Source: Roseimicrobium gellanilyticum (GTDB lineage: Bacteria; Verrucomicrobiota; Verrucomicrobiia; Verrucomicrobiales; Verrucomicrobiaceae). From it: a stretch of 64,000 nucleotides of DNA. Every line of letters starts with the position of its first letter. Within the stretch, counting starts at the first letter, position 1. The position numbers and the translations under genes are program-made. The DNA is taken from the NCBI RefSeq assembly GCF_003315205.1, contig NZ_QNRR01000004.1, forward strand, positions 372,001 through 436,000. Direction: 5' to 3'. Positions 1 to 64,000 of this stretch are shown one piece after another. Under the pieces are notes generated by a model. That model was not told the DNA's origin, ran no database searches, and was given only the letters and a program-made list of their open reading frames with translations.

Positions 1-223
1 GCCAGTAGGTAGCGATATCACCAAGCGAAAATATTCGCTCGTGCATACTGCATCGCTACGCCGCCCCTTTGGATGAGTCCGCATGACGCGAGCGGACGAA
101 ATCTTTCTGAAGTGAATTGAATCCGTAGGACCATTTGTCTGTCTCAATCCGAAAATACTTCGTAACATCATTGTATATCCAGGCTGGCTGATTTGAGCCG
201 GCATAGAAATACAAAATCCCCCC
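1..223. other. Left-edge non-coding leader
   Basis: No coding region is supported here. The stretch is more AT-rich than the genes that follow and presumably holds the promoter of the Verru_Chthon cassette, but I could not pick out a convincing -35/-10 pair. There is no purine-rich ribosome binding site ahead of the first start, which is preceded by a run of C residues. Confidence 0.4.
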
Positions 224-3200
224 ATGAGAACCCTGCCCCCAAAACCACGGGGTTCTGCCCTCGTCATCGTATTAGCAATGCTGTCACTGCTCGTCGCACT
301 GACTATCGCCTTCCTTGGGCTGGTCCGTACGGAGAGAACTGGTGCTGGCATCTTTGCCGAAAGTGTCGAGGTCAGAAACCTCTCCAATGTGCCCGTGAGT
401 CTTGTCATCTCGCAGATGCGCAAGGCTACGGAGAATAATGCTCCACGTGATGGAAGTAAGAACTTCAAGACGTGGGCGTCCCAGCCTGGGATGATCCGCC
501 AATACGGAGTCGAGCCGGACGAGAGCGGATATCGCAGCAGGGCCGTGGCGCTCTACAAGCTATATTCGGATGATACACTCGTGGTTTCCAAGGTCGGTGC
601 TTCTGCTTCTGGCGGTGGTTTGAGCTCCGCCGAAGTGGAGTCCGCACTGAAGGCGGACACGTTGGATCTCTCCACGTGGGACAAGAAGCCGGGTCTGTAT
701 ACGGACTTGAATGAACCCGTGGCGGTGCCGGGCACAACGCCAACGATGAAGTTTCCCATTGTGGATCCTCGTGCGGTGGTGCCGGGAAATGGCAGCCACG
801 CAGTAGAAGGTTTTGAATTTGTCACGGGGCCAACCGCCAAATATCCGAATGCGGCCAATGTGGCGAAGACACTCCTGCCAAAAGATCGGGATGATCTCGC
901 TGCCCGTCTCCCCATGCCGGTGCGGTGGATGTATGTGCTGAAGGATGGCTCGCTGATCACGCCAACTTCAGGGGACGAATTGAAGACCGTTTTCACCTCG
1001 GGCGTGGACAGGCCTCTGCCGACTGCAGAGAACCCTATCGTAGGACGTGTGGCCTTCTGGACAGATGATGACAGTGCCAAGATCAACATCAATACCGCGT
1101 CTGAAGGCTCCCACTGGGATGTGCCTGTAGCAACGAGCCAGACGGAGAAAGAATACGCCTCGCGCATGCCTGCACAGGGTGAGTTCAGCCGCTATCCCGG
1201 TCACCCTGCCACTACGAGCATGAGCGCGGTGCTGCAGGCATTCAGCGATGACTTTTATGTGGACCCCACACGCTTGCCTGATCCGGTGGTGTTTGAGCGT
1301 ATTCACAAACTATCTCCACGCACTCCCTGGGGTGGCAGCAAGGCAGGCACCCAAAGTCCAGGCACGGGCAAGGAAGGTCTCGCGCCCAAGACAGATCGTC
1401 TCTATGCGAGTGTGGATGAGATGTTCTTCGATCCCAATCGTGATCCCATCAATACAACCCTGACCGGGGAATCGCTGGAACTTGGGCGCTTCTTCCTCAC
1501 CGCGCACAGTCGCGCGCCGGAGATGAACTTGTTTGGGAAACCGCGCATCAGCTTGTGGCCGCAGTCTGCGGACCCCAAGGATCGTAATCCGAAGGACAAG
1601 ATGCTCGCGTTTCTCAGCGAGACCACGGGTAACACCACCCGCCAGTGGTACTGGATGCGTGAGAAGAACTGGACGGCGAATGATCCAGGCTCTTCACAAA
1701 CCTCCACTGCAGACTATCCGGGAACGAAGCGGAATGACGACATGTTTGAGTCATACTACCGCTTTCTCGTGGGTGATGGCGCCTATCTCGTGCCGGGATT
1801 TGGAAACAGGACCATGGCTACGAAGTACGGGGCCACGAAGCGCGACCAGATCGGTGCGGAAGCGTTCGATCTGCTGCGCTGGGGTGTGAACAGCTACAGT
1901 TCCATGTCGAACGACGGCTGGCCTACTTATACGTACCTGCCAGACCGCGTTGGTGGAAACCTGGGGCAGTCCTCTGCAGTGCCGCTTTTGTACAAGAAGG
2001 GCAGCACCGTCATCGGTCGTGGTTTTGGCCGGTGGCCAACTGTGACTGAGGCGGTGATCGTGTTTGCCAGAGTGAAGGACGGGGATAAGGAGAAGATGCA
2101 GGCCTATATCCTTCTGGAGACCTTCGTGCCGTCGAGTGGTCCTCCGAGCATGACGCCGAATATTGTTTATCGCATCACTGGCATGGACAAATTCAAAGTG
2201 GCATTTGGCACGAGCACCGCTGTGGCCATGGGCTTCGGTGGCCAGATGGACAATGTGTGTCCCACCACTGAGGGCAGCTTCGGTATGCTGGCTTGCGGCA
2301 ATACACCTTTCACCGGATTGGGAAACCAGCTCGCCAATGGCGGCTCTGCCAAGGTGCCGACACCGGGAAATGGTGGCTTTGTAAACGTGTATCCATTTGT
2401 GAGCAGTGCCCTTGAAATTCCCTCGGGTGCCACGGAATTCCAATTCACGGGTGGTGACTTTGCCATCGAGACTCTTCCGGGATGGAAGACACCCGCCACC
2501 GAAGTGGTGCAGACCATCCGCATGACCCTGCCGAGTGTAAAGCTGAAGGTTCCGCGCATGAATAGCACCTATCAAACGGTGAATTCGCGATTCGTGAAGG
2601 ACAGCACGCGCTATGAAGCGAAGCTGATCGTGGATGGAGATACTGTGCGCTCCGTGGAAGCAGATGTGAATGCTGCGCCCAAAGGTGACCTGCGGCTGTA
2701 TTCGCTGATGAAGGATGTGCCGAAGGCATGGTTTACTGTGCATCCGGACTACACCAATACCTCCGTGGAGCGCAGGCAGTTCCTGCGGACAGACTTCACC
2801 GCAAGCAACGGACAGTTTGGCCCGCATAGCGGAGCGCTGCCTGCTGGGCAGAACTGGGGTGAGCAAAGCAACCGGCAGTCCAACCACAATACCGCGGGCA
2901 CGCTGGTGAGGAATTTCATCTATGCGCGCGGATGTCCTCCTGCCGTACCACGCGGCCTGGATGGTGCGTTCCTCAATGTGGGTACGGGTTCCATCTCTGA
3001 CAATCGTCCTGGCGACTGGGACAATGGTGTGGGGATCGTTGCGGATGGCCCGTATGTGAGAAAGCCTGATGAAGGAAACTCCGGTACCGACGGCAATACC
3101 TATCTGAGCCGTCACTATTTCGACAAGGAAACAGGAGCCACGTATTCGCCGAACCGGCAGATTGCCTCTGCGGTGAACTTTGGGTCGCTGCCCACCGGTA

Positions 3201-4174
3201 TCGATATCAATAATGCCACGACGGTGAAGCCATGGCAGACGCTGCTGTTCTGCCCGAATCCAGCATCGCGTAGCACGAAGTCCCTGGATGATCCAACGGC
3301 AAAGGATCACCCCGGTTTCGGTACTCCGAGGGATCACCTGCTGCTGGATTTGTTCTGGATGCCCATTACCGAGCCGTACGCCATCAGCGAACCGCTCTCG
3401 ACCGCGGGCAAGATTAACCTGAATACGCAGATCCTTCCTTTTACGAATATTGAGCGCTCCACGGGTATGCGTGCGGTGCTGAAGTCCACGCGCATCACGG
3501 CCATCACGCCTGATTCCGCGGGAGGATTTGGCACCGGTGTGGATACCTCCAGTGCCGGAGGTGGCCGTCCTTATGTGAAGAGTGGTGCGGACGTGTACAA
3601 GCAGAGCGATGCCAGCAGTACTCACAAGCTGGAGCTCCGGTATGCAGTGAACGGCGACGTGACGATGTCAGGTGTTCGCGAGAGATTCAACAAGTGGGAC
3701 ATCTACCGCAGTGCGAGTGAGATTTGCGAGATCTTCCTCGTGCCCCAACGCCTGCAAGGGAAGAACTACGGCGGCGCCAAGCCGCCTCCCACGGAGTACA
3801 AGGACATGATGGAGTGGTGGAATGGAAATCTCACCGACCTCGAGCGCCTGGATGCCTTCGAGCTGACCGGGGACAACTCCCGCGAGATGCCCTACAACCA
3901 CATCTATCCACGCGTTACCACGCAGTCGAATACTTACACGGTGCACTACCGTGTGCAGACTCTGAAGAAGGCCCGCTCCACGGTCCCGGAGGTCTGGGAG
4001 GAAGGCAAGGACAGCGTGATGTCCGAATTCCGCGGGTCAACCACTTTGGAGCGCTACCTCGATCCCAATGACAGGGAAATGGGTCCCACAAATATCGGAA
4101 GCAACACCTTCACGACTTCGTGGGACACCTTCTACCGCATCCGCATTGTCCAACGCAACCAATTCGTTCCATGA
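224..4174 (+). CDS. Verru_Chthon cassette protein A
   Basis: A 1316-residue protein beginning with a short basic leader followed by one hydrophobic segment at about residues 10-32 (SALVIVLAMLSLLVALTIAF) and then 'RTERTG'. The rest is a long polar, Gly/Ser/Thr-rich region expected outside the cytoplasmic membrane. The N-terminal signature, the size and the three small pseudopilin-like genes directly downstream match the Verru_Chthon cassette A family (TIGR02600-type) of Verrucomicrobium and Chthoniobacter; this is recognition of the family pattern, not a search result. Such cassettes are known as sets of four genes of unproven function. The hydrophobic leader suggests handling by a type II secretion or type IV pilus-like machine, perhaps as the large minor pseudopilin (inference). 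The stop overlaps the next start (ATGA), indicating translational coupling. Confidence 0.85.
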   Translation: MRTLPPKPRGSALVIVLAMLSLLVALTIAFLGLVRTERTGAGIFAESVEVRNLSNVPVSLVISQMRKATENNAPRDGSKNFKTWASQPGMIRQYGVEPDESGYRSRAVALYKLYSDDTLVVSKVGASASGGGLSSAEVESALKADTLDLSTWDKKPGLYTDLNEPVAVPGTTPTMKFPIVDPRAVVPGNGSHAVEGFEFVTGPTAKYPNAANVAKTLLPKDRDDLAARLPMPVRWMYVLKDGSLITPTSGDELKTVFTSGVDRPLPTAENPIVGRVAFWTDDDSAKININTASEGSHWDVPVATSQTEKEYASRMPAQGEFSRYPGHPATTSMSAVLQAFSDDFYVDPTRLPDPVVFERIHKLSPRTPWGGSKAGTQSPGTGKEGLAPKTDRLYASVDEMFFDPNRDPINTTLTGESLELGRFFLTAHSRAPEMNLFGKPRISLWPQSADPKDRNPKDKMLAFLSETTGNTTRQWYWMREKNWTANDPGSSQTSTADYPGTKRNDDMFESYYRFLVGDGAYLVPGFGNRTMATKYGATKRDQIGAEAFDLLRWGVNSYSSMSNDGWPTYTYLPDRVGGNLGQSSAVPLLYKKGSTVIGRGFGRWPTVTEAVIVFARVKDGDKEKMQAYILLETFVPSSGPPSMTPNIVYRITGMDKFKVAFGTSTAVAMGFGGQMDNVCPTTEGSFGMLACGNTPFTGLGNQLANGGSAKVPTPGNGGFVNVYPFVSSALEIPSGATEFQFTGGDFAIETLPGWKTPATEVVQTIRMTLPSVKLKVPRMNSTYQTVNSRFVKDSTRYEAKLIVDGDTVRSVEADVNAAPKGDLRLYSLMKDVPKAWFTVHPDYTNTSVERRQFLRTDFTASNGQFGPHSGALPAGQNWGEQSNRQSNHNTAGTLVRNFIYARGCPPAVPRGLDGAFLNVGTGSISDNRPGDWDNGVGIVADGPYVRKPDEGNSGTDGNTYLSRHYFDKETGATYSPNRQIASAVNFGSLPTGIDINNATTVKPWQTLLFCPNPASRSTKSLDDPTAKDHPGFGTPRDHLLLDLFWMPITEPYAISEPLSTAGKINLNTQILPFTNIERSTGMRAVLKSTRITAITPDSAGGFGTGVDTSSAGGGRPYVKSGADVYKQSDASSTHKLELRYAVNGDVTMSGVRERFNKWDIYRSASEICEIFLVPQRLQGKNYGGAKPPPTEYKDMMEWWNGNLTDLERLDAFELTGDNSREMPYNHIYPRVTTQSNTYTVHYRVQTLKKARSTVPEVWEEGKDSVMSEFRGSTTLERYLDPNDREMGPTNIGSNTFTTSWDTFYRIRIVQRNQFVP

Positions 4175-4695
4175 ATAGTACCCCCAACACCCCTATCTCC
4201 TCCACTCAGTCCAGACGGGCAGTGATGAGCCGCGCGGCATTCACCTTGGTCGAGACAGTGCTGGCACTGGCCATTGTGGCTGGAGCTGTGCTCTCCGTGG
4301 TGGCGATGCTGCCCATTGGCATGGAGGATCTCCGCCAGAGCTATATGAAGCAGGCTGAGGCCCGAATCATTCAGACCTTCATCGCAGACTATGAGATGAA
4401 GAGCTGGGGTAAGGCCGGTGGCACGGAGATGACCTTGAAGGATAAAACTCTCTACTTTGATGCGCGCGGCACCGTCTTGCCGAAGGCGGGTGTGTTTGAG
4501 CATGCCATCACCGCGAAAGCCACCATGCAGAAGGACTGGCCCAAGCTTCCTGGTGATCCCACCCCGTCCCGCCATGTGCGTCGACTTGATGTGAAGATCA
4601 CCCAAGCAATCAACAATCCGGAGGCCTTTGAAGATCCGAAGCTCTACATCCAGCGCAGTGCCTGGGTGGCAAACTTTGACCAGACAAAACTGTGA
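4171..4695 (+). CDS. Verru_Chthon cassette protein B (prepilin-like)
   Basis: A 174-residue protein with a basic leader and a prepilin-type cleavage/methylation segment around residues 20-45 (A-A-F-T-L-V-E, then a hydrophobic stretch), with the conserved Glu at +5 of the presumed mature protein. The ATG at 4171 is chosen because it overlaps the TGA of cassette A by four bases; an upstream in-frame start at 4120 would lie inside cassette A and is unlikely. The family (TIGR02598-type) is the second member of the Verru_Chthon cassette. Its stop overlaps the GTG start of the next gene, so A, B and C are probably translated from one message. The exact role is unknown; a minor pseudopilin is the natural reading. 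Confidence 0.85.
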   Translation: MNSTPNTPISSTQSRRAVMSRAAFTLVETVLALAIVAGAVLSVVAMLPIGMEDLRQSYMKQAEARIIQTFIADYEMKSWGKAGGTEMTLKDKTLYFDARGTVLPKAGVFEHAITAKATMQKDWPKLPGDPTPSRHVRRLDVKITQAINNPEAFEDPKLYIQRSAWVANFDQTKL

Positions 4696-5858
4696 ACACG
4701 CATACACCAGTGTCGTTTCGTCGTTGCCGCGGTTTCACGATGGTGGAGCTGCTGCTTTCGGTGGCCATCCTCTCCATCCTGATCCTCATGCTCACCAGCA
4801 CGGTGAGCAATGTGCAGGAGGTGGTCACGCGTTCGCAGGCCCAGGCTGAGGAGTTCAAGGAGGCACGTCAGGCGTTCGAGGTTACCGCTCGTCGTCTCTC
4901 CCAGGCGACGCTGAATGGCTACTGGGGCTATGTGTACCAGGACCCCAAGGCGAAGAATCCCGTGCCTCTCTACTATGACCGGCAGAGCGACCTGCACTAT
5001 GTGCAGGAGAAGGTGGCGACCCTGCTCCCGCAAGCCGGAGGAAATGGTCATGCCGTCTTCTTCCAGGCACTGCTTGGAGATACGGATCCGACCACACAGT
5101 ACGGAGAGAAAATCAATGATCTGCATGATCTCCTGAATTGCTGGGGGTTCTACGTAAGCTACGGCAGCGACCTGACAAGACGGCCGCAGTTCCTGAAGGA
5201 CGAGCATGGTCTTGCGCTGAACCCTGAAAGGAAACGCTTCCGTTTGATGGAATTCCGTCAGCCACCCGATCAGTCCATCCTCTTCTCGAAGACATTTGAT
5301 ATCAGCAACAAGAAGGACACCAAGGAGCTCTACAAATGGTTCCGCGGACCTTTCAAAGACCCGAGCAAGACCACAGAGACCTACTCAGTGCCGCTAGCCG
5401 AGAATGTGCTTGCCGTGGTGATCACGCCCTACATCTACGTGACCACCGCAGATTCCAAGGGAGTGAGCACCACGGACATGCGGAAGAAGCAGAGCTATGA
5501 ATATGACACCCGCCTCTTTCAATGGCGTGGCGGTACCGGGCAGGATGTGATCTCCAGCAAGAACCAGCTTCCTGCCATGCTGGAGCTCACGATCATCGCA
5601 ACGGATGAGCGCTCCTACGAGAAGCTCGAGCAAAAACACGGCGTGGATGGTGCAGCGGCGAAGATTCGTGAGGTGTTCGCCGGTCTTCTGAAACTTTCCA
5701 CCGACTTTGCACCTGACCCCAACAACGTGCAGGTGAAGGAGTATGACATCGACAAGATCGAAAAGAGTCTCCAGGGGCTGGAGATGAACTACAAGATCTT
5801 CACCACCACGGTGAGCCTCCGCGCCTCCAAGTGGATCACTGAGCGGGAAAAGACCTGA
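4692..5858 (+). CDS. Verru_Chthon cassette protein C (prepilin-like)
   Basis: A 388-residue protein starting with GTG, four bases inside the previous gene (GTGA overlap). A short leader with several Arg precedes a type IV prepilin motif at about residues 14-19 (G-F-T-M-V-E) and a hydrophobic helix to about residue 35. A heptad-like helical stretch follows, as in pseudopilins, and then a large mixed C-terminal domain. This is the size and shape of Verru_Chthon cassette protein C (TIGR02599-type). Membership in the contiguous A-B-C-D set supports the call. Probably processed by a prepilin peptidase, which is not in this window. Confidence 0.85.
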   Translation: MNTHTPVSFRRCRGFTMVELLLSVAILSILILMLTSTVSNVQEVVTRSQAQAEEFKEARQAFEVTARRLSQATLNGYWGYVYQDPKAKNPVPLYYDRQSDLHYVQEKVATLLPQAGGNGHAVFFQALLGDTDPTTQYGEKINDLHDLLNCWGFYVSYGSDLTRRPQFLKDEHGLALNPERKRFRLMEFRQPPDQSILFSKTFDISNKKDTKELYKWFRGPFKDPSKTTETYSVPLAENVLAVVITPYIYVTTADSKGVSTTDMRKKQSYEYDTRLFQWRGGTGQDVISSKNQLPAMLELTIIATDERSYEKLEQKHGVDGAAAKIREVFAGLLKLSTDFAPDPNNVQVKEYDIDKIEKSLQGLEMNYKIFTTTVSLRASKWITEREKT

Positions 5859-5889
5859 GGCTCATCCGCCTTCAGAAAGGACTTTCATC

Positions 5890-6564
5890 ATGAACAACCC
5901 CAATACCTCCATGTCACCAGGCCAATCCCGTGGGAAGGGACTTCCTCATATGCGCACTTCTGCGGCTCGGGGGTTCACGCTGATCGAAATCATGGTGGTG
6001 ATGACCATCATGCTGCTCCTCATGGGCGTGAGCATTGGCGTGACAAATTCGTGGAAGGCGCAGAAGCTTTCCACAGAGGCGCGTCAGCTTTCATCACAAC
6101 TCGCGGAGGTGGCATTGCTGGCCCAGAAGGATAATTACCCGGTGGAAGTCAGGTTCTACCTCCTTCCAAATGAGTTTGGTGACGGCTCCTCTACCGCAAT
6201 GCGTGCTATCCAGATTGCACGGCTTACGGGATACGATACGACCACGAGAAGGCCCCAGTACAAATTCCTGACCGAGGTGCGCTTCTTTGAAGATGACATC
6301 ATCCTCATGGATACCAAGGACTACACGTCCCTGTGCTCCGTGGAGCCCACACCTGCGGGGGAAAAGGATCCCGAGATTCGTGGCCAGCAGCGTTCATATC
6401 GTTCATTTCTGTTCCTGCCGAATGGATCTACCAGCCTGCCTCGCACCCCGGACACCGTCTTCACTCTGGTGAAGGAAAGCGAGATGACCAGCGCCAAGGA
6501 GCCGCCACCGAACTACCGCTCCGTGGTGCTCCAACCGGTGACCGGGAAGGCGACAGTCTATTGA
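5890..6564 (+). CDS. Verru_Chthon cassette protein D (prepilin-like)
   Basis: A 224-residue protein with the classic prepilin motif R-G-F-T-L-I-E at about residues 27-33 and a following hydrophobic helix (IMVVMTIMLLLMGVSIGV). The leader is long (about 28 residues), as in cassette D (TIGR02596-type). Unlike most starts here, this one has a visible ribosome binding site, AAAGGA, about eight bases before the ATG, which fits a gene separated from cassette C by about 30 bp rather than overlapping it. It closes the four-gene cassette; the next gene, an MFS transporter, is unrelated. Confidence 0.87.
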   Translation: MNNPNTSMSPGQSRGKGLPHMRTSAARGFTLIEIMVVMTIMLLLMGVSIGVTNSWKAQKLSTEARQLSSQLAEVALLAQKDNYPVEVRFYLLPNEFGDGSSTAMRAIQIARLTGYDTTTRRPQYKFLTEVRFFEDDIILMDTKDYTSLCSVEPTPAGEKDPEIRGQQRSYRSFLFLPNGSTSLPRTPDTVFTLVKESEMTSAKEPPPNYRSVVLQPVTGKATVY

Positions 6565-6744
6565 CGAGCCGGAGATGTAGTGCTGCCATCAAGGTGCCCC
6601 CTTGGACTCTACCCACAGGGTCAGAGTAAAGGGGCGCCCGCTTGCGGACGGGCCCCATGTGGGCTCTTCCACCTTGGGATTCCGCAGATTCCTTGCAATC
6701 TGGCACTCGACACGCTCCCGTGACTCTCTATGGATGGCGGTCCC

Positions 6745-8034
6745 ATGTCTCAAAGGCAGCCGGCCATCGTTTTCATTTTCATCACCCTCTTTCTCGATAT
6801 CTTTGGGATTGGCCTCATTGTGCCTGTGTTGCCGGGGCTGGTGGAGAAGATGGTGGGTGGTAATGAGGAGACCACCTCACACATGGTGGGCTGGCTGGTA
6901 GCGCTGTATGCGCTCATGCAGTTCCTGTTCTCCCCTGTGCTCGGATCGCTCTCGGACCGCTTCGGTCGCCGGCCGGTGATCCTGCTCTCGCTGTTGGGGT
7001 CGGGGTTGGATTATCTGTTACTCGCTTGGGCGCCGTCGCTGTGGTGGCTCTTTCTCGGGCGCATCATCTCTGGGATCACGGCGGCGAATTTCACTGCGGC
7101 CAGCGCTTACATCGCAGATATTACTCCACCGGAGAAGCGGGCCCACGGGTTCGGCATTATTGGTGCGGCCTTTGGGCTGGGGTTCATCGCGGGACCTGCA
7201 GTCGGTGGATTGGTGAGCGAGTATGGTAGGCACTTGATGGGCGACTACGGCCTGCGGCTTCCCTTCATCCTGGCAGCTGGCGTCACACTGCTGAACTGGG
7301 TCTATGGGGTGTTCGTACTGCCGGAGTCATTGACAAAGGAAAACCGCCGCCCCTTCCACTGGGAGAGTGCGCATCCCATCAAGTCCATCAAATCGCTGAG
7401 CCGCTGGCCGGTGGTACTGAGTCTTTCCGGTGTGCACTTCCTGATGAATCTCACGCACACCATCTACCCGAGCCTTTGGGTGCTCTATACCAAAAAGCGC
7501 TATGGATGGGGCGAGTTGGATGTGGGGCTTTCTCTGGGCTTTGTAGGTATCATGTCCGCGATTGTGCAGGGAGGGCTCGCGGGACGTATCATTGGTTTCC
7601 TGGGTGATCGTCGCGGACTGCTGCTTGGGTTCGCACTTATGACGGTGGCGATGGTGGGCTATGGGCTCGCGCCCAATGGATTTGTCATCTATGTGGTCAT
7701 GTTTGTGGGCGCCTTCAGCGGTATTGCGGGTCCCGCGGCACAGGCCATCATCACCAAGAAGGTGGGAGCCACCGAGCAAGGTGAGGTGCAGGGCGCGCTG
7801 AATAGTGTGGCCAGTGTGGCTGGCATCGTGGGACCCATCGTGTGGACATGGATGTTCGCCTACAGCGTGAGTGACGAGAGGAAGATTCATGTGCCGGGCA
7901 TCGCCTTCATCGTGGCGGGCATCCTGACCTTTGGCGCCATGTTGCTGGGCAGGTGGGCGTTGCGTGGTGAGAAGATTGGAGCGGCAAAAGCGCTGGAAAC
8001 TCCCTTTCCTCTTCGGGATGATCCTCCGGCGTGA
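6745..8034 (+). CDS. MFS drug efflux transporter, TetA-like
   Basis: A 429-residue integral membrane protein with about 12 hydrophobic segments. The first helix carries the DxxGxGLxxPVLP pattern (F-L-D-I-F-G-I-G-L-I-V-P-V-L-P) characteristic of the Tet/TCR group of MFS antiporters, and the loop between helices 2 and 3 has motif A (G-S-L-S-D-R-F-G-R-R). It is therefore expected to exchange a drug or metabolite for protons at the inner membrane; the substrate cannot be read from sequence. I chose the ATG at 6745; an in-frame ATG at 6730 adds only five residues. No linked regulator is visible. Its 3' end overlaps the preferred start of the following lipoprotein gene by 17 bases. Confidence 0.87.
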   Translation: MSQRQPAIVFIFITLFLDIFGIGLIVPVLPGLVEKMVGGNEETTSHMVGWLVALYALMQFLFSPVLGSLSDRFGRRPVILLSLLGSGLDYLLLAWAPSLWWLFLGRIISGITAANFTAASAYIADITPPEKRAHGFGIIGAAFGLGFIAGPAVGGLVSEYGRHLMGDYGLRLPFILAAGVTLLNWVYGVFVLPESLTKENRRPFHWESAHPIKSIKSLSRWPVVLSLSGVHFLMNLTHTIYPSLWVLYTKKRYGWGELDVGLSLGFVGIMSAIVQGGLAGRIIGFLGDRRGLLLGFALMTVAMVGYGLAPNGFVIYVVMFVGAFSGIAGPAAQAIITKKVGATEQGEVQGALNSVASVAGIVGPIVWTWMFAYSVSDERKIHVPGIAFIVAGILTFGAMLLGRWALRGEKIGAAKALETPFPLRDDPPA

Positions 8035-9100
8035 GAGGAGCTGCGGCCGGATCTGGCGGGTCGCCATGATCCTGGTGTTGGGCTGGATGCCCAGCGGTTG
8101 CACGTCCCGTGCCCTCAAGATCCTGACCCCTGTGCAGCTCTTGAAGCAGTTGCCGCAGGGGACGGAAGTCATTCAGAAGCCTCTGATGCTGCTCACGAAG
8201 CCAGAGGCAAAGGCCCCGAGCCATGGGGGGCACAGCGGAAGTGAAGTGTCTGCACCCCTGAGGATGACCCACGGAGTTCCTGTGATCGATGCACACCTGA
8301 ACGGTGTCACCATTCCATTGATCATTGATACGGGCTGTCAACCCACGTTGATGGTGGATCCTGAGAGCGCGGTGAGAGCAAGCGTGCTTGTGGTGAAACC
8401 TGCTCAAGGAAGTCTCGTGTTGGAGGGGACCTTGGGAGAGGAGGATGCTTTGCTCGGCAGGGTGCAACAGTTGAGCCTCACAGATTGGCGGATTGAGGGG
8501 CCACTCTGCCTCATCCGCTCACAGCAGACCTATATGGCTGGCCTGTTCCAGCGACGGAAGCTCCCGCTGAATCTATTTGGGATGGCGCTGCCGCTTCATG
8601 CGTGCAGTTACATGACCATCGATTATCCTCATGAACGCGTTGTCTTTGGTTTCCACCAGCACTATCAGCCGGTGAAGAACCGACATGTCTGGAGTGTTCC
8701 CATGATTCTGCGTGATGGGCTTCCTCATGTGAGATTGCGCCATGGAGGGGTAAGATGGGAGGCGGTCATAGATACCGGGGCCAACCCGACCATGACCATC
8801 ACTCCCGAAATTGCCCAACAATGCGGTGCCATGTCCTCCCTCAGCCAAGTGGACGGATATCGTCTCGGAATAGGTGTGATGTCCGGGTTGAAGGACCGCG
8901 ACAAGTTGCAACGTGTGGTCCTGCACCGAATCCAAGGTCTCGGTCCAGAGTTGTCGCACGTTCCAGCCACCATTGCCAACTTTACCCCCCGAGTGGGTTC
9001 AGGCTTGTTGAGGCATTACCGGGTCACCCTGGACTTCAAGAGACAGCTTCTGTGGCTGGAGGAAGAGGGGCTGAAGGAGCAAGGTGATCCGGCATCGTGA
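8018..9100 (+). CDS. Lipoprotein-like protein with two retropepsin-type DTG motifs (paralogue 1)
   Basis: A 360-residue protein with a basic N-terminus, a short hydrophobic segment and a Cys near residue 28 that could be a lipobox, although the preceding residues (M-P-S-G-C) are not ideal. Two aspartic protease-like motifs are visible, I-I-D-T-G-C-Q at residues 104-106 (DTG) and V-I-D-T-G-A-N at 252-254, each followed by a hydrophobic-rich beta segment. This is the layout of single-chain pepsin-like retropepsins, each half giving one catalytic Asp. It is paralogous to the gene at 10124, with the DTG/DSG motifs at identical residue numbers, which supports both start choices (here ATG 8018; 8066 is an alternative). 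The likely site of action is the periplasm; the substrate is unknown. Activity is inference. Confidence 0.7.
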   Translation: MILRRERSCGRIWRVAMILVLGWMPSGCTSRALKILTPVQLLKQLPQGTEVIQKPLMLLTKPEAKAPSHGGHSGSEVSAPLRMTHGVPVIDAHLNGVTIPLIIDTGCQPTLMVDPESAVRASVLVVKPAQGSLVLEGTLGEEDALLGRVQQLSLTDWRIEGPLCLIRSQQTYMAGLFQRRKLPLNLFGMALPLHACSYMTIDYPHERVVFGFHQHYQPVKNRHVWSVPMILRDGLPHVRLRHGGVRWEAVIDTGANPTMTITPEIAQQCGAMSSLSQVDGYRLGIGVMSGLKDRDKLQRVVLHRIQGLGPELSHVPATIANFTPRVGSGLLRHYRVTLDFKRQLLWLEEEGLKEQGDPAS

Positions 9101-9112
9101 ACGAACACCTCG

Positions 9113-10018
9113 CTACCGCCAGTCAGCCGTCACGGCCAGCAGCCATTCACGTGCTGCTTTTCTTTCTGGAATGTCACGCAGCACCCACTGGTCCGAATGA
9201 TTGCGAAATGGGATGGCGCGGAAGGTGAAGTCACCTTTCACCCCGGTGCTCTGCAGGTACTCCTCCACACCTTTGGTGCTGCCCTCGTGTGATATCCATT
9301 GCGGTCTTCCCTCCAGACGCTGAAGTCTCTCCAATGCTGAGGCACGATCTGCTCCGGCATAGGGCCAGCGCGCATTGACGCCATCGTAGTGCGAGTGGCA
9401 GAAGAAGGCTCGCCATTGAGGAGCCACGATGTCATTGTGGAGACCGAGGTAGTTGCAGGCAATGGCACCTCTTGAAAAGCCAGCGAGGATCATGCAGTCG
9501 ATATCGGCGCCGTATTTCTCCGCCACCATCTTCAGGGTGGCTGTGGCGTAGCGGTTGGTTTCGATGACGTCACCCCACCACTTGGTGGCATTCCGTTTCG
9601 TGCCGTCGGCCATCTCAATGTATGGCAGGCATACCCAGATGAAGCCTTGCCCATTGCTGAGTCCGTAGCCGAGATTGCTTCCCTGCACCGTGCCTTCGGA
9701 GACATCGCCGTATTTGTTCTTGTAGCCACCATTGCCAGCGTACTCGGCGATCACGGGAAACTTTTTTCCGCCCTTGGGTGTCCAGTCGGTGGGCAGATAG
9801 AGAGCGTGATGCACCTGGGTGCCCTCCCAGCCGGGTGTGGTTTGCCTCACCCGGTGTCCGGCAGTCGGCGTGGCGTCTTCTCCTTCCATGGCCGGGACGG
9901 TCAGGTCCGTGGGAACGGAGGAGAGGTCGGGCAGCTCCTGGCCGCCCGCCATGGCGAGCATGGTGAAAAAGATGAAGCATCCTCGTAGGAGCAAAGCGGA
10001 GGGGGAGTGCGTATTCAT
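9113..10018 (-). CDS. Secreted alpha/beta hydrolase (esterase-like)
   Basis: A 301-residue protein with a hydrophobic signal peptide (residues about 8-25, ending in ALA-like M-A-M-A-G-G). It has an alpha/beta hydrolase nucleophile elbow G-F-S-R-G at residues 180-184 (Ser182), a likely acid residue in the following loop (Y-D-G, about residue 212) and a candidate catalytic His at R-N-H-S-D (about 274). These suggest an exported esterase or lipase-like enzyme, but the substrate cannot be assigned. It lies on the opposite strand between two paralogous DTG proteins, its stop only 12 bp from the end of the first one (convergent), and its start diverges from the second. Confidence 0.75.
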   Translation of the reverse strand: MNTHSPSALLLRGCFIFFTMLAMAGGQELPDLSSVPTDLTVPAMEGEDATPTAGHRVRQTTPGWEGTQVHHALYLPTDWTPKGGKKFPVIAEYAGNGGYKNKYGDVSEGTVQGSNLGYGLSNGQGFIWVCLPYIEMADGTKRNATKWWGDVIETNRYATATLKMVAEKYGADIDCMILAGFSRGAIACNYLGLHNDIVAPQWRAFFCHSHYDGVNARWPYAGADRASALERLQRLEGRPQWISHEGSTKGVEEYLQSTGVKGDFTFRAIPFRNHSDQWVLRDIPERKAAREWLLAVTADWR

Positions 10019-10123
10019 GGGTGCATGGGCAAAATCAAGGCCGGACCGGGTGTGAACAACGCAACAGAATCATGCTTGCTTGCGCTTGGCAGGTGGTCAA
10101 AGCCGCGTTACGAAGCGGGGCGC

Positions 10124-11179
10124 ATGATGAATCTGTTCCGCGCCGGTGCGGCCAAGCTTTCGGGTCATCTCCTCCTCCTGCTCCTCGGTCTGGCGGTGGG
10201 AGGGTGCGCTGCCAGTTCTCATCAGCGGGTGTCACATGGCACCCTGCGCACGCTGCAGAGTCGCGCGGTGGAAGCCTCCCGTCTCGGGGTGAATCTCCGC
10301 GATGGTGAGCTGGATGTGCAGGTGGACCACACGCATGGGGGCCGGCCTACGGTGACAGTGCCGATGAAGTGGCACCACGGTCTGCCTGCGATGGATGGCC
10401 AGATCAATGGCAGACCGGTGCTCCTGATCATGGATACCGGGAGCCAGGGGTGCCTGGTGCTGGATGCAGACACGGCAGTGCGCGCAAAGGTGGATACACT
10501 GCGGCATTCCCCGGATCGCTTCCGTCTTGAGGGTGCCTTCGGCAGCGAGCCCGCCATTGTGGGACGTGCACGCGAGGTGAAGGTGGGTGCGTGGAACATC
10601 CAGGGGCTGCCCTGCCTGATTCGCACGCATCGGAGCCTTACGGGGGGGGGCTTCTTCCGGGAGCAAATTACCCTGAACATCTGGGGCATGGCGCTGCTGC
10701 ATCAGGCCTGCACCTACCTCACGCTGGACCACAAGAGGGACCAGATCACCTTTGGTTTTGATGGCAGCTACCAGCCGCAGCGGGGGAATGAAGTGTGGAA
10801 GGTGCCGCTGAGATTCCGCCACGGTCTGCCCTACGTACAGATTGGCAATGGGCAGGCCAAGTGGGAGGCGCTGCTGGATTCGGGGGCGAACTCGCCGCTG
10901 GAGATCACCCAGGAGGTGGCCCAGCGCGGAAACCTGCTTGCGAGCGCGCGGACGCTGCCAGGTCAGCGCTTCGGCGTGGGCGTGGCGGATGGCGATGCCC
11001 TTGATACCCTGCAACGTGTGGTGGTCCCGAAGCTCTTCGGACTGGGACTCACCATGCGTGATGTGCCCGCCTTCATCGTGCGGGATGAGCCGAAGGTGGG
11101 CTCGGGTCTGCTGGCACACTATCGTGCCACGATCGATTTCCGGAGGAACCTGCTCTGGCTGGAAGTTCCCCGGCAGTGA
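10124..11179 (+). CDS. Lipoprotein with retropepsin-type DTG/DSG motifs (paralogue 2)
   Basis: A 351-residue protein. The ATG at 10124 gives a compact N-terminus, then a leucine-rich hydrophobic core and a good lipobox (L-A-V-G-G-C), so it is probably lipid-anchored. I-M-D-T-G-S-Q (DTG at 104-106) and L-L-D-S-G-A-N (DSG at 252-254) mark two aspartic protease-like halves. DSG is an accepted variant of the catalytic triplet in this clan. It aligns without large gaps to the gene at 8018, sharing for example 'PCLIR'/'LCLIR' and a W/F-G-M-A-L segment, so the pair arose by duplication. An upstream in-frame start at 10007 would add 39 residues lacking signal character and is rejected. Confidence 0.75.
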   Translation: MMNLFRAGAAKLSGHLLLLLLGLAVGGCAASSHQRVSHGTLRTLQSRAVEASRLGVNLRDGELDVQVDHTHGGRPTVTVPMKWHHGLPAMDGQINGRPVLLIMDTGSQGCLVLDADTAVRAKVDTLRHSPDRFRLEGAFGSEPAIVGRAREVKVGAWNIQGLPCLIRTHRSLTGGGFFREQITLNIWGMALLHQACTYLTLDHKRDQITFGFDGSYQPQRGNEVWKVPLRFRHGLPYVQIGNGQAKWEALLDSGANSPLEITQEVAQRGNLLASARTLPGQRFGVGVADGDALDTLQRVVVPKLFGLGLTMRDVPAFIVRDEPKVGSGLLAHYRATIDFRRNLLWLEVPRQ

Positions 11180-11259
11180 AGTGACACCATAATAAAGATG
11201 ACGAGTGCACACTTCTGGTGGAAAGGCAGTGGCGTCATCGCCTCAACTGCTTCCCACCC

Positions 11260-12396
11260 ATGAAGACCATCGCCGCGGTGCTGCATGAGCGCGGGCTGCC
11301 CAAGCCCTATGCCACGAGCCAGCCGCTCGTGATTGAAGAACTGGAACTCGACGGTCCGCAGGAGGGCGAGGTCCTCGTGGAGATGACCGCCGCCGGTCTG
11401 TGCCACTCGGACCTCTCCGTACTGAATGGCACGCGCCTGTGGCCGCTCCCCATTGTCATCGGGCACGAGGCATGCGGCATCGTGCGGGAGGTGGGACATG
11501 GGGTGAAGGACCTGCGTGAAGGCGAGCACGTGGTGTTCTCGTTTCTGCCCACGTGCGGGCATTGTCCCATGTGCTCCTGCGGCCGCCCCTCCCTCTGTGA
11601 ACCGGGCGTGATGGCGAACCGTGCTGGCAAGCTGATCACCGGAGGTGTGCGCTTCTGGAAAGGCGGCGCGAGCCGGGTGCATCATCACTCCGGTATCGCG
11701 GGGTACTCACAGTACAGTGTGGTCGCCCGGGAATCGATCGTGAAGGTGCCTCAGGACATCCCTCCAGAAACGGCGGTACTTTTCGGCTGCGCGATCATGA
11801 CCGGCGTGGGCGCAGTGATTAATACGGCCAAGGTGCCTGCGGGAACCTCCGTGGTCGTCTTCGGTATGGGAGGCGTGGGTCTCAGTGTCGTGATGGGTGC
11901 GCGTGCAGCCGGGGCGCATCCCATCATTGCCGTGGACGTGCTGGACTCCAAGCTGGAACTCGCGAAACAGTGCGGTGCCACCCATGTGGTGAATGCTTCC
12001 CGTGTGGACCCGGTGGCCGCGGTTCGTGACCTGACGCATGGGGGGGTGGATCACGCGTTCGAAGCGGTGGGGAATGTGAAGGTCATTGAGCAGGCCTTTG
12101 CCAGTGCGAAGCGGGGCGGTCGCGCAGTGAGCATTGGCCTGACGCATCCTGACAGCAAAATCACCCTGCCTGCGCTGGCCTTTGCTGCGGAAGAAAAGGT
12201 GCTCATGGGCAGTTACATGGGCTCCTGTGTGCCGCAGCGGGATATTCCGAGATACATGGAACTGTACCGCACCGGAGCCCTGCCCGTGGATCTGCTCAGG
12301 ACTCGCACCATTTCCCTGGAACAGGTGAATGAAGGGTTCGACCTGCTGGATAGTGGCGAAGTGGCGCGGCAGGTGATCCGGTTTGCGCGGGGGTAG
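11260..12396 (+). CDS. Zinc-dependent alcohol dehydrogenase
   Basis: A 378-residue medium-chain dehydrogenase/reductase. Visible features in order are the catalytic zinc Cys in G-L-C-H-S-D (about residue 48), the G-H-E-A-C-G motif (His70/Glu71), the structural zinc lobe with four closely spaced Cys (C-G-H-C-P-M-C ... C), and a Rossmann glycine motif G-M-G-G-V-G at about residues 205-210. It oxidises an alcohol or S-hydroxymethyl-type adduct with NAD(P); overall it resembles the class III / Zn-ADH group in length and motif layout. The 'KTIAAVLHERG' start at ATG 11260 is chosen; a GTG-type extension upstream has no family character. It stands alone, with a non-coding repeat region downstream. 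Confidence 0.85.
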   Translation: MKTIAAVLHERGLPKPYATSQPLVIEELELDGPQEGEVLVEMTAAGLCHSDLSVLNGTRLWPLPIVIGHEACGIVREVGHGVKDLREGEHVVFSFLPTCGHCPMCSCGRPSLCEPGVMANRAGKLITGGVRFWKGGASRVHHHSGIAGYSQYSVVARESIVKVPQDIPPETAVLFGCAIMTGVGAVINTAKVPAGTSVVVFGMGGVGLSVVMGARAAGAHPIIAVDVLDSKLELAKQCGATHVVNASRVDPVAAVRDLTHGGVDHAFEAVGNVKVIEQAFASAKRGGRAVSIGLTHPDSKITLPALAFAAEEKVLMGSYMGSCVPQRDIPRYMELYRTGALPVDLLRTRTISLEQVNEGFDLLDSGEVARQVIRFARG

Positions 12397-12418
12397 GGAG
12401 CGCAGGTCGCGAAAAAAT

Positions 12419-12486
12419 GTAGCTTCAGCTTCAGCCGAATCTGGCTGGGCTGCAGGGTGGTTTCATCCGGCTGAAGCCGAAGCTAC
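12419..12486. repeat. Inverted repeat, family E, copy 1
   Basis: Arms GTAGCTTCAGCTTCAGCCG (12419-12437) and its near-perfect reverse complement (12468-12486; 18 of 19 match) enclose about 30 bp. The same arm sequence recurs at 18554-18641 and as a single arm near 29947, so this is a dispersed palindromic family and not only the terminator of the alcohol dehydrogenase gene. There is no T-run after the hairpin in the plus direction beyond 'CTTTG'. Confidence 0.8.
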
Positions 12487-12828
12487 TTTGATAGCGCATC
12501 GTCACGTGGCTAGCTCCCCTCTGGACGATCCCATTCGATGTACTTCGGCCCGCGCATCGGCCGCCGGGTAGACGGGCGATGGCAGAGTCTCTTGAACAGG
12601 CGAAACAGCGTCTTCATCTGGAGGTCTTGCATGGGAGTTAGGCGTGGGGTGCTGTAGGGTATGAGCGGGTTCGTGTTATTTTGAACACTACACGTTTGTA
12701 CATCTTCCGCAAGACTTAAACGTTGGGAATTTTCCCTGGAAAGACCTGAAAAAGGGAACGCGTCCCTCCCGAGTCGCTGGGCGAGCCCATCTGCCACCCT
12801 GCGAGAGCAAGTCGGAATAAGCCGAACC

Positions 12829-12872
12829 TCTCAGTCTCCGATGTTCCTCTGTGTTGAATCCAATGCAGCCCA
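12829..12872. repeat. Interspersed repeat, family F (CAGAG type), partial copy
   Basis: Reads CAGTCTCCGATGTTCCTCTG then GTGTTGAATCCAATGCAG. This is the inverse of the element at 29571-29621 and 59730-59790, which share the AACTTCGGAGACTGA end and a GGATTCAAC/GGATCCAAC end. This copy is shorter, lacking the middle CAGAGAC units. Confidence 0.7.
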
Positions 12873-12930
12873 CCGCACCCACCCAACTCCCTCAACAAGG
12901 AACGAAGAACCAAGCACCAACAACCCTCAA

Positions 12931-14022
12931 CTACTTCACCTCCACCGCCCACACTTCCGGCGAGCGGAAGCCTGGGCGAGCTTCGCCACTGGGGATGATG
13001 ATGCGACCATTCCACAGGGTGGTGGGTACCGTAGCGCGGGAGATGGGGCCATCTGCGAGGCGTCTCCACTCACCGGCGGTGACGTCGAAGAGGAGTGTGC
13101 CCTTGGGGAAGCCGGGGTGCTCGGTCTCGGGTTTGAAGCCGACCTTGCCGCCGTCATCGCCACAGAGGAGCAGCGGTCCGCGCTCGGTGCTGGGAGCAGG
13201 AGTGCAGGCGGCGACAGCCACCTGCGGGACATCGGGCAGCTTTTCCCAGGTGTTCTTCCTAGGAGTGAAGCGGTAGGCGTCCTTCAGCCAGTCGCGGGCG
13301 GGCTTGCCATCCTTGTCCGCATGCAGGGCGGCGCCGGTGAAGAGGTAGAAGGCGCCTTCATGCGCACCGGCGGTGGCCAGCATACGCTCCGATCCTGGCC
13401 ACGTGGGCAGTGTCTGCCAGGTGGCGTTGGCATCGGCGAGGTTCAGCGACCAGAAGGTGTGCATGGCCTTCGTGGCATCCGGCTTCTCGATGCCGCCGGC
13501 TACATAGAGTGTATCATTGATGAGTACACCACAGGTATTCGCGCAGGGCTGGGGCAGGGAGGGCAGGGGGCGAGTGGTGATTTTTCCACCCTCCAGCTTC
13601 AGCGCGTACACATCGGCCCGGTGTCCCTCCGCATTGCTGCCGCCGGCGCAGATGACTTCATCCTTCCAGGTGACGCTGACGCCGTAGCCGATGGGCTTGG
13701 GTAGCTTCCCCGCGTGGCGCCACTGGCCATCGGGCTTCTCCAGCACCCAGATGTCATCATACCAAATCTTCGTACCGCCTTCCCACGGGCGTTTCCCGGG
13801 GAAGTTCGCGCCACCGGCCACGAGCAGCGCGCTGCCACTCACACCGGCATGCATCGCGGCGAATCCTTCCTTGTCCGGCAGGTTCGAGAGCTGCGACCAG
13901 TTGAGGATGGGAAGGGCGGGGGATGATTGCGCGTGGGACATCAGGGGCAGGGAGAGGGCGAGAGACAGGAGGAAGAGGGGGAGAATGGGAGAGAGGGAGA
14001 GGGAAGTCATTCCGGGATGCAT
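12931..14022 (-). CDS. Exported kelch-repeat protein, N-acetylneuraminate epimerase (NanM)-like
   Basis: A 363-residue protein with a signal peptide (hydrophobic LPLFLLSLALSLPLMSHA ending in A-Q). The mature part is a beta-propeller with repeated kelch signatures, seen as 'VAGGANFPG', 'ICAGGSNAEG', 'YVAGGIE' and 'LLCGDDGG' followed by W-containing strands. The GG-A-N-F-P-G-K-R-P-W-E-G-G segment is typical of the YjhT/NanM mutarotase group and of the 'cyclically permuted mutarotase' proteins, which interconvert sialic acid anomers in the periplasm. The substrate here is inference. Start choice: ATG 14022 or 14010 both place the signal peptide at the N-terminus; the longer frame upstream runs through an inverted repeat and is not credible. 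Confidence 0.75.
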   Translation of the reverse strand: MHPGMTSLSLSPILPLFLLSLALSLPLMSHAQSSPALPILNWSQLSNLPDKEGFAAMHAGVSGSALLVAGGANFPGKRPWEGGTKIWYDDIWVLEKPDGQWRHAGKLPKPIGYGVSVTWKDEVICAGGSNAEGHRADVYALKLEGGKITTRPLPSLPQPCANTCGVLINDTLYVAGGIEKPDATKAMHTFWSLNLADANATWQTLPTWPGSERMLATAGAHEGAFYLFTGAALHADKDGKPARDWLKDAYRFTPRKNTWEKLPDVPQVAVAACTPAPSTERGPLLLCGDDGGKVGFKPETEHPGFPKGTLLFDVTAGEWRRLADGPISRATVPTTLWNGRIIIPSGEARPGFRSPEVWAVEVK

Positions 14023-14087
14023 GCGCGAAGTCCTTTGGCGTGCGGTGTGGAACAGGTCCGTCACAGTTCGAGTCGCTGCTGAGCACC

Positions 14088-14220
14088 GCGACCAGCGGTC
14101 GCAGCCACAGTAACGGCGGTCGTGGTCATGGTAATGGCCGTGGCTGTCGGAGTGACATGCATGCCCATGGCTGCGGACGAATGTCCTTGCTTCAGAACTG
14201 TGGTTGCGACCGGTGGTCGC
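14088..14220. repeat. Inverted repeat upstream of the kelch gene
   Basis: The arm GCGACCAGCGGTCGCAGCCACAG (first 20 bases GCGACCAGCGGTCGCAGCCA, 14088-14110) pairs with 14198-14220 with two mismatches. Each arm is itself palindromic (GCGACC..GGTCGC), so a cruciform or stacked hairpin is possible. It occupies the spacing between the kelch gene start and the end of the FAD enzyme gene, both on the minus strand. I found no second copy in the window. Confidence 0.65.
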
Positions 14221-14273
14221 GAATGGGGCATCTTCTCTCATGACTGACAGGGTTCCTTTCCATAGACTCCCGT

Positions 14274-16958
14274 CTATTTAGCGCCAGACTTCAGCAGCGT
14301 GTAGATCACCAAGGCCGCATCACCACGGGTGATGGTGTCTGACTTGGCATCGATACGCTTCGACGCACCGTGCACCGCTTCTTCGTTCATGCCTTTCGCA
14401 CTGCGCACGAGCTTCAGGAAGTCCTGTGTCTTCATGGCCACGGCGTCCTTGCTGATGGCTGCCTTTGCGATGGACTCAGCGAGGTGGCGGGTGACGCTGG
14501 GGTTGTTTGCGCCCTCGCTGCTCGCGAGTTTGGCAAACGTCTCCACCCACAGCTTCGCGGTCACGCCATCGAGGCGGTCGGTGGGGCGGGCGTCGTAGCC
14601 GTCGAAGAAGCCCTGCGTGGCGAGGTACTGCACGGCGGGAATCCATGCTTCTTCATTCGTGACCTTCACATCATTGAAGAAGCTCACGAGGAACTGGCGT
14701 TCGGCGAGGGTGCGCACGAGCTTGCGGCTATCCAGCGCGGCGGGAGTGGTCTTGTCCTTGATGGCTTGTGCCGCGGCGAATCCAGCGGCCTCACCGGTCT
14801 GCATCCACACGGGCTCCAGGCGGATGGCGCCCCACATGACGTGCGTGGCGGAGAGGCAGATGGGCACGAGCAGATTGTCCACGCCCTGGGGCAGCAGGCT
14901 GCGGTAGGGAATCTGTGCGGGGCGCGACTCCTCGGTGAGGATGAGCTTGCCGTCATACTTGAAGCCGGGACGCGAGTCCGTGGTGCAGGAGTGCGAGTCC
15001 TGGTACCAATCGGTGGTGCCGATGCTGTCGTGCTGAATCGGCGTGCGCGCATAACCTTTCGCGGCAAAGCCATCGAGCTCCGTCAGCACATGGCGGCCCA
15101 CGATGCGGCGGGCTTCACGCACATACATTTCATACGGGATGTGCCCGTTGTCCTTGAACTCATCCTTCGGCAGGCCCCACTGGCGGAATCCTTCGCGCGC
15201 TTTTTCCGAAACGGACTCGTCATTCTGAAGGAACCAGATGAGACCAAGTGCGAAGTTCTTGTGCCGCTCGATGATCTTCTCGCGCTTCGGCCAGTCCGCC
15301 TCGGGATACTCGTGGTTTTCCCCGGGAAGAATCGGGCTGTTCATGTGGGACTTCAGATTGGGGCCCGCATTCGTGGAGATGGATTTGCGACCGAAGTTCA
15401 CATACTCCTCGCGGTTGTAGCCGGGAGGCGGTTCGGTGAGCATGAGGCGGTTCTCCGGGTCCTTCGTCACGCAAAAGCGGTAGTTGTACGCCTGCACGGC
15501 GCCATCCGCGGTGAAGGGACTGGTGGGATCCACGGTGCCCTGGCGGGAACCATAGGGGCGGATGTTCAACCTGCCCTCGATGGCGTCGACCGGAGCGGAG
15601 TCGCTGTCGATATTCACAAAGGCCTTGCCCGCGTGTGGCTCGTTGAACTCGGCGCGTGCTTCGCGGCCCACGCGGAAGGGGACCTTCGCCAGCGCGAAGA
15701 GATCGCCTTCATACGTGCTATCGGCGAAGACGGTGGCCTTTGCCGTGATGTCGTTCTGCGTGCCATACTCGCGCAGGGTCACGCCCTTGAGGATGGCGCC
15801 TTCGCGATCGAGGGACACGGGATAGTGCGAGAGCAGCAGCGTGAGATTCTTCTCACCAGCCACGAGGCGGTTGAATTCGCGCTCATTCACCTTCGATTCC
15901 GCCCAGCCGATGGGATACTTCTGGTGGGAGTAGCGGATGATTTGATGGTCAGGCGAGTCCTTGCCGAAGCGGTCGATGTAGTACTTCTCGATATTCCCCA
16001 GCAACTCGGTGAAGAGCGGTGCACGTGGGCCGCCATAGAGCGCATCCCACTGCATGAGACCATTGCTCATCATGCCGCCGATGTGGCGGTTGTGCTGCAC
16101 GAGCAGAACGGTGAGGCCTTCACGCGCGGCACGCACGGCGCAGGCGGTGCCACCGGCGGTCGCGCCGACCACGATGAGATTATAGGATTTCCCATTCACT
16201 TGCGCTGCGGGCACGTTCTTCGCGAGGGCGATGGGGGCGTTGTCAGGCGTGATGCCAGTCTTTCGTTCGGCTGTCTTCTCCGCGAGTGGCGAGAGGGCGG
16301 CTGCCGCTGCGAGACGCGCGCGGGCTGCGGTGTGCTCGGGAGAAGACTCCACTTCCTTGGAGCGGGTGGATGCGGGGACGAGTTCTTTCTTTCCTGTGGG
16401 CGTGCTCGCGGTGAAGCCGGAGGGCAATTTGCCATCGCGTTCCGACTTCGCGAGGGCGATGGGCACGAACTGCACGCCATCCACCACCACATAACCGTCC
16501 GCGCCCTTGTTGGTGATTTCGAGCGAGGCCTTGCCGCCTGCTTCGTAGCGGAACACACCGAGGGCGCGGGGCACGTTGTTTTGCAGGACCTCTTCGCGCT
16601 GGTTCACAGTCACGGTCTTCGCGCCGTCTGCGCTCTGGATGGTGACGGGCACATTCGTGGCGCGGTTCTTCGTGGCCACATAGAGGAGGCGCACTTCGTA
16701 GTCTCCGGGCTCGGTGATCTGCTGGGTGAAGGTCGCACTGGCTTCGCCCTGGTTCTTGTTGTCATCATGGCGGTAGCTCTTCCCGAGCAGCGGCGATTGT
16801 TTCTCGCTGGTGACCCAGGAGCCCTTGTACACTGCGGATTCATCATCCTGCACGAGACCGGCGGGCGCGGCGGCTGTGCACGGTGCGCAAGACAGCAGGC
16901 AAAACCCGCCAGCGAGTGCCAAGGTTCGCACATCGCAAAGGATGGAATGGTATATCAT
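14274..16958 (-). CDS. Exported FAD-dependent oxidoreductase with N-terminal beta-sandwich and SLH-like tail
   Basis: An 894-residue protein from ATG 16958, which directly precedes a signal peptide (LALAGGFCLLSCAPCTAAAPA). Residues about 30-170 form a beta-rich module with 'GDYEVRLLYVATKNRATNVP', resembling the golvesin/xanthan lyase-type accessory domain. The FAD-binding Rossmann start is V-V-G-A-T-A-G-G at about residues 263-270, followed by an 'HNRHIGGMMSNGL' segment, as in the FAD_oxidored family (PF12831-type). The last ~120 residues ('PAVQYLATQGFFDGYDARP' and 'ITRGDAALVIYTLL') look like S-layer homology repeats, suggesting envelope attachment. The substrate is unknown; in this phylum such enzymes accompany polysaccharide genes. 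A second protein of the same FAD family is encoded at 18974, forming part of the same minus-strand block. Confidence 0.78.
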   Translation of the reverse strand: MIYHSILCDVRTLALAGGFCLLSCAPCTAAAPAGLVQDDESAVYKGSWVTSEKQSPLLGKSYRHDDNKNQGEASATFTQQITEPGDYEVRLLYVATKNRATNVPVTIQSADGAKTVTVNQREEVLQNNVPRALGVFRYEAGGKASLEITNKGADGYVVVDGVQFVPIALAKSERDGKLPSGFTASTPTGKKELVPASTRSKEVESSPEHTAARARLAAAAALSPLAEKTAERKTGITPDNAPIALAKNVPAAQVNGKSYNLIVVGATAGGTACAVRAAREGLTVLLVQHNRHIGGMMSNGLMQWDALYGGPRAPLFTELLGNIEKYYIDRFGKDSPDHQIIRYSHQKYPIGWAESKVNEREFNRLVAGEKNLTLLLSHYPVSLDREGAILKGVTLREYGTQNDITAKATVFADSTYEGDLFALAKVPFRVGREARAEFNEPHAGKAFVNIDSDSAPVDAIEGRLNIRPYGSRQGTVDPTSPFTADGAVQAYNYRFCVTKDPENRLMLTEPPPGYNREEYVNFGRKSISTNAGPNLKSHMNSPILPGENHEYPEADWPKREKIIERHKNFALGLIWFLQNDESVSEKAREGFRQWGLPKDEFKDNGHIPYEMYVREARRIVGRHVLTELDGFAAKGYARTPIQHDSIGTTDWYQDSHSCTTDSRPGFKYDGKLILTEESRPAQIPYRSLLPQGVDNLLVPICLSATHVMWGAIRLEPVWMQTGEAAGFAAAQAIKDKTTPAALDSRKLVRTLAERQFLVSFFNDVKVTNEEAWIPAVQYLATQGFFDGYDARPTDRLDGVTAKLWVETFAKLASSEGANNPSVTRHLAESIAKAAISKDAVAMKTQDFLKLVRSAKGMNEEAVHGASKRIDAKSDTITRGDAALVIYTLLKSGAK

Positions 16959-16999
16959 GGTACGAAGGTGTGTGAAAAAAGGTGCTCTGCTCGAAACGT

Positions 17000-17204
17000 C
17001 GCTTTGCGTCTTGGAGTGCGGTGGCAAGCGCTAAAGCGCGACACCGCTTTCGCCGGAGGGGGTGACTGGAAAACGGGTTTCAACATCGGGACATCCCGGT
17101 TGGTTTGCTTGCTTTGGCGAATTGTACCCCGTCCGCTCCGGCAAAAGCGGTGTCGCGTCCCGCAAGGGGCGGGGACTTGCCACCGCACTCCAAGACGCAA
17201 AGCG
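17000..17204. repeat. Long inverted repeat, family A, copy 1
   Basis: The left arm starts CGCTTTGCGTCTTGGAGTGC at 17000 and the right arm ends with its reverse complement at 17204. The arms are about 60 bases and also share ACACCGCTTT / AAAGCGGTGT. It fills most of the 318-bp space between the FAD enzyme start and the TolB-like gene. Related copies are at 23701-23885 and 59561-59632. Confidence 0.85.
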
Positions 17205-17276
17205 CACTGGTTCATCAGGAGGGTGCATTTCAGTTCTCCCTGGATGGTGATTTGATTCAATGGCGCTTGACCACTT

Positions 17277-18515
17277 TCACTTCCCCGCTGCCGCACCATC
17301 ACCCACCTCCGCCACATACAGCCGAGTCCAGGTGCCGTTGCTCACATTGAAATAGATGCGCTTGCCATCCGCGCTGAAGACGGGGTGGGGATGGGAGCGC
17401 CGCCAGGAGCGGGCGCCGCCGTCGTTCTTGAAGGAATGCAGCAGGATGTGCTTCCCGCCGCGCGCATCGGCGAGCACGATGCCCCAGCTGTTCGCGTCGC
17501 CCCCGAACTTGTCCATGGTGGAGTCCGTGACGATGAGCTTCCCATCGGGACTGGCAGAGGGATGGTCACCGCGCACGGCGGGCAATTCGGGCAGGCGGGT
17601 GCCTTTGCCGTTACCGCTATCAAAGAGGGTGAACGAAGTCTCGACAATGGTCTTGCCATCCGGATGCCACGAGGGGTGGCCCCAGCGGTCGCTTTGATAA
17701 AGGAAGCGATTCTCCGCAATGCTGTAGCACACGAGGCCGAGGCGCTGGCTCGCGGCGCCGCCACGTGGGTCACGCGTGATGCCGGGGGCGGCGAGCTTGA
17801 AGAAGACACGGTCCGCCTTCGGACTCAGTACGGGGAAGAAGATGATGAAGGGCTTTCCCTGGAAGGCCTTGTCCACCCAGGGCGTGTACTTGTCCCGCAC
17901 GGCCTGCGCGGTGAGTACGGTTTTGATTTCGCCGGTGGCGGAGTTGCAGAGTTCCAGGTTGGTGTGCTCACCCGGGTCCCAATGCTGGCCGTAGATGGGA
18001 ACGAGGTCACCATTTGGCTGGCCCCAGCTGGAGAGACGGTTTTTGGCGAGGACGCGCTCCTTGCCGGTATCGAGATCCACGGCACCGACGAACCACGTGC
18101 CATCGCGCAGGCCGTGAAAGCTGATGCGCTTGCCGTTGGACAGCCACTGCTGGCAGGCGGCGCGATGCGCGTCCTCGGTTTCGAGATTCGTGACGAGCGT
18201 CTTCTCTTCACCCGTGGCGCGGTTGACGATGTGCACCTCACCGGTGTGGCCATTCAGCGCGGTGGAGGAGTAGAACAGGACTTGGGTGCCATCCGGGCTC
18301 TCCGGACACGTGTTGAAGTACGAGTGGATGCTGTGCCGCTCGGCGGTCTCTGGCAAGACAGAGCGAATCTTCACGCCACTGCGCCAGGGGGCGAGGGGAT
18401 CGTCTTTCGCTTCTTCCGCGTGAGCGGTGGTGGTGGTGCTCGTGAAGCACGTGAGGGCGAGTCCTGCGAAGGTGAGAAGCGCGGGCAGGGTGGTGTGGTG
18501 AGAAGCGCGTTTCAT
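17277..18515 (-). CDS. Exported TolB-like / oligogalacturonate lyase-like beta-propeller protein
   Basis: A 412-residue protein with a signal peptide (LPALLTFAGLALTCFTSTTTTAHA-like, shown here only in part) cleaved near residue 33. The mature part is built of WD40-like/PD40 blades: 'SPDGTQVLFYSS', 'LSNGKRISFHGL', 'HPDGKTIVETS', 'SPDGKLIVTDS' and 'SADGKRIYFNVS' appear in series, as in TolB and in the oligogalacturonide lyase-type propellers. Whether it binds or cleaves sugar cannot be decided; I do not see a definite catalytic set. The neighbouring FAD enzymes and glycosidase-like protein suggest a role in extracellular carbohydrate handling (inference). Confidence 0.7.
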   Translation of the reverse strand: MKRASHHTTLPALLTFAGLALTCFTSTTTTAHAEEAKDDPLAPWRSGVKIRSVLPETAERHSIHSYFNTCPESPDGTQVLFYSSTALNGHTGEVHIVNRATGEEKTLVTNLETEDAHRAACQQWLSNGKRISFHGLRDGTWFVGAVDLDTGKERVLAKNRLSSWGQPNGDLVPIYGQHWDPGEHTNLELCNSATGEIKTVLTAQAVRDKYTPWVDKAFQGKPFIIFFPVLSPKADRVFFKLAAPGITRDPRGGAASQRLGLVCYSIAENRFLYQSDRWGHPSWHPDGKTIVETSFTLFDSGNGKGTRLPELPAVRGDHPSASPDGKLIVTDSTMDKFGGDANSWGIVLADARGGKHILLHSFKNDGGARSWRRSHPHPVFSADGKRIYFNVSNGTWTRLYVAEVGDGAAAGK

Positions 18516-18553
18516 GGTCAGTACAGGGCACGAGTTGAAGGAGACCGGTATTC

Positions 18554-18641
18554 CAAAGTAACTTCGGCTTTAGCCGAATCAGGAGCGGGGTGGGTGAGAT
18601 ATGGCAGCCGACTGAGTTCGGCTAAAGCCGAAACTACTTTG
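18554..18641. repeat. Inverted repeat, family E, copy 2
   Basis: CAAAGTAACTTCGGCTTTAG (start of a 25-base arm at 18554) pairs with 18617-18641 at 23 of 25 positions. The sequence is a close relative of the 12419-12486 element. The right arm contains the TAG stop of the pentad-repeat ORF (18634-18636). Confidence 0.82.
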
Positions 18642-18948
18642 CTGGCGCCTCTGGCGCGATGGGTTGAGGAAGGATGCGTTCGGGTGCAATTGGCTGCGGC
18701 ATCACGGGCTGGGCCGGGATGATGTCCGGCACCAGAGGCGCGGATGTGACGGCATCTGGCACGATGACCTGCGGTGCGATTACATCGACCGCGATGGTCT
18801 CCGGAAGAATTCGGTCCGGCGCAATGAGGTCTGCCGTGAGCGGCTGCGGCGCGATCACCTGCGGCGTGATGGATGCTGGTGCGATCACATCGGGGGTGAT
18901 GGCATCCGGCACAATGGGAGCCGGGAGGATGGGATCGGGCGTGACCAT
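18634..18948 (-). CDS. Pentad-repeat protein, 20 copies of [IVL]-x-P-x-x
   Basis: A 104-residue reading frame that is almost entirely a five-residue repeat from residue 2 to 101. Examples are VTPDP, ILPAP, IVPDA, ITPDV, IAPAS and IAPDR. Position 1 is Ile, Val or Leu in 20 of 20 pentads and position 3 is Pro in 16 of 20. At the DNA level it is a degenerate 15-bp tandem repeat. The ATG begins 25 bp after the stop of the FAD-esterase gene on the same strand, and the stop follows directly after the last pentad. No signal peptide, membrane segment or known family is visible, and the ribosome binding site is weak. The plus strand is also open across the array, as expected for a repeat with period divisible by three, so coding status is only probable. 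Confidence 0.45.
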   Translation of the reverse strand: MVTPDPILPAPIVPDAITPDVIAPASITPQVIAPQPLTADLIAPDRILPETIAVDVIAPQVIVPDAVTSAPLVPDIIPAQPVMPQPIAPERILPQPIAPEAPAK

Positions 18949-18973
18949 GGCAGTAGAGCTGGACCAACGACGA

Positions 18974-21613
18974 CTACTTGAGGAACGAGAGCGATCTCAG
19001 AAACGCTTCAGACTTGGCCATGCATTCATCATACAGCGGGGCAGTGCGCATGAGGTATCCGTGGGCGCCGCCCTCGTGGATGACCAGTTCGCTGCGGTTC
19101 CCGGCCTTGAGCATCTCCTCGTGGAAACGCTGCGCTCCGGCGAAGGGAGTGACGGTGTCACCGGTGCCGTGGAAGGTGATGGTGGGCGGCCCACCGGGCT
19201 TCACGCGATCTGCAGGAGAGAGTTCCTTCCACCTCGCGCCGATTTTCGCATTGCCGTAGCCTTGCGCTGAGGTGTCGATGACGGGGAAGAGAAGGATGAG
19301 CGCATTCGGCGTGGAGGAGACACTGGTGTCTTCGCCTTCTTCATTCACATCATCGAAGAGCGCGGTGCTCACGGCGACATGGCCGCCGGCGGAGCCGCCG
19401 CTCACGACAATCTTCTGCGGGTCGATGCCGAACTCACTGGCATGAGCGCGCACGTAGCGCACGGCGGAGCGTCCGTCCTTCACACAGTCAAACACGGTGT
19501 TGGCAGGTTCCTTGCCCAGCAGGCGGTACTCCACGCTGATGCCCACCATGCCAAGCTTTGCGAAATGCTCGGCGAAAGGATACATCCGGCTGGCCTGGCC
19601 ACCGCGCCACCCACCTCCGTGGATGACGATGTAGCAGGGACGCTTGTCCGCAGACTTGAAGCCTTCCGGCTCGAAGACGTGCAGCATCAGGTCGCGGCTC
19701 ACCAGCTTCTTGTACGCGACCTTGCGCGTGGGCTTCAGTTGGATGGCGAGCTGGTCGACGTAGTCCGGGCCTTGGGGCTCGACAGCGGGTGCGGCTGTGG
19801 GCGCTGGAGCGGACGTGGACTTGGTTTCCGCCTTGTTTGTTTTCTTGGGTGCTCCCGGCGTGTCGAGATCCGCCTGCACCTTCTTCTCTCTCCATTCGAG
19901 GATTTGTTTGTCCTTCAGCAGTTGGGTGCGCAGCTTGGCCTGGTCCACCTTCTGCACGGGCACGTTGTCATCGATGGCGTAGCTCGCGGCGGTGGCGGCG
20001 CTCTGGCTGCTGATCATGAAGACGGGCTCCATGCGGATGCTGCTGAAGGCCGTGTGGCTCGCAGAGAGCGCGAAGGTGACGAAGAGATTCTCACACTCGG
20101 CCTGCTTCGGCACGATGGCGCCGTAGCCGATGGGGTAGGGCGGGGCGCCATCGCGGCCGAGGGCGGTCTTGCCTTCGCGGATGACCACGCCGTCCTTCAC
20201 AATGCGACGGATTTCATGCGTGTCCGTGCCGTAGGATCCGAGGCTCACGGAGTTCGGCGCGACTTCGCGGCCAAATGTGTGGTGCTCCGTCATTACGAGG
20301 TCGGAGACCATGCGGCGTGCTTCGCGGATGTAGAGCTGATGCGGCCAGCCGCCGTTGTCCTGGAATTCATCCTTCGGCAGGCCGAAGCGCTTCATGTCCT
20401 CCCGCACCTTCGCCGGCACCCGCGGATCGGTGGCGAGGAAGTAGAGGAGGCCGCGATGGTAGAGCTCATGCTCCTTCGCAATCTGCACGCGGCGGTCATA
20501 GCTGGCCTCGGGCCACTCCCAGCTCGCGCCGGGCATGTTCCCACCGAAAGTGGCGGTATTGAAGTCCCACTTGTCATTGGGCAGCGCATCATGCTTGGAG
20601 AACCAGCGCAGGTCCATGTCATCTCCCATGGCGATGCAGCCTGCGATGAAGCGCGCCACGAGTTCGTAGCGCTTCACATCATAACCCTCCGGAGCGATGA
20701 TGGGGATGCGGTCCGCGGCGGTGGTGAGGCAGAGGCGGAAGCAGTAGGCCTGCACGCCGGGAGCAGGCTCACCCGGAGTGCCGGGCGTGCCGGGATTGAG
20801 GAGAGGGAGCAATCCACTGCGCGGTTCGCCGGGTGATACATAGGGGTCGAGCGGCAGGTCGCGGTCCCACACGCCCTGGCCGCCGGGTACACGTCCACTG
20901 GGGCCGGGCTTGAGGTGGTTGGTGCGGGGCTGGTACTTCTCCGTGTAGTGGATGCCGTTGTAGGTCTCCCCGTACTTTGCATTGCCCTCGCGCATCAGGG
21001 TGTAGGACACCTTCGCGCGCGCCATGAGGTCACCCTCATAGGTGGCATCGATGAACATCTTTGCCCGCACCACGGTGCCGTCTTCCATGGTGAGCTCGGT
21101 GATGCGTGCACCGTCTTTCTTGGCACTGGCGAGGCGGGCATTGAAATGCACGGGGACCTTCGCCTCCTTCGCCATGTCGGTGAAGACCTTCTCCGCGATG
21201 TGCGGCTCGATGGAGTACGCGCCGCCGGTGGCGGGTCCGCCGCCCTTGCTCACGAAGGGCTGGTCCCACGCGAGTGTTTTCCCATAACTGGCGACGAGTC
21301 GCGTGAAGTACTCCCGCGCAATGCCACCCACCGTGCGTGGGTCACCGATGTCCACCGCGCTGAGGCCGCCGGAGGTCATGCCGCCGAGGTGCTTCCCGGG
21401 CTCGATGATGACGGCTTTCTTCCCCATGCGGGAAGCCTGCACAGCGGCAGCGACACCACCTGAGGTGCCACCATAGACACAGATATCTGCCGCGATGACG
21501 TCAGCAGCGCGGGTGTATGAGGAGGATGTGAAGGTGCAGGCCGCGAGCAGGGAGAGTGCAGCGGTCTTCAGGCGTGGAAAAAAGGGAGTGGGGGAAGACG
21601 GAAATCGGGCCAT
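18974..21613 (-). CDS. Exported FAD-dependent oxidoreductase fused to a C-terminal esterase
   Basis: An 879-residue two-domain protein. After a signal peptide (residues about 15-37) comes a FAD-binding start V-Y-G-G-T-S-G-G at about 45-53 and 'KHLGGMTSGGLSAVD', typical of the FAD_oxidored (PF12831-type) family. A Pro/Ala/Thr-rich linker at about 590-620 leads to an alpha/beta hydrolase of roughly 245 residues. That domain has H-G-G-G-W (oxyanion hole), G-G-S-A-G-G-H (nucleophile Ser), 'GTGDTVTP' (acid) and 'GGAHGY' (His), i.e. a complete hormone-sensitive-lipase/acetyl-esterase type triad. ATG 21613 is chosen because it opens the signal peptide; the open frame continues upstream through a repeat without character. 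One polypeptide may therefore oxidise and deacylate the same sugar-like substrate (inference). Confidence 0.8.
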   Translation of the reverse strand: MARFPSSPTPFFPRLKTAALSLLAACTFTSSSYTRAADVIAADICVYGGTSGGVAAAVQASRMGKKAVIIEPGKHLGGMTSGGLSAVDIGDPRTVGGIAREYFTRLVASYGKTLAWDQPFVSKGGGPATGGAYSIEPHIAEKVFTDMAKEAKVPVHFNARLASAKKDGARITELTMEDGTVVRAKMFIDATYEGDLMARAKVSYTLMREGNAKYGETYNGIHYTEKYQPRTNHLKPGPSGRVPGGQGVWDRDLPLDPYVSPGEPRSGLLPLLNPGTPGTPGEPAPGVQAYCFRLCLTTAADRIPIIAPEGYDVKRYELVARFIAGCIAMGDDMDLRWFSKHDALPNDKWDFNTATFGGNMPGASWEWPEASYDRRVQIAKEHELYHRGLLYFLATDPRVPAKVREDMKRFGLPKDEFQDNGGWPHQLYIREARRMVSDLVMTEHHTFGREVAPNSVSLGSYGTDTHEIRRIVKDGVVIREGKTALGRDGAPPYPIGYGAIVPKQAECENLFVTFALSASHTAFSSIRMEPVFMISSQSAATAASYAIDDNVPVQKVDQAKLRTQLLKDKQILEWREKKVQADLDTPGAPKKTNKAETKSTSAPAPTAAPAVEPQGPDYVDQLAIQLKPTRKVAYKKLVSRDLMLHVFEPEGFKSADKRPCYIVIHGGGWRGGQASRMYPFAEHFAKLGMVGISVEYRLLGKEPANTVFDCVKDGRSAVRYVRAHASEFGIDPQKIVVSGGSAGGHVAVSTALFDDVNEEGEDTSVSSTPNALILLFPVIDTSAQGYGNAKIGARWKELSPADRVKPGGPPTITFHGTGDTVTPFAGAQRFHEEMLKAGNRSELVIHEGGAHGYLMRTAPLYDECMAKSEAFLRSLSFLK

Positions 21614-21702
21614 CGTGAGGAGGTGCGTTTTTTGATGGAGAGTACGTGCCACAGTGAACGCGATGCTGGAAGGAGAATAGCTGGTCAAGTGGATTGACCA
21701 GC

Positions 21703-21834
21703 GGTGTGGCGTGGTGGTCCGCACACTCCGTGTGCGGTCAGGAGTCAGGTGGCTTGTTGTTGGTGATGTGTGCGGGGTGCCGCGGCAACTTTGCACCCAC
21801 CGCATACGGAGTATGCGGACCACCATCACACCAT
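21703..21834. repeat. Inverted repeat, family C, copy 1
   Basis: GGTGTGGCGTGGTGGTCCGC ... GTGTGCGGT at 21703-21738 pairs with ACCGCATACGGAGTATGCGG ... at 21799-21832. Each arm also contains a small internal hairpin (CGCACACTCCGTGTGCG). The stop codon of the glycosidase-like gene (21826) lies inside the right arm. A second copy is at 46522-46693. Confidence 0.82.
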
Positions 21835-23505
21835 CGCCAGATCAAAGTAATCCATCTCCATTGCCTCGCCGGATTCCAGCGTGAACTCGATCTTGTTCTT
21901 CCCATCCACGAGCAGCGCGGCCGGTACAGTCCAGGCGCGCATTTGTGCGGGGGTGCCGAGCATGGAGGGGTAGGGATTGGGGAAGGGCTCAGCGACCAGA
22001 GCATTCGCGGCGAGTTCGGTGCCGTTGATAAAGGCCTTCCACTTGCAGGTGGGGAACTCGGGGGCGAGTTGCAGGCGCAGGCGGCCATCGCGCTGCCAGC
22101 CGTCCTTCGGCGGGGCGAGGTCGAGGGTGAAGACGGCAGTTTCGCCGGTCTCCACCTTGCGGGGGAGAATGGGCGGGCGCACAAAGGGATTGTTCCAGCC
22201 GGGCGCGAGGAACCAGTGCTGAGGCTGCTGGGCGAGCCACTGCCTGTCCGCAATCTTGTTGAACACCTCAAATGGAGGCTCGCTGAAGGGGCCGCGACCC
22301 GGGCCACCGTGCTCGCGGTAGTAGGCGAAGTTGAAGGCACTCACGCCGTCCGCACCACGGGCATAGGCGAGGTGCGCGGTGGTGTGGTACTGTTCCTTCG
22401 TGGTGCGGCGGAAGGAGAAGGTGTCGTAGCCCGGCGTGAGCTTCGTCCCGTTCCAGATGGAATGACACAGCTCATGATACACCGACGCATCCGGGATGCT
22501 GGCGCGGATGGCAGCGAGGTCCGTCTGCTGCACGGTGAAGTAGCTCACGGAGAGATTCACCATGTCCAGCCCGGCGGCGACCATGCTGGGCAGGTGGATG
22601 CCGAGCGGATCATGCGCCTTCAGGATGGCGGGCACGCGCGCGCAGAGCCAGCGGCGCTTCCCATTGCGCTCGGTGCGGTCCAGCAGCGCACGCACATCAC
22701 TGACAAAGGAGGTCATGATGTCACGCCGCTGCGCCTGCTTCGTTTCCTCCGGACGGAAGAAATTGTAGAAGCGCATGAAGTCGAGTTCGATGCCGTCGAG
22801 GTCGTAGTTCTCGCAGAGCTCCTCGATGAGCTTGAACTTGTGCACGCGCACTTCGCGCTCGGCCCAGTTCTGCACGAGGTCGTAGCCGCGACCCTTCTCT
22901 GACTTCTCACGCAGCCAGTACTCGGGGTGCGCCACGTAGTGCCGCGTGACGCTCATGCCGATGCTGGCGCCGGGCTTGTCCTTTGGCTCGAAGCCGGCGC
23001 GCTCCTTATGGTGCGCATCATTGAGCCGCACGGAAATGAAGCCCGCCTGACCACGAGCCTTGCAACGGTCCAGGAAGACCTGCACCACATCCCCGCCACG
23101 GAGCACGAAGTTTCCGAAGGAATCGGGGCCGGTGCCGTAGCGCTGCTGGATCCACTCGTAGTGCTCCTTGAGCGGAATGACCTTGCTGGGCCACATGGGC
23201 ACCATGCCGAGGCCAGGCTGCAGGAAGTGCGCGTCCACCCCGGTGCCCGCGACTTCATCCACGGTGGCCTCGATCATTTCCTTGCGCAGCGGCGCTCCCT
23301 TGGTGCGCCAGGGAGCGATGCAGCTCGTGATGTTCGTGGCATCATTGCTGTAGAGCACCTTGAACGGTGCCTTGCGACCAGGGCCACTGGCGACATTGGC
23401 TGCGGTGGCGGGAGTGAGCGAAAAGGCGTGATGACCTGCCAGCGCTGCTGCCGTGGTGGCAGACGCGGTGCGGGTGAGGAAGTGCCGGCGGGAGAGAGGG
23501 GGCAT
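21826..23505 (-). CDS. Tat-exported glycosidase-like TIM-barrel protein
   Basis: A 559-residue protein. ATG 23505 yields an N-terminus with a twin-arginine signal (L-S-R-R-H-F-L-T-R followed by an Ala-rich stretch), so export in folded form is likely. The body contains 'DLDGIELDFMRFYNFF', a strand-end motif with clustered acidic residues like those in GH10-like and related putative glycosyl hydrolases (GHL10 type), and a C-terminal beta-rich region of about 120 residues. Overall it looks like a secreted polysaccharide-acting enzyme or binding protein; the catalytic pair is not certain. It is the last (most upstream) gene of the minus-strand exported block that also includes two FAD enzymes. 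Confidence 0.65.
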   Translation of the reverse strand: MPPLSRRHFLTRTASATTAAALAGHHAFSLTPATAANVASGPGRKAPFKVLYSNDATNITSCIAPWRTKGAPLRKEMIEATVDEVAGTGVDAHFLQPGLGMVPMWPSKVIPLKEHYEWIQQRYGTGPDSFGNFVLRGGDVVQVFLDRCKARGQAGFISVRLNDAHHKERAGFEPKDKPGASIGMSVTRHYVAHPEYWLREKSEKGRGYDLVQNWAEREVRVHKFKLIEELCENYDLDGIELDFMRFYNFFRPEETKQAQRRDIMTSFVSDVRALLDRTERNGKRRWLCARVPAILKAHDPLGIHLPSMVAAGLDMVNLSVSYFTVQQTDLAAIRASIPDASVYHELCHSIWNGTKLTPGYDTFSFRRTTKEQYHTTAHLAYARGADGVSAFNFAYYREHGGPGRGPFSEPPFEVFNKIADRQWLAQQPQHWFLAPGWNNPFVRPPILPRKVETGETAVFTLDLAPPKDGWQRDGRLRLQLAPEFPTCKWKAFINGTELAANALVAEPFPNPYPSMLGTPAQMRAWTVPAALLVDGKNKIEFTLESGEAMEMDYFDLAMV

Positions 23506-23995
23506 GGGGGAGTGGGCAGAAGAGTCTGCGAAGCCTAGTGGTATATCGTGGAGAGAAACGTCGGGGGTGGTTGGGGAGCTTTCGGTTAAAGAAGAATTTG
23601 TGTGCGGTCGAGCGTTCAGAGAGAAGGAGAGCACACTCCCGGGAACGTCTCGTGACATGAAAGACACGCGGGAGGGGTGCGAGAGATGTGAGGTGATTCC
23701 TTGCGCGCAGCGCTTTGGAGTGCGTGTGCGAAGCACCGCTTTGGTTGGGAGCCAATGCGCGGAGCAGGGCGGTTTGTTCGACGCCGTGAGTAGGGGAGCG
23801 AGGGGTGGTTCGAAAACTCCACTGGCTGACGACGTGCATCTCCAAAGCGGTGCTTCGCACACGCACTCCAAAGCGCTGCGCGCAAGGTGGCACGCTGTTT
23901 GGTGAAAAGGGTCGCCGGGGATGCTGAAGGAGGTTCATGAGACGTTCTGGATGAGCCCTGTGCCCCATGTGGAGAAAATGTGCTTGCGCATTTCA
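23506..23995. other. Divergent intergenic region between glycosidase-like gene and efflux operon
   Basis: About 490 bp with no supported gene. The middle is occupied by a family A inverted repeat (23701-23885). The left part should hold the promoter of the minus-strand glycosidase-like gene and the right part that of the tetR-type gene. Confidence 0.5.
23701..23885. repeat. Long inverted repeat, family A, copy 2
   Basis: TTGCGCGCAGCGCTTTGGAG at 23701 begins an arm of about 43 bases whose reverse complement ends at 23885. It shares GCGCTTT..GGAGTGCG and CACCGCTTT with copies at 17000 and 59561, but lacks the GCGTCTT insertion, so it is a diverged member. Confidence 0.8.
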
Positions 23996-24023
23996 GGAAA
24001 CTGAAGATACTATTCTAGTTTCC
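23996..24023. promoter_or_regulatory. Candidate operator of the TetR-type regulator
   Basis: A perfect 7-bp inverted repeat, GGAAACT (23996-24002) and AGTTTCC (24017-24023), is separated by 14 bases that include an AT-rich TACTAT, a possible -10 element. It ends eight bases before the regulator start. A TetR-family dimer site overlapping its own promoter is the usual arrangement, so autorepression of the whole four-gene operon is likely (inference). Confidence 0.55.
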
Positions 24024-24031
24024 AAGGTGCT

Positions 24032-24754
24032 ATGAATGCGAAGCGAAAGACCAGCCCCACCGCTCGCAAGAGCGTGGCCAAGGCGGTAGCCAGGAAAGGC
24101 GGCGCAGGTGTTGCTGCGAGAGCGAGCGCTCGTCCTGCGGAGGCTGCCCCACCCGACAATTCTGACTCACATCCCGCACGCCAGCGCATCATCGAAGGTG
24201 CACGGCAGCATTTCTTTGCCCACGGATTCCGGGGCGTGACGATGGACGACCTCGCGCAGGAACTCGCCATGAGCAAGAAGACGCTCTACGCCCACTTCAG
24301 CAGCAAGCTGGAACTCGTGGAGGCCGTGATGCGGGACAAGCTGAAGCGGGTGATGACCGATCTGGAGCGGATCACAGGAGATGTATCGCGAGATTTTCCA
24401 TCGGCGCTGCACGACCTTCTGGCTTGCATGCAGGAGCACACGCGGGAGATCACGCCGCCCTTCGTGCGGGATGTGAAACGTGAGGCGCCGCAGCTCTTCG
24501 CCATCGTGGAGCAGGGGAGGCGGGAGATGATTGCCCGCCACTTCGGCAGGCTGTTCGCCCAGGGGAAGAAGGAGGGCCGCGTGCGCAAGGATGTGCCGCT
24601 GGAACTCATCGTGGAAATCCTGCTCGCGGCTACCACGGCGATTGTGAACCCCACGAAGATCACGGAGCTGGGCCTCACGCCGCGTGAGGGCTACCTGGGC
24701 ATCGTGACCGTGGTGCTGGAGGGCGCACTGATGCCGGAAGGGAGGGGGAGCTGA
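24032..24754 (+). CDS. TetR/AcrR family transcriptional regulator
   Basis: A 240-residue protein. After a Lys/Arg/Ala-rich tail of about 45 residues comes the TetR helix-turn-helix: I-I-E-G-A-R-Q-H-F-F, then 'FRGVTMDDLAQELAMSKKTL' and 'YAHFSSKLEL'. The C-terminal half is helical and would bind ligand. The basic N-terminal tail is longer than usual for the family. It is the first gene of an operon with HlyD, ABC ATPase and ABC-2 permease genes, the same order as the E. coli cecR/ybhG/ybhF/ybhS set, so it probably represses that exporter. An inverted repeat just upstream (23996-24023) is the candidate operator. Confidence 0.85.
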   Translation: MNAKRKTSPTARKSVAKAVARKGGAGVAARASARPAEAAPPDNSDSHPARQRIIEGARQHFFAHGFRGVTMDDLAQELAMSKKTLYAHFSSKLELVEAVMRDKLKRVMTDLERITGDVSRDFPSALHDLLACMQEHTREITPPFVRDVKREAPQLFAIVEQGRREMIARHFGRLFAQGKKEGRVRKDVPLELIVEILLAATTAIVNPTKITELGLTPREGYLGIVTVVLEGALMPEGRGS

Positions 24755-24756
24755 AC

Positions 24757-25764
24757 ATGATCACGATGATGCATGCGATGAAGATGACCATCATGAACCA
24801 TCACACTCTATCAGGTGGCTTGCGGCTGATGCTTGTGGCCACGTTTCTCGCCGGCCTGACAGGTTGTGAGCGCAGCAACTCCGGCATCATCCAGGGGTAC
24901 GTGGAGGGTGAGTACGTGTATGTGGCCTCGCCGCTCGCGGGCCAACTGCAGAAGCTGCACGTGAAGCGCGGCGATCAGGTGAAGGAGGGCGCGATGCTCT
25001 TCGAACTGGACAACATTCCCGAGAAGGCCGCGGTGGAAGAAGCGGAGCGCCGGCTGAACCAGTCCAAGGCCACGGTGGAAGACATGAAGAAGGGACGCCG
25101 CCCCACGGAGATGGCGGCCATCGAAGCGCAGCTCGGGCAGATGAAGGCCGCGCTGACCTATTCCGAGACCGAGATGAAGCGGCAAAGGCAACTCGCTGGC
25201 ACCGGGGCCACCTCCAAGGAGGACCTGGACCGTGCGGTGAACCTGTATGACCAGAACAGGCACCGCGTGGCGGAACTGGATGCGGAACTGCAAACGGCAA
25301 AGCTCGGCCAGCGAGAGGACCAAATCATGGCTGCGGAGGCAGACATGAAGGCCCGCGCCGCGACGCTGGAAAAGGCGAAGTGGGACCTCGCGCAGAAACA
25401 GCAGACCGCCGCGAAGAGTGGTGTGGTCTTTGATACGCTGTATCGCGAAGGCGAATGGGTCGCGGCGGGCAGGCCGGTGGTGGCGCTGCTGCCACCGCCG
25501 AATGTGAAGGTGCGCGCCTTCGTGCCGGAGCCGGAGATTGGCAGCGTACATCAGGGGGACAAGATGGAGGTCACGCTCGATGGAGCGAGCGCTCCCGTGG
25601 TGGGCACGGTGAGCTTCGTCTCGCCGGAGGCAGAGTACACGCCGCCGGTGATCTACAGTCGCGAGAGTCGCAGCAAGCTGGTCTTCATGATCGAGCTGAC
25701 TTTCGACCCGGAGGTGGCGGCGAAGCTGCACCCGGGCCAGCCGGTGGATGTGCGTCGCAAGTAA
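24757..25764 (+). CDS. HlyD/YbhG-type membrane fusion lipoprotein
   Basis: A 335-residue protein starting two bases after the regulator stop. The signal segment ends in L-T-G-C (residues about 34-37), a lipobox, so the mature protein is likely lipid-anchored. The following 'VASPLAGQLQKLHVKRGDQV' is the lipoyl/biotinyl-like half motif of membrane fusion proteins. A long alpha-helical hairpin spans about residues 90-215 with Lys/Glu heptads, and a second beta region follows ('GEWVAAGRPVVALLPPPNVK'). It would bridge an inner-membrane ABC exporter to the outer membrane, as YbhG does. The clustered ATPase and permease genes support this. Confidence 0.87.
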   Translation: MITMMHAMKMTIMNHHTLSGGLRLMLVATFLAGLTGCERSNSGIIQGYVEGEYVYVASPLAGQLQKLHVKRGDQVKEGAMLFELDNIPEKAAVEEAERRLNQSKATVEDMKKGRRPTEMAAIEAQLGQMKAALTYSETEMKRQRQLAGTGATSKEDLDRAVNLYDQNRHRVAELDAELQTAKLGQREDQIMAAEADMKARAATLEKAKWDLAQKQQTAAKSGVVFDTLYREGEWVAAGRPVVALLPPPNVKVRAFVPEPEIGSVHQGDKMEVTLDGASAPVVGTVSFVSPEAEYTPPVIYSRESRSKLVFMIELTFDPEVAAKLHPGQPVDVRRK

Positions 25765-25783
25765 AACCCTCGAGACCCGCGCC

Positions 25784-26719
25784 ATGCCGGAGAAGGAAGA
25801 ACTCATCATCGATGTGGAAGGCGTCACGAAGCGCTTCGGCGAGCGCACCGTGGTGAATGACATCGGCCTGCAGGTGAAGCGTGGTGAGATCTACGGATTC
25901 CTCGGCCCGAACGGCAGTGGCAAGACCACCTTCATCCGCATGCTGTGCGGCCTGCTGAAGGCGGATGGCGGCAGCGGCACGTGCCTGGGGTATGACATAA
26001 TCACCCAGAGCGCGGAGATCAAGAAGCACGTGGGCTACATGACGCAGCGCTTCAGTTTTTACGAGGACCTGAGCATCGCGGAGAATCTGGACTTCGTGGC
26101 GCGCATGTATGCGGTGCCGAATCGGAAGGATGCTGTGCGGCAGAGCATCGAGGAGCTCGGTCTCGCGGGTCGTGAGAAACAACTCGCCGGGCAGCTCTCC
26201 GGCGGATGGAAGCAGCGCCTCGCGCTGGCTGCTTGCCTCATTCACAATCCCAATCTTTTGCTGCTGGATGAACCCACCGCCGGGGTGGACCCGAAGGCAC
26301 GTCGCGATTTCTGGGAGCGCATCCACCAGCTCTCGCACAAGGGGCTCACCTTTCTCATCACCACGCACTACATGGATGAAGCGGAGCAGTGCGACCGTCT
26401 GGCGTACATCGCCTATGGGAACCTGCTCACGAATGGCACCGTGCCGGAGGTGATTGATCAGGCAGGCATCACCACGTGGTCGGTGCGCGGAAAGGGACTC
26501 ATTGCCCTCGCGGAAGACATTCGCGGGAAGGATGGCATCGGCCAGGCGGTTGCGTTTGGCACCTCCCTACATGTGAGCGGCACGGATGCGGCTGCGCTGG
26601 AGAAGGCCATCGCGCCCTACCGGAAGGATGGATTGCAGTGGGAGAAGATTCGCCCGGGGTTGGAGGATGTATTCATCCACCTCATGGAGCACTCGAAGGA
26701 CAACTTCGCGAAGCAGTGA
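25784..26719 (+). CDS. ABC transporter ATP-binding protein (exporter)
   Basis: A 311-residue ATPase. Walker A is G-P-N-G-S-G-K-T-T at residues 41-49, the signature is L-S-G-G-W-K-Q-R-L, and Walker B is L-L-L-L-D-E-P-T-A-G-V-D. The C-terminal ~80 residues match the ABC-2 exporter ATPase type (CcmA-like). The ATG at 25784 is used; an in-frame start at 25748 would overlap the HlyD gene and is less likely. E. coli YbhF carries two such domains in one chain, whereas here there is only one, so two copies of this protein probably work with the permease. Confidence 0.87.
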   Translation: MPEKEELIIDVEGVTKRFGERTVVNDIGLQVKRGEIYGFLGPNGSGKTTFIRMLCGLLKADGGSGTCLGYDIITQSAEIKKHVGYMTQRFSFYEDLSIAENLDFVARMYAVPNRKDAVRQSIEELGLAGREKQLAGQLSGGWKQRLALAACLIHNPNLLLLDEPTAGVDPKARRDFWERIHQLSHKGLTFLITTHYMDEAEQCDRLAYIAYGNLLTNGTVPEVIDQAGITTWSVRGKGLIALAEDIRGKDGIGQAVAFGTSLHVSGTDAAALEKAIAPYRKDGLQWEKIRPGLEDVFIHLMEHSKDNFAKQ

Positions 26720-26759
26720 TGCGCCGTATGATGAGTCATCCTATGAAATGATGTAAACC

Positions 26760-27911
26760 ATGAGCACTGGACACACGAACTCCCGATTCTCCCTCACACG
26801 CTTCGCGGCGATTGTGATCAAGGAGTTCGTGCAGATGCGGAGGGACCGGCTCACGTTTGGCATGATGGTGGGCATTCCCATCCTGCAATTGGTGCTCTTT
26901 GGCTTCGCCATCAATTCGGACCCCAAGAACCTCCCTGCCGCCGTGCATCTGGCTGACCATGGTCCGCAGGCGCGCACCCTGCTGCAGGCCATCAAGAACA
27001 GCGGCTACTACCAGTTTGTGAGGGAGAGTGCGACCGAGCAGGAGGCGTTTGACCTGCTGGCACGGGGGGAGGTGCAGTTCGTGATTCAGATTCCGCAGAA
27101 CTTCACACGCGACTTCCTGCGCGGCGACCGGCCCACCCTGCTGGTCGAGGCGGATGCGACTGACCCGGGCGCCACCAGCAATGCCATCAGCTCCCTGCGC
27201 ACGCTGGTGAACAGCTCCCTGAAGAATGACCTCAAGGGGTCGCTGAGTTTCCTCGCGGGCACGGAGGGGCCGGTGGACCTGCGCATCCATGCGAAGTACA
27301 ATCCGGAGGCCATCACGCAGTACAACATTGTCCCCGGTCTCATGGGCGTGGTGCTCACCATGACCATGGTCATGATCACCTCGCTGGCCATCACGCGCGA
27401 GCGCGAGCGCGGCACCATGGAAAACTTGCTCGCCATGCCCACGCGTCCGCTGGAGGTGATGACGGGGAAGATCATCCCGTACATCTTCATGGGCTATGTG
27501 CAGGTCACGGTCATCTTGATCGCGGCGCATTACCTCTTCCGGGTGCCCATGTCCGGCAGTCTTGCGCTGCTGCTGCTCGCCGCCTTTGTCTTCATCGTGG
27601 CGAACCTGGCCGTGGGCATCATGTTCTCCACGCTGGCGAAGAACCAGCTTCAGGCCATGCAGATGTCCTTCTTCTTCTTCCTGCCGTCGCTGCTGTTGTC
27701 AGGGTTCATGTTTCCCTTCCGTGGCATGCCGGTGTGGGCGCAGATGCTGGGTGAAGTCTTTCCGCTGACGCACTTCCTGCGCATCATCCGCGGCATTCTT
27801 TTGAAGGGGAATGGCGCGATCGAGATGGGGTTGCAGCTCTGGCAGATTGCGCTCTTCGCCACGGTGGTGATGTTCATCGGGGTGAAGCGGTACAAGCAGA
27901 CGCTGGATTAG
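26760..27911 (+). CDS. ABC-2 type transporter permease
   Basis: A 383-residue protein with one N-terminal transmembrane helix (residues about 30-50), a large extracytoplasmic loop of about 130 residues, and five clustered helices in the C-terminal half. A conserved 'TRERERGTMENLLAMPTRPL' segment lies in the cytoplasmic loop, diagnostic of ABC-2 permeases of the YhhJ/YbhR type. It pairs with the ATPase upstream; a single permease gene instead of the two in the E. coli ybh operon suggests a homodimer. It ends the operon, and the stop is followed directly by heptad tandem repeats. Confidence 0.87.
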   Translation: MSTGHTNSRFSLTRFAAIVIKEFVQMRRDRLTFGMMVGIPILQLVLFGFAINSDPKNLPAAVHLADHGPQARTLLQAIKNSGYYQFVRESATEQEAFDLLARGEVQFVIQIPQNFTRDFLRGDRPTLLVEADATDPGATSNAISSLRTLVNSSLKNDLKGSLSFLAGTEGPVDLRIHAKYNPEAITQYNIVPGLMGVVLTMTMVMITSLAITRERERGTMENLLAMPTRPLEVMTGKIIPYIFMGYVQVTVILIAAHYLFRVPMSGSLALLLLAAFVFIVANLAVGIMFSTLAKNQLQAMQMSFFFFLPSLLLSGFMFPFRGMPVWAQMLGEVFPLTHFLRIIRGILLKGNGAIEMGLQLWQIALFATVVMFIGVKRYKQTLD

Positions 27912-27913
27912 TC

Positions 27914-27990
27914 AGTAGTCAGTAGTCAGTAGTCAGTAGTCATTGGTCATTGGTCATTGGTCATTGGTCATTGGTCATTGGTCATTGGTC
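27914..27990. repeat. Heptanucleotide tandem repeats, AGTAGTC x4 then ATTGGTC x7
   Basis: Four perfect AGTAGTC units (27914-27941) run without a break into seven perfect ATTGGTC units (27942-27990). They begin two bases after the TAG of the permease gene. Both units share A-x-x-x-GTC. Such heptad arrays are well known in some cyanobacteria; here the copy number may vary between strains. Confidence 0.95.
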
Positions 27991-28062
27991 AGGGAGGCGC
28001 ACGTCGAGGGCTGACTCCGCGAAGCAGGTGAACGTCAGGGTAAGGATAGGGAATCGGTGCCG

Positions 28063-28252
28063 AAGGCCTTGGACTGCGTGCAGCCCTGCTGCCGCTTTCC
28101 TCAAGTGCAGCCTGCTGCACGCTGCATCGCGACGAAGTCGCCAAGCTCTTCTGAACGCGTCACCTTAAAAGTGGGTGTCACCATCGCTGCAGCAGGCTGC
28201 AGACTCTTCAAAGCGGCAGCAGGGCTGTACGCAGTCCAAGGACGCTGCGCGT
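28063..28252. repeat. Long inverted repeat, family B, copy 1
   Basis: The arm CCTTGGACTGCGTGCAGCCC (28067-) extends to GCTGCCGCTTT and is mirrored by AAAGCGGCAGCAGGGCTGTA ... CAGTCCAAGG ending at 28241. The inside contains a second palindrome (GTGCAGCCTGCTGCAC) and GACGAAGTCGCC. The stretch from 27991 to 28373 holds no gene apart from this. Two further copies are at 32512 and 53814. Confidence 0.9.
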
Positions 28253-28373
28253 CACTGACTCTGGGTCATTCGCGTCTATCACCCTTCTCCATGGCATCAC
28301 ACGTTTTTCTCAACCTGACGCATAGGCGCATGAATGTGGAGATGCAGGCATGAGAGTGCATCCGTGATCACCC

Positions 28374-28877
28374 TCACGCCCTGGCATCGCTCTTCTGCTT
28401 CCACACATACCGCATATCCGGCTCGCGCTCTTCATTGCCCATGCCATCCGTCATGCGGTCGGCGATGAAGCCGTGCTTCTCATAGAAGCGGCGGGCGTTG
28501 GTGTTGCGCTGGAAGGTCCAGAGTTTTAGCTCGATGTTCTCGCGCATGGCGAGGCGTAGCAGGGCGGTGCCGAGGCCTTCGCCTTGATGGGCGGGATGCA
28601 CATAGAGATGCTCGACTGCGCCGGGGCAGAAGGTGATGAAACCCATGGGCTCGCCCGCGATGCTGGAGACGGCCAGCCACGTGGCGACCGCTTCACGGGC
28701 GAGCATGCGGGTGAAGAAATCGAGGTCCTCCGCGGGTGTGTGCAGTGCGGGAATGTGGGGCAGGGCCGTGCGGAAGGCAGCACGATGCATGGTGGCAAGG
28801 TCGCTGGCGTCCTCCTTTCCCGCGCGACGGAAGTGGATGCCGTCCCGTGTGATGTCGTCGTCGTCCGTTATGTGCAT
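28374..28877 (-). CDS. GNAT family N-acetyltransferase
   Basis: A 167-residue GNAT protein. The acetyl-CoA binding region is visible as V-E-H-L-Y-V-H-P-A-H-Q-G-E-G-L-G-T-A-L-L (motif A, Q/R-x-x-G-x-G/A), and the C-terminal 'NTNARRFYEKHGFI' is the usual beta6-alpha4 segment. It presumably acetylates a small molecule or protein amine; the substrate is unknown. The start at 28877 follows the stop of the upstream acetyltransferase gene by 13 bp on the same strand, so the two form a small operon. Confidence 0.85.
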   Translation of the reverse strand: MHITDDDDITRDGIHFRRAGKEDASDLATMHRAAFRTALPHIPALHTPAEDLDFFTRMLAREAVATWLAVSSIAGEPMGFITFCPGAVEHLYVHPAHQGEGLGTALLRLAMRENIELKLWTFQRNTNARRFYEKHGFIADRMTDGMGNEEREPDMRYVWKQKSDARA

Positions 28878-28890
28878 GCTGGCCGCTGGC

Positions 28891-29409
28891 TCAGGTGTCT
28901 AGGAACAGGCTCATCACCACCACATCGTCATAGTGGTCATCCAGGAAACGTCCGCGTCTTTTGCGCCCTTCTTCTTCGAAGCCAAAGCGCTGGTACAGGG
29001 TGACGGCGCCCGTGTTCGAGGCATAGACCTCAAGCTCGATTTTCACCATGCCTTTGTCGCGCGCCTTGTCGAGCACCGCATGCATGAGTTTTGCCCCGAG
29101 GCCCTGTCGGCGAAATGGCTTTGCCACACCCATGCCCAAATGGCCGATGTGCGCGGTACCATGAGTGGACTCTCCCGGAAGGGCATCACACCAGCCTGCC
29201 AGTTGGCCATTCACGAGGGCGATGAATTGCGGATGGTCCATCTGCACATTGTTCCTCACAAAACTTTCCGTGCCTTCCAGAGGCGGCGCTTCCAGCATGG
29301 CGAGGTATTTGCGCTCACGGCACACGCCATCCAGCACGCGATGGAAGTCGGGAATGTCAGCCACCTGAATAGGGCGGACGAGGAAAGAGGCCTGTGAAGC
29401 GGTGCTCAT
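28891..29409 (-). CDS. GNAT family N-acetyltransferase
   Basis: A 172-residue GNAT protein starting at ATG 29409. Motif A is visible as L-G-M-G-V-A-K-P-F-R-R-Q-G-L-G-A-K-L, and 'NTGAVTLYQRFGFEEEGRKR' is the C-terminal signature. The Phe-rich N-terminus ('MSTASQASFLVRPIQV') is normal for the family. The open frame extends upstream but runs through the family F repeat and has no acetyltransferase character, so 29409 is preferred. First gene of a two-gene acetyltransferase pair. Confidence 0.85.
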   Translation of the reverse strand: MSTASQASFLVRPIQVADIPDFHRVLDGVCRERKYLAMLEAPPLEGTESFVRNNVQMDHPQFIALVNGQLAGWCDALPGESTHGTAHIGHLGMGVAKPFRRQGLGAKLMHAVLDKARDKGMVKIELEVYASNTGAVTLYQRFGFEEEGRKRRGRFLDDHYDDVVVMSLFLDT

Positions 29410-29570
29410 GTGGGGAAAATGGATGACAGGAGCGTGGGAGACAAGAGGAGTTTGCGGTGGTGGAGTGATGGTTTGCAGTGGTTGAGCAGTTGGTTGAGAG
29501 GGAGGGCAGTGAGGCGGCGAAGGAGCGGAGTGGCGGGGTTGAGAAGGAGGCGTGTGGGTGTGTTCGTGTG

Positions 29571-29882
29571 CATTGGATTCAACGCAGAGACACAGAGACA
29601 CAGAGGAACTTCGGAGACTGAGGGTATCAGTGCGACGGTAGGCGGTGGGAGAAGATGACTGTGCTGGGAGGAACGGCGTGGCGTGTGCCAAGAAGCAGTG
29701 AGTTCCGCTGCGACTGTGTGGCTGCCAGCAACATGTTTTGAAATGAGTGTGGCCTTTCGGCTATGCATACGTGTTTCTCAGTCTCCGAAGTTCCTCTGCG
29801 TCTCTGTGTTTGATTCGTCCTGCCGTCCTCACCCTTCGGTCTGCTTCGCAGTCGTCTCGCTCCGATCGGCGCTGTGTTGACG
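29571..29882. repeat. Interspersed repeat, family F, inverted pair
   Basis: The left unit (29571-29621) reads CATTGGATTCAACGCAGAGA then CACAGAGACACAGAGGAACT and TCGGAGACTGA. The right unit (29778-29882) carries the reverse complement core (CAGTCTCCGAAGTTCCTCTG) plus a 70-bp extension with CGTCCTGCCGTCCTCACCCT and a CGAGACGA/CGGCGC part ending in GTGTTGA. The same extension occurs, in the opposite orientation, at 42286-42352. About 155 bp of non-repeat sequence separates the units. Confidence 0.8.
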
Positions 29883-29946
29883 CCACTGCACTTCATCACA
29901 CCCAGCACCCTTGAGCCAACCCACGCACCTCTTTCATGGCACGTTA

Positions 29947-29977
29947 CTGATTCGACTGAGGTCGAAGCTACTTTGAC
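29947..29977. repeat. Single arm related to inverted repeat family E
   Basis: GATTCGACTGAGGTCGAAGC followed by TACTTTGA. The GTCGAAGCTACTTTG end matches the outer end of family E arms at 12486 and 18641. No partner arm is visible nearby. Confidence 0.5.
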
Positions 29978-29982
29978 TGGAA

Positions 29983-31458
29983 TCAATTCGGCGTCGCCGC
30001 CTTCCATCCCGCGTTCAGGATGGCTGCCATCTCCTTCACCTTCTCTGCGTTCGCGGCATCCGTGGCGATGTTGGTATTCTCCTGCGGGTCCTTGTTCTCA
30101 TCGTAGAGTTCCACACCCATGTTGTTGCCTTCACGGTCCTTCCACTCGGTGTAGCGCCAGTCGCGGGTGCGAACGCTGCGACCCATGATGCCTTCCTTAC
30201 CAGGGCGCAGGTACTGGCTGAAGGCGGCCTTCTTCCAGGGCTTTGCAGGGTCTTTGAGAAGAGGGGCGAAGCTGGTGCCTTCAAGATGGGATGGGAGCTT
30301 GAGACCTGCGAGTTCGGCGAGGGTGGGGTAGAGGTCCACGAGCTCCACCAGGGCACTGCTGCGCTGGCCCGCGGCCTTCTGCGCCGAAGCAGGAGCGCGC
30401 ACGATGAGCGGGACGTGCGTGCCGAGTTCGAAGTTGGTCATCTTCGTGAAGAGACCATTCTCACCGAGGTGATAGCCGTGGTCGCCCCAGAAGACGACGA
30501 GGGTGTTCTCACGCAGGCCCTGGCGATCCAGCTCGGCAAGCACGCGACCCACCTGGGCATCCATGAAGCTCACGCAGGCGCGATAGCCGCGGATGAGCTT
30601 CAGCGCGGTGGCGTCATCGATATCTCCTTTGGGTGGGATGCCGCCGTAGGAGCGCAGTTCGTAAAGGTTGTGAAACGCGGGCTCAGGCGCATCCTTCGTA
30701 CGGTAGTAGTTCGGAGGAAGCTTGATGCTCTCTTCCGGATAGAGGTCCCAATACTTCTGCGGGCAGGTGAAGGGAAGATGCGGCTTCACGAAACCCACGC
30801 CGAGGAAGAAGGGCTGGTCTTTCACGCGATTGAGCGTCTCGATGGCCTTGAGCGCGGTCATGCCATCCGGATAGACATCATCCGACTCGGGCGAGGCTTC
30901 GAAAGGTGGAGCGCGCAGGAGCTTGGGGCGTTTGTCGGGCGGGAGTTTCTTGAGATTGGCAATGAAGTCATTCGACTCCTTCGTGAACCATTGGCGGTAC
31001 GGCTCGCCGTGGTACCATGCGGGCTCGCTCCAGGACTGCGGGTCATCGCCGGGCTCACGCTCGCTGTGGTGGAAGATTTTTCCCAGGGAGAGGGCGGTGT
31101 AGCCGTGGTTCTTGAAGTGCTGCGGGAGTGTGACCACATCCGGCATCATGGGCCGGAGGAACTTGTTGTTCGCCATCACCTGTGTGGTGTCGGGCCGCAC
31201 ACCACCAAGCACGCTGGCGCGGGAGGGATTGCACACGGCGAACTGGCAGTACGCCTTCTCAAACAGCGTGCCCTCCTGCGCGAGCTTGTCGATGTGCGGC
31301 GTCTTCATGTGCGCCGCGTCGTAGCAGCCGAGTTCGGGGCGGAGGTCATCGACCGCGATGAAGAGCACGTTCATCGGGCGCGTTTCAGCAGCGTGCAACA
31401 CGAAGGGCGCACAGGTGAAGAGAGCGGCGAGAAGCAGGAAAAAGGGCCGGACAGTCAT
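29983..31458 (-). CDS. Exported sulfatase, iduronate-2-sulfatase type
   Basis: A 491-residue protein with a signal peptide (FFLLLAALFTCAPFVLHAAE) from ATG 31458. The sulfatase signature is C-N-P-S-R at residues 76-80, where Cys76 would be converted to formylglycine by an anaerobic-type or FGE maturase not present here. The N-terminal metal-binding 'AVDDLRPELGCY' and 'TPHIDKLA' segments, and 'VVFWGDHGYHLGENG' later on, are characteristic of the IDS-like group. It removes sulfate esters from sugars, probably glycans taken up as food (inference). It sits between two acetyltransferase pairs; a GNAT gene starts 62 bp upstream on the same strand. Confidence 0.9.
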   Translation of the reverse strand: MTVRPFFLLLAALFTCAPFVLHAAETRPMNVLFIAVDDLRPELGCYDAAHMKTPHIDKLAQEGTLFEKAYCQFAVCNPSRASVLGGVRPDTTQVMANNKFLRPMMPDVVTLPQHFKNHGYTALSLGKIFHHSEREPGDDPQSWSEPAWYHGEPYRQWFTKESNDFIANLKKLPPDKRPKLLRAPPFEASPESDDVYPDGMTALKAIETLNRVKDQPFFLGVGFVKPHLPFTCPQKYWDLYPEESIKLPPNYYRTKDAPEPAFHNLYELRSYGGIPPKGDIDDATALKLIRGYRACVSFMDAQVGRVLAELDRQGLRENTLVVFWGDHGYHLGENGLFTKMTNFELGTHVPLIVRAPASAQKAAGQRSSALVELVDLYPTLAELAGLKLPSHLEGTSFAPLLKDPAKPWKKAAFSQYLRPGKEGIMGRSVRTRDWRYTEWKDREGNNMGVELYDENKDPQENTNIATDAANAEKVKEMAAILNAGWKAATPN

Positions 31459-31519
31459 GACGCGCGTGTAGAACGAACGCACCCGCGGGTTGTTGCGGGG
31501 AAGTTGTGTCGCGCTTCCT

Positions 31520-31954
31520 TCAGGATACAGGAGGCGCATCCTGCACGAGACGCTTGCCCATGGAGAGGACTTCATCCAAGTCGTAGCCGAGGGCGTGGTA
31601 GAAGGCGGCTGCGGCGGCGTTGGTGCTGCGTACCTGGAGATTGATTTTTGGGCAACCGCGTTCTAGCAGCAGACGCTCTGCCTCTGCAAGCAGCGTGCGG
31701 GCGTGACCACGACGCTGATGCGCGGGATGTACGGCGAGGTAGTTCAGCCAGCCGCGATGCCCTTCATACCCGGCCATGACGGAGGCGATGATAATGCCGT
31801 GCTCATCCTCACCCACGAGGAAGAGCTCCGGCTGCACTTGGAGCTTCCTCTGGATGTCTTTGCTCGGGTCGTTCCACGGACGCGTGAGCTCGCACTTCGT
31901 CCACAGCTCGATGACGGCGGCTTCATCTTCGATGCGGAAAGGACGGATGGTCAT
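31520..31954 (-). CDS. GNAT family acetyltransferase (YpeA-like)
   Basis: A 144-residue GNAT protein. It shows 'GWLNYLAVHPAHQRRGHART' (acetyl-CoA binding motif A with R-R-G-H-A) and 'NLQVRSTNAAAAAFYHALGY' at the C-terminus, a pattern shared with YpeA-type acetyltransferases. ATG 31954 overlaps the TGA of the upstream gene by four bases (ATGA), so translation is coupled. The substrate is unknown. Extension to an upstream start at 32023 would run into the previous gene and is not favoured. Confidence 0.85.
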   Translation of the reverse strand: MTIRPFRIEDEAAVIELWTKCELTRPWNDPSKDIQRKLQVQPELFLVGEDEHGIIIASVMAGYEGHRGWLNYLAVHPAHQRRGHARTLLAEAERLLLERGCPKINLQVRSTNAAAAAFYHALGYDLDEVLSMGKRLVQDAPPVS

Positions 31955-32439
31955 GACGGCGATAATGATGCCGGAGAGATCGATTTCAGGAAATGCATTT
32001 TTGCATGCCCGTGCGAGTCCCAATTGGGGAATTCACCGGCGAGGCGGTAGCCGTGCTTTAGATAGAATTCCGGGGCCTGGTAGGACATGGTGTCTACATG
32101 GGCGTGAAGGCAGCCGCGTCCGATGGCCATGCTTTCGGCATCCGCCAGCAAGCCTGCGCCGATGCCGATGCCGCGGAAATTGGGATGCACGGCCATGATG
32201 GAGATGCGCAACCAGGAGAACTGGGTGTGGGCGAGGAGGCCGCCGATGACTTCGCCGTGAGAGGATTTCGTGATGAGTACGAGGGGTTTTGACTCATGCT
32301 CCGGTGAGGTCCATTTCCGCATGAACTCGGCGTTGGCGCTCCAGTTGTGCTGGCGCAGCCACTCGCGAATGGGCTCGCACTCGGGTGCATCGTCATTCGC
32401 GGCGGGGGTGATGTGCCAGGGGGAGGGGGAGGGAGGCAT
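31951..32439 (-). CDS. GNAT family N-acetyltransferase
   Basis: A 162-residue GNAT protein with 'ISIMAVHPNFRGIGIGAGLL' (motif A, R-G-I-G-I-G) and a C-terminal 'APEFYLKHGYRLAGEFPNWD'. The start is ATG 32439; upstream is a family B repeat region. It overlaps the following acetyltransferase gene by four bases. With the pair at 28374-29409 this makes four GNAT genes within 4.1 kb around the sulfatase gene; sequence similarity between them is limited to the fold motifs, so they are not recent duplicates. Confidence 0.83.
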   Translation of the reverse strand: MPPSPSPWHITPAANDDAPECEPIREWLRQHNWSANAEFMRKWTSPEHESKPLVLITKSSHGEVIGGLLAHTQFSWLRISIMAVHPNFRGIGIGAGLLADAESMAIGRGCLHAHVDTMSYQAPEFYLKHGYRLAGEFPNWDSHGHAKMHFLKSISPASLSPS

Positions 32440-32511
32440 CGGGGAATGGAAGTGATAGGAGTTCGAGAGACCTCAGGCAAGTGGTGATGGACATGGAAGA
32501 CCCTGAACCGC

Positions 32512-32712
32512 GACGCGAAGCGTCCTTGGACTGCGTGCAGCCCTGCTGCCGCTTTCTAGAGTCTACAGCCTGCTGTAGCGATGGTGGCGTCGTCTGGTAA
32601 GCTTGTTGTCACCGGTGAATAATAGGCGACTTCGTCGCGGCACGACGTGCAGCAGGCTGCACTTCAGAAAAGCGGCAGCAGGGCTGCACGCAGTCCAAGG
32701 CGCTTCGCGCGT
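32512..32712. repeat. Long inverted repeat, family B, copy 2
   Basis: CCTTGGACTGCGTGCAGCCC begins at 32524 and its mirror AGCGGCAGCAGGGCTGCACG ... CAGTCCAAGG ends at 32700. Outer ends GACGCGAAGCG and CGCTTCGCGC extend the pairing. It carries the same GGCGACTTCGTCGCGG inner element as copies 1 and 3. It fills the 348-bp gap between the acetyltransferase and MocA-type genes. Confidence 0.9.
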
Positions 32713-32787
32713 GGGAGTTCGTCGATAGGCGTTTTCGAACCCCACGAGTGAGTGCTGTCGCGAGTCGCTTGATATGAAGAGTATCCC

Positions 32788-33969
32788 CTACAACAACGTC
32801 AGCGGATTCTGCCGTGTCTTCAGCGGCAGCGTCACGCGCTGGCCACCGAGGCGGTGAGACTCGAAGACAGCGGAGATGGCTTCGATGGTGGTGCGGCCTT
32901 CTTGAGCACTGCACAGAGGATCACGGTCCTCCTTGATGGCGGCGATGAGGTCCTGTCCGGCGAGCAGGTGACCGCCGCAGAGTTCCTTCAGGTTCACAAT
33001 CGGCTCTGGCTGGCCGATGCCAGCAGAGGAGATGGGAACCCACGCACGCGGCTTCGTCACAGGGCGGAAGGGGCTGCCTTCCAAATAATGAGCGATGGGC
33101 TCTTCATCGATACGCAGATCGATGATGCCGCCATTGCCGATGATCTGCACGCCGAATCCGGCGGTCTTGGCGCCCGCGTTCTGCACAGAGTCAAAGAAGA
33201 CGGGCAGGCTGCTTTGCATCTCGAAACGCGCGTGCACTTCATTCCCTGCGAGAGGTCCGATGCCCTCGGCGCCGTCCACCACATCCGCCTTGGTCACGGG
33301 CTTGCCGTTCTGCAGCACGGTGGCGGTGCAGGCGAGGTAGTCGCCTGCGAAGAAGTTCGTGAGGTTCAAGAGGTGTGAGCCGAGCACCCAGAGATCGAGA
33401 CTGCCTCCGCGAGGGTCTTCCTTGCCGCGGGTGCGGTACTCGAGCGGCTTGCCAATCGCGCCGTCCTTGATGAGTTGCACGATGCGCGGAAGCGCGGGGT
33501 GATAGCGATTGCGATGCGCGAGGGCGAGCTTGCACTTCGACTTCGTGCAGGCGTCCACCACTTCATCGGCTTCGACGAGATTGCGGACGAAGGGCTTCTC
33601 CAGGTAGATGCCCTTCGCGCCAGCAGCGATGGAAGCCATGATCATCTCGTGATGCTGGTCGATGTGACGCGGGCCGATGGAGACGATGTCGGGCTTCACT
33701 TCCTCCAGCATCTTGCGGTAGTCGGCGTAGCCCTTGCTGAGCTTGAGCTTGGCCTGGGCGCCTTCGAGTCCCTTGGCGTCGGCGTCCGCCACGGCAACGA
33801 TTTCAGACTCGGGAATCTTCAGCCACATGGTGTCGAGTCCGTGGCCGTAGTTGCCACGTCCGGTGTGGCCGATGACGGCGATACGTGCTTTCTTATCAGC
33901 AGTAGCAGAGAAGGCGGAGGTGGCAGCAAGGCTTGCGGCAGTGGTGGAGAGGAAGCGACGGCGGTTCAT
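32788..33969 (-). CDS. Gfo/Idh/MocA family oxidoreductase with Tat-type leader
   Basis: A 393-residue NAD(P)-dependent oxidoreductase. The N-terminus M-N-R-R-R-F-L-S-T-T followed by an Ala-rich stretch is a twin-arginine signal, so the enzyme is probably exported folded with its cofactor. The Rossmann start is 'ARIAVIGHTGRGNYGHG' and the active-site motif is E-K-P-F (about residues 129-132) in 'GIYLEKPFVRN'. The H-R-N-R-Y-H segment that follows is in the family's substrate region. Exported Gfo/Idh/MocA proteins are abundant in Verrucomicrobia and Planctomycetes and are thought to act on sugars; the substrate cannot be named. Confidence 0.87.
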   Translation of the reverse strand: MNRRRFLSTTAASLAATSAFSATADKKARIAVIGHTGRGNYGHGLDTMWLKIPESEIVAVADADAKGLEGAQAKLKLSKGYADYRKMLEEVKPDIVSIGPRHIDQHHEMIMASIAAGAKGIYLEKPFVRNLVEADEVVDACTKSKCKLALAHRNRYHPALPRIVQLIKDGAIGKPLEYRTRGKEDPRGGSLDLWVLGSHLLNLTNFFAGDYLACTATVLQNGKPVTKADVVDGAEGIGPLAGNEVHARFEMQSSLPVFFDSVQNAGAKTAGFGVQIIGNGGIIDLRIDEEPIAHYLEGSPFRPVTKPRAWVPISSAGIGQPEPIVNLKELCGGHLLAGQDLIAAIKEDRDPLCSAQEGRTTIEAISAVFESHRLGGQRVTLPLKTRQNPLTLL

Positions 33970-33997
33970 GGGGCGGAGGGAAGTGGTGGGTGCAGGG

Positions 33998-34045
33998 AGT
34001 TCAACGCAGAGACACAGAGACGCAGAGGAAACTTCGGAGACTGAA
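33998..34045. repeat. Interspersed repeat, family F, single unit
   Basis: GTTCAACGCAGAGACACAGA then GACGCAGAGGAAACTTCGGA and GACTGA, with no inverted partner nearby. It lies between the MocA-type gene start and the propeller-DUF1080 gene end (both minus strand), in a 130-bp gap. Confidence 0.75.
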
Positions 34046-34099
34046 AGTGCAGTTGCCTTAGTGAACGCAGGATCAGCAATGGTGCATGCTGAAAACTGC

Positions 34100-35803
34100 T
34101 CACTTCCTTTTTGAGTTCAGCATCTGCTGCACGCGCGCATTTTCTTTTTCCAATGCGGCAGGTGGGATGGGCATGGGGGTGAAGTCGGGAGAGGCGGTGA
34201 GTTTTTCGTCCGCAGGAATGGTGCGCCAGCGGAGATTGCGGAACCACACGTCCTGGCCGTGGTCCTGGAGCTTGATGTTCGCACCGCGCTTGCTGAGGTC
34301 GGCGCCGCGGATGCGGAGGAGTTCGATTTCCTTGGCCCACTTCGGGTCGGTGTAGTCGAAGTCGAGCACCTTCTCTTCATTCAGCCAGTGCTGGATGACG
34401 GTACCCTTGCCCACGATGCGGGCCGTGTTCCACTCGCCGAGGGGCTTCGTGGCATCCTTGCTCGGGGCCATGCAGAAGAAGAGGGATGCGGCGGCTTGGC
34501 GTGGGTTCTCGCCGTAGGGGCTGTTTACATTATCGAGCACCTGGTACTCGTATTGCGCGGGGCGGTAGTAGACGCCGCTGTTGCAGCCTTTGGAGACCTT
34601 CCACTCGAAGCGCAGTTCAAAGTCATCGGGAACGAACGCGGCCTTGTACGTGAGGTCGCCGCCCTTCTCCTTGCGGTAGAAGGCGCCATCCGCATCGATG
34701 ACCCAGTTGCCCTTCTGCTCCCAGCCTTCGGTGGAGGTGCCGTTGAAGATGGAGACGAAGCCGAGGCGTTGCTCTTCCTCGCTGAGCGTGTTGGCAGGCT
34801 TGGCATCGACCTTCTCTTCTTTGACTTCGTTGACTTGATCGGTGGCTTTGGTTTGGGTGGTGCCTTCTTTTGCGGTGTCAGTGCGCTTGGAAATGCGTGA
34901 GATCACGACTTCCTGCGTGCGCTTGATGATGCCGTAGAAGATGCCGGGCTCCTTCGGGTCCCAGTCGAAGGCTTGTCCCTCGGCGGTGATGGGGATTGTG
35001 TCGATCCACTCGAGCACGGAGCCTGCGGTGGGGAACTTCAGCACGTACAGTTCGCGCCAGGTGTGACCGGTGACATAGAGCTGGCCCTCCGGACCATGCG
35101 CGCCACCGGAGCAACTGCTGCCACCGAAGTGTGAAGTGAGTGTGGCAGGGAAGACCCAGCCACCCGTGCGGCGCCACTCGGAGTCGAACTTCACGAGCTC
35201 CGTCCATGAGGGGTCGCGACCGGTGCGCGGCTTGTCCTTGGAATAGTGCGCGAAGCAGGCGAGCCATGTGCCGTCCTTCTGCGGCTCAATCCACGTGAGC
35301 GATCCCATGTCAATGCCGAGACTGTGCGAGTCCACATGCTGCATGGTGGAGGCGTCCCACACTTCGATGGAACTGGTCATGGGGATGCCGGGGAAATTCG
35401 AATGCGCGCAGTAGAGTTTCCCCTCGTGGGTGATGCCGGCATTCATGTGAATGAGCGGGCCGCTCTTGGGCTGCTTCCACTCGGTGACTTTCTCAAACGT
35501 GTCCTTGCGATACTTTCCGATGGCCGAGTTTGAGATGACATAAATGTGCGCGTCATCCACGGCCACGCCTTGGTTGGCCTCTTTGGCGGGGAAGCGGCGG
35601 AGCTCCTCATGCTGCCACGTAGTGCTGTGTGGCACGGCAGGGGGATTGGGCGGGTCTTCGGGGCCTTTGGTCTTTTGCTCGGGCTTGGGTTTGGGATTTG
35701 CTTCAACCTCGGCAGCAAAAGTGTGGGGTACGAGGGACCCTGTGGTGAGCCATGCAGCGAGCACGCAGGAGAGGGGAGAGGGAATGCGGAGGCGCGGGAG
35801 CAT
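34100..35803 (-). CDS. Exported beta-propeller protein with C-terminal DUF1080 (3-keto-disaccharide hydrolase) domain
   Basis: A 567-residue protein from ATG 35803, which opens a signal peptide cleaved near residue 32 (TFAAE). A Lys/Pro-rich spacer is followed by a propeller-like region of about 280 residues with W-containing strands. The last ~200 residues match DUF1080/PF06439-type domains: 'GFVSIFNGTSTEGWEQKGNW', 'FELRFEWKVSKGCNSGVYYR', 'LGEWNTARIVGKGTVIQHWL' and 'VWFRNLRWR'. Such domains were recently linked to hydrolysis of 3-keto-glycosides, which would pair logically with the Gfo/Idh/MocA oxidoreductase just downstream. That functional link is inference from neighbourhood. Confidence 0.8.
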   Translation of the reverse strand: MLPRLRIPSPLSCVLAAWLTTGSLVPHTFAAEVEANPKPKPEQKTKGPEDPPNPPAVPHSTTWQHEELRRFPAKEANQGVAVDDAHIYVISNSAIGKYRKDTFEKVTEWKQPKSGPLIHMNAGITHEGKLYCAHSNFPGIPMTSSIEVWDASTMQHVDSHSLGIDMGSLTWIEPQKDGTWLACFAHYSKDKPRTGRDPSWTELVKFDSEWRRTGGWVFPATLTSHFGGSSCSGGAHGPEGQLYVTGHTWRELYVLKFPTAGSVLEWIDTIPITAEGQAFDWDPKEPGIFYGIIKRTQEVVISRISKRTDTAKEGTTQTKATDQVNEVKEEKVDAKPANTLSEEEQRLGFVSIFNGTSTEGWEQKGNWVIDADGAFYRKEKGGDLTYKAAFVPDDFELRFEWKVSKGCNSGVYYRPAQYEYQVLDNVNSPYGENPRQAAASLFFCMAPSKDATKPLGEWNTARIVGKGTVIQHWLNEEKVLDFDYTDPKWAKEIELLRIRGADLSKRGANIKLQDHGQDVWFRNLRWRTIPADEKLTASPDFTPMPIPPAALEKENARVQQMLNSKRK

Positions 35804-36257
35804 GAGGAGAGTGCAGGGAACGAAGGGAGTAGTGGGATCTTTGCGGAGGGATGGGGACGTTTTGAGAGAACACACAGCGCAGGAAAAGCCCGCCACTTAC
35901 CAAGTCAGCCGGTGATAGGCACACCTCGCTGAGGGCTTTGCTTCGAAAAAATCCGGTGGGGAGCCGCTGCGCCGGCTTCCTAACTGGGGGGCGGAGGTGG
36001 CGTGGAACCAGCGTGCGGCAAGCTGCCGGCATCCAGACGCTCCGCCCCGCCTCCGCCCATTTGATTAGGAAGCCGGCGCAGCGGCTCCCCACCGGTGTAT
36101 CAGGCGCGCAAAGCAAAAGATCAGAGGTGTGCCGTGGGCCTGCTTTCGGCGTGAGTGGCACTCGCTGTCATCCCGGAAGGTCTAACCTCCTCTCCGTCCT
36201 TGCTCCCTCCGCCTCCCCAGCGCATGGTCTGCCGCCTCCCTTCCTCCCCACTCGCAC
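35804..36257. other. Divergent intergenic region with long inverted repeat
   Basis: About 450 bp between the DUF1080 gene and menA. It holds the family D element (35917-36133) and a small GGAA hairpin-like motif (36167-36186). The remainder should carry both promoters, which I could not resolve. Confidence 0.5.
35917..36133. repeat. Long inverted repeat, family D (single copy here)
   Basis: Outer ends GGCACACCTC (35918) and GAGGTGTGCC (36124-36133) and long inner arms GGTGGGGAGCCGCTGCGCCG ... / CGGCGCAGCGGCTCCCCACC (35955-35985 and 36066-36095) pair with few mismatches. Of all repeats in the window it has the longest near-perfect arms. No second copy was found here. Confidence 0.85.
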
Positions 36258-37190
36258 ATGCCCTCAAAGATCACTCCCTGGATACTCGCTGCCCGACCAA
36301 AGACGCTCGGAGCAGCCATTGCGCCGGTGCTGGTGGGGAGTGCGCTGGGGGCGAAGCTGGGTGGCGAGTTTTGTGTGTGGCTCATGCTGGCCACGCTGGG
36401 CTCGTGCATCTGCCTGCAGATTGCGACGAATCTCTTCAATGACGCTGTGGATGGTATGAAGGGCAGTGATACGAAGGAGCGTCTCGGTCCCACGCGCATC
36501 ACGGCCTCTGGGATGATGGCCCCGCGCACGGTGCTCTTGGTCGCGGCAGGTGTGCTGGTGGTGGCTACACTGCTGGCAGTGCCGCTCATCATCTATCGTG
36601 GATGGCCCATCATTGCGATTGGCATTCCGTCGCTGTGGTTCTGCTATGGCTATACCGGTGGTCCACTGCCGCTGGCGTATCGGGGATTGGGAGAGTTGTT
36701 TGTCGTGCTCTTCTTCGGCCTCGTGGCGGTCACGGGTTCCGCGTATGTGCAGAGTGGTCAGTGGCATGTAGAAGCTCTCGTGGCAGGGTTGCAGGTCGGC
36801 ATGCTCTCCACGGTGCTGATTGCCATCAATAACTTCCGCGATGTGGATGAGGATACGAAGACGGGGAAGCGAACGCTGGCGGTGCGGTTTGGGAAGAAGT
36901 TTGCGCGGTGGGAGATAGTGGCACTCATCACGGGTGTTTTGCTTGTGGGAATGCTCTGGCTCTTCGCCATCTGGCCCGGCGGGATGCGCTACCCTCACGC
37001 ATGTGCGTTGCCAGTGCTCTGCATCTTTCTGATGCAGGCCATTCGAAAGGACATCAAGGCCGAGCCATCTGAAGCATTGAATCGCACCCTTGCCAAAGCA
37101 GGAGCCTTGTTGGTTTTGTTCTCCATCTTGTTCAGTATTGGCTTTTCATTTGGGTGTCCGGTTTCAGCGTTGCGCTTGGCCGTTCCATGA
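36258..37190 (+). CDS. menA: 1,4-dihydroxy-2-naphthoate polyprenyltransferase
   Basis: A 310-residue membrane protein of the UbiA superfamily with about nine helices. The first Asp-rich motif N-L-F-N-D-A-V-D-G-M-K-G-S-D (about residues 59-72) and the second 'NNFRDVDEDTKTGKRTLAVR' (about 191-210) are those of MenA, which transfers a polyprenyl chain to DHNA in menaquinone synthesis. The N-terminal 'ILAARPKTLGAAIAPVLVGS' also matches. The stop is followed immediately by a small membrane ORF and then by a menC-like gene, consistent with a menaquinone cluster. Confidence 0.93.
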   Translation: MPSKITPWILAARPKTLGAAIAPVLVGSALGAKLGGEFCVWLMLATLGSCICLQIATNLFNDAVDGMKGSDTKERLGPTRITASGMMAPRTVLLVAAGVLVVATLLAVPLIIYRGWPIIAIGIPSLWFCYGYTGGPLPLAYRGLGELFVVLFFGLVAVTGSAYVQSGQWHVEALVAGLQVGMLSTVLIAINNFRDVDEDTKTGKRTLAVRFGKKFARWEIVALITGVLLVGMLWLFAIWPGGMRYPHACALPVLCIFLMQAIRKDIKAEPSEALNRTLAKAGALLVLFSILFSIGFSFGCPVSALRLAVP

Positions 37191-37454
37191 ATGTTCTCGA
37201 GGCGAAGGTGCTTGATGTTGGGAATCGAATTGTACGGCGCCACAATCTTAAGCCACATTCTCTCCACTATCATGTCCGCAGCATCGACCGCATTCGGAAT
37301 CATCATGTCCACAATCGCGAGTGGCCTTATGTTTTTGGGGTACCTCAAGGATGGAGATCCAATTGGATTGGTGGGGGCAGTGTTATCGGCCATCGCTGCG
37401 ATTTGCAGTTACCTGTCGTATCGTGCGTTCATGCGGAGCAAGAAAGCAAAGTAA
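37191..37454 (+). CDS. Small membrane protein between menA and menC-like genes
   Basis: An 87-residue reading frame whose ATG directly follows the TGA of menA (TGA-ATG junction), so coupling is likely. It has two hydrophobic segments at about residues 17-50 and 58-78, and a basic tail ending RSKKAK. I do not recognise a family. The position inside a menaquinone operon suggests membrane association of the pathway, but it may also be a lineage-specific ORF. Confidence 0.5.
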   Translation: MFSRRRCLMLGIELYGATILSHILSTIMSAASTAFGIIMSTIASGLMFLGYLKDGDPIGLVGAVLSAIAAICSYLSYRAFMRSKKAK

Positions 37455-37471
37455 AACTTGGCCTCAGCCCA

Positions 37472-38437
37472 TTGAGCATCCACTACCACCCCTACACCCT
37501 CTACTCCCGCGGCTCGTTGAATGCGGTGTCGCGTCGGCGTGATTTTCATGGGGCGCTCATCAAGGTGGATGAGGTGGGCATTGGCTGCCTGCATCCGTGG
37601 CCGGAGTTTGGCGACCCGCCGATTGAGGAGCAACTCTCCATCCTGCGTGAGGGGGGCACGTCGAAGGTCATCGAGCGTGCATTGCACATGGCGGCGGTGG
37701 ATGGCGCAGCGCGCCGGCGTGGGGTGAGTTTGTTTGCAGGATTGGAGATTCCGCTGTGCCACTATTCGTGGGACCAGAACCAGGCCAGTCCGCCGCAGAT
37801 CAAGCGCGTGATCGACGAGGGGTGGCAGGCCATCAAGACCAAGGGCTGGGCGAATGTGGGTGAGGTCTTGCGCTGGATGGACAGCTTCGCCTCGAAGGAC
37901 ACCACGGGTGAAATTCGTCTGCGCGTGGACTTCAACTCCTGCCTGGAGCCGCAGCAGTTCCGCAACTTCATGGAGTGGATGACGCCGCGGGTGCGTGAGC
38001 GGCTGGATTATGTGGAGGACCCGTTTCCCTACGAGCCGGGAGCATGGATGGGAATGCAGGAGCGCTATCGGGTGCGGCTCGCGCTGGATAAACAACTGCG
38101 CGGCTCTTATGAAGGCTATGATGTGGCCGTGCTCAAGCCGGGACGCCGTGAATGGCGCGACCTCGTGAGCGAGCTGCCCAGGTACACGCGCGTGGTCATG
38201 ACCTCCGCCATGGACCACGCGATCGGCCAGAGCTTCGCCGCCTATGAGGCCGCTGTGGCGTGGCAGGAGTTGGGAGAGAGGCTCGACCTCTGCGGGCTCA
38301 GCACGGAGCACCTCTTCGCGCAGGATGATTTCTTTGGAAGGATGAAGTCGAAGGGCGGCGTGCTGCAGGTGGATCGTGAGGGCACGGGATTGGGGTTTGA
38401 TAAGGTGCTGAAGAAGTTGAAGTGGGAGAGGTTGTGA
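37472..38437 (+). CDS. menC: o-succinylbenzoate synthase-like enolase superfamily enzyme
   Basis: A 321-residue enzyme if read from TTG at 37472, 18 bp after the small membrane ORF; the open frame continues upstream across that ORF but without family character, so the start is uncertain. Enolase-superfamily features are the K-T-K motif ('QAIKTKGWANV', about residues 122-126 region), metal ligands in L-R-V-D-F-N (Asp), V-E-D-P-F-P (Glu) and A-L-D-K, and a downstream 'AVLKPGRR' Lys. This arrangement suits OSB synthase or dipeptide epimerase; proximity to menA favours menC. Overall confidence in the superfamily is high, in the exact substrate moderate. Confidence 0.75.
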   Translation: MSIHYHPYTLYSRGSLNAVSRRRDFHGALIKVDEVGIGCLHPWPEFGDPPIEEQLSILREGGTSKVIERALHMAAVDGAARRRGVSLFAGLEIPLCHYSWDQNQASPPQIKRVIDEGWQAIKTKGWANVGEVLRWMDSFASKDTTGEIRLRVDFNSCLEPQQFRNFMEWMTPRVRERLDYVEDPFPYEPGAWMGMQERYRVRLALDKQLRGSYEGYDVAVLKPGRREWRDLVSELPRYTRVVMTSAMDHAIGQSFAAYEAAVAWQELGERLDLCGLSTEHLFAQDDFFGRMKSKGGVLQVDREGTGLGFDKVLKKLKWERL

Positions 38438-39050
38438 GGGGTTGGGGGAGTGGTGTGACGCTTAGTGGACTGAGAGTGTGGATGGTTTTTAACGCAAAGC
38501 AGCAAAAGCAGCAGAGCAGCAAGGATGAATTGAAGTATCAGCTGTCGGGTCAGAAGACCCAACGCCCACTGTCAGGCCGGAAGGCCTAACCTCCGTTCCT
38601 TCAGTCTTGGTTGCTTTGCTGCTTTGCGACAACGCTCAGGCCTGAGTTGTGGCCGCTTGTGGTCCTTCCCTGCATGATCACCATTGCCATTCGCAGTGCT
38701 CACATTCGTGCCAAGTGGCGTTAGATATCTGGAGCTCACGGCGTATCTATCCGTGCGCTGATTGAGATGCATAAGAGCCTCGCACTCTTGGCTTCTCGTG
38801 CAGCGTGCACGATAATGTCCAGACTCATTGAGATTCCTCAAAAAAATCTTTACTAAGTCTGGCATGATCGCTGCAATAGCTGCCAGCGAAATGCGAGACT
38901 CCCTGGAACACCCGGGGCTGGCATGTAGCCAGGCTCCTCCCAAGCCAAAGTCTTACGGCAGACCTCCCACTGCCGACAGCCCTCTTACTCTCCCTGCGGG
39001 ACAGTCATGCCCCGTGATCAAAAGCCACACATCGAACATCAGATAACCAA
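38438..39050. other. Intergenic region with nested repeats, no gene seen
   Basis: About 610 bp. The left third contains the GCAAAGCAGC inverted repeat (38493-38627) enclosing two tandem hairpins. The remaining 420 bp up to the ClpP-like gene show no convincing ORF, RNA gene or repeat. Confidence 0.5.
38493..38627. repeat. Inverted repeat enclosing two tandem GNAA hairpins
   Basis: The outer arms CGCAAAGCAGCAAAAGCA (38493-38510) and TGCTTTGCTGCTTTGCG (38611-38627) are near-perfect complements. Inside are two 20-base units, GTCGGGTCAGAAGACCCAAC (38544-38563) and GTCAGGCCGGAAGGCCTAAC (38571-38590), each a 5-bp stem with a four-base loop. The stem bases differ between the two in compensatory fashion (GGGTC/GACCC versus AGGCC/GGCCT). 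Confidence 0.8.
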
Positions 39051-40370
39051 ATGCGTCCCAACAAGTTCATCGCGCTCGTGATGCCGCTGGCGGTGCTTAC
39101 CACCAGCATCCCAGTGACTGTTTCCCATGCTGCGGGCCTCCCCCCCGGTGAGGTGACGGAACCCGTCCCCCAAGCCACTCCTGCACCAGTTCCCACCCCG
39201 GACCCGCTGCAGGCCATGCGCGACGAGGTGCAGCGACTGAGCCTTCAAAAGGAGAAGCTTACGGCGGAAGTCACCCTCGCCCAGGCGACGCTGGACAAGG
39301 AGCTCTCCGAGAGCAAGCTGGCCACTGCCCGCCTACAGGCCGAGCTGGATGAGCTCAAGGCTCGCAAAGAACTCAAGGACTATCAGGACAAGACCAAGCA
39401 GGACCAGGAGCTCGCCGCGCTGAAGAAGCAGTTCGAAAAGGTCACGCTGGAGAGCAACATCGCCAAGGCCGAGGCGGAGACACAGTTCGCCGCCATTCGC
39501 TCCGTGGAGAATGCCGCGAAGCTGGAGATCGCGAAGCTGGCCTCTGAGATTGACCTGGACAAGCAGCAGGCGGAATCGCGCAACTATGCGCTCAAGCAAC
39601 CCATCTATCTGAAGGATCCGTTTCAAGGGAACAAGCTGGTGCTCTCCGACCGGCGCATCCCGCTGAATGGCCCCATCACCATGGCTTCGGCGGACCAGAT
39701 TGTGGCTCGTATCAATTACTTCAACAATCGTGATCGCGAGCTGCCCATGTTCATCGTGATCGATGACTCGCCTGGTGGTTCCGTGATGGCGGGCTACAAG
39801 ATTCTCAAAGCCATGAAGGGCAGCGAGGCTCCGGTGTATGTGGTGGTGAAGTCCTTTGCCGCGAGCATGGCAGCGTGCCTCACCACGCTGGCAGAAAAAT
39901 CATATGCGTATCCGAATGCCGTCATCCTGCATCACCAGATTTCTGGTCTGGGCGGTGGCAATCTCACGCAGCAGCAGGAGTGGGTGAAGGAGATGAACGA
40001 ATGGTGGCGCCGTCTCGCCGAGCCGGTGGCACAGAAGATGGGCGTGACTCGCGAGGAGTTTATCAAGCAGATGTACGCCCACGCCTCGACTGGTGATTGG
40101 AGTGAGTTCGCTGATGAAGCGCAGAAGCTGAAGTGGGTGGATATGGTCGTGGAAGAAATCGAGGAGACTGGCCTGCTCATGCATCCTGATGTGGGTGTGG
40201 GTGCCAAGGGCGAGTTGCGCACCATGGCCAATGACAGCGCTCCCGCCACGGGTCGCGCCACCGCTGAGGTCCGTGATGAAAAGGGTCGCCTCTACATGTC
40301 TCTCCCACGTCTGAATCCGATGGACTGCTACTGGATGTACAATCCCGATGGCTACTACCGGGCGGAGTAG
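39051..40370 (+). CDS. Exported ClpP-like serine protease with N-terminal coiled coil
   Basis: A 439-residue protein with a signal peptide (residues 1-28, ending SHAAG) and a Pro-rich spacer. A coiled-coil region covers about residues 52-185 (Lys/Glu/Leu heptads). From about residue 195 it shows the ClpP/crotonase-like fold: 'MFIVIDDSPGGSVMAGYKIL', the nucleophile region K-S-F-A-A-S-M-A-A-C (Ser272) and the His region A-V-I-L-H-H-Q (His294/295), at spacing close to that of ClpP (about 23 residues). It lacks a visible ATPase partner and probably acts in the envelope. A strong terminator follows at 40434. Confidence 0.8.
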   Translation: MRPNKFIALVMPLAVLTTSIPVTVSHAAGLPPGEVTEPVPQATPAPVPTPDPLQAMRDEVQRLSLQKEKLTAEVTLAQATLDKELSESKLATARLQAELDELKARKELKDYQDKTKQDQELAALKKQFEKVTLESNIAKAEAETQFAAIRSVENAAKLEIAKLASEIDLDKQQAESRNYALKQPIYLKDPFQGNKLVLSDRRIPLNGPITMASADQIVARINYFNNRDRELPMFIVIDDSPGGSVMAGYKILKAMKGSEAPVYVVVKSFAASMAACLTTLAEKSYAYPNAVILHHQISGLGGGNLTQQQEWVKEMNEWWRRLAEPVAQKMGVTREEFIKQMYAHASTGDWSEFADEAQKLKWVDMVVEEIEETGLLMHPDVGVGAKGELRTMANDSAPATGRATAEVRDEKGRLYMSLPRLNPMDCYWMYNPDGYYRAE

Positions 40371-41186
40371 GTGAGGAATGGAATGATGGAGAGCACCGTG
40401 GTGTGTTGAGTGAGTGAGTGAGGTTTGGAATGCAAACCGGCGCAGGCAACCCCTGCGCCGGTTTTTTGTGTGTGGGATACCGTGGTGAAAATGGTTGGTG
40501 CGTTTGAATGAGCGTGGCGTTACGCATGCGCCTTGAATAACTCTGGGGTTCTCTTGGCAAAGAGCGCGTCGTCTTCTTCCAAGGTTAGCTCTTCAGTGAA
40601 AGACATCGCATAGGCCCGAGGAGCGGGAACGAGGCGTTCCCGTTTCTTGGACCTTCCGCAATGCAAACGGCTCATGCTTCACACCCACATGACCAAGCCG
40701 CTATTTTAGGATGGCATGGATGACCGAAGTTGTGATGGCAATAGGTGAACTTATAGAGCAAACGCCCTGCCCCAAACCATCCCGCCCTCCTCCCTGACCT
40801 CCCGGCAGCAGGGGTGTTGGAGCCCTCAGACAGGCCCGAGCCGTAATGTTCAAATAAAGCTACCCCTTGGGGGTCGGAGCGAGCCCATAGGCCCAAGGGC
40901 TTATATGAACGATAGTTCACCTTGACTGCACACGCAGCCTGAAGGGGCGCTCGTGTCCAGGCCTCTCAAACAGCCATTTCACTGGGGAAATCCAAACATT
41001 TGATGGAGCAATGGCCCCCTGATATCCGTATCAGGTTGACCCTGAAAAGCCGACTTTAGAGGGGTCGTAAAAAAATTATTTCATACTAGGCAACCGCAGG
41101 CAAACGCTGCTACGATTCTGAAGCGCATCTCGGGACCGTCAGGTTCAGGCATGCTCTCAACTGCCAACCAACTAACTCCTCAAACC
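40371..41186. other. Long intergenic region with terminator, otherwise unexplained
   Basis: About 815 bp. Apart from the terminator at 40434-40467 and a small palindrome (GGGAACGAGGCGTTCCC, around 40626) I see no gene or repeat that I can name. An 82-codon minus-strand frame at 40672-40920 has no family character. The AT-rich stretch ending at about 41095 may hold the promoter of the outer-membrane barrel gene. Confidence 0.45.
40434..40467 (+). terminator. Rho-independent terminator of the ClpP-like gene
   Basis: A 13-bp perfect stem, AAACCGGCGCAGG (40434-40446) with CCTGCGCCGGTTT (40452-40464), a five-base loop, and TTT after the stem. It stands about 65 bp downstream of the stop. Confidence 0.92.
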
Positions 41187-41717
41187 ATGAAAATCATCAC
41201 GACACTGTTCGCAGCACTCGTGCTCGCCGCCACTGCGCATGCGGGCGAAGCCTATGTCAAGAACCCCAAAGCTCCCGTGATCCCGCCGCCTCCGGCTGGC
41301 TGCGATTGCTTTGGCCCTGGTCTTACCTTCGGCCTCTTCGGTGCCGGTATCCTTCCTGAAGAAGGTGAAGACGACGCTCTCGGCGGAGGTGTACTCGTTG
41401 AGTACTTCTTCAATGAGTACGTTGGTATTCAGGGTAGCTATGGCATCTTCGCCACCAACAGCGAGCATCATGAATTTGATGGCGCCCTGGTGCTGCGTTA
41501 TCCCATCACCTCCATCTGCGTCGCTCCGTATGTGATGGGTGGTGGCGGCTATGCCACCAACTCCTTCGAAGAGTGGAACTGGTTCGTCGGCGGCGGTCTC
41601 GAAGCCCGCCTCCCCGAAGTGAACTGCCTCGGCATCTTCGCTGACGGCGCCTATCACTGGGGTGAAGATGACGGTGATTTCACCCTCATCCGCGTCGGTC
41701 TGAAGTTCACGCTGTAA
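41187..41717 (+). CDS. Small outer-membrane beta-barrel protein
   Basis: A 176-residue protein with a signal peptide (KIITTLFAALVLAATAHAGE) from ATG 41187. The mature part has alternating hydrophobic/polar strands, Gly- and aromatic-rich turns ('YGIFATNSEHHEFDGALVLR', 'NWFVGGGLEARL') and ends in ...L-K-F-T-L with a C-terminal aromatic/hydrophobic pattern, as in eight-stranded OmpA-like/opacity-type barrels. Acidic residues are frequent. A strong terminator follows at 41762. Function is likely structural or porin-like; nothing more specific can be seen. Confidence 0.78.
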   Translation: MKIITTLFAALVLAATAHAGEAYVKNPKAPVIPPPPAGCDCFGPGLTFGLFGAGILPEEGEDDALGGGVLVEYFFNEYVGIQGSYGIFATNSEHHEFDGALVLRYPITSICVAPYVMGGGGYATNSFEEWNWFVGGGLEARLPEVNCLGIFADGAYHWGEDDGDFTLIRVGLKFTL

Positions 41718-41761
41718 TTCGGGGGATAGCTCTCGTCTTCAGTAGAACAACTTGAATCATG

Positions 41762-41796
41762 GAAGGGAGCGGTTCGCCGCTCCCTTCTTCTTTTTT
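41762..41796 (+). terminator. Rho-independent terminator with TTCG tetraloop
   Basis: An 11-bp perfect stem, GAAGGGAGCGG (41762-41772) with CCGCTCCCTTC (41777-41787), loop TTCG, followed by TTCTTTTTT. It ends the outer-membrane barrel transcript. Confidence 0.93.
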
Positions 41797-41823
41797 GTGG
41801 AGAAGCAAAGTGGTCACGTCGCA

Positions 41824-42165
41824 CTACTTTGCGGATGCCTTCACATAGATTTCTTTGGGCGCGTCTTCGAAGTACTTGAAGAGGGCGGGGCAAAGCCATC
41901 CCTCCATATTCCGCTCGGGCCAGGTGTACCAGTTCCCGCTGAACTCGGGCCGGTTCCACACGAAGCGCGCGGTGTATCCGGGAAACGGATCGAGCGAGAA
42001 CACCAGACGGAAGCCTTCGCCTGCATTGGGAATGTCCTCCGTGAGCACATCGAGAATGGTGTCCGCTCCACTGACGAAGGGTTCCTGCACGAGACCCACG
42101 CTGGGATCATCAAAGACCCAGATGCCTTCATATTTGTAGGGAGCGATGACAAAGAGGGAGTTCAT
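41824..42165 (-). CDS. Conserved small protein of unknown function (possibly DUF6717-like)
   Basis: A 113-residue protein without signal peptide or membrane segment. It contains several aromatic-rich stretches, for example 'IAPYKYEGIWVFDDPSVGLV', 'FSLDPFPGYTARFVWNRPEF' and 'GNWYTWPERNMEGWLCPALF'. The pattern resembles a family of about 100-residue bacterial proteins I recall as DUF6717, but I am not certain of the name. It is an isolated gene convergent with the barrel gene and divergent from a repeat region. Confidence 0.6.
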   Translation of the reverse strand: MNSLFVIAPYKYEGIWVFDDPSVGLVQEPFVSGADTILDVLTEDIPNAGEGFRLVFSLDPFPGYTARFVWNRPEFSGNWYTWPERNMEGWLCPALFKYFEDAPKEIYVKASAK

Positions 42166-42629
42166 GGAGGAGCGTGAGAAATGTGTGTGATGGTTTCAAA
42201 GATCGTGCATGTGTCGGGGAAAATCAAATGCGTGCACGGGTTGGCATGAGAGTGCTGGGTGTGGCGGGTTGCATTGGATTCAACGCAGCGCCGAGCGGAG
42301 CGAGACGACTGCGAAGCGGCCCGAAGGGTGAGGACGGCAGGACGAATCAAACACGGAGCCGCAGAGGGAACTTCGGAGACTGAGAATGAAACTGACTCGG
42401 AATGGAAATGCAGGAGACGCATTTGTATTTTTTCAGTCTCCGAAGTTTCCTCTGTGTCTCTGCGTCTCTGTGTTGATCACCCTGCACCCAAACTCACCCA
42501 TCTTCAGTTGGTGGGTCGTGGGCCATGATACTTTTGCAGCGCCCAACACCTTCCCACTTTGCTCCCCGCCATCCCTCTCCATATTCCTCTTCCCTGCATC
42601 ATCCCATCGCACGCCACCTCACTCCCTGA
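42166..42629. other. Repeat-bearing intergenic region
   Basis: About 460 bp with no supported gene; half of it is the family F inverted pair (42270-42477). A short Pro/Ser-coding frame at its right end has no family character. Confidence 0.55.
42270..42477. repeat. Interspersed repeat, family F, inverted pair with extension
   Basis: The left unit begins GCATTGGATTCAACGCAGCG and continues into the 70-bp extension (CGAGACGACTGCGAAGCG, GGTGAGGACGGCAGGACGAA) and then CGCAGAGGGAACTTCGGAGA CTGA at 42360-42384. The right unit (42433-42477) is TTCAGTCTCCGAAGTTTCCT then CTGTGTCTCTGCGTCTCTGT GTTGA. Same family as 29571, 33998, 59730 and 12829. Confidence 0.8.
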
Positions 42630-43721
42630 ATGATCCGCAATCTCATCTTCGATTGGTCTGGTACGCTGGCAGATGATCTCGCAGGAGTGCTGCATGCGAC
42701 CAATGGGGTGCTGGTGCATCATGGCCGGGTGGCGCTGAGCCGGGAGGAGTTCCGTGCCGTGTTTCGTCTGCCGTACACGGAGTTCTACAAGGAGATGCTG
42801 CCGGATGCCTGCATCGAGACAGTGAAGGAGATCTACATGGCGCACTTCCCTGCGGACTCCGCCGCCGTGCCGCTGCTGCCGCATGCGCGGGAGTTCCTGC
42901 AGTACGCCGCAGCCACGGGGCGCCGCATCGTGCTGCTGAGCAGCGCACCGGAGGAGCACTTCGAGGCACAGGCGAGAGCGAATGGCGTGCGGGATTTTTT
43001 TGAGGACGCCTTCTGCGGCGTCGTGGACAAGCGGGAGGGTATTCGCCTGCTGCTCGAAAAGCATGAGATGGCTGCGGAGGAGACGGCTTTCATCGGAGAC
43101 ATGCGACATGACATGGAGTCCGCCCACTCCGCCGGCGTGCTGAGCATCGCCACCTGCACCGGGTATGACAGCGCCGTTGTGCTCATGCAGGCGCATCCAG
43201 ATGTGCTGGTGCCGGACCTTTCCCGGCTGCCGCGCCTGCTCGGTGGGTGGCATGTGCAGCTCGCGAATCATGGCCACCATTTCCCTGTCGCCACCGTGGG
43301 CGCGCTCATCACGAATCATCGGGATGAGGTTCTGCTGCTGCGTACCCACAAGTGGAGCCACCGCTGGGGCATCCCGGGTGGGAAAATCAAACGTGGTGAA
43401 TCCTGTGAAACCGCCCTGCGCCGCGAGGTGCTGGAGGAGACCGGACTGGCACTGGGGGAGGTGACCTTCGTCATGGTGCAGGACTGTGTGGAGCCGCCCG
43501 AGTTCATGCGCAGCGCCCACTTTTTGCTGCTGAATTACACCGCCCGCTGCCTCGAATCGCTGCCGCAAGTCGTACTCAATGATGAGGCCGAGGCCTTCCA
43601 ATGGCTGCCATGGGCGGATGCGATGCGGATGGAGTTGAACATTCCCACCCGCGTGCTGATGGAAGAGATGGAACGCCGCGGCCTGGCTCCCACCCAAGTG
43701 GTGGGCGCTCTCCAGCCCTGA
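42630..43721 (+). CDS. HAD-like phosphatase fused to a Nudix hydrolase
   Basis: A 363-residue two-domain protein. Residues 1 to about 205 are a HAD (phosphoglycolate phosphatase-like) domain: motif I D8-W-S-G-T with Ser instead of the usual second Asp (compare DWAGT of phosphonatases), motif II in 'RIVLLSSAPE' and motif IV in G-D-M-R-H-D (Asp157, Asp161). Residues about 215-345 are a Nudix domain with a perfect Nudix box, G-K-I-K-R-G-E-x7-R-E-V-L-E-E-T-G-L at about 251-273. It likely hydrolyses nucleoside diphosphate-type compounds in two steps; the substrate is unknown. Downstream are folB and an ECF sigma gene. Confidence 0.85.
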   Translation: MIRNLIFDWSGTLADDLAGVLHATNGVLVHHGRVALSREEFRAVFRLPYTEFYKEMLPDACIETVKEIYMAHFPADSAAVPLLPHAREFLQYAAATGRRIVLLSSAPEEHFEAQARANGVRDFFEDAFCGVVDKREGIRLLLEKHEMAAEETAFIGDMRHDMESAHSAGVLSIATCTGYDSAVVLMQAHPDVLVPDLSRLPRLLGGWHVQLANHGHHFPVATVGALITNHRDEVLLLRTHKWSHRWGIPGGKIKRGESCETALRREVLEETGLALGEVTFVMVQDCVEPPEFMRSAHFLLLNYTARCLESLPQVVLNDEAEAFQWLPWADAMRMELNIPTRVLMEEMERRGLAPTQVVGALQP

Positions 43722-43787
43722 AGCACCCACAGCCGCAGCCCCAAGCTCTCAACTCCCCACCCTCAACGATCCACTCTTCTGCCCCCC

Positions 43788-44144
43788 ATGACTGGCGACG
43801 AAATCCACATCCTTGGCTTGGAAATGCCGGTGCGCATCGGCGTACCTGAGACGGAGCGCGCTGCCTGGCAGACGGTCCGCGCAGACATCACTGTCACTTT
43901 GGAGGGGGAATTCGACAAAATGCAGGATGAGCTTGATAGTACCCTCGATTATGAACGCGCTGCCAATGAGGCCACCGCCCTGGCGGCCTCGCGTCCCCGT
44001 CAGCTTCTCGAAACCTTGGCTGCCGACCTTGTGGGCCACTTTTTGCGGGATGATCGGGTCAGAGCCGTGGAAGTCCTTCTCCGTAAGCGTATCCTGCCTC
44101 ATACTGATGCCGTGGCCGTCCGCTTGCGCCGGGAGAAGCGCTGA
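43788..44144 (+). CDS. folB: Dihydroneopterin aldolase
   Basis: A 118-residue protein matching FolB in length and layout: 'HILGLEMPVRIGVPETERAA' at the N-terminus (I-G-V/C-x-x-x-E region), the T-L-D-Y motif (about residue 52) and 'FLRDDRVRAVEVLLRKR' with a conserved K-R-x-x-P at the end. FolB cleaves dihydroneopterin to 6-hydroxymethyl-dihydropterin in folate synthesis. It is 66 bp after the HAD-Nudix gene and could share its transcript. Confidence 0.88.
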   Translation: MTGDEIHILGLEMPVRIGVPETERAAWQTVRADITVTLEGEFDKMQDELDSTLDYERAANEATALAASRPRQLLETLAADLVGHFLRDDRVRAVEVLLRKRILPHTDAVAVRLRREKR

Positions 44145-44240
44145 CCGGGCTGTCGCGGTGCGATAGCATGTATAAGAAAGACTTGCGCGGGGCTGCCCTC
44201 GCATGTTTCTCTAACTTGGTGCCCGCGCTCCCACGCGGGA

Positions 44241-44837
44241 ATGGCGATGTCAGACCGTCCTCTCAACCCAGACCCCGACCAGGAACTCGTAGTGCGTGCC
44301 CAGACCGGAGACACGCGGGCCTTCGACGACCTGGTACGGAAATACACGCCCAAGCTGTACGGGCTGGTGTACAACATGACCAGCAACCGGGATGACACTG
44401 CGGACCTGCTGCAGGACATCTTTGCGAAGGCCTACCGTTCCCTGAAGCGCTTCCAGGGGAAGAGTACCTTCTACACGTGGATCTACTCCATCAGCGTGAA
44501 CATGACGCTGAACTTCCTGAAAAAGCGGAACCGGCACACGAAGCTCAGCCTGGATGACGTGGACAGCGGCATCCAGAATGATCCCGATTTCATCAAGCTC
44601 ACTTCCGGGGGCAATCCCCTGAAGGACGTAAACATCCATGAGCTCCAGAAACGTTTGAACGAGGCCATGATGAAGCTGTCTGAAGACCACCGGACCGTCG
44701 TGACCCTCTACGACATCCAGGGTCTGCAGCACGCCGAAATCAGCAAGATCCTGGGAGTCAGCGAGGGGACCGTGCGTTCGCGCCTGTTCTACGCCCACAG
44801 GCAGCTGCAAAATTTCCTTGAAGAGTTCCGACAATAG
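44241..44837 (+). CDS. ECF-type RNA polymerase sigma factor
   Basis: A 198-residue sigma-70 family factor with only regions 2 and 4. Region 2 covers 'AFDDLVRKYTPKLYGLVYNM', 'DDTADLLQDIFAKAYRSLKR' and the F-x-x-W-I-Y-S-I segment. Region 4 is seen in 'HRTVVTLYDIQGLQHAEISK' and 'GVSEGTVRSRLFYAHRQL'. This is the RpoE-like ECF type. A second ATG at 44247 is an equally good start. The gene 54 bp downstream encodes a single-TM protein in the usual anti-sigma position, so this is probably a membrane-signalled regulator. Confidence 0.9.
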   Translation: MAMSDRPLNPDPDQELVVRAQTGDTRAFDDLVRKYTPKLYGLVYNMTSNRDDTADLLQDIFAKAYRSLKRFQGKSTFYTWIYSISVNMTLNFLKKRNRHTKLSLDDVDSGIQNDPDFIKLTSGGNPLKDVNIHELQKRLNEAMMKLSEDHRTVVTLYDIQGLQHAEISKILGVSEGTVRSRLFYAHRQLQNFLEEFRQ

Positions 44838-44890
44838 ATGAAAAACAAAACCGCCGTGGAGAGTAGAAACGCGTTAGCTGTGAACAACTC

Positions 44891-45388
44891 ATGAGTGACT
44901 TCGAAGACATCCAGCGACTCATCCGCCTCAAACGTCACGAGCAGCCACCACCCGGTTTCGTGGACGATTTCGTAGGTCGGCTCCAACATCGGCAGAGAGC
45001 CGAATTGCTACAACAGTCCGCCCGGGGCCTTCTCTGGGAGCGAATCAACACCTACTTTGAAGGTCTTTTCGCTCCCAAATGGGGCTTCGCTGGTGCCACG
45101 GTGATGGCGCTGGTGGCTGTATTCTTCATCTTCAAGCCCGCCTCCTCAGGTGAGCGCGGCTTTGAAGTGAGCAAGGTTAAGGTTCTTGAAGGCGTGGAGC
45201 CCATCTCGCAGGAAGAGGTGAGCCGCTACCTGACCCTGCAACGCCAGCTCATGTCCCGCCACTATCAGGGTGGCTTCGGAGATGAGACCATCGCCGACCA
45301 GGACAGCAGCTACATCCTTCCCCCCATCACCATCCAGCATTCTGACGGCGGCCTGCTGCCGGCAGGATTCCAGGTGGACATGAAGTGA
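44891..45388 (+). CDS. Single-pass membrane protein, probable anti-sigma partner
   Basis: A 165-residue protein. The N-terminal cytoplasmic part carries 'LIRLKRHEQPPPGFVDDFVG', a short helical motif that I recall near sigma genes of Verrucomicrobia, then one transmembrane helix at about residues 73-90 ('WGFAGATVMALVAVFFIFKP') and an extracytoplasmic tail of about 70 residues. Lack of a zinc-binding (ZAS) motif means it is not a classical zinc anti-sigma; the role is inferred from its position 54 bp after the ECF sigma gene. A strong terminator follows. Confidence 0.6.
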   Translation: MSDFEDIQRLIRLKRHEQPPPGFVDDFVGRLQHRQRAELLQQSARGLLWERINTYFEGLFAPKWGFAGATVMALVAVFFIFKPASSGERGFEVSKVKVLEGVEPISQEEVSRYLTLQRQLMSRHYQGGFGDETIADQDSSYILPPITIQHSDGGLLPAGFQVDMK

Positions 45389-45427
45389 GCCGTCCCACCA
45401 GCGACTGACTGAACATCCTTTGCATCG

Positions 45428-45463
45428 AAGAAAGCGGACCTGCGGGTCCGCTTTCTTGTTTTT
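45428..45463 (+). terminator. Rho-independent terminator of the sigma/anti-sigma pair
   Basis: A 13-bp perfect stem, AAGAAAGCGGACC (45428-45440) with GGTCCGCTTTCTT (45445-45457), tetraloop TGCG, followed by GTTTTTG. Confidence 0.93.
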
Positions 45464-45503
45464 GGGTGGGGTGGTTGATGGGCGATAGTCCTTGGACGCA
45501 ATC

Positions 45504-46205
45504 TCAAGCGCTCCCCCTCGCCTGCATCATGTAGTCGGTTTCAAGTGGTGAAAGCTCTTGATTGTTGTGAGTGGCAATCCAGATGGCATTCTCGATGCAA
45601 AAGCGGAACAGGAACTCGCCGAGGGACTCCGCGCAAATGCAACTGTCGGCGAGCACACCTTCATAGCGAAGCAGATCACCATCCTCCCCGACTTCGTATT
45701 GCATGGCATCAAAGATGTCCTTTTCGATGAAATACACACTGGCCAGCACCCTGACTGGTTTGTTGCGTTGGAAAAGCAGATACCACATCACGCAACACTG
45801 GGAGTCGTTCATGAAACGCACAACGTAGCTGTCCGGATAGCCCGGAAGCGGGGTCACGGCGTCGGAGAGTTCCAGGTAGCAGTCGGTGCACGTCGGTATC
45901 TGGACCTGTATCTCAGGCCATGTGATGAGCATCTTCAGTTCCTGAGGCACCTGAAAACCGAGTGACTGAAGCCCGGTTTCGATGCTTGGGAAGCTCTCCA
46001 CTTTGTTTTCAGGACTGTCCAACGTGGAATTGTAGTCCCTTTTGGGAAGTGCCGAGAGCCAGTCGAAATTCGAACGGATCGGAGGCAGCGTCGGCAGACG
46101 TCGATACTCAACGAAGCCGTAGGTACCCTTTGAGCCCCACAACTCTCCATGTCCCGCCGTGATCCACAGGCGCTTGATGCTGTCTTCAGGAATAGGTGTC
46201 ACCAT
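45504..46205 (-). CDS. Conserved protein of unknown function with CTxCxxxLS motif
   Basis: A 233-residue soluble protein without signal or membrane segment. It contains 'IPTCTDCYLELSDAV', a Cys pair that could bind metal, then 'VVRFMNDSQCCVMWYLLFQR' and a C-terminal 'ESLGEFLFRFCIENAIWIAT'. I recall similar motif order (CTxCxxxLS, RFxxDQQxCxxWYL, FxxFxxRFWIENxIW) in uncharacterised actinobacterial proteins, sometimes close to SMI1/KNR4-like families; no function is known to me. It is isolated, next to a region of transposase remnant and repeats, so horizontal transfer is possible. Confidence 0.65.
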   Translation of the reverse strand: MVTPIPEDSIKRLWITAGHGELWGSKGTYGFVEYRRLPTLPPIRSNFDWLSALPKRDYNSTLDSPENKVESFPSIETGLQSLGFQVPQELKMLITWPEIQVQIPTCTDCYLELSDAVTPLPGYPDSYVVRFMNDSQCCVMWYLLFQRNKPVRVLASVYFIEKDIFDAMQYEVGEDGDLLRYEGVLADSCICAESLGEFLFRFCIENAIWIATHNNQELSPLETDYMMQARGSA

Positions 46206-46218
46206 ATGCTCCTATATT

Positions 46219-46383
46219 CTAATGCATGCGGATGTGTAACCCTGACGCCAAGAACCGTGTCAGGCAAGCACAAGGGGGTGACGTGTGTGGGATACGCGGA
46301 CGAACGCTGGGTGCGAACCAAGGGTGACAGTCCTTGGTTGAGAAGATGACATGGTAATTGAGGGAAAGGTGCGTAGAGTCCAT
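46219..46383 (-). pseudogene. Remnant of a Y1 (RAYT/IS200-like) transposase, N-terminal part
   Basis: From the ATG at 46383 the minus strand reads M-D-S-T-H-L-S-L-N-Y-H-V-I-F-S-T-K-D and then C-H-P-W-F. 'LNYHVIFSTK' followed by a W/P pair is the start of REP-associated tyrosine transposases (Y1_Tnp). After about 25 codons the similarity stops and the frame ends at 46219; the HxH and catalytic Tyr regions are missing. Hence a decayed fragment, not a gene. Confidence 0.7.
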
Positions 46384-46521
46384 GGAGCAACTTTCCGGCG
46401 TGCCCTCCGGGACGCCACGGAATTTTTTGCCATGTGATCCGGTGGTTGCGGTCGTCGATACTCCCTCCACGCACCGGCTACCGGCCGCAATCCCTCCGGG
46501 ACAGAGCTTCGAATGCGTTAC

Positions 46522-46693
46522 ATGGTGGTCCGCCCACTCCGTGTGCGGTCAGCGGGTGACTGCATGCAGCACGTTGGGTGTGGAGAGGCGTCACTCCTGC
46601 TTCACCATCCTCAGCTCGCGTGTCGTGTTCTAGAGCTTGGGCTATCAAGGGCCATGCAGGCGTGACCGCACAACGGAGTGTGCGGACCACCAC
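46522..46693. repeat. Inverted repeat, family C, copy 2
   Basis: ATGGTGGTCCGCCCACTCCG ... GTGCGGTC (46522-46550) pairs with GACCGCACAACGGAGTGTGC GGACCACCA (46662-46690). Same arm as 21703-21834. It lies beside the Y1 transposase remnant, which suggests a REP/BIME-like origin (inference). Confidence 0.82.
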
Positions 46694-46708
46694 GCTGCAT
46701 ACCCCCTC

Positions 46709-48724
46709 TCACGGCGCCCTCCGTCCAAACTTCCGCTCCAGCTCCGGCAGTGAAATCTGTATCAGCGTCGGCCGGCCATGCGGGCAGCAGTAGGGCATTT
46801 CGCAGGCGAGGAGGTCTTCCAGGAGCTTCTTGAGCTCGGGGTCGCGGAGGTTGTCATTCGCCTTCACGGCGTGGCGGCAGACGGTGGTGGCGATCATGTC
46901 CTCGCCGAGGCGGAGGGCGGAGGTCTTGGAACCGGCGCCGGCGAGTTCGTCCAGCACGTCGCGGAGCAGGCCGAGGGGGTCATCGGTCTTCACGAAGGCG
47001 GGGAGGGCGTCGAGCTTGAAGGCGTTCGTGCCAAAGGGCTCGGCCTCGATGCCGAGCTTGTGCAGGACGGGGAGGTTGCGGCTGAGGATGTCGAAGTCCC
47101 GCGGGGTGGTCTGCATGGTGAGGGGGATGAGCAGGCGCTGGGAGGGGACGCCCTCGGTCTCCATGGCGCGACGCATCTGCTCGAAGAGCACGCGTTCATG
47201 GGCGGCATGCTGGTCCATGAGCACGAGGCCCTCGGCGTTTTCCATGAGGACGTAGAGCTTGTGCAGGACGCCGAGGATGCGGAAGGAGCCGGGGGAGGGG
47301 GTGGAGGATGAAGAGGGGAGAGTGGGAGACGGGGAGACGGGGAGACGGGGAGAGTCGGAGGCGGGGAGGGACGGAGATGGGGAGGGGGAGACGGGGAGAT
47401 CTGAGGTTGCTTCCAGCTCGGGAGCTGGAACAAGCGCCGGAACGGGGGAAGGGAACGGTGTGCTGCTGCGCGCGGTGACGACTGCGTCTACTTCGTCTTC
47501 CTCATGGGCAGGGGAGACAGGCGGGCGCGTGAGCTCTTGCTTTGCCAGGGGTGCGGCGAAGGGTGTTGCTGCGGCCCCAGCGGTCTGCCTCGGCATCGCA
47601 CTCCAATCCTTCCGCAACTCAAACTTCTCCCGCTCGGGAATCGCCAAGTCGGTCTGCACTTCCTCCGCGGCGGGAATCTGCGGGGCGCTACTCCGTGCCT
47701 GCGGCATGGGCATATGGCCGGTGGAGAGCCGGGTGGCGGCCTCCAGGGTGCGGCGCACGGCCTGCACCACGGCCTCGCGCACGCCGAAGCCATTGTGGAA
47801 GCGCACTTCCTTCTTCGCCGGGTGCACGTTGATATCGAAGGTGTCCGGCTCCATCTCCAGGTAGAGGAAGGTGATGGGGTGCTGGCCCTTCATCAGCGCC
47901 GTGTGGTAGGCCTCGCGCAGGCCGTAGGCGAGCGTGGGGCTGTCCACCGAGCGCTTGTTCAGGAAGGTGAACTGCATCTGGCGGTTTGCCCGGCTCACGC
48001 CGGGTCCGGCGATGTAGCCCTGCACGGTCACGCCCTGCAGGGTGAAGGGCTCCACTTCATAGAGTCGACGTGCCATGTCCGCACCGCACAGGCCCTCGAT
48101 GCGCGCCAGCAGGCTGTCCGTGGCAGGCAGGTGGAAGAGCACCTCGCCATCCCGCACCAGGGTGAAGGCGATTCGGGGATTCGCCACCGCATGCACGCGG
48201 AACTGCTGCTCCACGTGCGCGTACTCGGTTGCCTCCGAGCGGAGGAACTTGCGACGCGCCGGTATATTATAGAAGAGGGACCGCGCCTCCACCACGGTGC
48301 CGGGGGCTCCGCCGTAGTCGCGCACGGCGTGCATTTTTCCTCCATGCACTTCCACTTCGGTGCCTGCCAGGGCATCTGGCTCGCGAGTGGCGAGGCGGAA
48401 TCGGGACACACTCGCCACGCTGGGCATGGCCTCCCCACGGAAGCCAAGCGTGCGGATGGAGGCGAGGTCTTCCTTGGTGTGGATTTTGCTGGTCGCGTGG
48501 CGCTCCAGGCAGAGGAGCGCATCCTCGCGCCCCATGCCATGGCCATTGTCCACCACACGGATGAGCGAGGAGCCTCCGCGCTGCACATGCACTTCCACAT
48601 GTGTGGCACCGGCATCGATGCTGTTGTCCACCAGTTCACGTACTACTGCGGCGGGTCGCTCCACCACTTCACCCGCGGCCACCTGGCTTGCCAGTGCGTC
48701 GGGGAGAATGCGAATTCTGCTCAT
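46709..48724 (-). CDS. mutL: DNA mismatch repair protein MutL
   Basis: A 671-residue protein. The N-terminal GHKL ATPase shows R-E-L-V-D-N-S-I-D-A-G-A, 'VVDNGHGMG', 'RHATSKIHT' and 'TLGFRGEA', all hallmarks of MutL. A Ser/Pro-rich linker of about 140 residues follows (roughly 340-480). The C-terminal dimerisation domain has the endonuclease motif D-Q-H-A-A-H-E-R-V-L-F-E, the metal-binding C-P-H-G-R-P region near the end, and a nearby 'ATTVCRHAVK'. So this MutL should nick DNA itself, as expected for an organism lacking MutH. The linker is encoded by purine-rich short tandem repeats (47329-47352), discussed as a finding. It diverges from an IscA-type gene. Confidence 0.96.
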   Translation of the reverse strand: MSRIRILPDALASQVAAGEVVERPAAVVRELVDNSIDAGATHVEVHVQRGGSSLIRVVDNGHGMGREDALLCLERHATSKIHTKEDLASIRTLGFRGEAMPSVASVSRFRLATREPDALAGTEVEVHGGKMHAVRDYGGAPGTVVEARSLFYNIPARRKFLRSEATEYAHVEQQFRVHAVANPRIAFTLVRDGEVLFHLPATDSLLARIEGLCGADMARRLYEVEPFTLQGVTVQGYIAGPGVSRANRQMQFTFLNKRSVDSPTLAYGLREAYHTALMKGQHPITFLYLEMEPDTFDINVHPAKKEVRFHNGFGVREAVVQAVRRTLEAATRLSTGHMPMPQARSSAPQIPAAEEVQTDLAIPEREKFELRKDWSAMPRQTAGAAATPFAAPLAKQELTRPPVSPAHEEDEVDAVVTARSSTPFPSPVPALVPAPELEATSDLPVSPSPSPSLPASDSPRLPVSPSPTLPSSSSTPSPGSFRILGVLHKLYVLMENAEGLVLMDQHAAHERVLFEQMRRAMETEGVPSQRLLIPLTMQTTPRDFDILSRNLPVLHKLGIEAEPFGTNAFKLDALPAFVKTDDPLGLLRDVLDELAGAGSKTSALRLGEDMIATTVCRHAVKANDNLRDPELKKLLEDLLACEMPYCCPHGRPTLIQISLPELERKFGRRAP
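47329..47352. repeat. 8-bp tandem repeat inside mutL linker
   Basis: Three perfect ACGGGGAG units on the plus strand (47329-47336, 47337-47344, 47345-47352), preceded by the near-unit AGTGGGAG and followed after 40 bases by another GAGACGGGGAGA. They lie in the part of mutL that encodes the Pro/Ser linker. The unit length is not divisible by three. Confidence 0.9.
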
Positions 48725-48871
48725 CGTGTTTGCGTCAATTCAAATACTTGCTACGTAGCCATCATAGCGTCTTCCGCGCTCATCTGTCATGGGTTGCCAG
48801 AGCAATCCTGTGGATTTCGACGAGCTGCCTCTAGGTCTGGGATGCGCGATGCTGTATACTATTGTCATGTC

Positions 48872-49213
48872 ATGATTGCCGTCACTGAGAATGCCGTCAA
48901 ACACCTGCGCGAGCTTTTGGAAAGCAAGAACGCCGCTGCGGGCACGGGACTTCGTCTCATGGTGAAGCGTGGTGGTTGTGCCGGTCTTGAGTATGCCATG
49001 AAGCTCGACACTCCCGGCGCGGCCGACCAGGTCTACGGTGAGGGTGGCGTGCAGGTCATCGTGGACCCCGAGAGCCTCTCCTTCCTGGATGGCTCGGAAA
49101 TCGACTATTCGGACAGCCTGAGTGATGGCGGCTTCAAGGTAAACAATCCCCAAGCCGAGCGGACCTGTGGCTGCGGCTCCTCCTTCGAACCTCGAAAGGC
49201 GGACGCCCCATGA
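48872..49213 (+). CDS. Iron-sulfur cluster carrier, IscA/ErpA/HesB family
   Basis: A 113-residue A-type carrier starting at ATG 48872 (MIAVTENAV). Its conserved Cys are in R-G-G-C-A-G-L (about residue 35) and the C-terminal C-G-C-G (about residues 100-103), the three-Cys set that binds an Fe-S cluster. The 'VKHLRELLESKN' helix and 'DYSDSLSDGGFKVNNP' also match. Upstream, an open frame continues across mutL antisense but is meaningless. No other isc or suf genes are adjacent, so whether it is iscA, sufA or erpA cannot be said. Confidence 0.9.
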   Translation: MIAVTENAVKHLRELLESKNAAAGTGLRLMVKRGGCAGLEYAMKLDTPGAADQVYGEGGVQVIVDPESLSFLDGSEIDYSDSLSDGGFKVNNPQAERTCGCGSSFEPRKADAP

Positions 49214-49324
49214 ACAATAATTGCCTTCCTAAATCCCCGGAAAATGTTACTTTTTATAGGGGAGTTGAATACCGGACCCTGGCGTGTGGCGGGTCTGACA
49301 TCTGACTGACGATCAAGTTCCTCC

Positions 49325-50194
49325 ATGAGCATTCACTTTCTCAATGATGGCTCCGACTTCCGCTCGCGCAGCAGCGGAGGCGGTTCGCTGGCCAAAGGGC
49401 GCCGCGACAACAGCCTTTTCTGGTGGACCATCCTCATCACGCTGCTGATGGGCTTGGCCACGTTTTGCTGGTTTTTCAGCATCATGGTCTTCAAATATCC
49501 GGAGAAGCCCTTCCACTACCGCCTCCTGACGAAGCTGGAGAAGCTGGACCCGATTCAGAAGTTTGACCCGCTGAAGATTCCCAACGGCGCCTTCGTGGGG
49601 CCGCGCGACCTCCTTGCGAAGTACTACAACTTCAATCCGGAGCAGCTCCATCTCGCCAATGATCTGCTGAAGCGGTCCTACATCATGAACTACATCGCCG
49701 AGAATCCGGTGTATGTGAAAGGGACCTACGTGGTGATGTTTGCCCGCCCCCTGAAAGAGGGGGACGTCATGCAGGATGGCTGGGTCATCCGTGCGCGCTC
49801 GGAAGAGCTGGAGGACGTGCAGGTGGAACTGCTGCTGCCCGGCGCGAAGTCGGCTGAGGCACCCTTCAAGCCCGACCAGAAATTCACCCTGGATAACAAG
49901 AATCACATCTGCTGCGTGATCAATGTGGAGCGCAATCGGGACACGGATGGCGTCTGCGCCACGGTGACTCCGCTGACCTATACCGGCTTCACCACGCCGG
50001 AGAAGCAGCCGATTGAGATTGCACCGCCGAAGAAGCTGAACATGGAAGCTGGCTGGCCTGTGCTCGCCATGGACCCACCGATGCCAGCCATCCCGGTGGA
50101 GGAAAAGGCTCCCGGCTCGGATGCGCCGAAGGCCATTCCTGTGGCAGAGCCTGTGAAACCCGCCAACACGGCTCAGGTGAAGGTGTCGCGGTAA
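49325..50194 (+). CDS. Membrane-anchored protein of unknown function
   Basis: A 289-residue protein with a Gly/Ser/Arg-rich cytoplasmic N-terminus (about 30 residues), a single transmembrane helix at about 33-55 ('WWTILITLLMGLATFCWFF'), a globular extracytoplasmic part of about 170 residues and a Pro/Ala/Lys-rich tail from about 240. I recognise no family; I would expect orthologues mainly in Verrucomicrobia. It lies between the Fe-S carrier gene and a small membrane gene, all on the plus strand. Confidence 0.7.
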   Translation: MSIHFLNDGSDFRSRSSGGGSLAKGRRDNSLFWWTILITLLMGLATFCWFFSIMVFKYPEKPFHYRLLTKLEKLDPIQKFDPLKIPNGAFVGPRDLLAKYYNFNPEQLHLANDLLKRSYIMNYIAENPVYVKGTYVVMFARPLKEGDVMQDGWVIRARSEELEDVQVELLLPGAKSAEAPFKPDQKFTLDNKNHICCVINVERNRDTDGVCATVTPLTYTGFTTPEKQPIEIAPPKKLNMEAGWPVLAMDPPMPAIPVEEKAPGSDAPKAIPVAEPVKPANTAQVKVSR

Positions 50195-50226
50195 GGGGGT
50201 GAGCGCGCTGGCAGACCGTTTGCATC

Positions 50227-50616
50227 GTGAGTGACGCCGCCACGCCTCCGTTTGCCTGGTGGCGTGCGCGTCGCATCCGTTACAACATCGGACTGGTGGT
50301 TGCTGGGATTCTAGCCTTCATCGCTTACGCAGCCGTTGGTTTTGTGATGCTGCCCGCAGACGCTGAATTTGAGATTACAGGCCTCACGATTCTTTTCCAA
50401 GGCTTCGGATATTTGTTCATGATAGGCGTCGCCAATGTCTTCTACTTTATTGGCCCACTGTCGGAGTTCGTGATCCGTCCTGGCGACCCGGAGTCATACC
50501 GGCGCACCTGTTTTCGACTTGGGTTCTGGTTTTCAGTGCTGCTGCCGTTTGGTATTCCCGTACTCCTTGCGGTGTTGGCGGTGCTTCGCTCTGACTATTG
50601 GAGGCATTCGGTCTGA
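50227..50616 (+). CDS. Small integral membrane protein of unknown function
   Basis: A 129-residue protein with three predicted helices at about residues 20-42, 52-75 and 95-120, starting with GTG at 50227, 32 bp after the preceding stop. An Arg-rich loop ([14 protein letters not shown]) lies between the last two helices. I recognise no family. Downstream is a DUF2200-type gene whose start follows after 34 bp. Confidence 0.7.
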
Positions 50617-50650
50617 TGACGCAGAGACCCACGGGAGGGAAGCAAGCCCC

Positions 50651-50998
50651 ATGACCAAGCACCGCATCTACACCATCAGCTTCGCAAGCGTGTATCCCCT
50701 CTACGTGGCCAAGGCGGAGAAGAAGGGGCGTGCGAAAGCAGAGGTGGATGAAGTCATCCGTTGGCTGACCGGCTACACCCAGAAGGAGCTGGAAACCCAC
50801 CTGAAAAAGCAGACAGACTTCGAGACTTTCTTTGGCGAGGCCCGGCTGAACCCTTCGCGCACCCTCATCAAGGGCACCGTCTGCGGCGTCCGCGTGGAGG
50901 ACATCGAAGAGCCCACCATGCAGGAGATTCGCTACCTGGACAAGCTGATCGATGAGCTGGCCAAGGGGAAGGTCATGGAGAAGATTTTGCGGAAGTAG
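50651..50998 (+). CDS. DUF2200 family protein
   Basis: A 115-residue soluble protein. '[20 protein letters not shown]', '[20 protein letters not shown]' and '[20 protein letters not shown]' are the conserved blocks of DUF2200, a widespread small bacterial family without known function. ATG 50651 gives the family's usual N-terminus (T-K-H-R-I). Lys-rich C-terminus. Confidence 0.88.
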
Positions 50999-51050
50999 CA
51001 AGTCTTCAAGGAGGGAGTAAATCCCGCCGTCCCTCGCATCCACTCACCCC

Positions 51051-51506
51051 ATGCCCACGTTCCGCACCGAGTGCATCCTGGAGGCGTCGCCGCAGGCGTT
51101 GTTTGAGTTTCATAACAATCCGGCAAACCTGACGAAGGTCATGCCTCCGACGTCAAGACTGGTGGAGCTTCGCGCGGATGAGCGAGCCGTGGAAGGTGGT
51201 GTCATCGAGTTGCGCATGCGTGAGCTCGGCATCCTGCCCATGTGTTGGAAGTGCCGGTGGAAGCGCGTCGAGCCACCGCATTTGTTGGTGGATGAGATGA
51301 TGGAGGGACCCTTCAAAACATTCGTGCATCACCACCGCTTTGAAGTGATGGATAAAATGCGCACGAGAATGGTGGATGAAATCCACTACGCCTCTCGCGG
51401 CGGTTGGCTGGGCCACCTGTTTGGCATCACGCTGTTTCGCATCTACCTCACGATGATGTTCGCGTGGCGGAAGAGGAGGATGAGGGAGCTCTTCGGAGGA
51501 AGTTGA
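51051..51506 (+). CDS. SRPBCC-type ligand-binding protein
   Basis: A 151-residue protein of the START/SRPBCC shape: 'FRTECILEASPQALFEFHNN' followed by alternating strands, 'EMMEGPFKTFVHHHRFEVMD', and a long C-terminal amphipathic helix (FRIYLTMMFAWRKRRMRELF). Similar short proteins are annotated as cyclase/dehydrase or coenzyme Q-binding; the ligand is unknown. It is followed by an inverted repeat whose left arm begins at its stop codon. Confidence 0.8.
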   Translation: MPTFRTECILEASPQALFEFHNNPANLTKVMPPTSRLVELRADERAVEGGVIELRMRELGILPMCWKCRWKRVEPPHLLVDEMMEGPFKTFVHHHRFEVMDKMRTRMVDEIHYASRGGWLGHLFGITLFRIYLTMMFAWRKRRMRELFGGS

Positions 51507-51676
51507 TGGTCTATGGTTGATGGTTGATAGCCTGAAGGCTGTGGATGCAGAATCTGGTCGGCACTCAACGTGAAGTGCACCGCGCCATCAACGAGTGAGA
51601 GCTGTTAGTCTCAGAGCTCGCAGCAAACCAGCTTGAGCTTCTTCAGGCTATCAACTATCAACGATAGACCATCAAC
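51502..51676. repeat. 36-bp inverted repeat flanking about 100 bp
   Basis: GTTGATGGTCTATGGTTGAT ... GCCTGAAG at 51502-51536 and its complement at 51641-51676 agree at about 34 of 36 positions. The left arm overlaps the SRPBCC stop codon and the right arm ends four bases before the stop of the coiled-coil gene, so the element sits between two convergent genes, possibly as a bidirectional terminator. No other copy seen. Confidence 0.8.
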
Positions 51677-51920
51677 TCTTGGAAGCTTCAATCCACTCCA
51701 GCGCCTTCTGATAACTGGCCTGCTGCAGGAAGTGGCGCAGGCGTCCATCAAGCTGTGAACGCAGACGTTGATGTTCTGCATCGATGGCTTCAGAGACTCC
51801 ACGAAGCGCGGCAAGATGCGCCTCCGCATCGCGTTGGCGAAGCTCATGATCAGCGATCACCGCGAGCCGTTTTTTCAAAAGTTCGGCAAGCGTGTCAAGG
51901 GTGGGGGAGGCCGTGGACAT
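51672..51920 (-). CDS. Small coiled-coil protein of unknown function
   Basis: An 82-residue reading frame, mostly helical with heptad-like spacing of Leu/Ala (residues about 5-65) and no Cys or membrane segment: 'TLAELLKKRLAVIADHELRQ', 'RSQLDGRLRHFLQQ'. I recognise no family. Codon use matches neighbouring genes, which supports coding. It is divergent from dnaA. Confidence 0.5.
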   Translation of the reverse strand: MSTASPTLDTLAELLKKRLAVIADHELRQRDAEAHLAALRGVSEAIDAEHQRLRSQLDGRLRHFLQQASYQKALEWIEASKS

Positions 51921-52190
51921 GACTCAAGGAACCTCATTCCGCGCTGCATGCAAGGCTGCACAAGGCGTGGGGAATCACGAGCAAATCAGCAAGCCTTTTT
52001 TTTGAATTTTGACGCAAGGTGAAAGTTTGAAAAGAGTTTTCAAAATGTTCGAAGATTATCTTGTGACTTTCTCGAATGAGTCCTAAACGAGAGGGATGAA
52101 TTTCAAAAATTTCGCCGCCGGGGATTGTGTGAGGAAGGAAACAGAAGCGAAAGAGTTGAGCCCCGCGGAGTGAAATTCACGACATCAACA

Positions 52191-53723
52191 ATGCTTGCCA
52201 TGAGCACGTCCCGTCGTGATTCTGATCCCGAGGAGGAGGATGAACTTCTCCCTCTCAAATTCCCTGGCGTACCTGAGCCTGGCCCTGAAGTGAAGGCTTG
52301 GAAGAAGGCCGCTGTGGATCTGAGCGGAAAGATTGGTGCGTTGAGTTTTGATCGTTGGTTCTCCAAGGTCAGCATCGAGCGGCTTGATCCAGCACCAGTG
52401 GTGCTGCGAGTGCCGAACCTGATGCACCAGTACTGGATCGAAGAGCACTTCATGCAGCAGTTGTCTTCATCCATCGCTGAAGTGGCGGGAGGACATTGCG
52501 AGATCGAGTTCATGGTGGTTCCCGAGACACCAGTTGAGTCGCGGCCGCAGCTTCGCGAAGCCGCCCGCAGCATGGACCGCCGCCGTGAGGCACCTGCCGT
52601 CATTGAGGCAGGCGCGGATGAGCCGCTCTTCCGTGATGAGGCCCGCTTTGCGCGCAGCCTTTCGGATGCGGGTCTGAACCATCGCTTCTCCTTTGACTCC
52701 TTCGTCGTGGGTCCGAACTGCTCGTACTCGTTTGCCGCGGCCCGTGCCGTTGCGGAGAAGCCTGGAAAAACGTACAACCCACTTTTCCTGCACGGCTCCG
52801 TGGGTCTGGGCAAGACCCATCTCATGCAGGCCATCGGCCAGGAGATTCTGCGGAACAAGCCGCGCAAGGTGGTGCGCTATGTCACCAGCGAGGCTTTCAC
52901 GAATGAGTACATCGAGGCGGTGCGCCTCCACAAGGTCAATGCCTTCCGCCAGAAGTACCGCAAGGTGGATGTCCTCATGATCGATGACATCCAGTTCTTC
53001 GCGGGCAAAGGGGGCACTCAGGAGGAGGTGTTCCACACCTTCAATGACCTGTTCAATTCCTTCAAGCAGATCATCCTCACGAGCGACCGCGCACCGAGTG
53101 AGATCAAGAACCTGGAAGAGCGCCTCGTCTCCCGCTTTGAGTGGGGGATGACGACCATGATCGAGTCCCCCGATGTGGAGACACGCACGGCGATTCTGCG
53201 TCAGAAGATTCGCGACTGGTCCGTGCCGGTGGAGGATTGGGTGCTGACGCATCTGGCGGACAACATCCGCACGAACGTCCGTCGTCTGGAAGGCGCGCTC
53301 ATGCGCGTGGCGGGTCACCTTTCCCTCTCATCTTCTCCGGGGGACCGCAGCAAGCCCACTGAGACTGCGCTCACCAAGGAGACGCTCAACAGCCTGTTGG
53401 CTGACATCCTGGAGGAGCCTGCCACCGGGATGATCACCATCGACATCATCCAGAAGGTGGTGGCCGAGCACTACGACATCCGGCTCGCGGACATGAACAG
53501 CAAACGGCGCCCGGCAAACATCGCCCTGCCGCGCCAGATTGCCATGTATCTGGCCCGCCAGCTCACCAAGTCTCCGTTCAAGGAGATTGGCGACGCCTTT
53601 GGAGGGAAAGACCACGGCACCATCATCCACGCCTGCAAAACCATCACCCAGCGCATTGCTGAAAGTGAGGAGTTCCGCCAGCAGGTGGCTGCTGTTACGG
53701 ACTTGATTCGCAAGGCCGTGTAG
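52191..53723 (+). CDS. dnaA: Chromosomal replication initiator DnaA
   Basis: A 510-residue protein. The N-terminal domain (W-x-x-W-F-S-K-V region, 'LSFDRWFSKVSIERLDPAPV') is followed by a linker, then the AAA+ domain with Walker A G-S-V-G-L-G-K-T-H and Walker B V-L-M-I-D-D-I-Q-F-F. The C-terminal domain IV carries the DNA-binding signature G-K-D-H-G-T-I-I-H-A-C. It binds origin boxes and recruits the helicase. The start is uncertain: ATG 52191 or 52200 look best, as a TTG at 52125 would add residues lacking family character. The 5' region (52000-52090) is notably AT-rich. dnaN follows after 527 bp. Confidence 0.96.
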   Translation: MLAMSTSRRDSDPEEEDELLPLKFPGVPEPGPEVKAWKKAAVDLSGKIGALSFDRWFSKVSIERLDPAPVVLRVPNLMHQYWIEEHFMQQLSSSIAEVAGGHCEIEFMVVPETPVESRPQLREAARSMDRRREAPAVIEAGADEPLFRDEARFARSLSDAGLNHRFSFDSFVVGPNCSYSFAAARAVAEKPGKTYNPLFLHGSVGLGKTHLMQAIGQEILRNKPRKVVRYVTSEAFTNEYIEAVRLHKVNAFRQKYRKVDVLMIDDIQFFAGKGGTQEEVFHTFNDLFNSFKQIILTSDRAPSEIKNLEERLVSRFEWGMTTMIESPDVETRTAILRQKIRDWSVPVEDWVLTHLADNIRTNVRRLEGALMRVAGHLSLSSSPGDRSKPTETALTKETLNSLLADILEEPATGMITIDIIQKVVAEHYDIRLADMNSKRRPANIALPRQIAMYLARQLTKSPFKEIGDAFGGKDHGTIIHACKTITQRIAESEEFRQQVAAVTDLIRKAV

Positions 53724-53813
53724 GGTGTTGCCCCGGAAAAAATGAAACCCTGCTCCTCAGCAGAGAGGAGTGGGGGAGGCCCGCGTGAATACCCGACAGA
53801 TCCCGACGCTGTG

Positions 53814-54002
53814 ACGCGCAGCGTCCTTGGACTGCGGCAGCCTGCTGCCGCTTTCCCAAGTGCAGCCTGCTGCACGCTCCACCGCGACGAAGTCGCCAAG
53901 TCTTCAGGACGTGTTGCCTCACGTGTGCATGTCACCATCGCCACAGCAGGCTGTGGACTCTTCAAAGCGGCAGCAGGCTGCTGCAGTCCAAGGCCTTCGG
54001 CA
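53814..54002. repeat. Long inverted repeat, family B, copy 3
   Basis: CCTTGGACTGCGGCAGCCTG (from 53825) ... CTGCCGCTTT and the mirror AAAGCGGCAGCAGGCTGCTG CAGTCCAAGG (53964-53993). The inner GTGCAGCCTGCTGCAC and GCGACGAAGTCGCCAAG elements are shared with copies 1 and 2, at about the same spacing. Copy 3 has shorter outer arms. Confidence 0.9.
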
Positions 54003-54218
54003 CAGCGTCTCGATCAATCGCTGACATTCGTGCGGCTGCTACCCCCAAACCACCCTCCCTCCACTCCCGGCTTTCAACCGGCAAAACGGGTCAAAATTGA
54101 CTCCTCCCGTTGCTTGAAACTCTTCGGGTTAGCAGCCATGGGGTGCGGTGGCGTGGGTCGGGAGGATAATCCTTTAGACAGCCGGACGATTTCCGCCATT
54201 ATGCTTGCTTAATTTTGG

Positions 54219-54235
54219 CCTCTCGCTAAGAGAGG
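54219..54235 (+). promoter_or_regulatory. Leader hairpin upstream of dnaN
   Basis: CCTCTC (54219-54224), loop GCTAA, GAGAGG (54230-54235): a perfect 6-bp stem 15 bases before the dnaN start, close to where ribosomes must bind. It might affect translation or stability; no direct evidence. Confidence 0.4.
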
Positions 54236-54250
54236 TACGCAAGTCCGATC

Positions 54251-55348
54251 ATGAAATTCTCGATCAGCAAGGAAGCCTATCTCAGCGCCCTCCAGCAGGT
54301 GCAACACGTCGTCAGCACACGCACCACGCTGCCGATTTTGTCCAACGTTCTCATCAAGGCGGGCAAGGGCGAGCTCCTTTTTGCCACAACGGACTTGGAC
54401 GTGGGCATCAGCGGCACCGTGAAGGCCGAGGTGGAGGAGGGGGGCGCGACCACGCTGCCTGCCCGCCGCCTCGCCACCATTGTGCGTGAGCTCCCCGCGG
54501 ATGAAGTCGATGTCTCCGTGGACGAAAAGAACGTGGCTCACATCCGCAGCGGCCCGAGTTCCTTCAAGCTCATGGGACTGGCCCACGATGAGTTCCCTCC
54601 GCTCCCGACCTTCAACGATGCCCGCGAGTTCAAGCTCGAGCAGCGCGTGCTCAAGGAGTGCCTGCGCAAAACTTCCTACGCCATCTCCACGGACGAGACT
54701 CGCTATGTGCTGAATGGCATCCTCTGCTCCTTCCGTGACAACATGCTGACCATGGTCGCTACGGACGGACGCCGCCTCGCGATGGTGGAGCAGGAGCTTG
54801 AGTTTCCCCAGAGCCATGAGGGTGACATCATCATCCCGACCAAGGCGGTGAATGAGATCCAGCGCCTCCTCGGAGACGAGGGTGAGGTCACCCTGAAGGT
54901 GGCTTCCGGCCAGGTGGGCTTTGATCTTGGAAACTATTTCCTCGCCAGCAAGTTGATCGAAGGGAACTACCCGAACTACCGCCAGGTGATTCCAGGAGAA
55001 AGCAAGGAACGTATCACACTCGAGCGCGAGCCCCTGCTCAGGACGCTGGCTCGTGTGTCGCTGCTCCTCAGCGACAAGTCGAACTCGGTGAAGCTCCACT
55101 TTTCCAAGGACAATCTCGAAGTGGTCGCCAACTCGCCAGACGTCGGTGAGGCCCGTGAAAGCGTGGCCATCAGCTACAAGGGCGTGGACATGACGGTCGC
55201 CTTCAATCCGGAATTCCTCATGGCACCCCTGCGCAATCTGCTGAGCGATGAAGTACACCTTCACCTCATTGACGAAATCAGCCCGGGTGTGATTAAGAGT
55301 GGCAGCAGCTTCCTGTATGTCCTCATGCCCATGCGTGTGAACTCCTGA
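54251..55348 (+). CDS. dnaN: DNA polymerase III beta subunit (sliding clamp)
   Basis: A 365-residue protein with the three-domain beta-clamp layout. Recognisable pieces include 'KFSISKEAYLSALQQVQHVV' at the start, 'TTLPILSNVLIKAGKGELLF' , 'RYVLNGILCSFRDNMLTMVA' in domain 2 and the C-terminal 'LMPMRVNS' (family M-P-M/L-R-hydrophobic). It encircles DNA and tethers polymerases. Gene order dnaA-dnaN is the usual one. Confidence 0.96.
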   Translation: MKFSISKEAYLSALQQVQHVVSTRTTLPILSNVLIKAGKGELLFATTDLDVGISGTVKAEVEEGGATTLPARRLATIVRELPADEVDVSVDEKNVAHIRSGPSSFKLMGLAHDEFPPLPTFNDAREFKLEQRVLKECLRKTSYAISTDETRYVLNGILCSFRDNMLTMVATDGRRLAMVEQELEFPQSHEGDIIIPTKAVNEIQRLLGDEGEVTLKVASGQVGFDLGNYFLASKLIEGNYPNYRQVIPGESKERITLEREPLLRTLARVSLLLSDKSNSVKLHFSKDNLEVVANSPDVGEARESVAISYKGVDMTVAFNPEFLMAPLRNLLSDEVHLHLIDEISPGVIKSGSSFLYVLMPMRVNS

Positions 55349-55362
55349 CCCCCCTTTCTCCC

Positions 55363-55851
55363 ATGAAACACATCAACCTCCTGCGTTTCCTCGGTGCCGC
55401 CGTTTGCGTGACTTTCGCAAGCTGCGAGTCCACCTGGCCCTACGGTGCGTCTGACACGGAAAGCCGTCGTGGTGCCGGTTACTCGCTGGACAACCCGCCC
55501 TCCAGCCAGTCGCGTTACCTGCAGGGGCCTGCCAGCACGACATCCCCTGGTGCGGCCACCACGACCACCCAGACCACGGAGACGACGACTACCACGCCTC
55601 CTCCGGACTCGGTGCAGCCTTCCACGACCACGACGACCACCACCACGGAAACTCTTCCGCAGCCTCCGCCCCCGCCGACGACCACCACGACGGCTCCGGC
55701 GAGCTACGGCTCCCCGGTCCCTGGCCGCAAAGGCTTCGTCTATCCCCCCGGTTCCGACCAGAAGCCGGAGAACATGGTGGACGTGCGTGACTTCACCCCC
55801 GGCCAGAAGGTCCGCGACCCACGCACGGGCAAGGTCTTCCTGGTGCCTTGA
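55363..55851 (+). CDS. Thr/Pro-rich lipoprotein of unknown function
   Basis: A 162-residue protein. The N-terminus has a signal peptide with lipobox F-A-S-C (Cys about residue 21). The middle (about 60-115) is almost entirely Thr and Pro with long Thr runs, a probable disordered cell-wall or surface spacer. The C-terminal block 'GRKGFVYPPGSDQKPENMVD' ... 'PGQKVRDPRTGKVFLVP' is folded-looking, with K-V-R-D-P at the end; I recall similar tails on small verrucomicrobial lipoproteins. Ends in a strong terminator at 55886. Follows dnaN by 14 bp. Confidence 0.7.
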   Translation: MKHINLLRFLGAAVCVTFASCESTWPYGASDTESRRGAGYSLDNPPSSQSRYLQGPASTTSPGAATTTTQTTETTTTTPPPDSVQPSTTTTTTTTETLPQPPPPPTTTTTAPASYGSPVPGRKGFVYPPGSDQKPENMVDVRDFTPGQKVRDPRTGKVFLVP

Positions 55852-55885
55852 TTCTCCACCAGAGTTGATGCTTCTTTGACCCTCG

Positions 55886-55917
55886 GGCGCGTTGGCATCC
55901 CAACGCGCCTTTTCTTT
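55886..55917 (+). terminator. Rho-independent terminator after the lipoprotein gene
   Basis: GGCGCGTTGG (55886-55895) pairs with CCAACGCGCC (55900-55909), a 10-bp perfect stem with loop CATC, followed by TTTTCTTT. Confidence 0.9.
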
Positions 55918-55927
55918 CCTTCCCTGC

Positions 55928-56809
55928 GTGTCCATCGTGAATTCCCGCTTTCCTGAACGTGTGGCCATCCTGGCGCCCGGCCTCCTCGGAGGCTCGCTGC
56001 TGCGTGCCCTGCGGGAGCGCTGTGAGGGCATCCACCTGCGCGTGTGGGCGCGGCGTGAGGAGGCGGCCCAGCAGGTGGGGAAGGCAGGTATCGCCGACCT
56101 CGCCACCACGGATCTGAATGAGGCCGTTTCCGGTGCAGATTTCATCGTCCTGTGCATGCCGGTGGAGCACATGGCAGCGATTGCCAGGCAGCTTGTGAAG
56201 GCGCCCGTGAGCCCCGGCTGCGTGGTCACGGATGTGGGCAGTGTGAAGACGAGCGTGGTCTTCGCCCTGGAACAGATTTTTGCCGCCAGCCCCCTTCATT
56301 TCCTTGGCAGCCATCCCATGGCAGGCTCGGAGAAGGCGGGCTTTGAAGTATCTCGCGCTGACCTTTTCGAGGGCGCGAGCTGCCTGCTCACCCCCACCTT
56401 GCTCACAGACGCCTCCGCCCTGCAGGTCACTCGTGCCGTTTGGGAAAAGGTCGGGTGTCATCTCCGCGAGATTTCGCCGGAGGACCATGACCGCATCGTG
56501 GCCCGCGTCAGCCACATGCCGCACCTCGCGGCAGCCGTCGTGACCCTGGCGGCCCTCCATGACCACAAGGATGCGGCCTCCTGCATCGGCAATGGCTTCC
56601 GGGATACGACCCGTGTGGCCGCTGGCGACCCCGAGCTGTGGCGCGGCATTGTGGCGGAGAACCGGGCCGAGGTCCTGGCAGCGCTCACCGAGGCGCGGGA
56701 CCGTTTCAATGAACTGCTTGCGATGCTGGAGAAGATGGATGACAAAGCTCTTCGCCATTTCCTTCACGAGGCCCAACTCCTCCGCCAGAGCGTGCCTGCC
56801 AGTCCCTGA
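55928..56809 (+). CDS. tyrA: Prephenate dehydrogenase
   Basis: A 293-residue NAD-binding enzyme: 'RVAILAPGLLGGSLLRALRE' gives the G-x-G-x-x-G-like Rossmann start (here P-G-L-L-G-G-S), 'LGSHPMAGSEKAGF' is the TyrA substrate motif, and 'SHMPHLAAA' and 'GFRDTTRVAAGDPELWRGI' are characteristic of the C-terminal helical domain. It makes hydroxyphenylpyruvate for tyrosine. The start must be a GTG: 55928 or 55937, as the open frame further upstream runs through the terminator. Next gene aroA starts three bases after its stop, so these aromatic genes are one operon. Confidence 0.9.
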   Translation: MSIVNSRFPERVAILAPGLLGGSLLRALRERCEGIHLRVWARREEAAQQVGKAGIADLATTDLNEAVSGADFIVLCMPVEHMAAIARQLVKAPVSPGCVVTDVGSVKTSVVFALEQIFAASPLHFLGSHPMAGSEKAGFEVSRADLFEGASCLLTPTLLTDASALQVTRAVWEKVGCHLREISPEDHDRIVARVSHMPHLAAAVVTLAALHDHKDAASCIGNGFRDTTRVAAGDPELWRGIVAENRAEVLAALTEARDRFNELLAMLEKMDDKALRHFLHEAQLLRQSVPASP

Positions 56810-56812
56810 ATC

Positions 56813-58201
56813 ATGTCCCAGATCAAAGTCCGCAAACTCAAGCACATCCCTTCCGAAATCACCGTCCCGGGAGACAAGAGCATCAGCCACCGGTCGGTGA
56901 TGTTCGCCGGTCTGTGTGAGGGCACGACTGTCATTGAGAACTTTCTTCCGAGCGAAGACTGCCTCTGCTCCCTGTCTGCCATGCAGGCCATGGGGGCGGA
57001 GTGCGAAGTGCTGGAGACGGATGGCCGTGGCAAGCCAGTGAAACTGGCCGTCACCGGACACGGCATGAAGCTGAAGGCGCCTGCCGCTCCGATTGATTGC
57101 GGAAATTCAGGCACCACCATGCGTCTCATGTCCGGCATCCTCGCCGCACAGCGCTTCAATACCACCATGACCGGTGACGAGAGTCTTTCGCGCCGCCCCA
57201 TGAAGCGTGTGGCGGACCCGCTGGCGCTCATGGGTGCCAAGGTGACAGGGCAGGGGGACAAGATTTGTGCGCCCATCACGGTGCACGGTGGTGACTTGAA
57301 TGCCATCACCTACACCCTCCCCATGGCCAGTGCCCAGGTGAAAAGCGCCGTGCTTCTCGCCGGGTGGAACACGCAGGGCAAAACCTCCGTGGTGGAGCCC
57401 GCTGTGACCCGCGACCACACCGAGCGCCTGCTCGCCCACTTCGGGGTGAAGGTGGTGCGCGATGGCAATACCGTGAGCATCTACGGTGGCCAGAAACCCG
57501 AGGCAAAGGACCTCTACGTCCCGGGAGACATCTCCAGCGCGGCCTTTTGGATGGTGGCCGCCGCTGCCACACCCGGAGCCCAGTTGATCCTCAAGGACGT
57601 GGGCCTCAATCCCACCCGCACCGGCATTCTCAATGTGCTCGTCCGCATGGGCGCGCAAATCAGCGACAACGTGAACTACGCCGAAGGCGAACCTCGCGGC
57701 AACGTGGTGATTCACGGTGGTGAGCTGAATGCAACCGTGATCGGTGGCGATGAAATCCCGAACGTGATCGATGAACTGCCCATCCTCGCGGTGGCTGCGG
57801 CGCTGGCGCGTGGCACCACCATCATCAAGGACGCCAAAGAGCTTCGCGTGAAGGAGACGGACCGCATCTCCGCTGTGGCGCAGAACCTCCGCCTCATGGG
57901 CGTGCCCGTGCAGGAGTTCGAAGATGGCATGGAAATCACCGGCGGCATGGAGCTGACAGGTACCACGCTGACCAGCTATGGTGACCATCGTATTGCCATG
58001 GCCTTCGCGATCGCAGGTCTCTATGCCGAGGGGGTGACCACCATTGAGGACACCGAGTGCATTTCCACTTCCTATCCCGGATTCGAGCGGGACCTGGCGC
58101 TCTTTCTCAATGAGCCCCGGTTCCCCGATGAGTCCACGCCGGTGATCAACCGGGTGCCGCATGAAGTGGGTGAGCGTCTTTCCTCGCAGGACCCATCATG
58201 A
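56813..58201 (+). CDS. aroA: 3-phosphoshikimate 1-carboxyvinyltransferase (EPSP synthase)
   Basis: A 462-residue protein with the EPSPS hallmarks: V-P-G-D-K-S-I-S-H-R-S-V-M (about residues 20-32), 'DCGNSGTTMRLMSGILAAQR' (about 96-115), 'PGDISSAAFWMVAAA', 'RVKETDRISAVAQNLRLMG' and 'TSYGDHRIAMAFAIAGL'. It joins shikimate-3-phosphate and phosphoenolpyruvate. The stop shares ATGA with the start of cmk. Confidence 0.96.
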   Translation: MSQIKVRKLKHIPSEITVPGDKSISHRSVMFAGLCEGTTVIENFLPSEDCLCSLSAMQAMGAECEVLETDGRGKPVKLAVTGHGMKLKAPAAPIDCGNSGTTMRLMSGILAAQRFNTTMTGDESLSRRPMKRVADPLALMGAKVTGQGDKICAPITVHGGDLNAITYTLPMASAQVKSAVLLAGWNTQGKTSVVEPAVTRDHTERLLAHFGVKVVRDGNTVSIYGGQKPEAKDLYVPGDISSAAFWMVAAAATPGAQLILKDVGLNPTRTGILNVLVRMGAQISDNVNYAEGEPRGNVVIHGGELNATVIGGDEIPNVIDELPILAVAAALARGTTIIKDAKELRVKETDRISAVAQNLRLMGVPVQEFEDGMEITGGMELTGTTLTSYGDHRIAMAFAIAGLYAEGVTTIEDTECISTSYPGFERDLALFLNEPRFPDESTPVINRVPHEVGERLSSQDPS

Positions 58202-58854
58202 GCAGCGCTCCCCAGGTCATTGCCATGGATGGCCCCGCAGCCTCCGGCAAGAGCAGTGTGGCACGTGAAGTGGCTGCGAAGCTCGGCTGGATCTATGTGA
58301 ACACGGGCAACATGTACCGCGCAGCCACTTGGGCTGTGGTCGAGTCCGGTACCAATCCCGAAGACGAAGCCGCCGTACTCGCCGTGGTGCAGGGGACCGA
58401 TTTCCAGTGCACCGTGGAAGGCGGCCGCAGCGTCATTCGCGTGAATGGCGCGGACGTGGAGTTACAGCTCAACTCGGAGTCCGTGAACCGCGGTGTGTCC
58501 TATGTGGCGAAGATTCCGCAGGTGCGCGAGATCCTCGTAGCCATGCAACGCGATGTGGGTCACACCCATCCCTCCGTCATGGAAGGTCGCGATATCGGCA
58601 CCGTGGTATTCCCGGATGCGCTGGTGAAGTTTTACATCGATGCGAGCGAGGAAGTGCGTGCGAAGCGCCGCGGGCTGCAGGGCCATGCGGATAGCGTGGG
58701 TGAGCGTGACCGCATTGACTCCACCCGCAAAGTCGCGCCGCTGACGGCTGCGGCGGATGCCGTGGTGGTGGACAGCTCGGAAATGACGCTGGCGCAGGTG
58801 GTGGCACGAATCATGGAACTGCTCCATGAGCGTGGCGTGACTGCTGCTGCATGA
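58198..58854 (+). CDS. cmk: Cytidylate kinase
   Basis: A 218-residue P-loop kinase. 'AMDGPAASGKSSVAREVAAK' is the Walker A region, 'LGWIYVNTGNMYRAATW' the CMP-binding part, and 'VMEGRDIGTVVFPDALVKFY' the conserved G-R-D-I-G-T-V-V-F-P block. It phosphorylates CMP/dCMP. ATG 58198 overlaps aroA by four bases (coupled). aroA-cmk adjacency is common in bacteria. Confidence 0.95.
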   Translation: MSSAPQVIAMDGPAASGKSSVAREVAAKLGWIYVNTGNMYRAATWAVVESGTNPEDEAAVLAVVQGTDFQCTVEGGRSVIRVNGADVELQLNSESVNRGVSYVAKIPQVREILVAMQRDVGHTHPSVMEGRDIGTVVFPDALVKFYIDASEEVRAKRRGLQGHADSVGERDRIDSTRKVAPLTAAADAVVVDSSEMTLAQVVARIMELLHERGVTAAA

Positions 58855-58875
58855 ACGACAAATTCACTGCGGCAC

Positions 58876-59493
58876 ATGAAGCTGAGCTACTGGTTCTTTT
58901 ACAGCCTCGCGAAGATGCTCGCGCGGGGCTTCTACAACTACCGCGTTGTGGGCGACCCCACCCAGTTGCAGCGGCCGGAGGGTGTGCTGGTGGTGAGCAA
59001 CCACGAGAGCTTCTTTGACCCGCCCATCGTGGGCATCGCGTTTGATCAGGAGCTGCATTACCTCGCCAGAAAGTCCCTCTTCAACAATCCCATTGCAGGC
59101 ACGCTCTACCGTGAACTGAATTCCATTCCCGTCGATCAAGAGCGCCCGGACATGACCAGCCTGAAGACCGTGATCCGCACTCTGAAACAGGGGGGCAAGG
59201 TACTGGTCTTCCCCGAGGGCTCCCGTACACTCGACGGGGACATGCTTCCCGGTGAACCTGGGGTGGGTTTGATCGTCGCCAAGGCCGGCGTGCCCGTGCT
59301 TCCTGTGCGTATTTTTGGCGCACGCAAAGCCCTGCCTCGTGGCGGTTCCTTTCCACAGCCCTCGGACATCACACTCGTCATTGGCCAGTTGTGGCACTAC
59401 GACCCCACGGCCTATGGCGATGCCGAGGGCAAGGATTTGTACCGGCGCATCAGCCAGGACTTGATGGCGCAGGTGGCGGACTTGCGGGCGTAG
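58876..59493 (+). CDS. plsC: 1-acyl-sn-glycerol-3-phosphate acyltransferase
   Basis: A 205-residue acyltransferase. Motif I is S-N-H-E-S-F-F-D (His/Asp pair, H-x4-D), and motif III is F-P-E-G-S-R-T; 'KSLFNNPIAGTLYRELNSIP' is the usual acceptor region. It acylates lysophosphatidic acid at the inner membrane. Short version typical of bacteria. Located 21 bp after cmk; cmk-plsC is a common arrangement. Confidence 0.92.
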   Translation: MKLSYWFFYSLAKMLARGFYNYRVVGDPTQLQRPEGVLVVSNHESFFDPPIVGIAFDQELHYLARKSLFNNPIAGTLYRELNSIPVDQERPDMTSLKTVIRTLKQGGKVLVFPEGSRTLDGDMLPGEPGVGLIVAKAGVPVLPVRIFGARKALPRGGSFPQPSDITLVIGQLWHYDPTAYGDAEGKDLYRRISQDLMAQVADLRA

Positions 59494-59560
59494 GTGGAGC
59501 CCTGCGCTGCTGAGGCCGCTGGCGGCTGATGTCGTACTGCATTGGTGTTCGTGTAAATAG

Positions 59561-59632
59561 AGCGCTTTGCGTCGTGGAGTGCGGTGGCAAAATCCCGCCC
59601 CTGCGGGACGCGACACCGCTTTGAACGAAGGA
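59561..59632. repeat. Family A repeat, single arm
   Basis: AGCGCTTTGCGTCGTGGAGT GCGGTGGCA followed by CCCGCCCCTGCGGG (small hairpin) and ACGCGACACCGCTTT. Matches one arm of the element at 17000-17204, in which the same order occurs; no inverted partner is visible here. Confidence 0.78.
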
Positions 59633-59729
59633 GTGCCGCGTGGATGAAGCGCCATGCTTCGATGCCGGGGGGGGCAGGACTGTGTTCGGCCCGGTGGCCG
59701 GTGTTCTTGCTGCTGGGTGCGGCGGGCTG

Positions 59730-59893
59730 CATTGGATCCAACACAGAGTCACAGAGTCACAGAGTCACAGGGGAACTTCGGAGACTGAGGAATACAGATG
59801 CATCTGTGATATTGCCTCATGGGCAGGTTCCTTCCTCAATCTCAGTTTCAGTCTCCGAAGTTCCTCTGCGTCTCCGTGTCTCTGTGTTGAACA
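59730..59893. repeat. Interspersed repeat, family F, inverted pair
   Basis: The left unit has CATTGGATCCAACACAGAGT with three CACAGAGT-like units, then GGGAACTTCGGAGACTGA (to 59788). The right unit (59849-59893) is CAGTCTCCGAAGTTCCTCTG then CGTCTCCGTGTCTCTGTGTT GA. The two are separated by about 60 bp. Confidence 0.82.
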
Positions 59894-59963
59894 CCTTGCA
59901 CAAATCCACACCCACCCGCAGCCCCACCTGACAAACACCCCCCACACGCTACACTCACCCCCA

Positions 59964-60260
59964 ATGAGCACCACGCATCCCGGCAAGTCTCACATCGCGA
60001 CATGGGCACTGCTGTTGTTGGCTGTCCCTTTGCTGTATGTTCTGACCGTTCCTGCGGTGATGTGCATCGTTGTCCGGCCACGTTGGAGTGGGATGGCCTC
60101 AGCACGGCCCAGCAAGACTACCAAGGGGTGGGTGACCGACCATTGGCCAGATTGGCTCAACGTCTATTGTGAGCCTTACAACTGGTTGGTGGACGAAACT
60201 CCGTTGGGTCCTCATATGCTCGGCTATCAACAATGGTGGTGGAAACTTTGCGATAAGTGA
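59964..60260 (+). CDS. Small membrane protein (paralogue of 61426-61752)
   Basis: A 98-residue protein with one long N-terminal transmembrane segment ('WALLLLAVPLLYVLTVPAVM', about residues 14-33) and a soluble tail rich in Trp: 'DWLNVYCEPYNWLVDETPLG' and Y-Q-Q-W-W-W-K-L at the end. The tail resembles that of the gene at 61426-61752 (YQWLLDHTPLRGP ... YSRWWGQ), so the two are paralogues. Unknown function. The next gene is an isomerase-like Tat protein. Confidence 0.6.
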   Translation: MSTTHPGKSHIATWALLLLAVPLLYVLTVPAVMCIVVRPRWSGMASARPSKTTKGWVTDHWPDWLNVYCEPYNWLVDETPLGPHMLGYQQWWWKLCDK

Positions 60261-60370
60261 ACTGCCCTGTCTGGCACGCATCCCCGCCGCTCCAATCGAA
60301 ATCTACCCGCCACTGGTGACATTGTGACCTCAGGAAAGTGCGCGCTACACGCCCACGTATGCCTCCCTCC

Positions 60371-61342
60371 ATGAACCCTTCCTCATCGTCACCGCTCTCC
60401 CGCCGTCATTTCTTCTCCGTGGGCAGTGCCGGCGCCGTGGCCGCCGCACTCGCACAGTCACCCTCCGTTGTTGCACAAGTAGCAGCATCCAGCGACAAGA
60501 CCATCCTTCCCGCACCCAGCGGCCGGCGTATTCTCCTCTCCTGTAAGTTGGGCATGATTGCCAAGAAGGCCGGTGATCGTGATCTCACCCTCGTCGAGCG
60601 CTTGAAGATGGCTGGGGAAGCAGGTTTCGATGGCGTCGACTTCGACGAGGCAGGACGTTTCACCGTGGATGAAGCCCGCGATGCGGTGAAGGAATCAGGC
60701 ATCTTTGCGCACAACGCGATCAATCACGACCACTGGAAGGTGCGTCTCACGGACCCGGATGCGAAGGTGAGGGAGCAGGCGCGCGCCAATATGGATCACT
60801 GCCTTCGTGTTGCGCACGCCGTCGGTGGCAGCGGCATCCTCATCGTCGTGGGGAAGGGGAGTGATGGTCCCGCAGAGGAGATTGAAGAACGCTGCCGCCA
60901 GGAAATCAAGAAGTCCATCCCGCTCGCTGCCTCGTTGGGACAGAAGATTCTTTTCGAGAACGTGTGGAACCAGATGATGTATGATCATGACGCCGGCCCT
61001 GAGCAGACCGCCGAGCGTTTCGTGAAGTTTGTCGACAGCTTTAACAGTCCGTGGGTGGGGATGTACTACGACATCGGCAATCACTGGAAGTACGGGCAGC
61101 CAGCGGCGTGGACCAAAGCCTTCGGCTATCGTGCCGTGAAACTGGACATCAAGGGCTTCAGCCGGAAGCAAAGCAAGTTCGTGGACATTACCAGTCCCGA
61201 TGATGATCTGCCCTGGAACGAAGTGCGGGATGCCCTCGCTGAAATCGGTTTCACCGGCTGGGCCACCGCAGAAGTGCGCGGCGGCGACGTCGCGCGACTC
61301 ACGGAAGTGAGGCAGCAGATGCAGAAAGCGTTGGGGGTGTAA
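60371..61342 (+). CDS. Tat-exported sugar isomerase/epimerase-like TIM barrel
   Basis: A 323-residue protein. The N-terminus L-S-R-R-H-F-F-S-V-G-S-A-G-A followed by an Ala-rich stretch is a twin-arginine signal. The body is an AP endonuclease 2-type/xylose isomerase-like TIM barrel: 'AGEAGFDGVDFDEAGRFTVD', 'ILFENVWNQMMYDHDAGPEQ' (Glu metal ligand), 'VGMYYDIGNHWKYGQP' (Asp/His) and 'GWATAEVRGGDVARL' (Glu). These are the positions of the metal ligands in hydroxypyruvate isomerase/sugar epimerase relatives. Common in Verrucomicrobia and Planctomycetes; substrate unknown. ATG 60359 is an alternative start. Confidence 0.82.
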   Translation: MNPSSSSPLSRRHFFSVGSAGAVAAALAQSPSVVAQVAASSDKTILPAPSGRRILLSCKLGMIAKKAGDRDLTLVERLKMAGEAGFDGVDFDEAGRFTVDEARDAVKESGIFAHNAINHDHWKVRLTDPDAKVREQARANMDHCLRVAHAVGGSGILIVVGKGSDGPAEEIEERCRQEIKKSIPLAASLGQKILFENVWNQMMYDHDAGPEQTAERFVKFVDSFNSPWVGMYYDIGNHWKYGQPAAWTKAFGYRAVKLDIKGFSRKQSKFVDITSPDDDLPWNEVRDALAEIGFTGWATAEVRGGDVARLTEVRQQMQKALGV

Positions 61343-61425
61343 TCAAACGTTCGAGCGTCAAGGAATGGGGGCATTCTTGCCCTCATTCTCATTTCCCCCC
61401 CCCCGGTGAGTGCTACAACCACGCC

Positions 61426-61752
61426 TCACGGAGGAGCTGGCGCAGATGATGGGGGTGGCGTACTAGACGGGGACGGAGTGATGTGTTTGCCAAAGAACTT
61501 CTGTCCCCACCACCGCGAATAATTGGTGAGTGGACCGCGAAGAGGTGTGTGGTCTAGCAGCCACTGGTAAGGCATGACGAACGGAGTCATCCAAGCTTCC
61601 GGGGCCTGGGGCCTGCGCTTGCCCCAGTCTGAGATAAGGCCAAAGAGAAGAGGGGGCGCTGCCAGCAAATACAATAGGAGCGCCGCGACGGTCGCCAGCA
61701 CCCAGCTGAGCCAGCGTGACCCATGCTTTTCGGAAGAAAAGTCTTCACTCAT
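61426..61752 (-). CDS. Small membrane protein coupled to the LysR gene
   Basis: A 108-residue protein with one transmembrane segment ('WLSWVLATVAALLLYLLAAP', about 15-34), a tail with 'FVMPYQWLLDHTPLRGPLTN' and Y-S-R-W-W, and a Ser/Pro-rich C-terminus. ATG 61752 overlaps the TGA of the LysR gene (ATGA), indicating translational coupling. It is similar to the protein at 59964-60260 (both have one TM, Y/P-x-W-L-x-D-x-T-P-L and a W-W motif), so the pair frames the isomerase-like gene. Confidence 0.65.
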   Translation of the reverse strand: MSEDFSSEKHGSRWLSWVLATVAALLLYLLAAPPLLFGLISDWGKRRPQAPEAWMTPFVMPYQWLLDHTPLRGPLTNYSRWWGQKFFGKHITPSPSSTPPPSSAPAPP

Positions 61753-62651
61753 GTCTTTGCGTCCTCCGGCATCCTGCCGTCTTGAATAACCTTCTTCAAC
61801 ATCTTTAGGAAGACGGGAATCATCGGGTTCCCGTCGCGCTTCTGCCACACGGCGCTCACGGTCCATATGGACTTCATGTCGGGAATGCGGTGGAGTTGCA
61901 CACCGGCGGCACTGTGAGCGCTGAGGGATTCGGGCAGGATGCTGTAGCCCATACCGGCACGGACCATGGCCAGTGCGGTGGTGGTCTCGAGCACTTCCTG
62001 TACGATGCGAGGATGAAAGCCCTGCGTGGCGCAAAGGCTCAGCATGTGATTGTAGAAGCCCGGGGAACGCGATTTCGAAATAACCACGAAGGGTGCTTTA
62101 CCGCAGTCCGCCAGCCGCAGTTTCCTGCCGTGCTCCAGCCGCGGCGTCACCAGCGCGAGTCGGTCCTTGATCACCGGCATGGCGTGGAAGCCGCCGCCTG
62201 GTGGCAGCGGCATGCGCATGAAGGCGATGTCGATCTCACCCTCGCGCAATGCCTCCGCCTGCTCCGCGGAGGACATGTCCCGCAGCATCACCTCCACATT
62301 GGGCAGGGACTCCCGCAGGCGTACCACCACGCGCGGCACAACATCCAGCGTCGTGAAACCAAAGCCGATGCGCAATCGCCCGGCACGTCCCGCCGCCATC
62401 TTCCGTCCGCTCTCCAGCAATTGCTCGAAGCTCGCAATCACCCGCCGCGCCTGCGTGAGCCACGTCTCACCAAAGATGGTGAGACGCGTGCCGTGCCGCC
62501 CCCGCTCGAAGAGAACCGCACCCAGTTCCTCCTCCATCTTGCGGATCTGCTTTGTCAGCGCCGGCTGGCTCAGATGCAGTACACGCGCCGCACGGCCGAA
62601 GTGGAGCTGCTCTGCCAGCACGACAAAGGAGCGCAGTTCGTGAATGTCCAT
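61749..62651 (-). CDS. LysR family transcriptional regulator
   Basis: A 300-residue regulator. The N-terminal helix-turn-helix reads 'LRSFVVLAEQLHFGRAARVL' and 'HLSQPALTKQIRKMEEELGA', and the effector domain starts around residue 90 ('RLRIGFGFTTLDVVPRVV'). It is divergent from the Cof-type phosphatase gene and precedes, with a 4-base overlap, the small membrane gene. Two palindromes at the 5' end (62650-62673) are candidate binding sites. The effector is unknown. Confidence 0.92.
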   Translation of the reverse strand: MDIHELRSFVVLAEQLHFGRAARVLHLSQPALTKQIRKMEEELGAVLFERGRHGTRLTIFGETWLTQARRVIASFEQLLESGRKMAAGRAGRLRIGFGFTTLDVVPRVVVRLRESLPNVEVMLRDMSSAEQAEALREGEIDIAFMRMPLPPGGGFHAMPVIKDRLALVTPRLEHGRKLRLADCGKAPFVVISKSRSPGFYNHMLSLCATQGFHPRIVQEVLETTTALAMVRAGMGYSILPESLSAHSAAGVQLHRIPDMKSIWTVSAVWQKRDGNPMIPVFLKMLKKVIQDGRMPEDAKT

Positions 62652-62673
62652 AACTTGAGGTTATCACGGTGAT
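62650..62673. promoter_or_regulatory. Candidate LysR binding site at the start of the regulator gene
   Basis: ATAAC-TTGAG-GTTAT (62650-62664) is a palindrome with perfect 5-bp arms and fits T-N11-A, and ATCAC-G-GTGAT (62663-62673) is a second palindrome overlapping it. The site covers the regulator's start codon, which would suit autoregulation. Inference only. Confidence 0.5.
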
Positions 62674-62892
62674 GAGAAAGCACCATTGGAATTATCAGCC
62701 CGCGAGCCTACCCTTCGTTATCATGAAACCGCGTCTGCCCAAGCTGTAGCCCTGCCACGGTACCGCATCGCAACCCACCCGCGCCTCTGCCTCTGACCAG
62801 ACCCGCGCGGGCTCAACAAAGAATCCGTTACTCACGGAGCAAGGCCTGCGCCTGCTCATCAACCAGGAACCTGCAAAGAAATCTCACCCCCT

Positions 62893-63780
62893 ATGACATC
62901 ATCACTTCTCACGCCTCCAGTACGCACGACACCCGCCACAGTCTCGGCCTTCTTCAAAGGCACTCCCGCACTGCGCCCGGCTGCGAAGCTGGCTGCCATC
63001 GACCTGGATGGCACCCTGCTCGGCCCCGACCGGCGGCCCAGTCGCGAGAATCTCGCCGCCGTGGCCCGTCTGCAGCAACATGGCATCACCGTCGTCATCG
63101 CCTCCGGCCGCCATTTCGATGCCATTGCGCCCATCGCCACGCAACTCAGTGCGGTGGACTGGTACGTTTGCTCCCAAGGCGCGGAGGTCACCCATGCCGA
63201 CCGCAAGACCGTGCTGGAGCGTCAGTACATGACGCGCACAGAAGTGGAGCTCGCCCTCGCCACGGGCGACCAGCTAGGCCTCGTCTCACTCGTGCAGGTA
63301 CCCGAAGGCACCATCACCGATGCCGACTCCTCCCGCGAACCCCAGCTCGCATATCACGACAGTATCAATGGCCGCTCCTCACGCCGCATCCCCCGCGCGC
63401 AAATCCTCGAGCGCCAGGCCTACAAAGTCTTGTGGGTTGGCGCGCCTGAGTACGTCGCCGGCCTGCGTCATCTGCCTGAGGTCACCGCGCTCCCCATGCA
63501 GGCCCTGCACACCGAGCATGGCATCTTCGAGCTCATGCCTCACACCGTGACGAAGGCGAATGGCCTGACACGCCTCACCGCACATCTCGGCCTGAGCGCC
63601 AGGGATGTCGTGGCCTTCGGCGATGGCGAAAATGATATCGCCATGTTCCAATGGGCGGGCGCCTCCTACGCCATGCCCCACGGTCATCCCAACGCCCTTG
63701 CAGCCGCCAAGCGCATCGCTCCTGGAGGGGCGCCTGAAAACGCCCTCGCTCGCGCCATCGATCTCTACCTCGCTCAGTAA
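62893..63780 (+). CDS. Cof-type HAD-IIB family phosphatase
   Basis: A 295-residue HAD hydrolase. Motif I is A-A-I-D-L-D-G-T-L-L (about residues 35-44), motif II is in 'VVIASGR', and motif IV is 'VVAFGDGENDIAMFQWAG' near the end (G-D-G-x-N-D). The large cap between motifs II and III makes it IIB type (YidA/Cof). It dephosphorylates a sugar phosphate or similar metabolite. Located 241 bp from the LysR start, divergent. Confidence 0.92.
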   Translation: MTSSLLTPPVRTTPATVSAFFKGTPALRPAAKLAAIDLDGTLLGPDRRPSRENLAAVARLQQHGITVVIASGRHFDAIAPIATQLSAVDWYVCSQGAEVTHADRKTVLERQYMTRTEVELALATGDQLGLVSLVQVPEGTITDADSSREPQLAYHDSINGRSSRRIPRAQILERQAYKVLWVGAPEYVAGLRHLPEVTALPMQALHTEHGIFELMPHTVTKANGLTRLTAHLGLSARDVVAFGDGENDIAMFQWAGASYAMPHGHPNALAAAKRIAPGGAPENALARAIDLYLAQ

Positions 63781-63868
63781 CTCCACATCCTCTCCGTCGT
63801 CGTCCGCGACATCGTGCTCCTGCACTTTTACTTGCGCATCTTCGGCCGGCCCAGAGGGCTTTCATCCG

Positions 63869-63937
63869 CCCGTGCAGTGTACTTTCACCTGCACGGGTCT
63901 GACGTTTCACCTGCACACGCATGCCGTTTTGGCATGC
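63869..63937. repeat. Hairpins after the HAD gene, right edge
   Basis: CCCGTGCAG (63869-63877) pairs with CTGCACGGG (63889-63897), and GCATGCC (63919-63925) with GGCATGC (63931-63937). TTTCACCTGCAC occurs twice (63884 and 63905). No T-run follows, so these are not typical terminators. From 63781 to the window end no gene is visible. Confidence 0.5.
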
Positions 63938-64000
63938 ATCACCACACCCCCCTGGCGTCCAGCACCTCTGCCCACCAGAAGAAGTATGTCCTCATGGGCT

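Follow-up and report, generated by a model that had tools for sequence, protein, structure and literature searches.

A 104-residue open reading frame (ORF) in Roseimicrobium gellanilyticum very probably encodes a real, rare, and lineage-restricted bacterial protein. The ORF is almost entirely made of five-residue units. By "the window," we mean the whole stretch of 64,000 nucleotides that we analysed; the ORF and the features around it are listed in Table 1.

Table 1. The pentad-repeat ORF and adjacent features (positions in the window)
Feature	Position	Strand	Details
FAD-dependent oxidoreductase fused to BD-FAE-type esterase	18974..21829	-	upstream neighbour
Pentad-repeat ORF, 104 aa	18634..18948	-	ATG 18946-18948, TAG 18634-18636
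Pentad array: twenty 15-bp units that encode [IVL]-x-[P/A/S/V]-x-x	18646..18945	-	
REPIN-like inverted palindrome pair	18555..18640		cores 18563-18578 and 18617-18632
PD40 beta-propeller protein	17277..18515	-	downstream neighbour

The ORF reads as ATG, twenty pentads, Pro-Ala-Lys, and TAG. Pentads 1-10 are VTPDP ILPAP IVPDA ITPDV IAPAS ITPQV IAPQP LTADL IAPDR ILPET, and pentads 11-20 are IAVDV IAPQV IVPDA VTSAP LVPDI IPAQP VMPQP IAPER ILPQP IAPEA. Our first-pass annotation had described twenty [IVL]-x-P-x-x pentads with an ATG before them and a TAG after them, starting 25 bp after the stop codon of the FAD-esterase gene, and all of this agrees with what we measured: an I, V, or L occupies slot 1 in 20 of 20 units, slot 3 is proline in 16 of 20 (the other four have A, V, S, and A), the ATG adjoins the array, PAK lies between the units and the TAG, and the distance is 25 bp. 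None of 20,000 residue shuffles reached either the slot 1 count or the slot 3 count. The composition of the protein includes 25 Pro, 16 Ile, and 16 Ala, and its net charge is -8. It has no Gly, no Cys, and no aromatic residues, and we saw no signal peptide.

The array has a protein-coding signature, which is clearest on the minus strand in the frame of the ORF. From unit to unit, the mean entropy at codon positions 1, 2, and 3 is 1.18, 0.63, and 1.57 bits. The T of the slot 1 codon is fixed in 20/20 units. In the codon for the proline slot, the second base is C in 19/20 units, while the third base of the proline codons takes all four values. When we compared the BLOSUM similarity of the units to column shuffles, z was 4.0 in the frame of the ORF and 0.2-2.6 in the other five frames. 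Synonymous codon usage is also host-like in the frame of the ORF, with z of about 4, the highest of the six frames.

At the level of DNA, the mean pairwise identity of the 15-bp units is 53%, adjacent units are no closer in sequence than distant ones, and the array is not in the list from Tandem Repeats Finder (score 30). The earlier description of a degenerate 15-bp tandem repeat therefore holds for the protein units, but the DNA is hardly a tandem repeat now. In other words, the DNA repeats have decayed and the protein rule has stayed. (Elsewhere in the window, the heptamer ATTGGTC occurs in twelve near-perfect copies at 27907-27991, and 47315-47399 has a purine-rich tandem repeat of 8/16 bp, of the GGGGAGAC type, in five to eleven copies.)

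A profile search of 68 genomes from the family found the array in three of them: the window species and two genomes of the Verrucomicrobium group, which is another genus (G002 and G012). Searches at the level of the order, class, and phylum (384-388 genomes each) gave only weak matches, to other repeat proteins, and we found no relative in viral contigs. In G002 and G012, the ORF encodes 98 aa, with a Met directly before the array, 19 pentads, and a stop directly after it. Slot 1 is aliphatic in 18/19 units (the T of its codon is fixed in 18/19 units in each genome) and slot 3 is Pro, Ala, or Ser in 16-17 of 19. All three ORFs consist of Met, 19-20 [IVLM]-x-[PAS]-x-x pentads, and a stop.

The comparison of G002 and G012 shows purifying selection on the pentad ORF, as judged from one pair of relatives. 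Over 297 bp, the two are 84% identical with 0 indels, while the flanks have several indels. There are 17, 7, and 23 changes at codon positions 1, 2, and 3. From this single pair of genomes, we estimated dN of 0.13, dS of 0.34, and dN/dS of 0.38, and synonymous and non-synonymous changes differ (p=0.001). All the other frames contain a stop in one or both genomes. The first-pass annotation had proposed selection on the protein, had suggested comparing the two kinds of changes in each frame, and had named frameshifts at orthologous loci as evidence against the protein; the unit-to-unit entropy and BLOSUM similarity, the host-like codons, and this pair all support its proposal, and the pair has no frameshift. 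Hypervariable copy number is not supported, as both members of this one pair have 19 units.

How the window protein is related to the Verrucomicrobium proteins is less clear. It aligns to them far better than shuffled residues do, but when residues are shuffled within slots, p is 0.17-0.34, so the similarity does not extend beyond the pentad rule. Nor is there any synteny in common: the Verrucomicrobium ORFs lie between a 375-aa gene and a large gene (by inspection, HEAT-repeat/cytochrome-type dehydrogenase-like), and the window's neighbours differ. With the rule alone in common, common descent and convergence are not separable. At the locus itself, there is no orthologue to compare. A congener (G001) has flanking genes that are 91-92% identical to the window's, but the space between those two genes is unrelated sequence without the array, and the family-wide profile search found no pentad array elsewhere in that genome. 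(The equivalent spacer in G001, at L067:2290-2380, holds a different palindromic element, GGGGACAGGAATGTCCCC ... GGGGGCATTCCTGCCCCC.)

The 3' end of the window ORF overlaps another kind of repeat. Directly after the array, two palindromes (TTCGGCTNNAGCCGAA) form an inverted pair and lie 54 bp apart. The genome has 23 copies of this core, several of them as inverted pairs, while a control with the reversed pattern gave zero. REPINs are described in PMC3116915, and the flanking element has their form, with two inverted palindromic REP units and dispersed copies. In most copies of the core, the edge AAAGTAGY lies outside the palindrome (AAAGTAGY-TTCGGCTNNAGCCGAA). In the window's copy, this edge forms the end of the pentad ORF: its AAG is the last Lys codon and its TAG is the stop. 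Because both codons lie inside the REPIN-like element, that element supplies the stop of the ORF, and it may have cut back a previous 3' end. This is a case of a REPIN-like element giving a neighbouring gene its stop codon.

As for expression, no ribosome-binding site is visible at the window ORF and we found no promoter-like site there, so its mRNA would most simply come from read-through of the esterase gene, and the ORF is probably translated from that longer transcript. No functional tie to the FAD-esterase is required: both the esterase and the PD40 gene are present in the congener, which lacks the array, and the Verrucomicrobium array is elsewhere. In G002, a promoter-like TTGTCG-N16-TAGAAT (L080:4948-4982) ends 7 nt before the ATG of the pentad ORF, and our scan of 700 bp turned up no other site of this kind. 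In G012, TTGTCG is kept, and the second hexamer is weaker at about the same distance. The Verrucomicrobium ORF appears to have its own putative promoter, and at 7 nt from the ATG, the mRNA would be nearly leaderless.

Even if the ORF is translated, it might be dispensable. A young ORF could have formed by an in-frame repeat expansion that was open by chance, and chance could have kept it in a few genomes. The patchy distribution, the lack of fixed synteny, the congener without the array, and the lack of a known partner would fit this, and so would the stop codon that was borrowed from the REPIN-like element. But second codon positions have been kept even though the units are already so dissimilar as DNA, and the low dN/dS and intact length of the Verrucomicrobium pair also argue against it. 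We consider this explanation somewhat unlikely.

Our tentative reading, whose chances we would put at not quite even, is that this is a genuine acidic, proline-rich, disordered protein of 19-20 pentads that acts as a multivalent spacer or binder. Proline fits poorly into regular helix and sheet. The AlphaFold2 model of the monomer has no secondary structure (pLDDT 63.5, pTM 0.11), which is weak evidence as the alignment had only two sequences. Together, proline in most pentads and the lack of structure in the model point to an extended, mostly unstructured acidic chain. The protein is presumably cytoplasmic, given that we saw no signal peptide, and its regularly spaced aliphatic-x-Pro sites might make repeated weak contacts with some partner. 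It seems to be limited to a small number of members of a single Verrucomicrobia family, where its distribution is patchy and its neighbourhood is not fixed.

A bolder version, which we think is quite doubtful, is that the self-contained polypeptide represents a new class of protein repeat. This class would be set solely by the rule [I/V/L]-x-[P/A]-x-x, with purifying selection acting on the rule more than on the order of residues, and it would form a fold or multivalent scaffold that has not been described in bacteria. The protein is a clean example of one that consists solely of a short repeat rule, and provided that it is expressed, it would serve as a compact model of repeat-only proteins that are selected for their periodicity and not their exact sequence.

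The main structural rival to a disordered chain is an oligomeric stalk. The pentads could fold as a stalk or a solenoid in which every fifth residue is aliphatic and faces the core, similar to the [IV]TxxKIAxxA stalk repeats of phage tail and secreted proteins (for example, a tail protein of Marinitoga camini virus 2 and the verrucomicrobial L077, L079, and L116). The alternating ITPxx/IAPxx units do resemble ITADK-IAAGA repeats, several of the remote profile matches are stalks of this type, and one phage tail protein was matched in frame. On the other hand, there is no significant match in PHROGs or Pfam, the proline-rich slot 3 is different, the head and anchor domains are absent, and the AlphaFold2 model, which is of a monomer only, has no structure. 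Folding of this kind is rather unlikely, and a disordered spacer or binder remains our preferred reading.

The first-pass annotation knew of no family with this pattern, and the same is true of Pfam, NCBIfam, PHROGs, and the PDB. Neither Pfam nor NCBIfam gave a match for the pentad protein, the top matches in PHROGs were not significant (E of 0.15-0.25), and searching the PDB by sequence gave no meaningful match. (The PDB matches, to pentatricopeptide repeats, a ligand-binding receptor, and a short tail fibre, had E of 0.3-1.1 and are due to chance.) We also found nothing in the literature about the pentad repeat. We would class the protein as small, rich in proline, and made of repeats only, and it lies outside the family libraries we searched.

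Other kinds of repeats can mimic this pattern when they are read in another frame. The tblastn matches in phages and plasmids were mostly to pentapeptide-repeat genes, and those that we checked (H3, H4, H9, and H13) are shadows of A(D/N)LXX, read in the wrong frame or from the other strand. A phage pentapeptide-repeat gene (L083:2838-3554) illustrates how these genes can mimic I-x-P-x-x: a second frame runs open through its repeat and reads (ICPGP)n. The Entomospira match (H1) is on the strand opposite a glycosyltransferase gene. The second match in the window's own genome comes from reading the GSTTS array of a pilin-like protein in antisense; (GSTTS)n arrays in pilin-like proteins give VVLPL on the antisense strand and are a recurrent source of false aliphatic-x-Pro matches (L002:1501-1677 and L072:2946-3257).

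Could the window ORF be such a shadow, with the real product encoded by the other strand or by a different frame? Besides the precedent from pentapeptide-repeat genes, one frame on the opposite strand has the same wobble positions and is open across most of the array. If that frame were the coding one, its second codon positions would be more variable than its first, contrary to the usual pattern in proteins. By inspection, A(D/N)LXX is in no frame of the window's array, and each alternative frame is closed in one or both of the Verrucomicrobium pair. A stronger codon signal on the plus strand, which had been named at the outset as grounds for discarding the protein, did not appear: the codon and BLOSUM signals are weaker in all other frames. 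A product from another frame or strand is highly improbable. It is similarly far-fetched that the array works as DNA (as a structural repeat or one that binds protein), with the reading frame as a by-product: the array is intergenic and beside the REPIN-like palindromes, but the units are poorly conserved, conservation tracks the codon positions, and third positions vary the most.

A genuine pentad protein can be compared to several known systems. Pentapeptide-repeat proteins (A[DN]LXX) have the same five-residue period, but the window protein lacks the A(D/N)L motif and a match in Pfam. The [IV]TxxKIAxxA stalk repeats also have an aliphatic residue every five residues, with a small residue at position 3, but they are in large multi-domain proteins with Gly, Lys, and Asn and mostly without Pro. 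Elastin-type VPGXG and mycobacterial Erp PGLTS are pentads that contain proline. The window protein differs from both in having no Gly (elastin-like repeats have it at two pentad positions), in placing Pro two residues after the aliphatic residue, and in that no export signal was seen. Another pentad repeat is in a protein of about 1500 aa from genome G592 (L089:3-4493, minus strand), which has a very long array of VAPQA/VTAQP and adjoins a gene for a type III secretion-type ATPase. It is possibly of the proline-rich secretion-ruler type. Its pentads are [IV]-x-[P/A]-Q-x and are also rich in Pro, but there are very many of them in a giant, Gln-rich protein with long non-repeat flanks, from a distant relative. 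The profile match (E of 2.5e-5) likely reflects the repeat rule only. Finally, the 98-aa Verrucomicrobium proteins have Pro in only 9 of 19 slot 3 positions, as well as another neighbourhood and an unrelated order of residues, but they share the Met-array-stop layout, the aliphatic slot 1, and the absence of any other domain.
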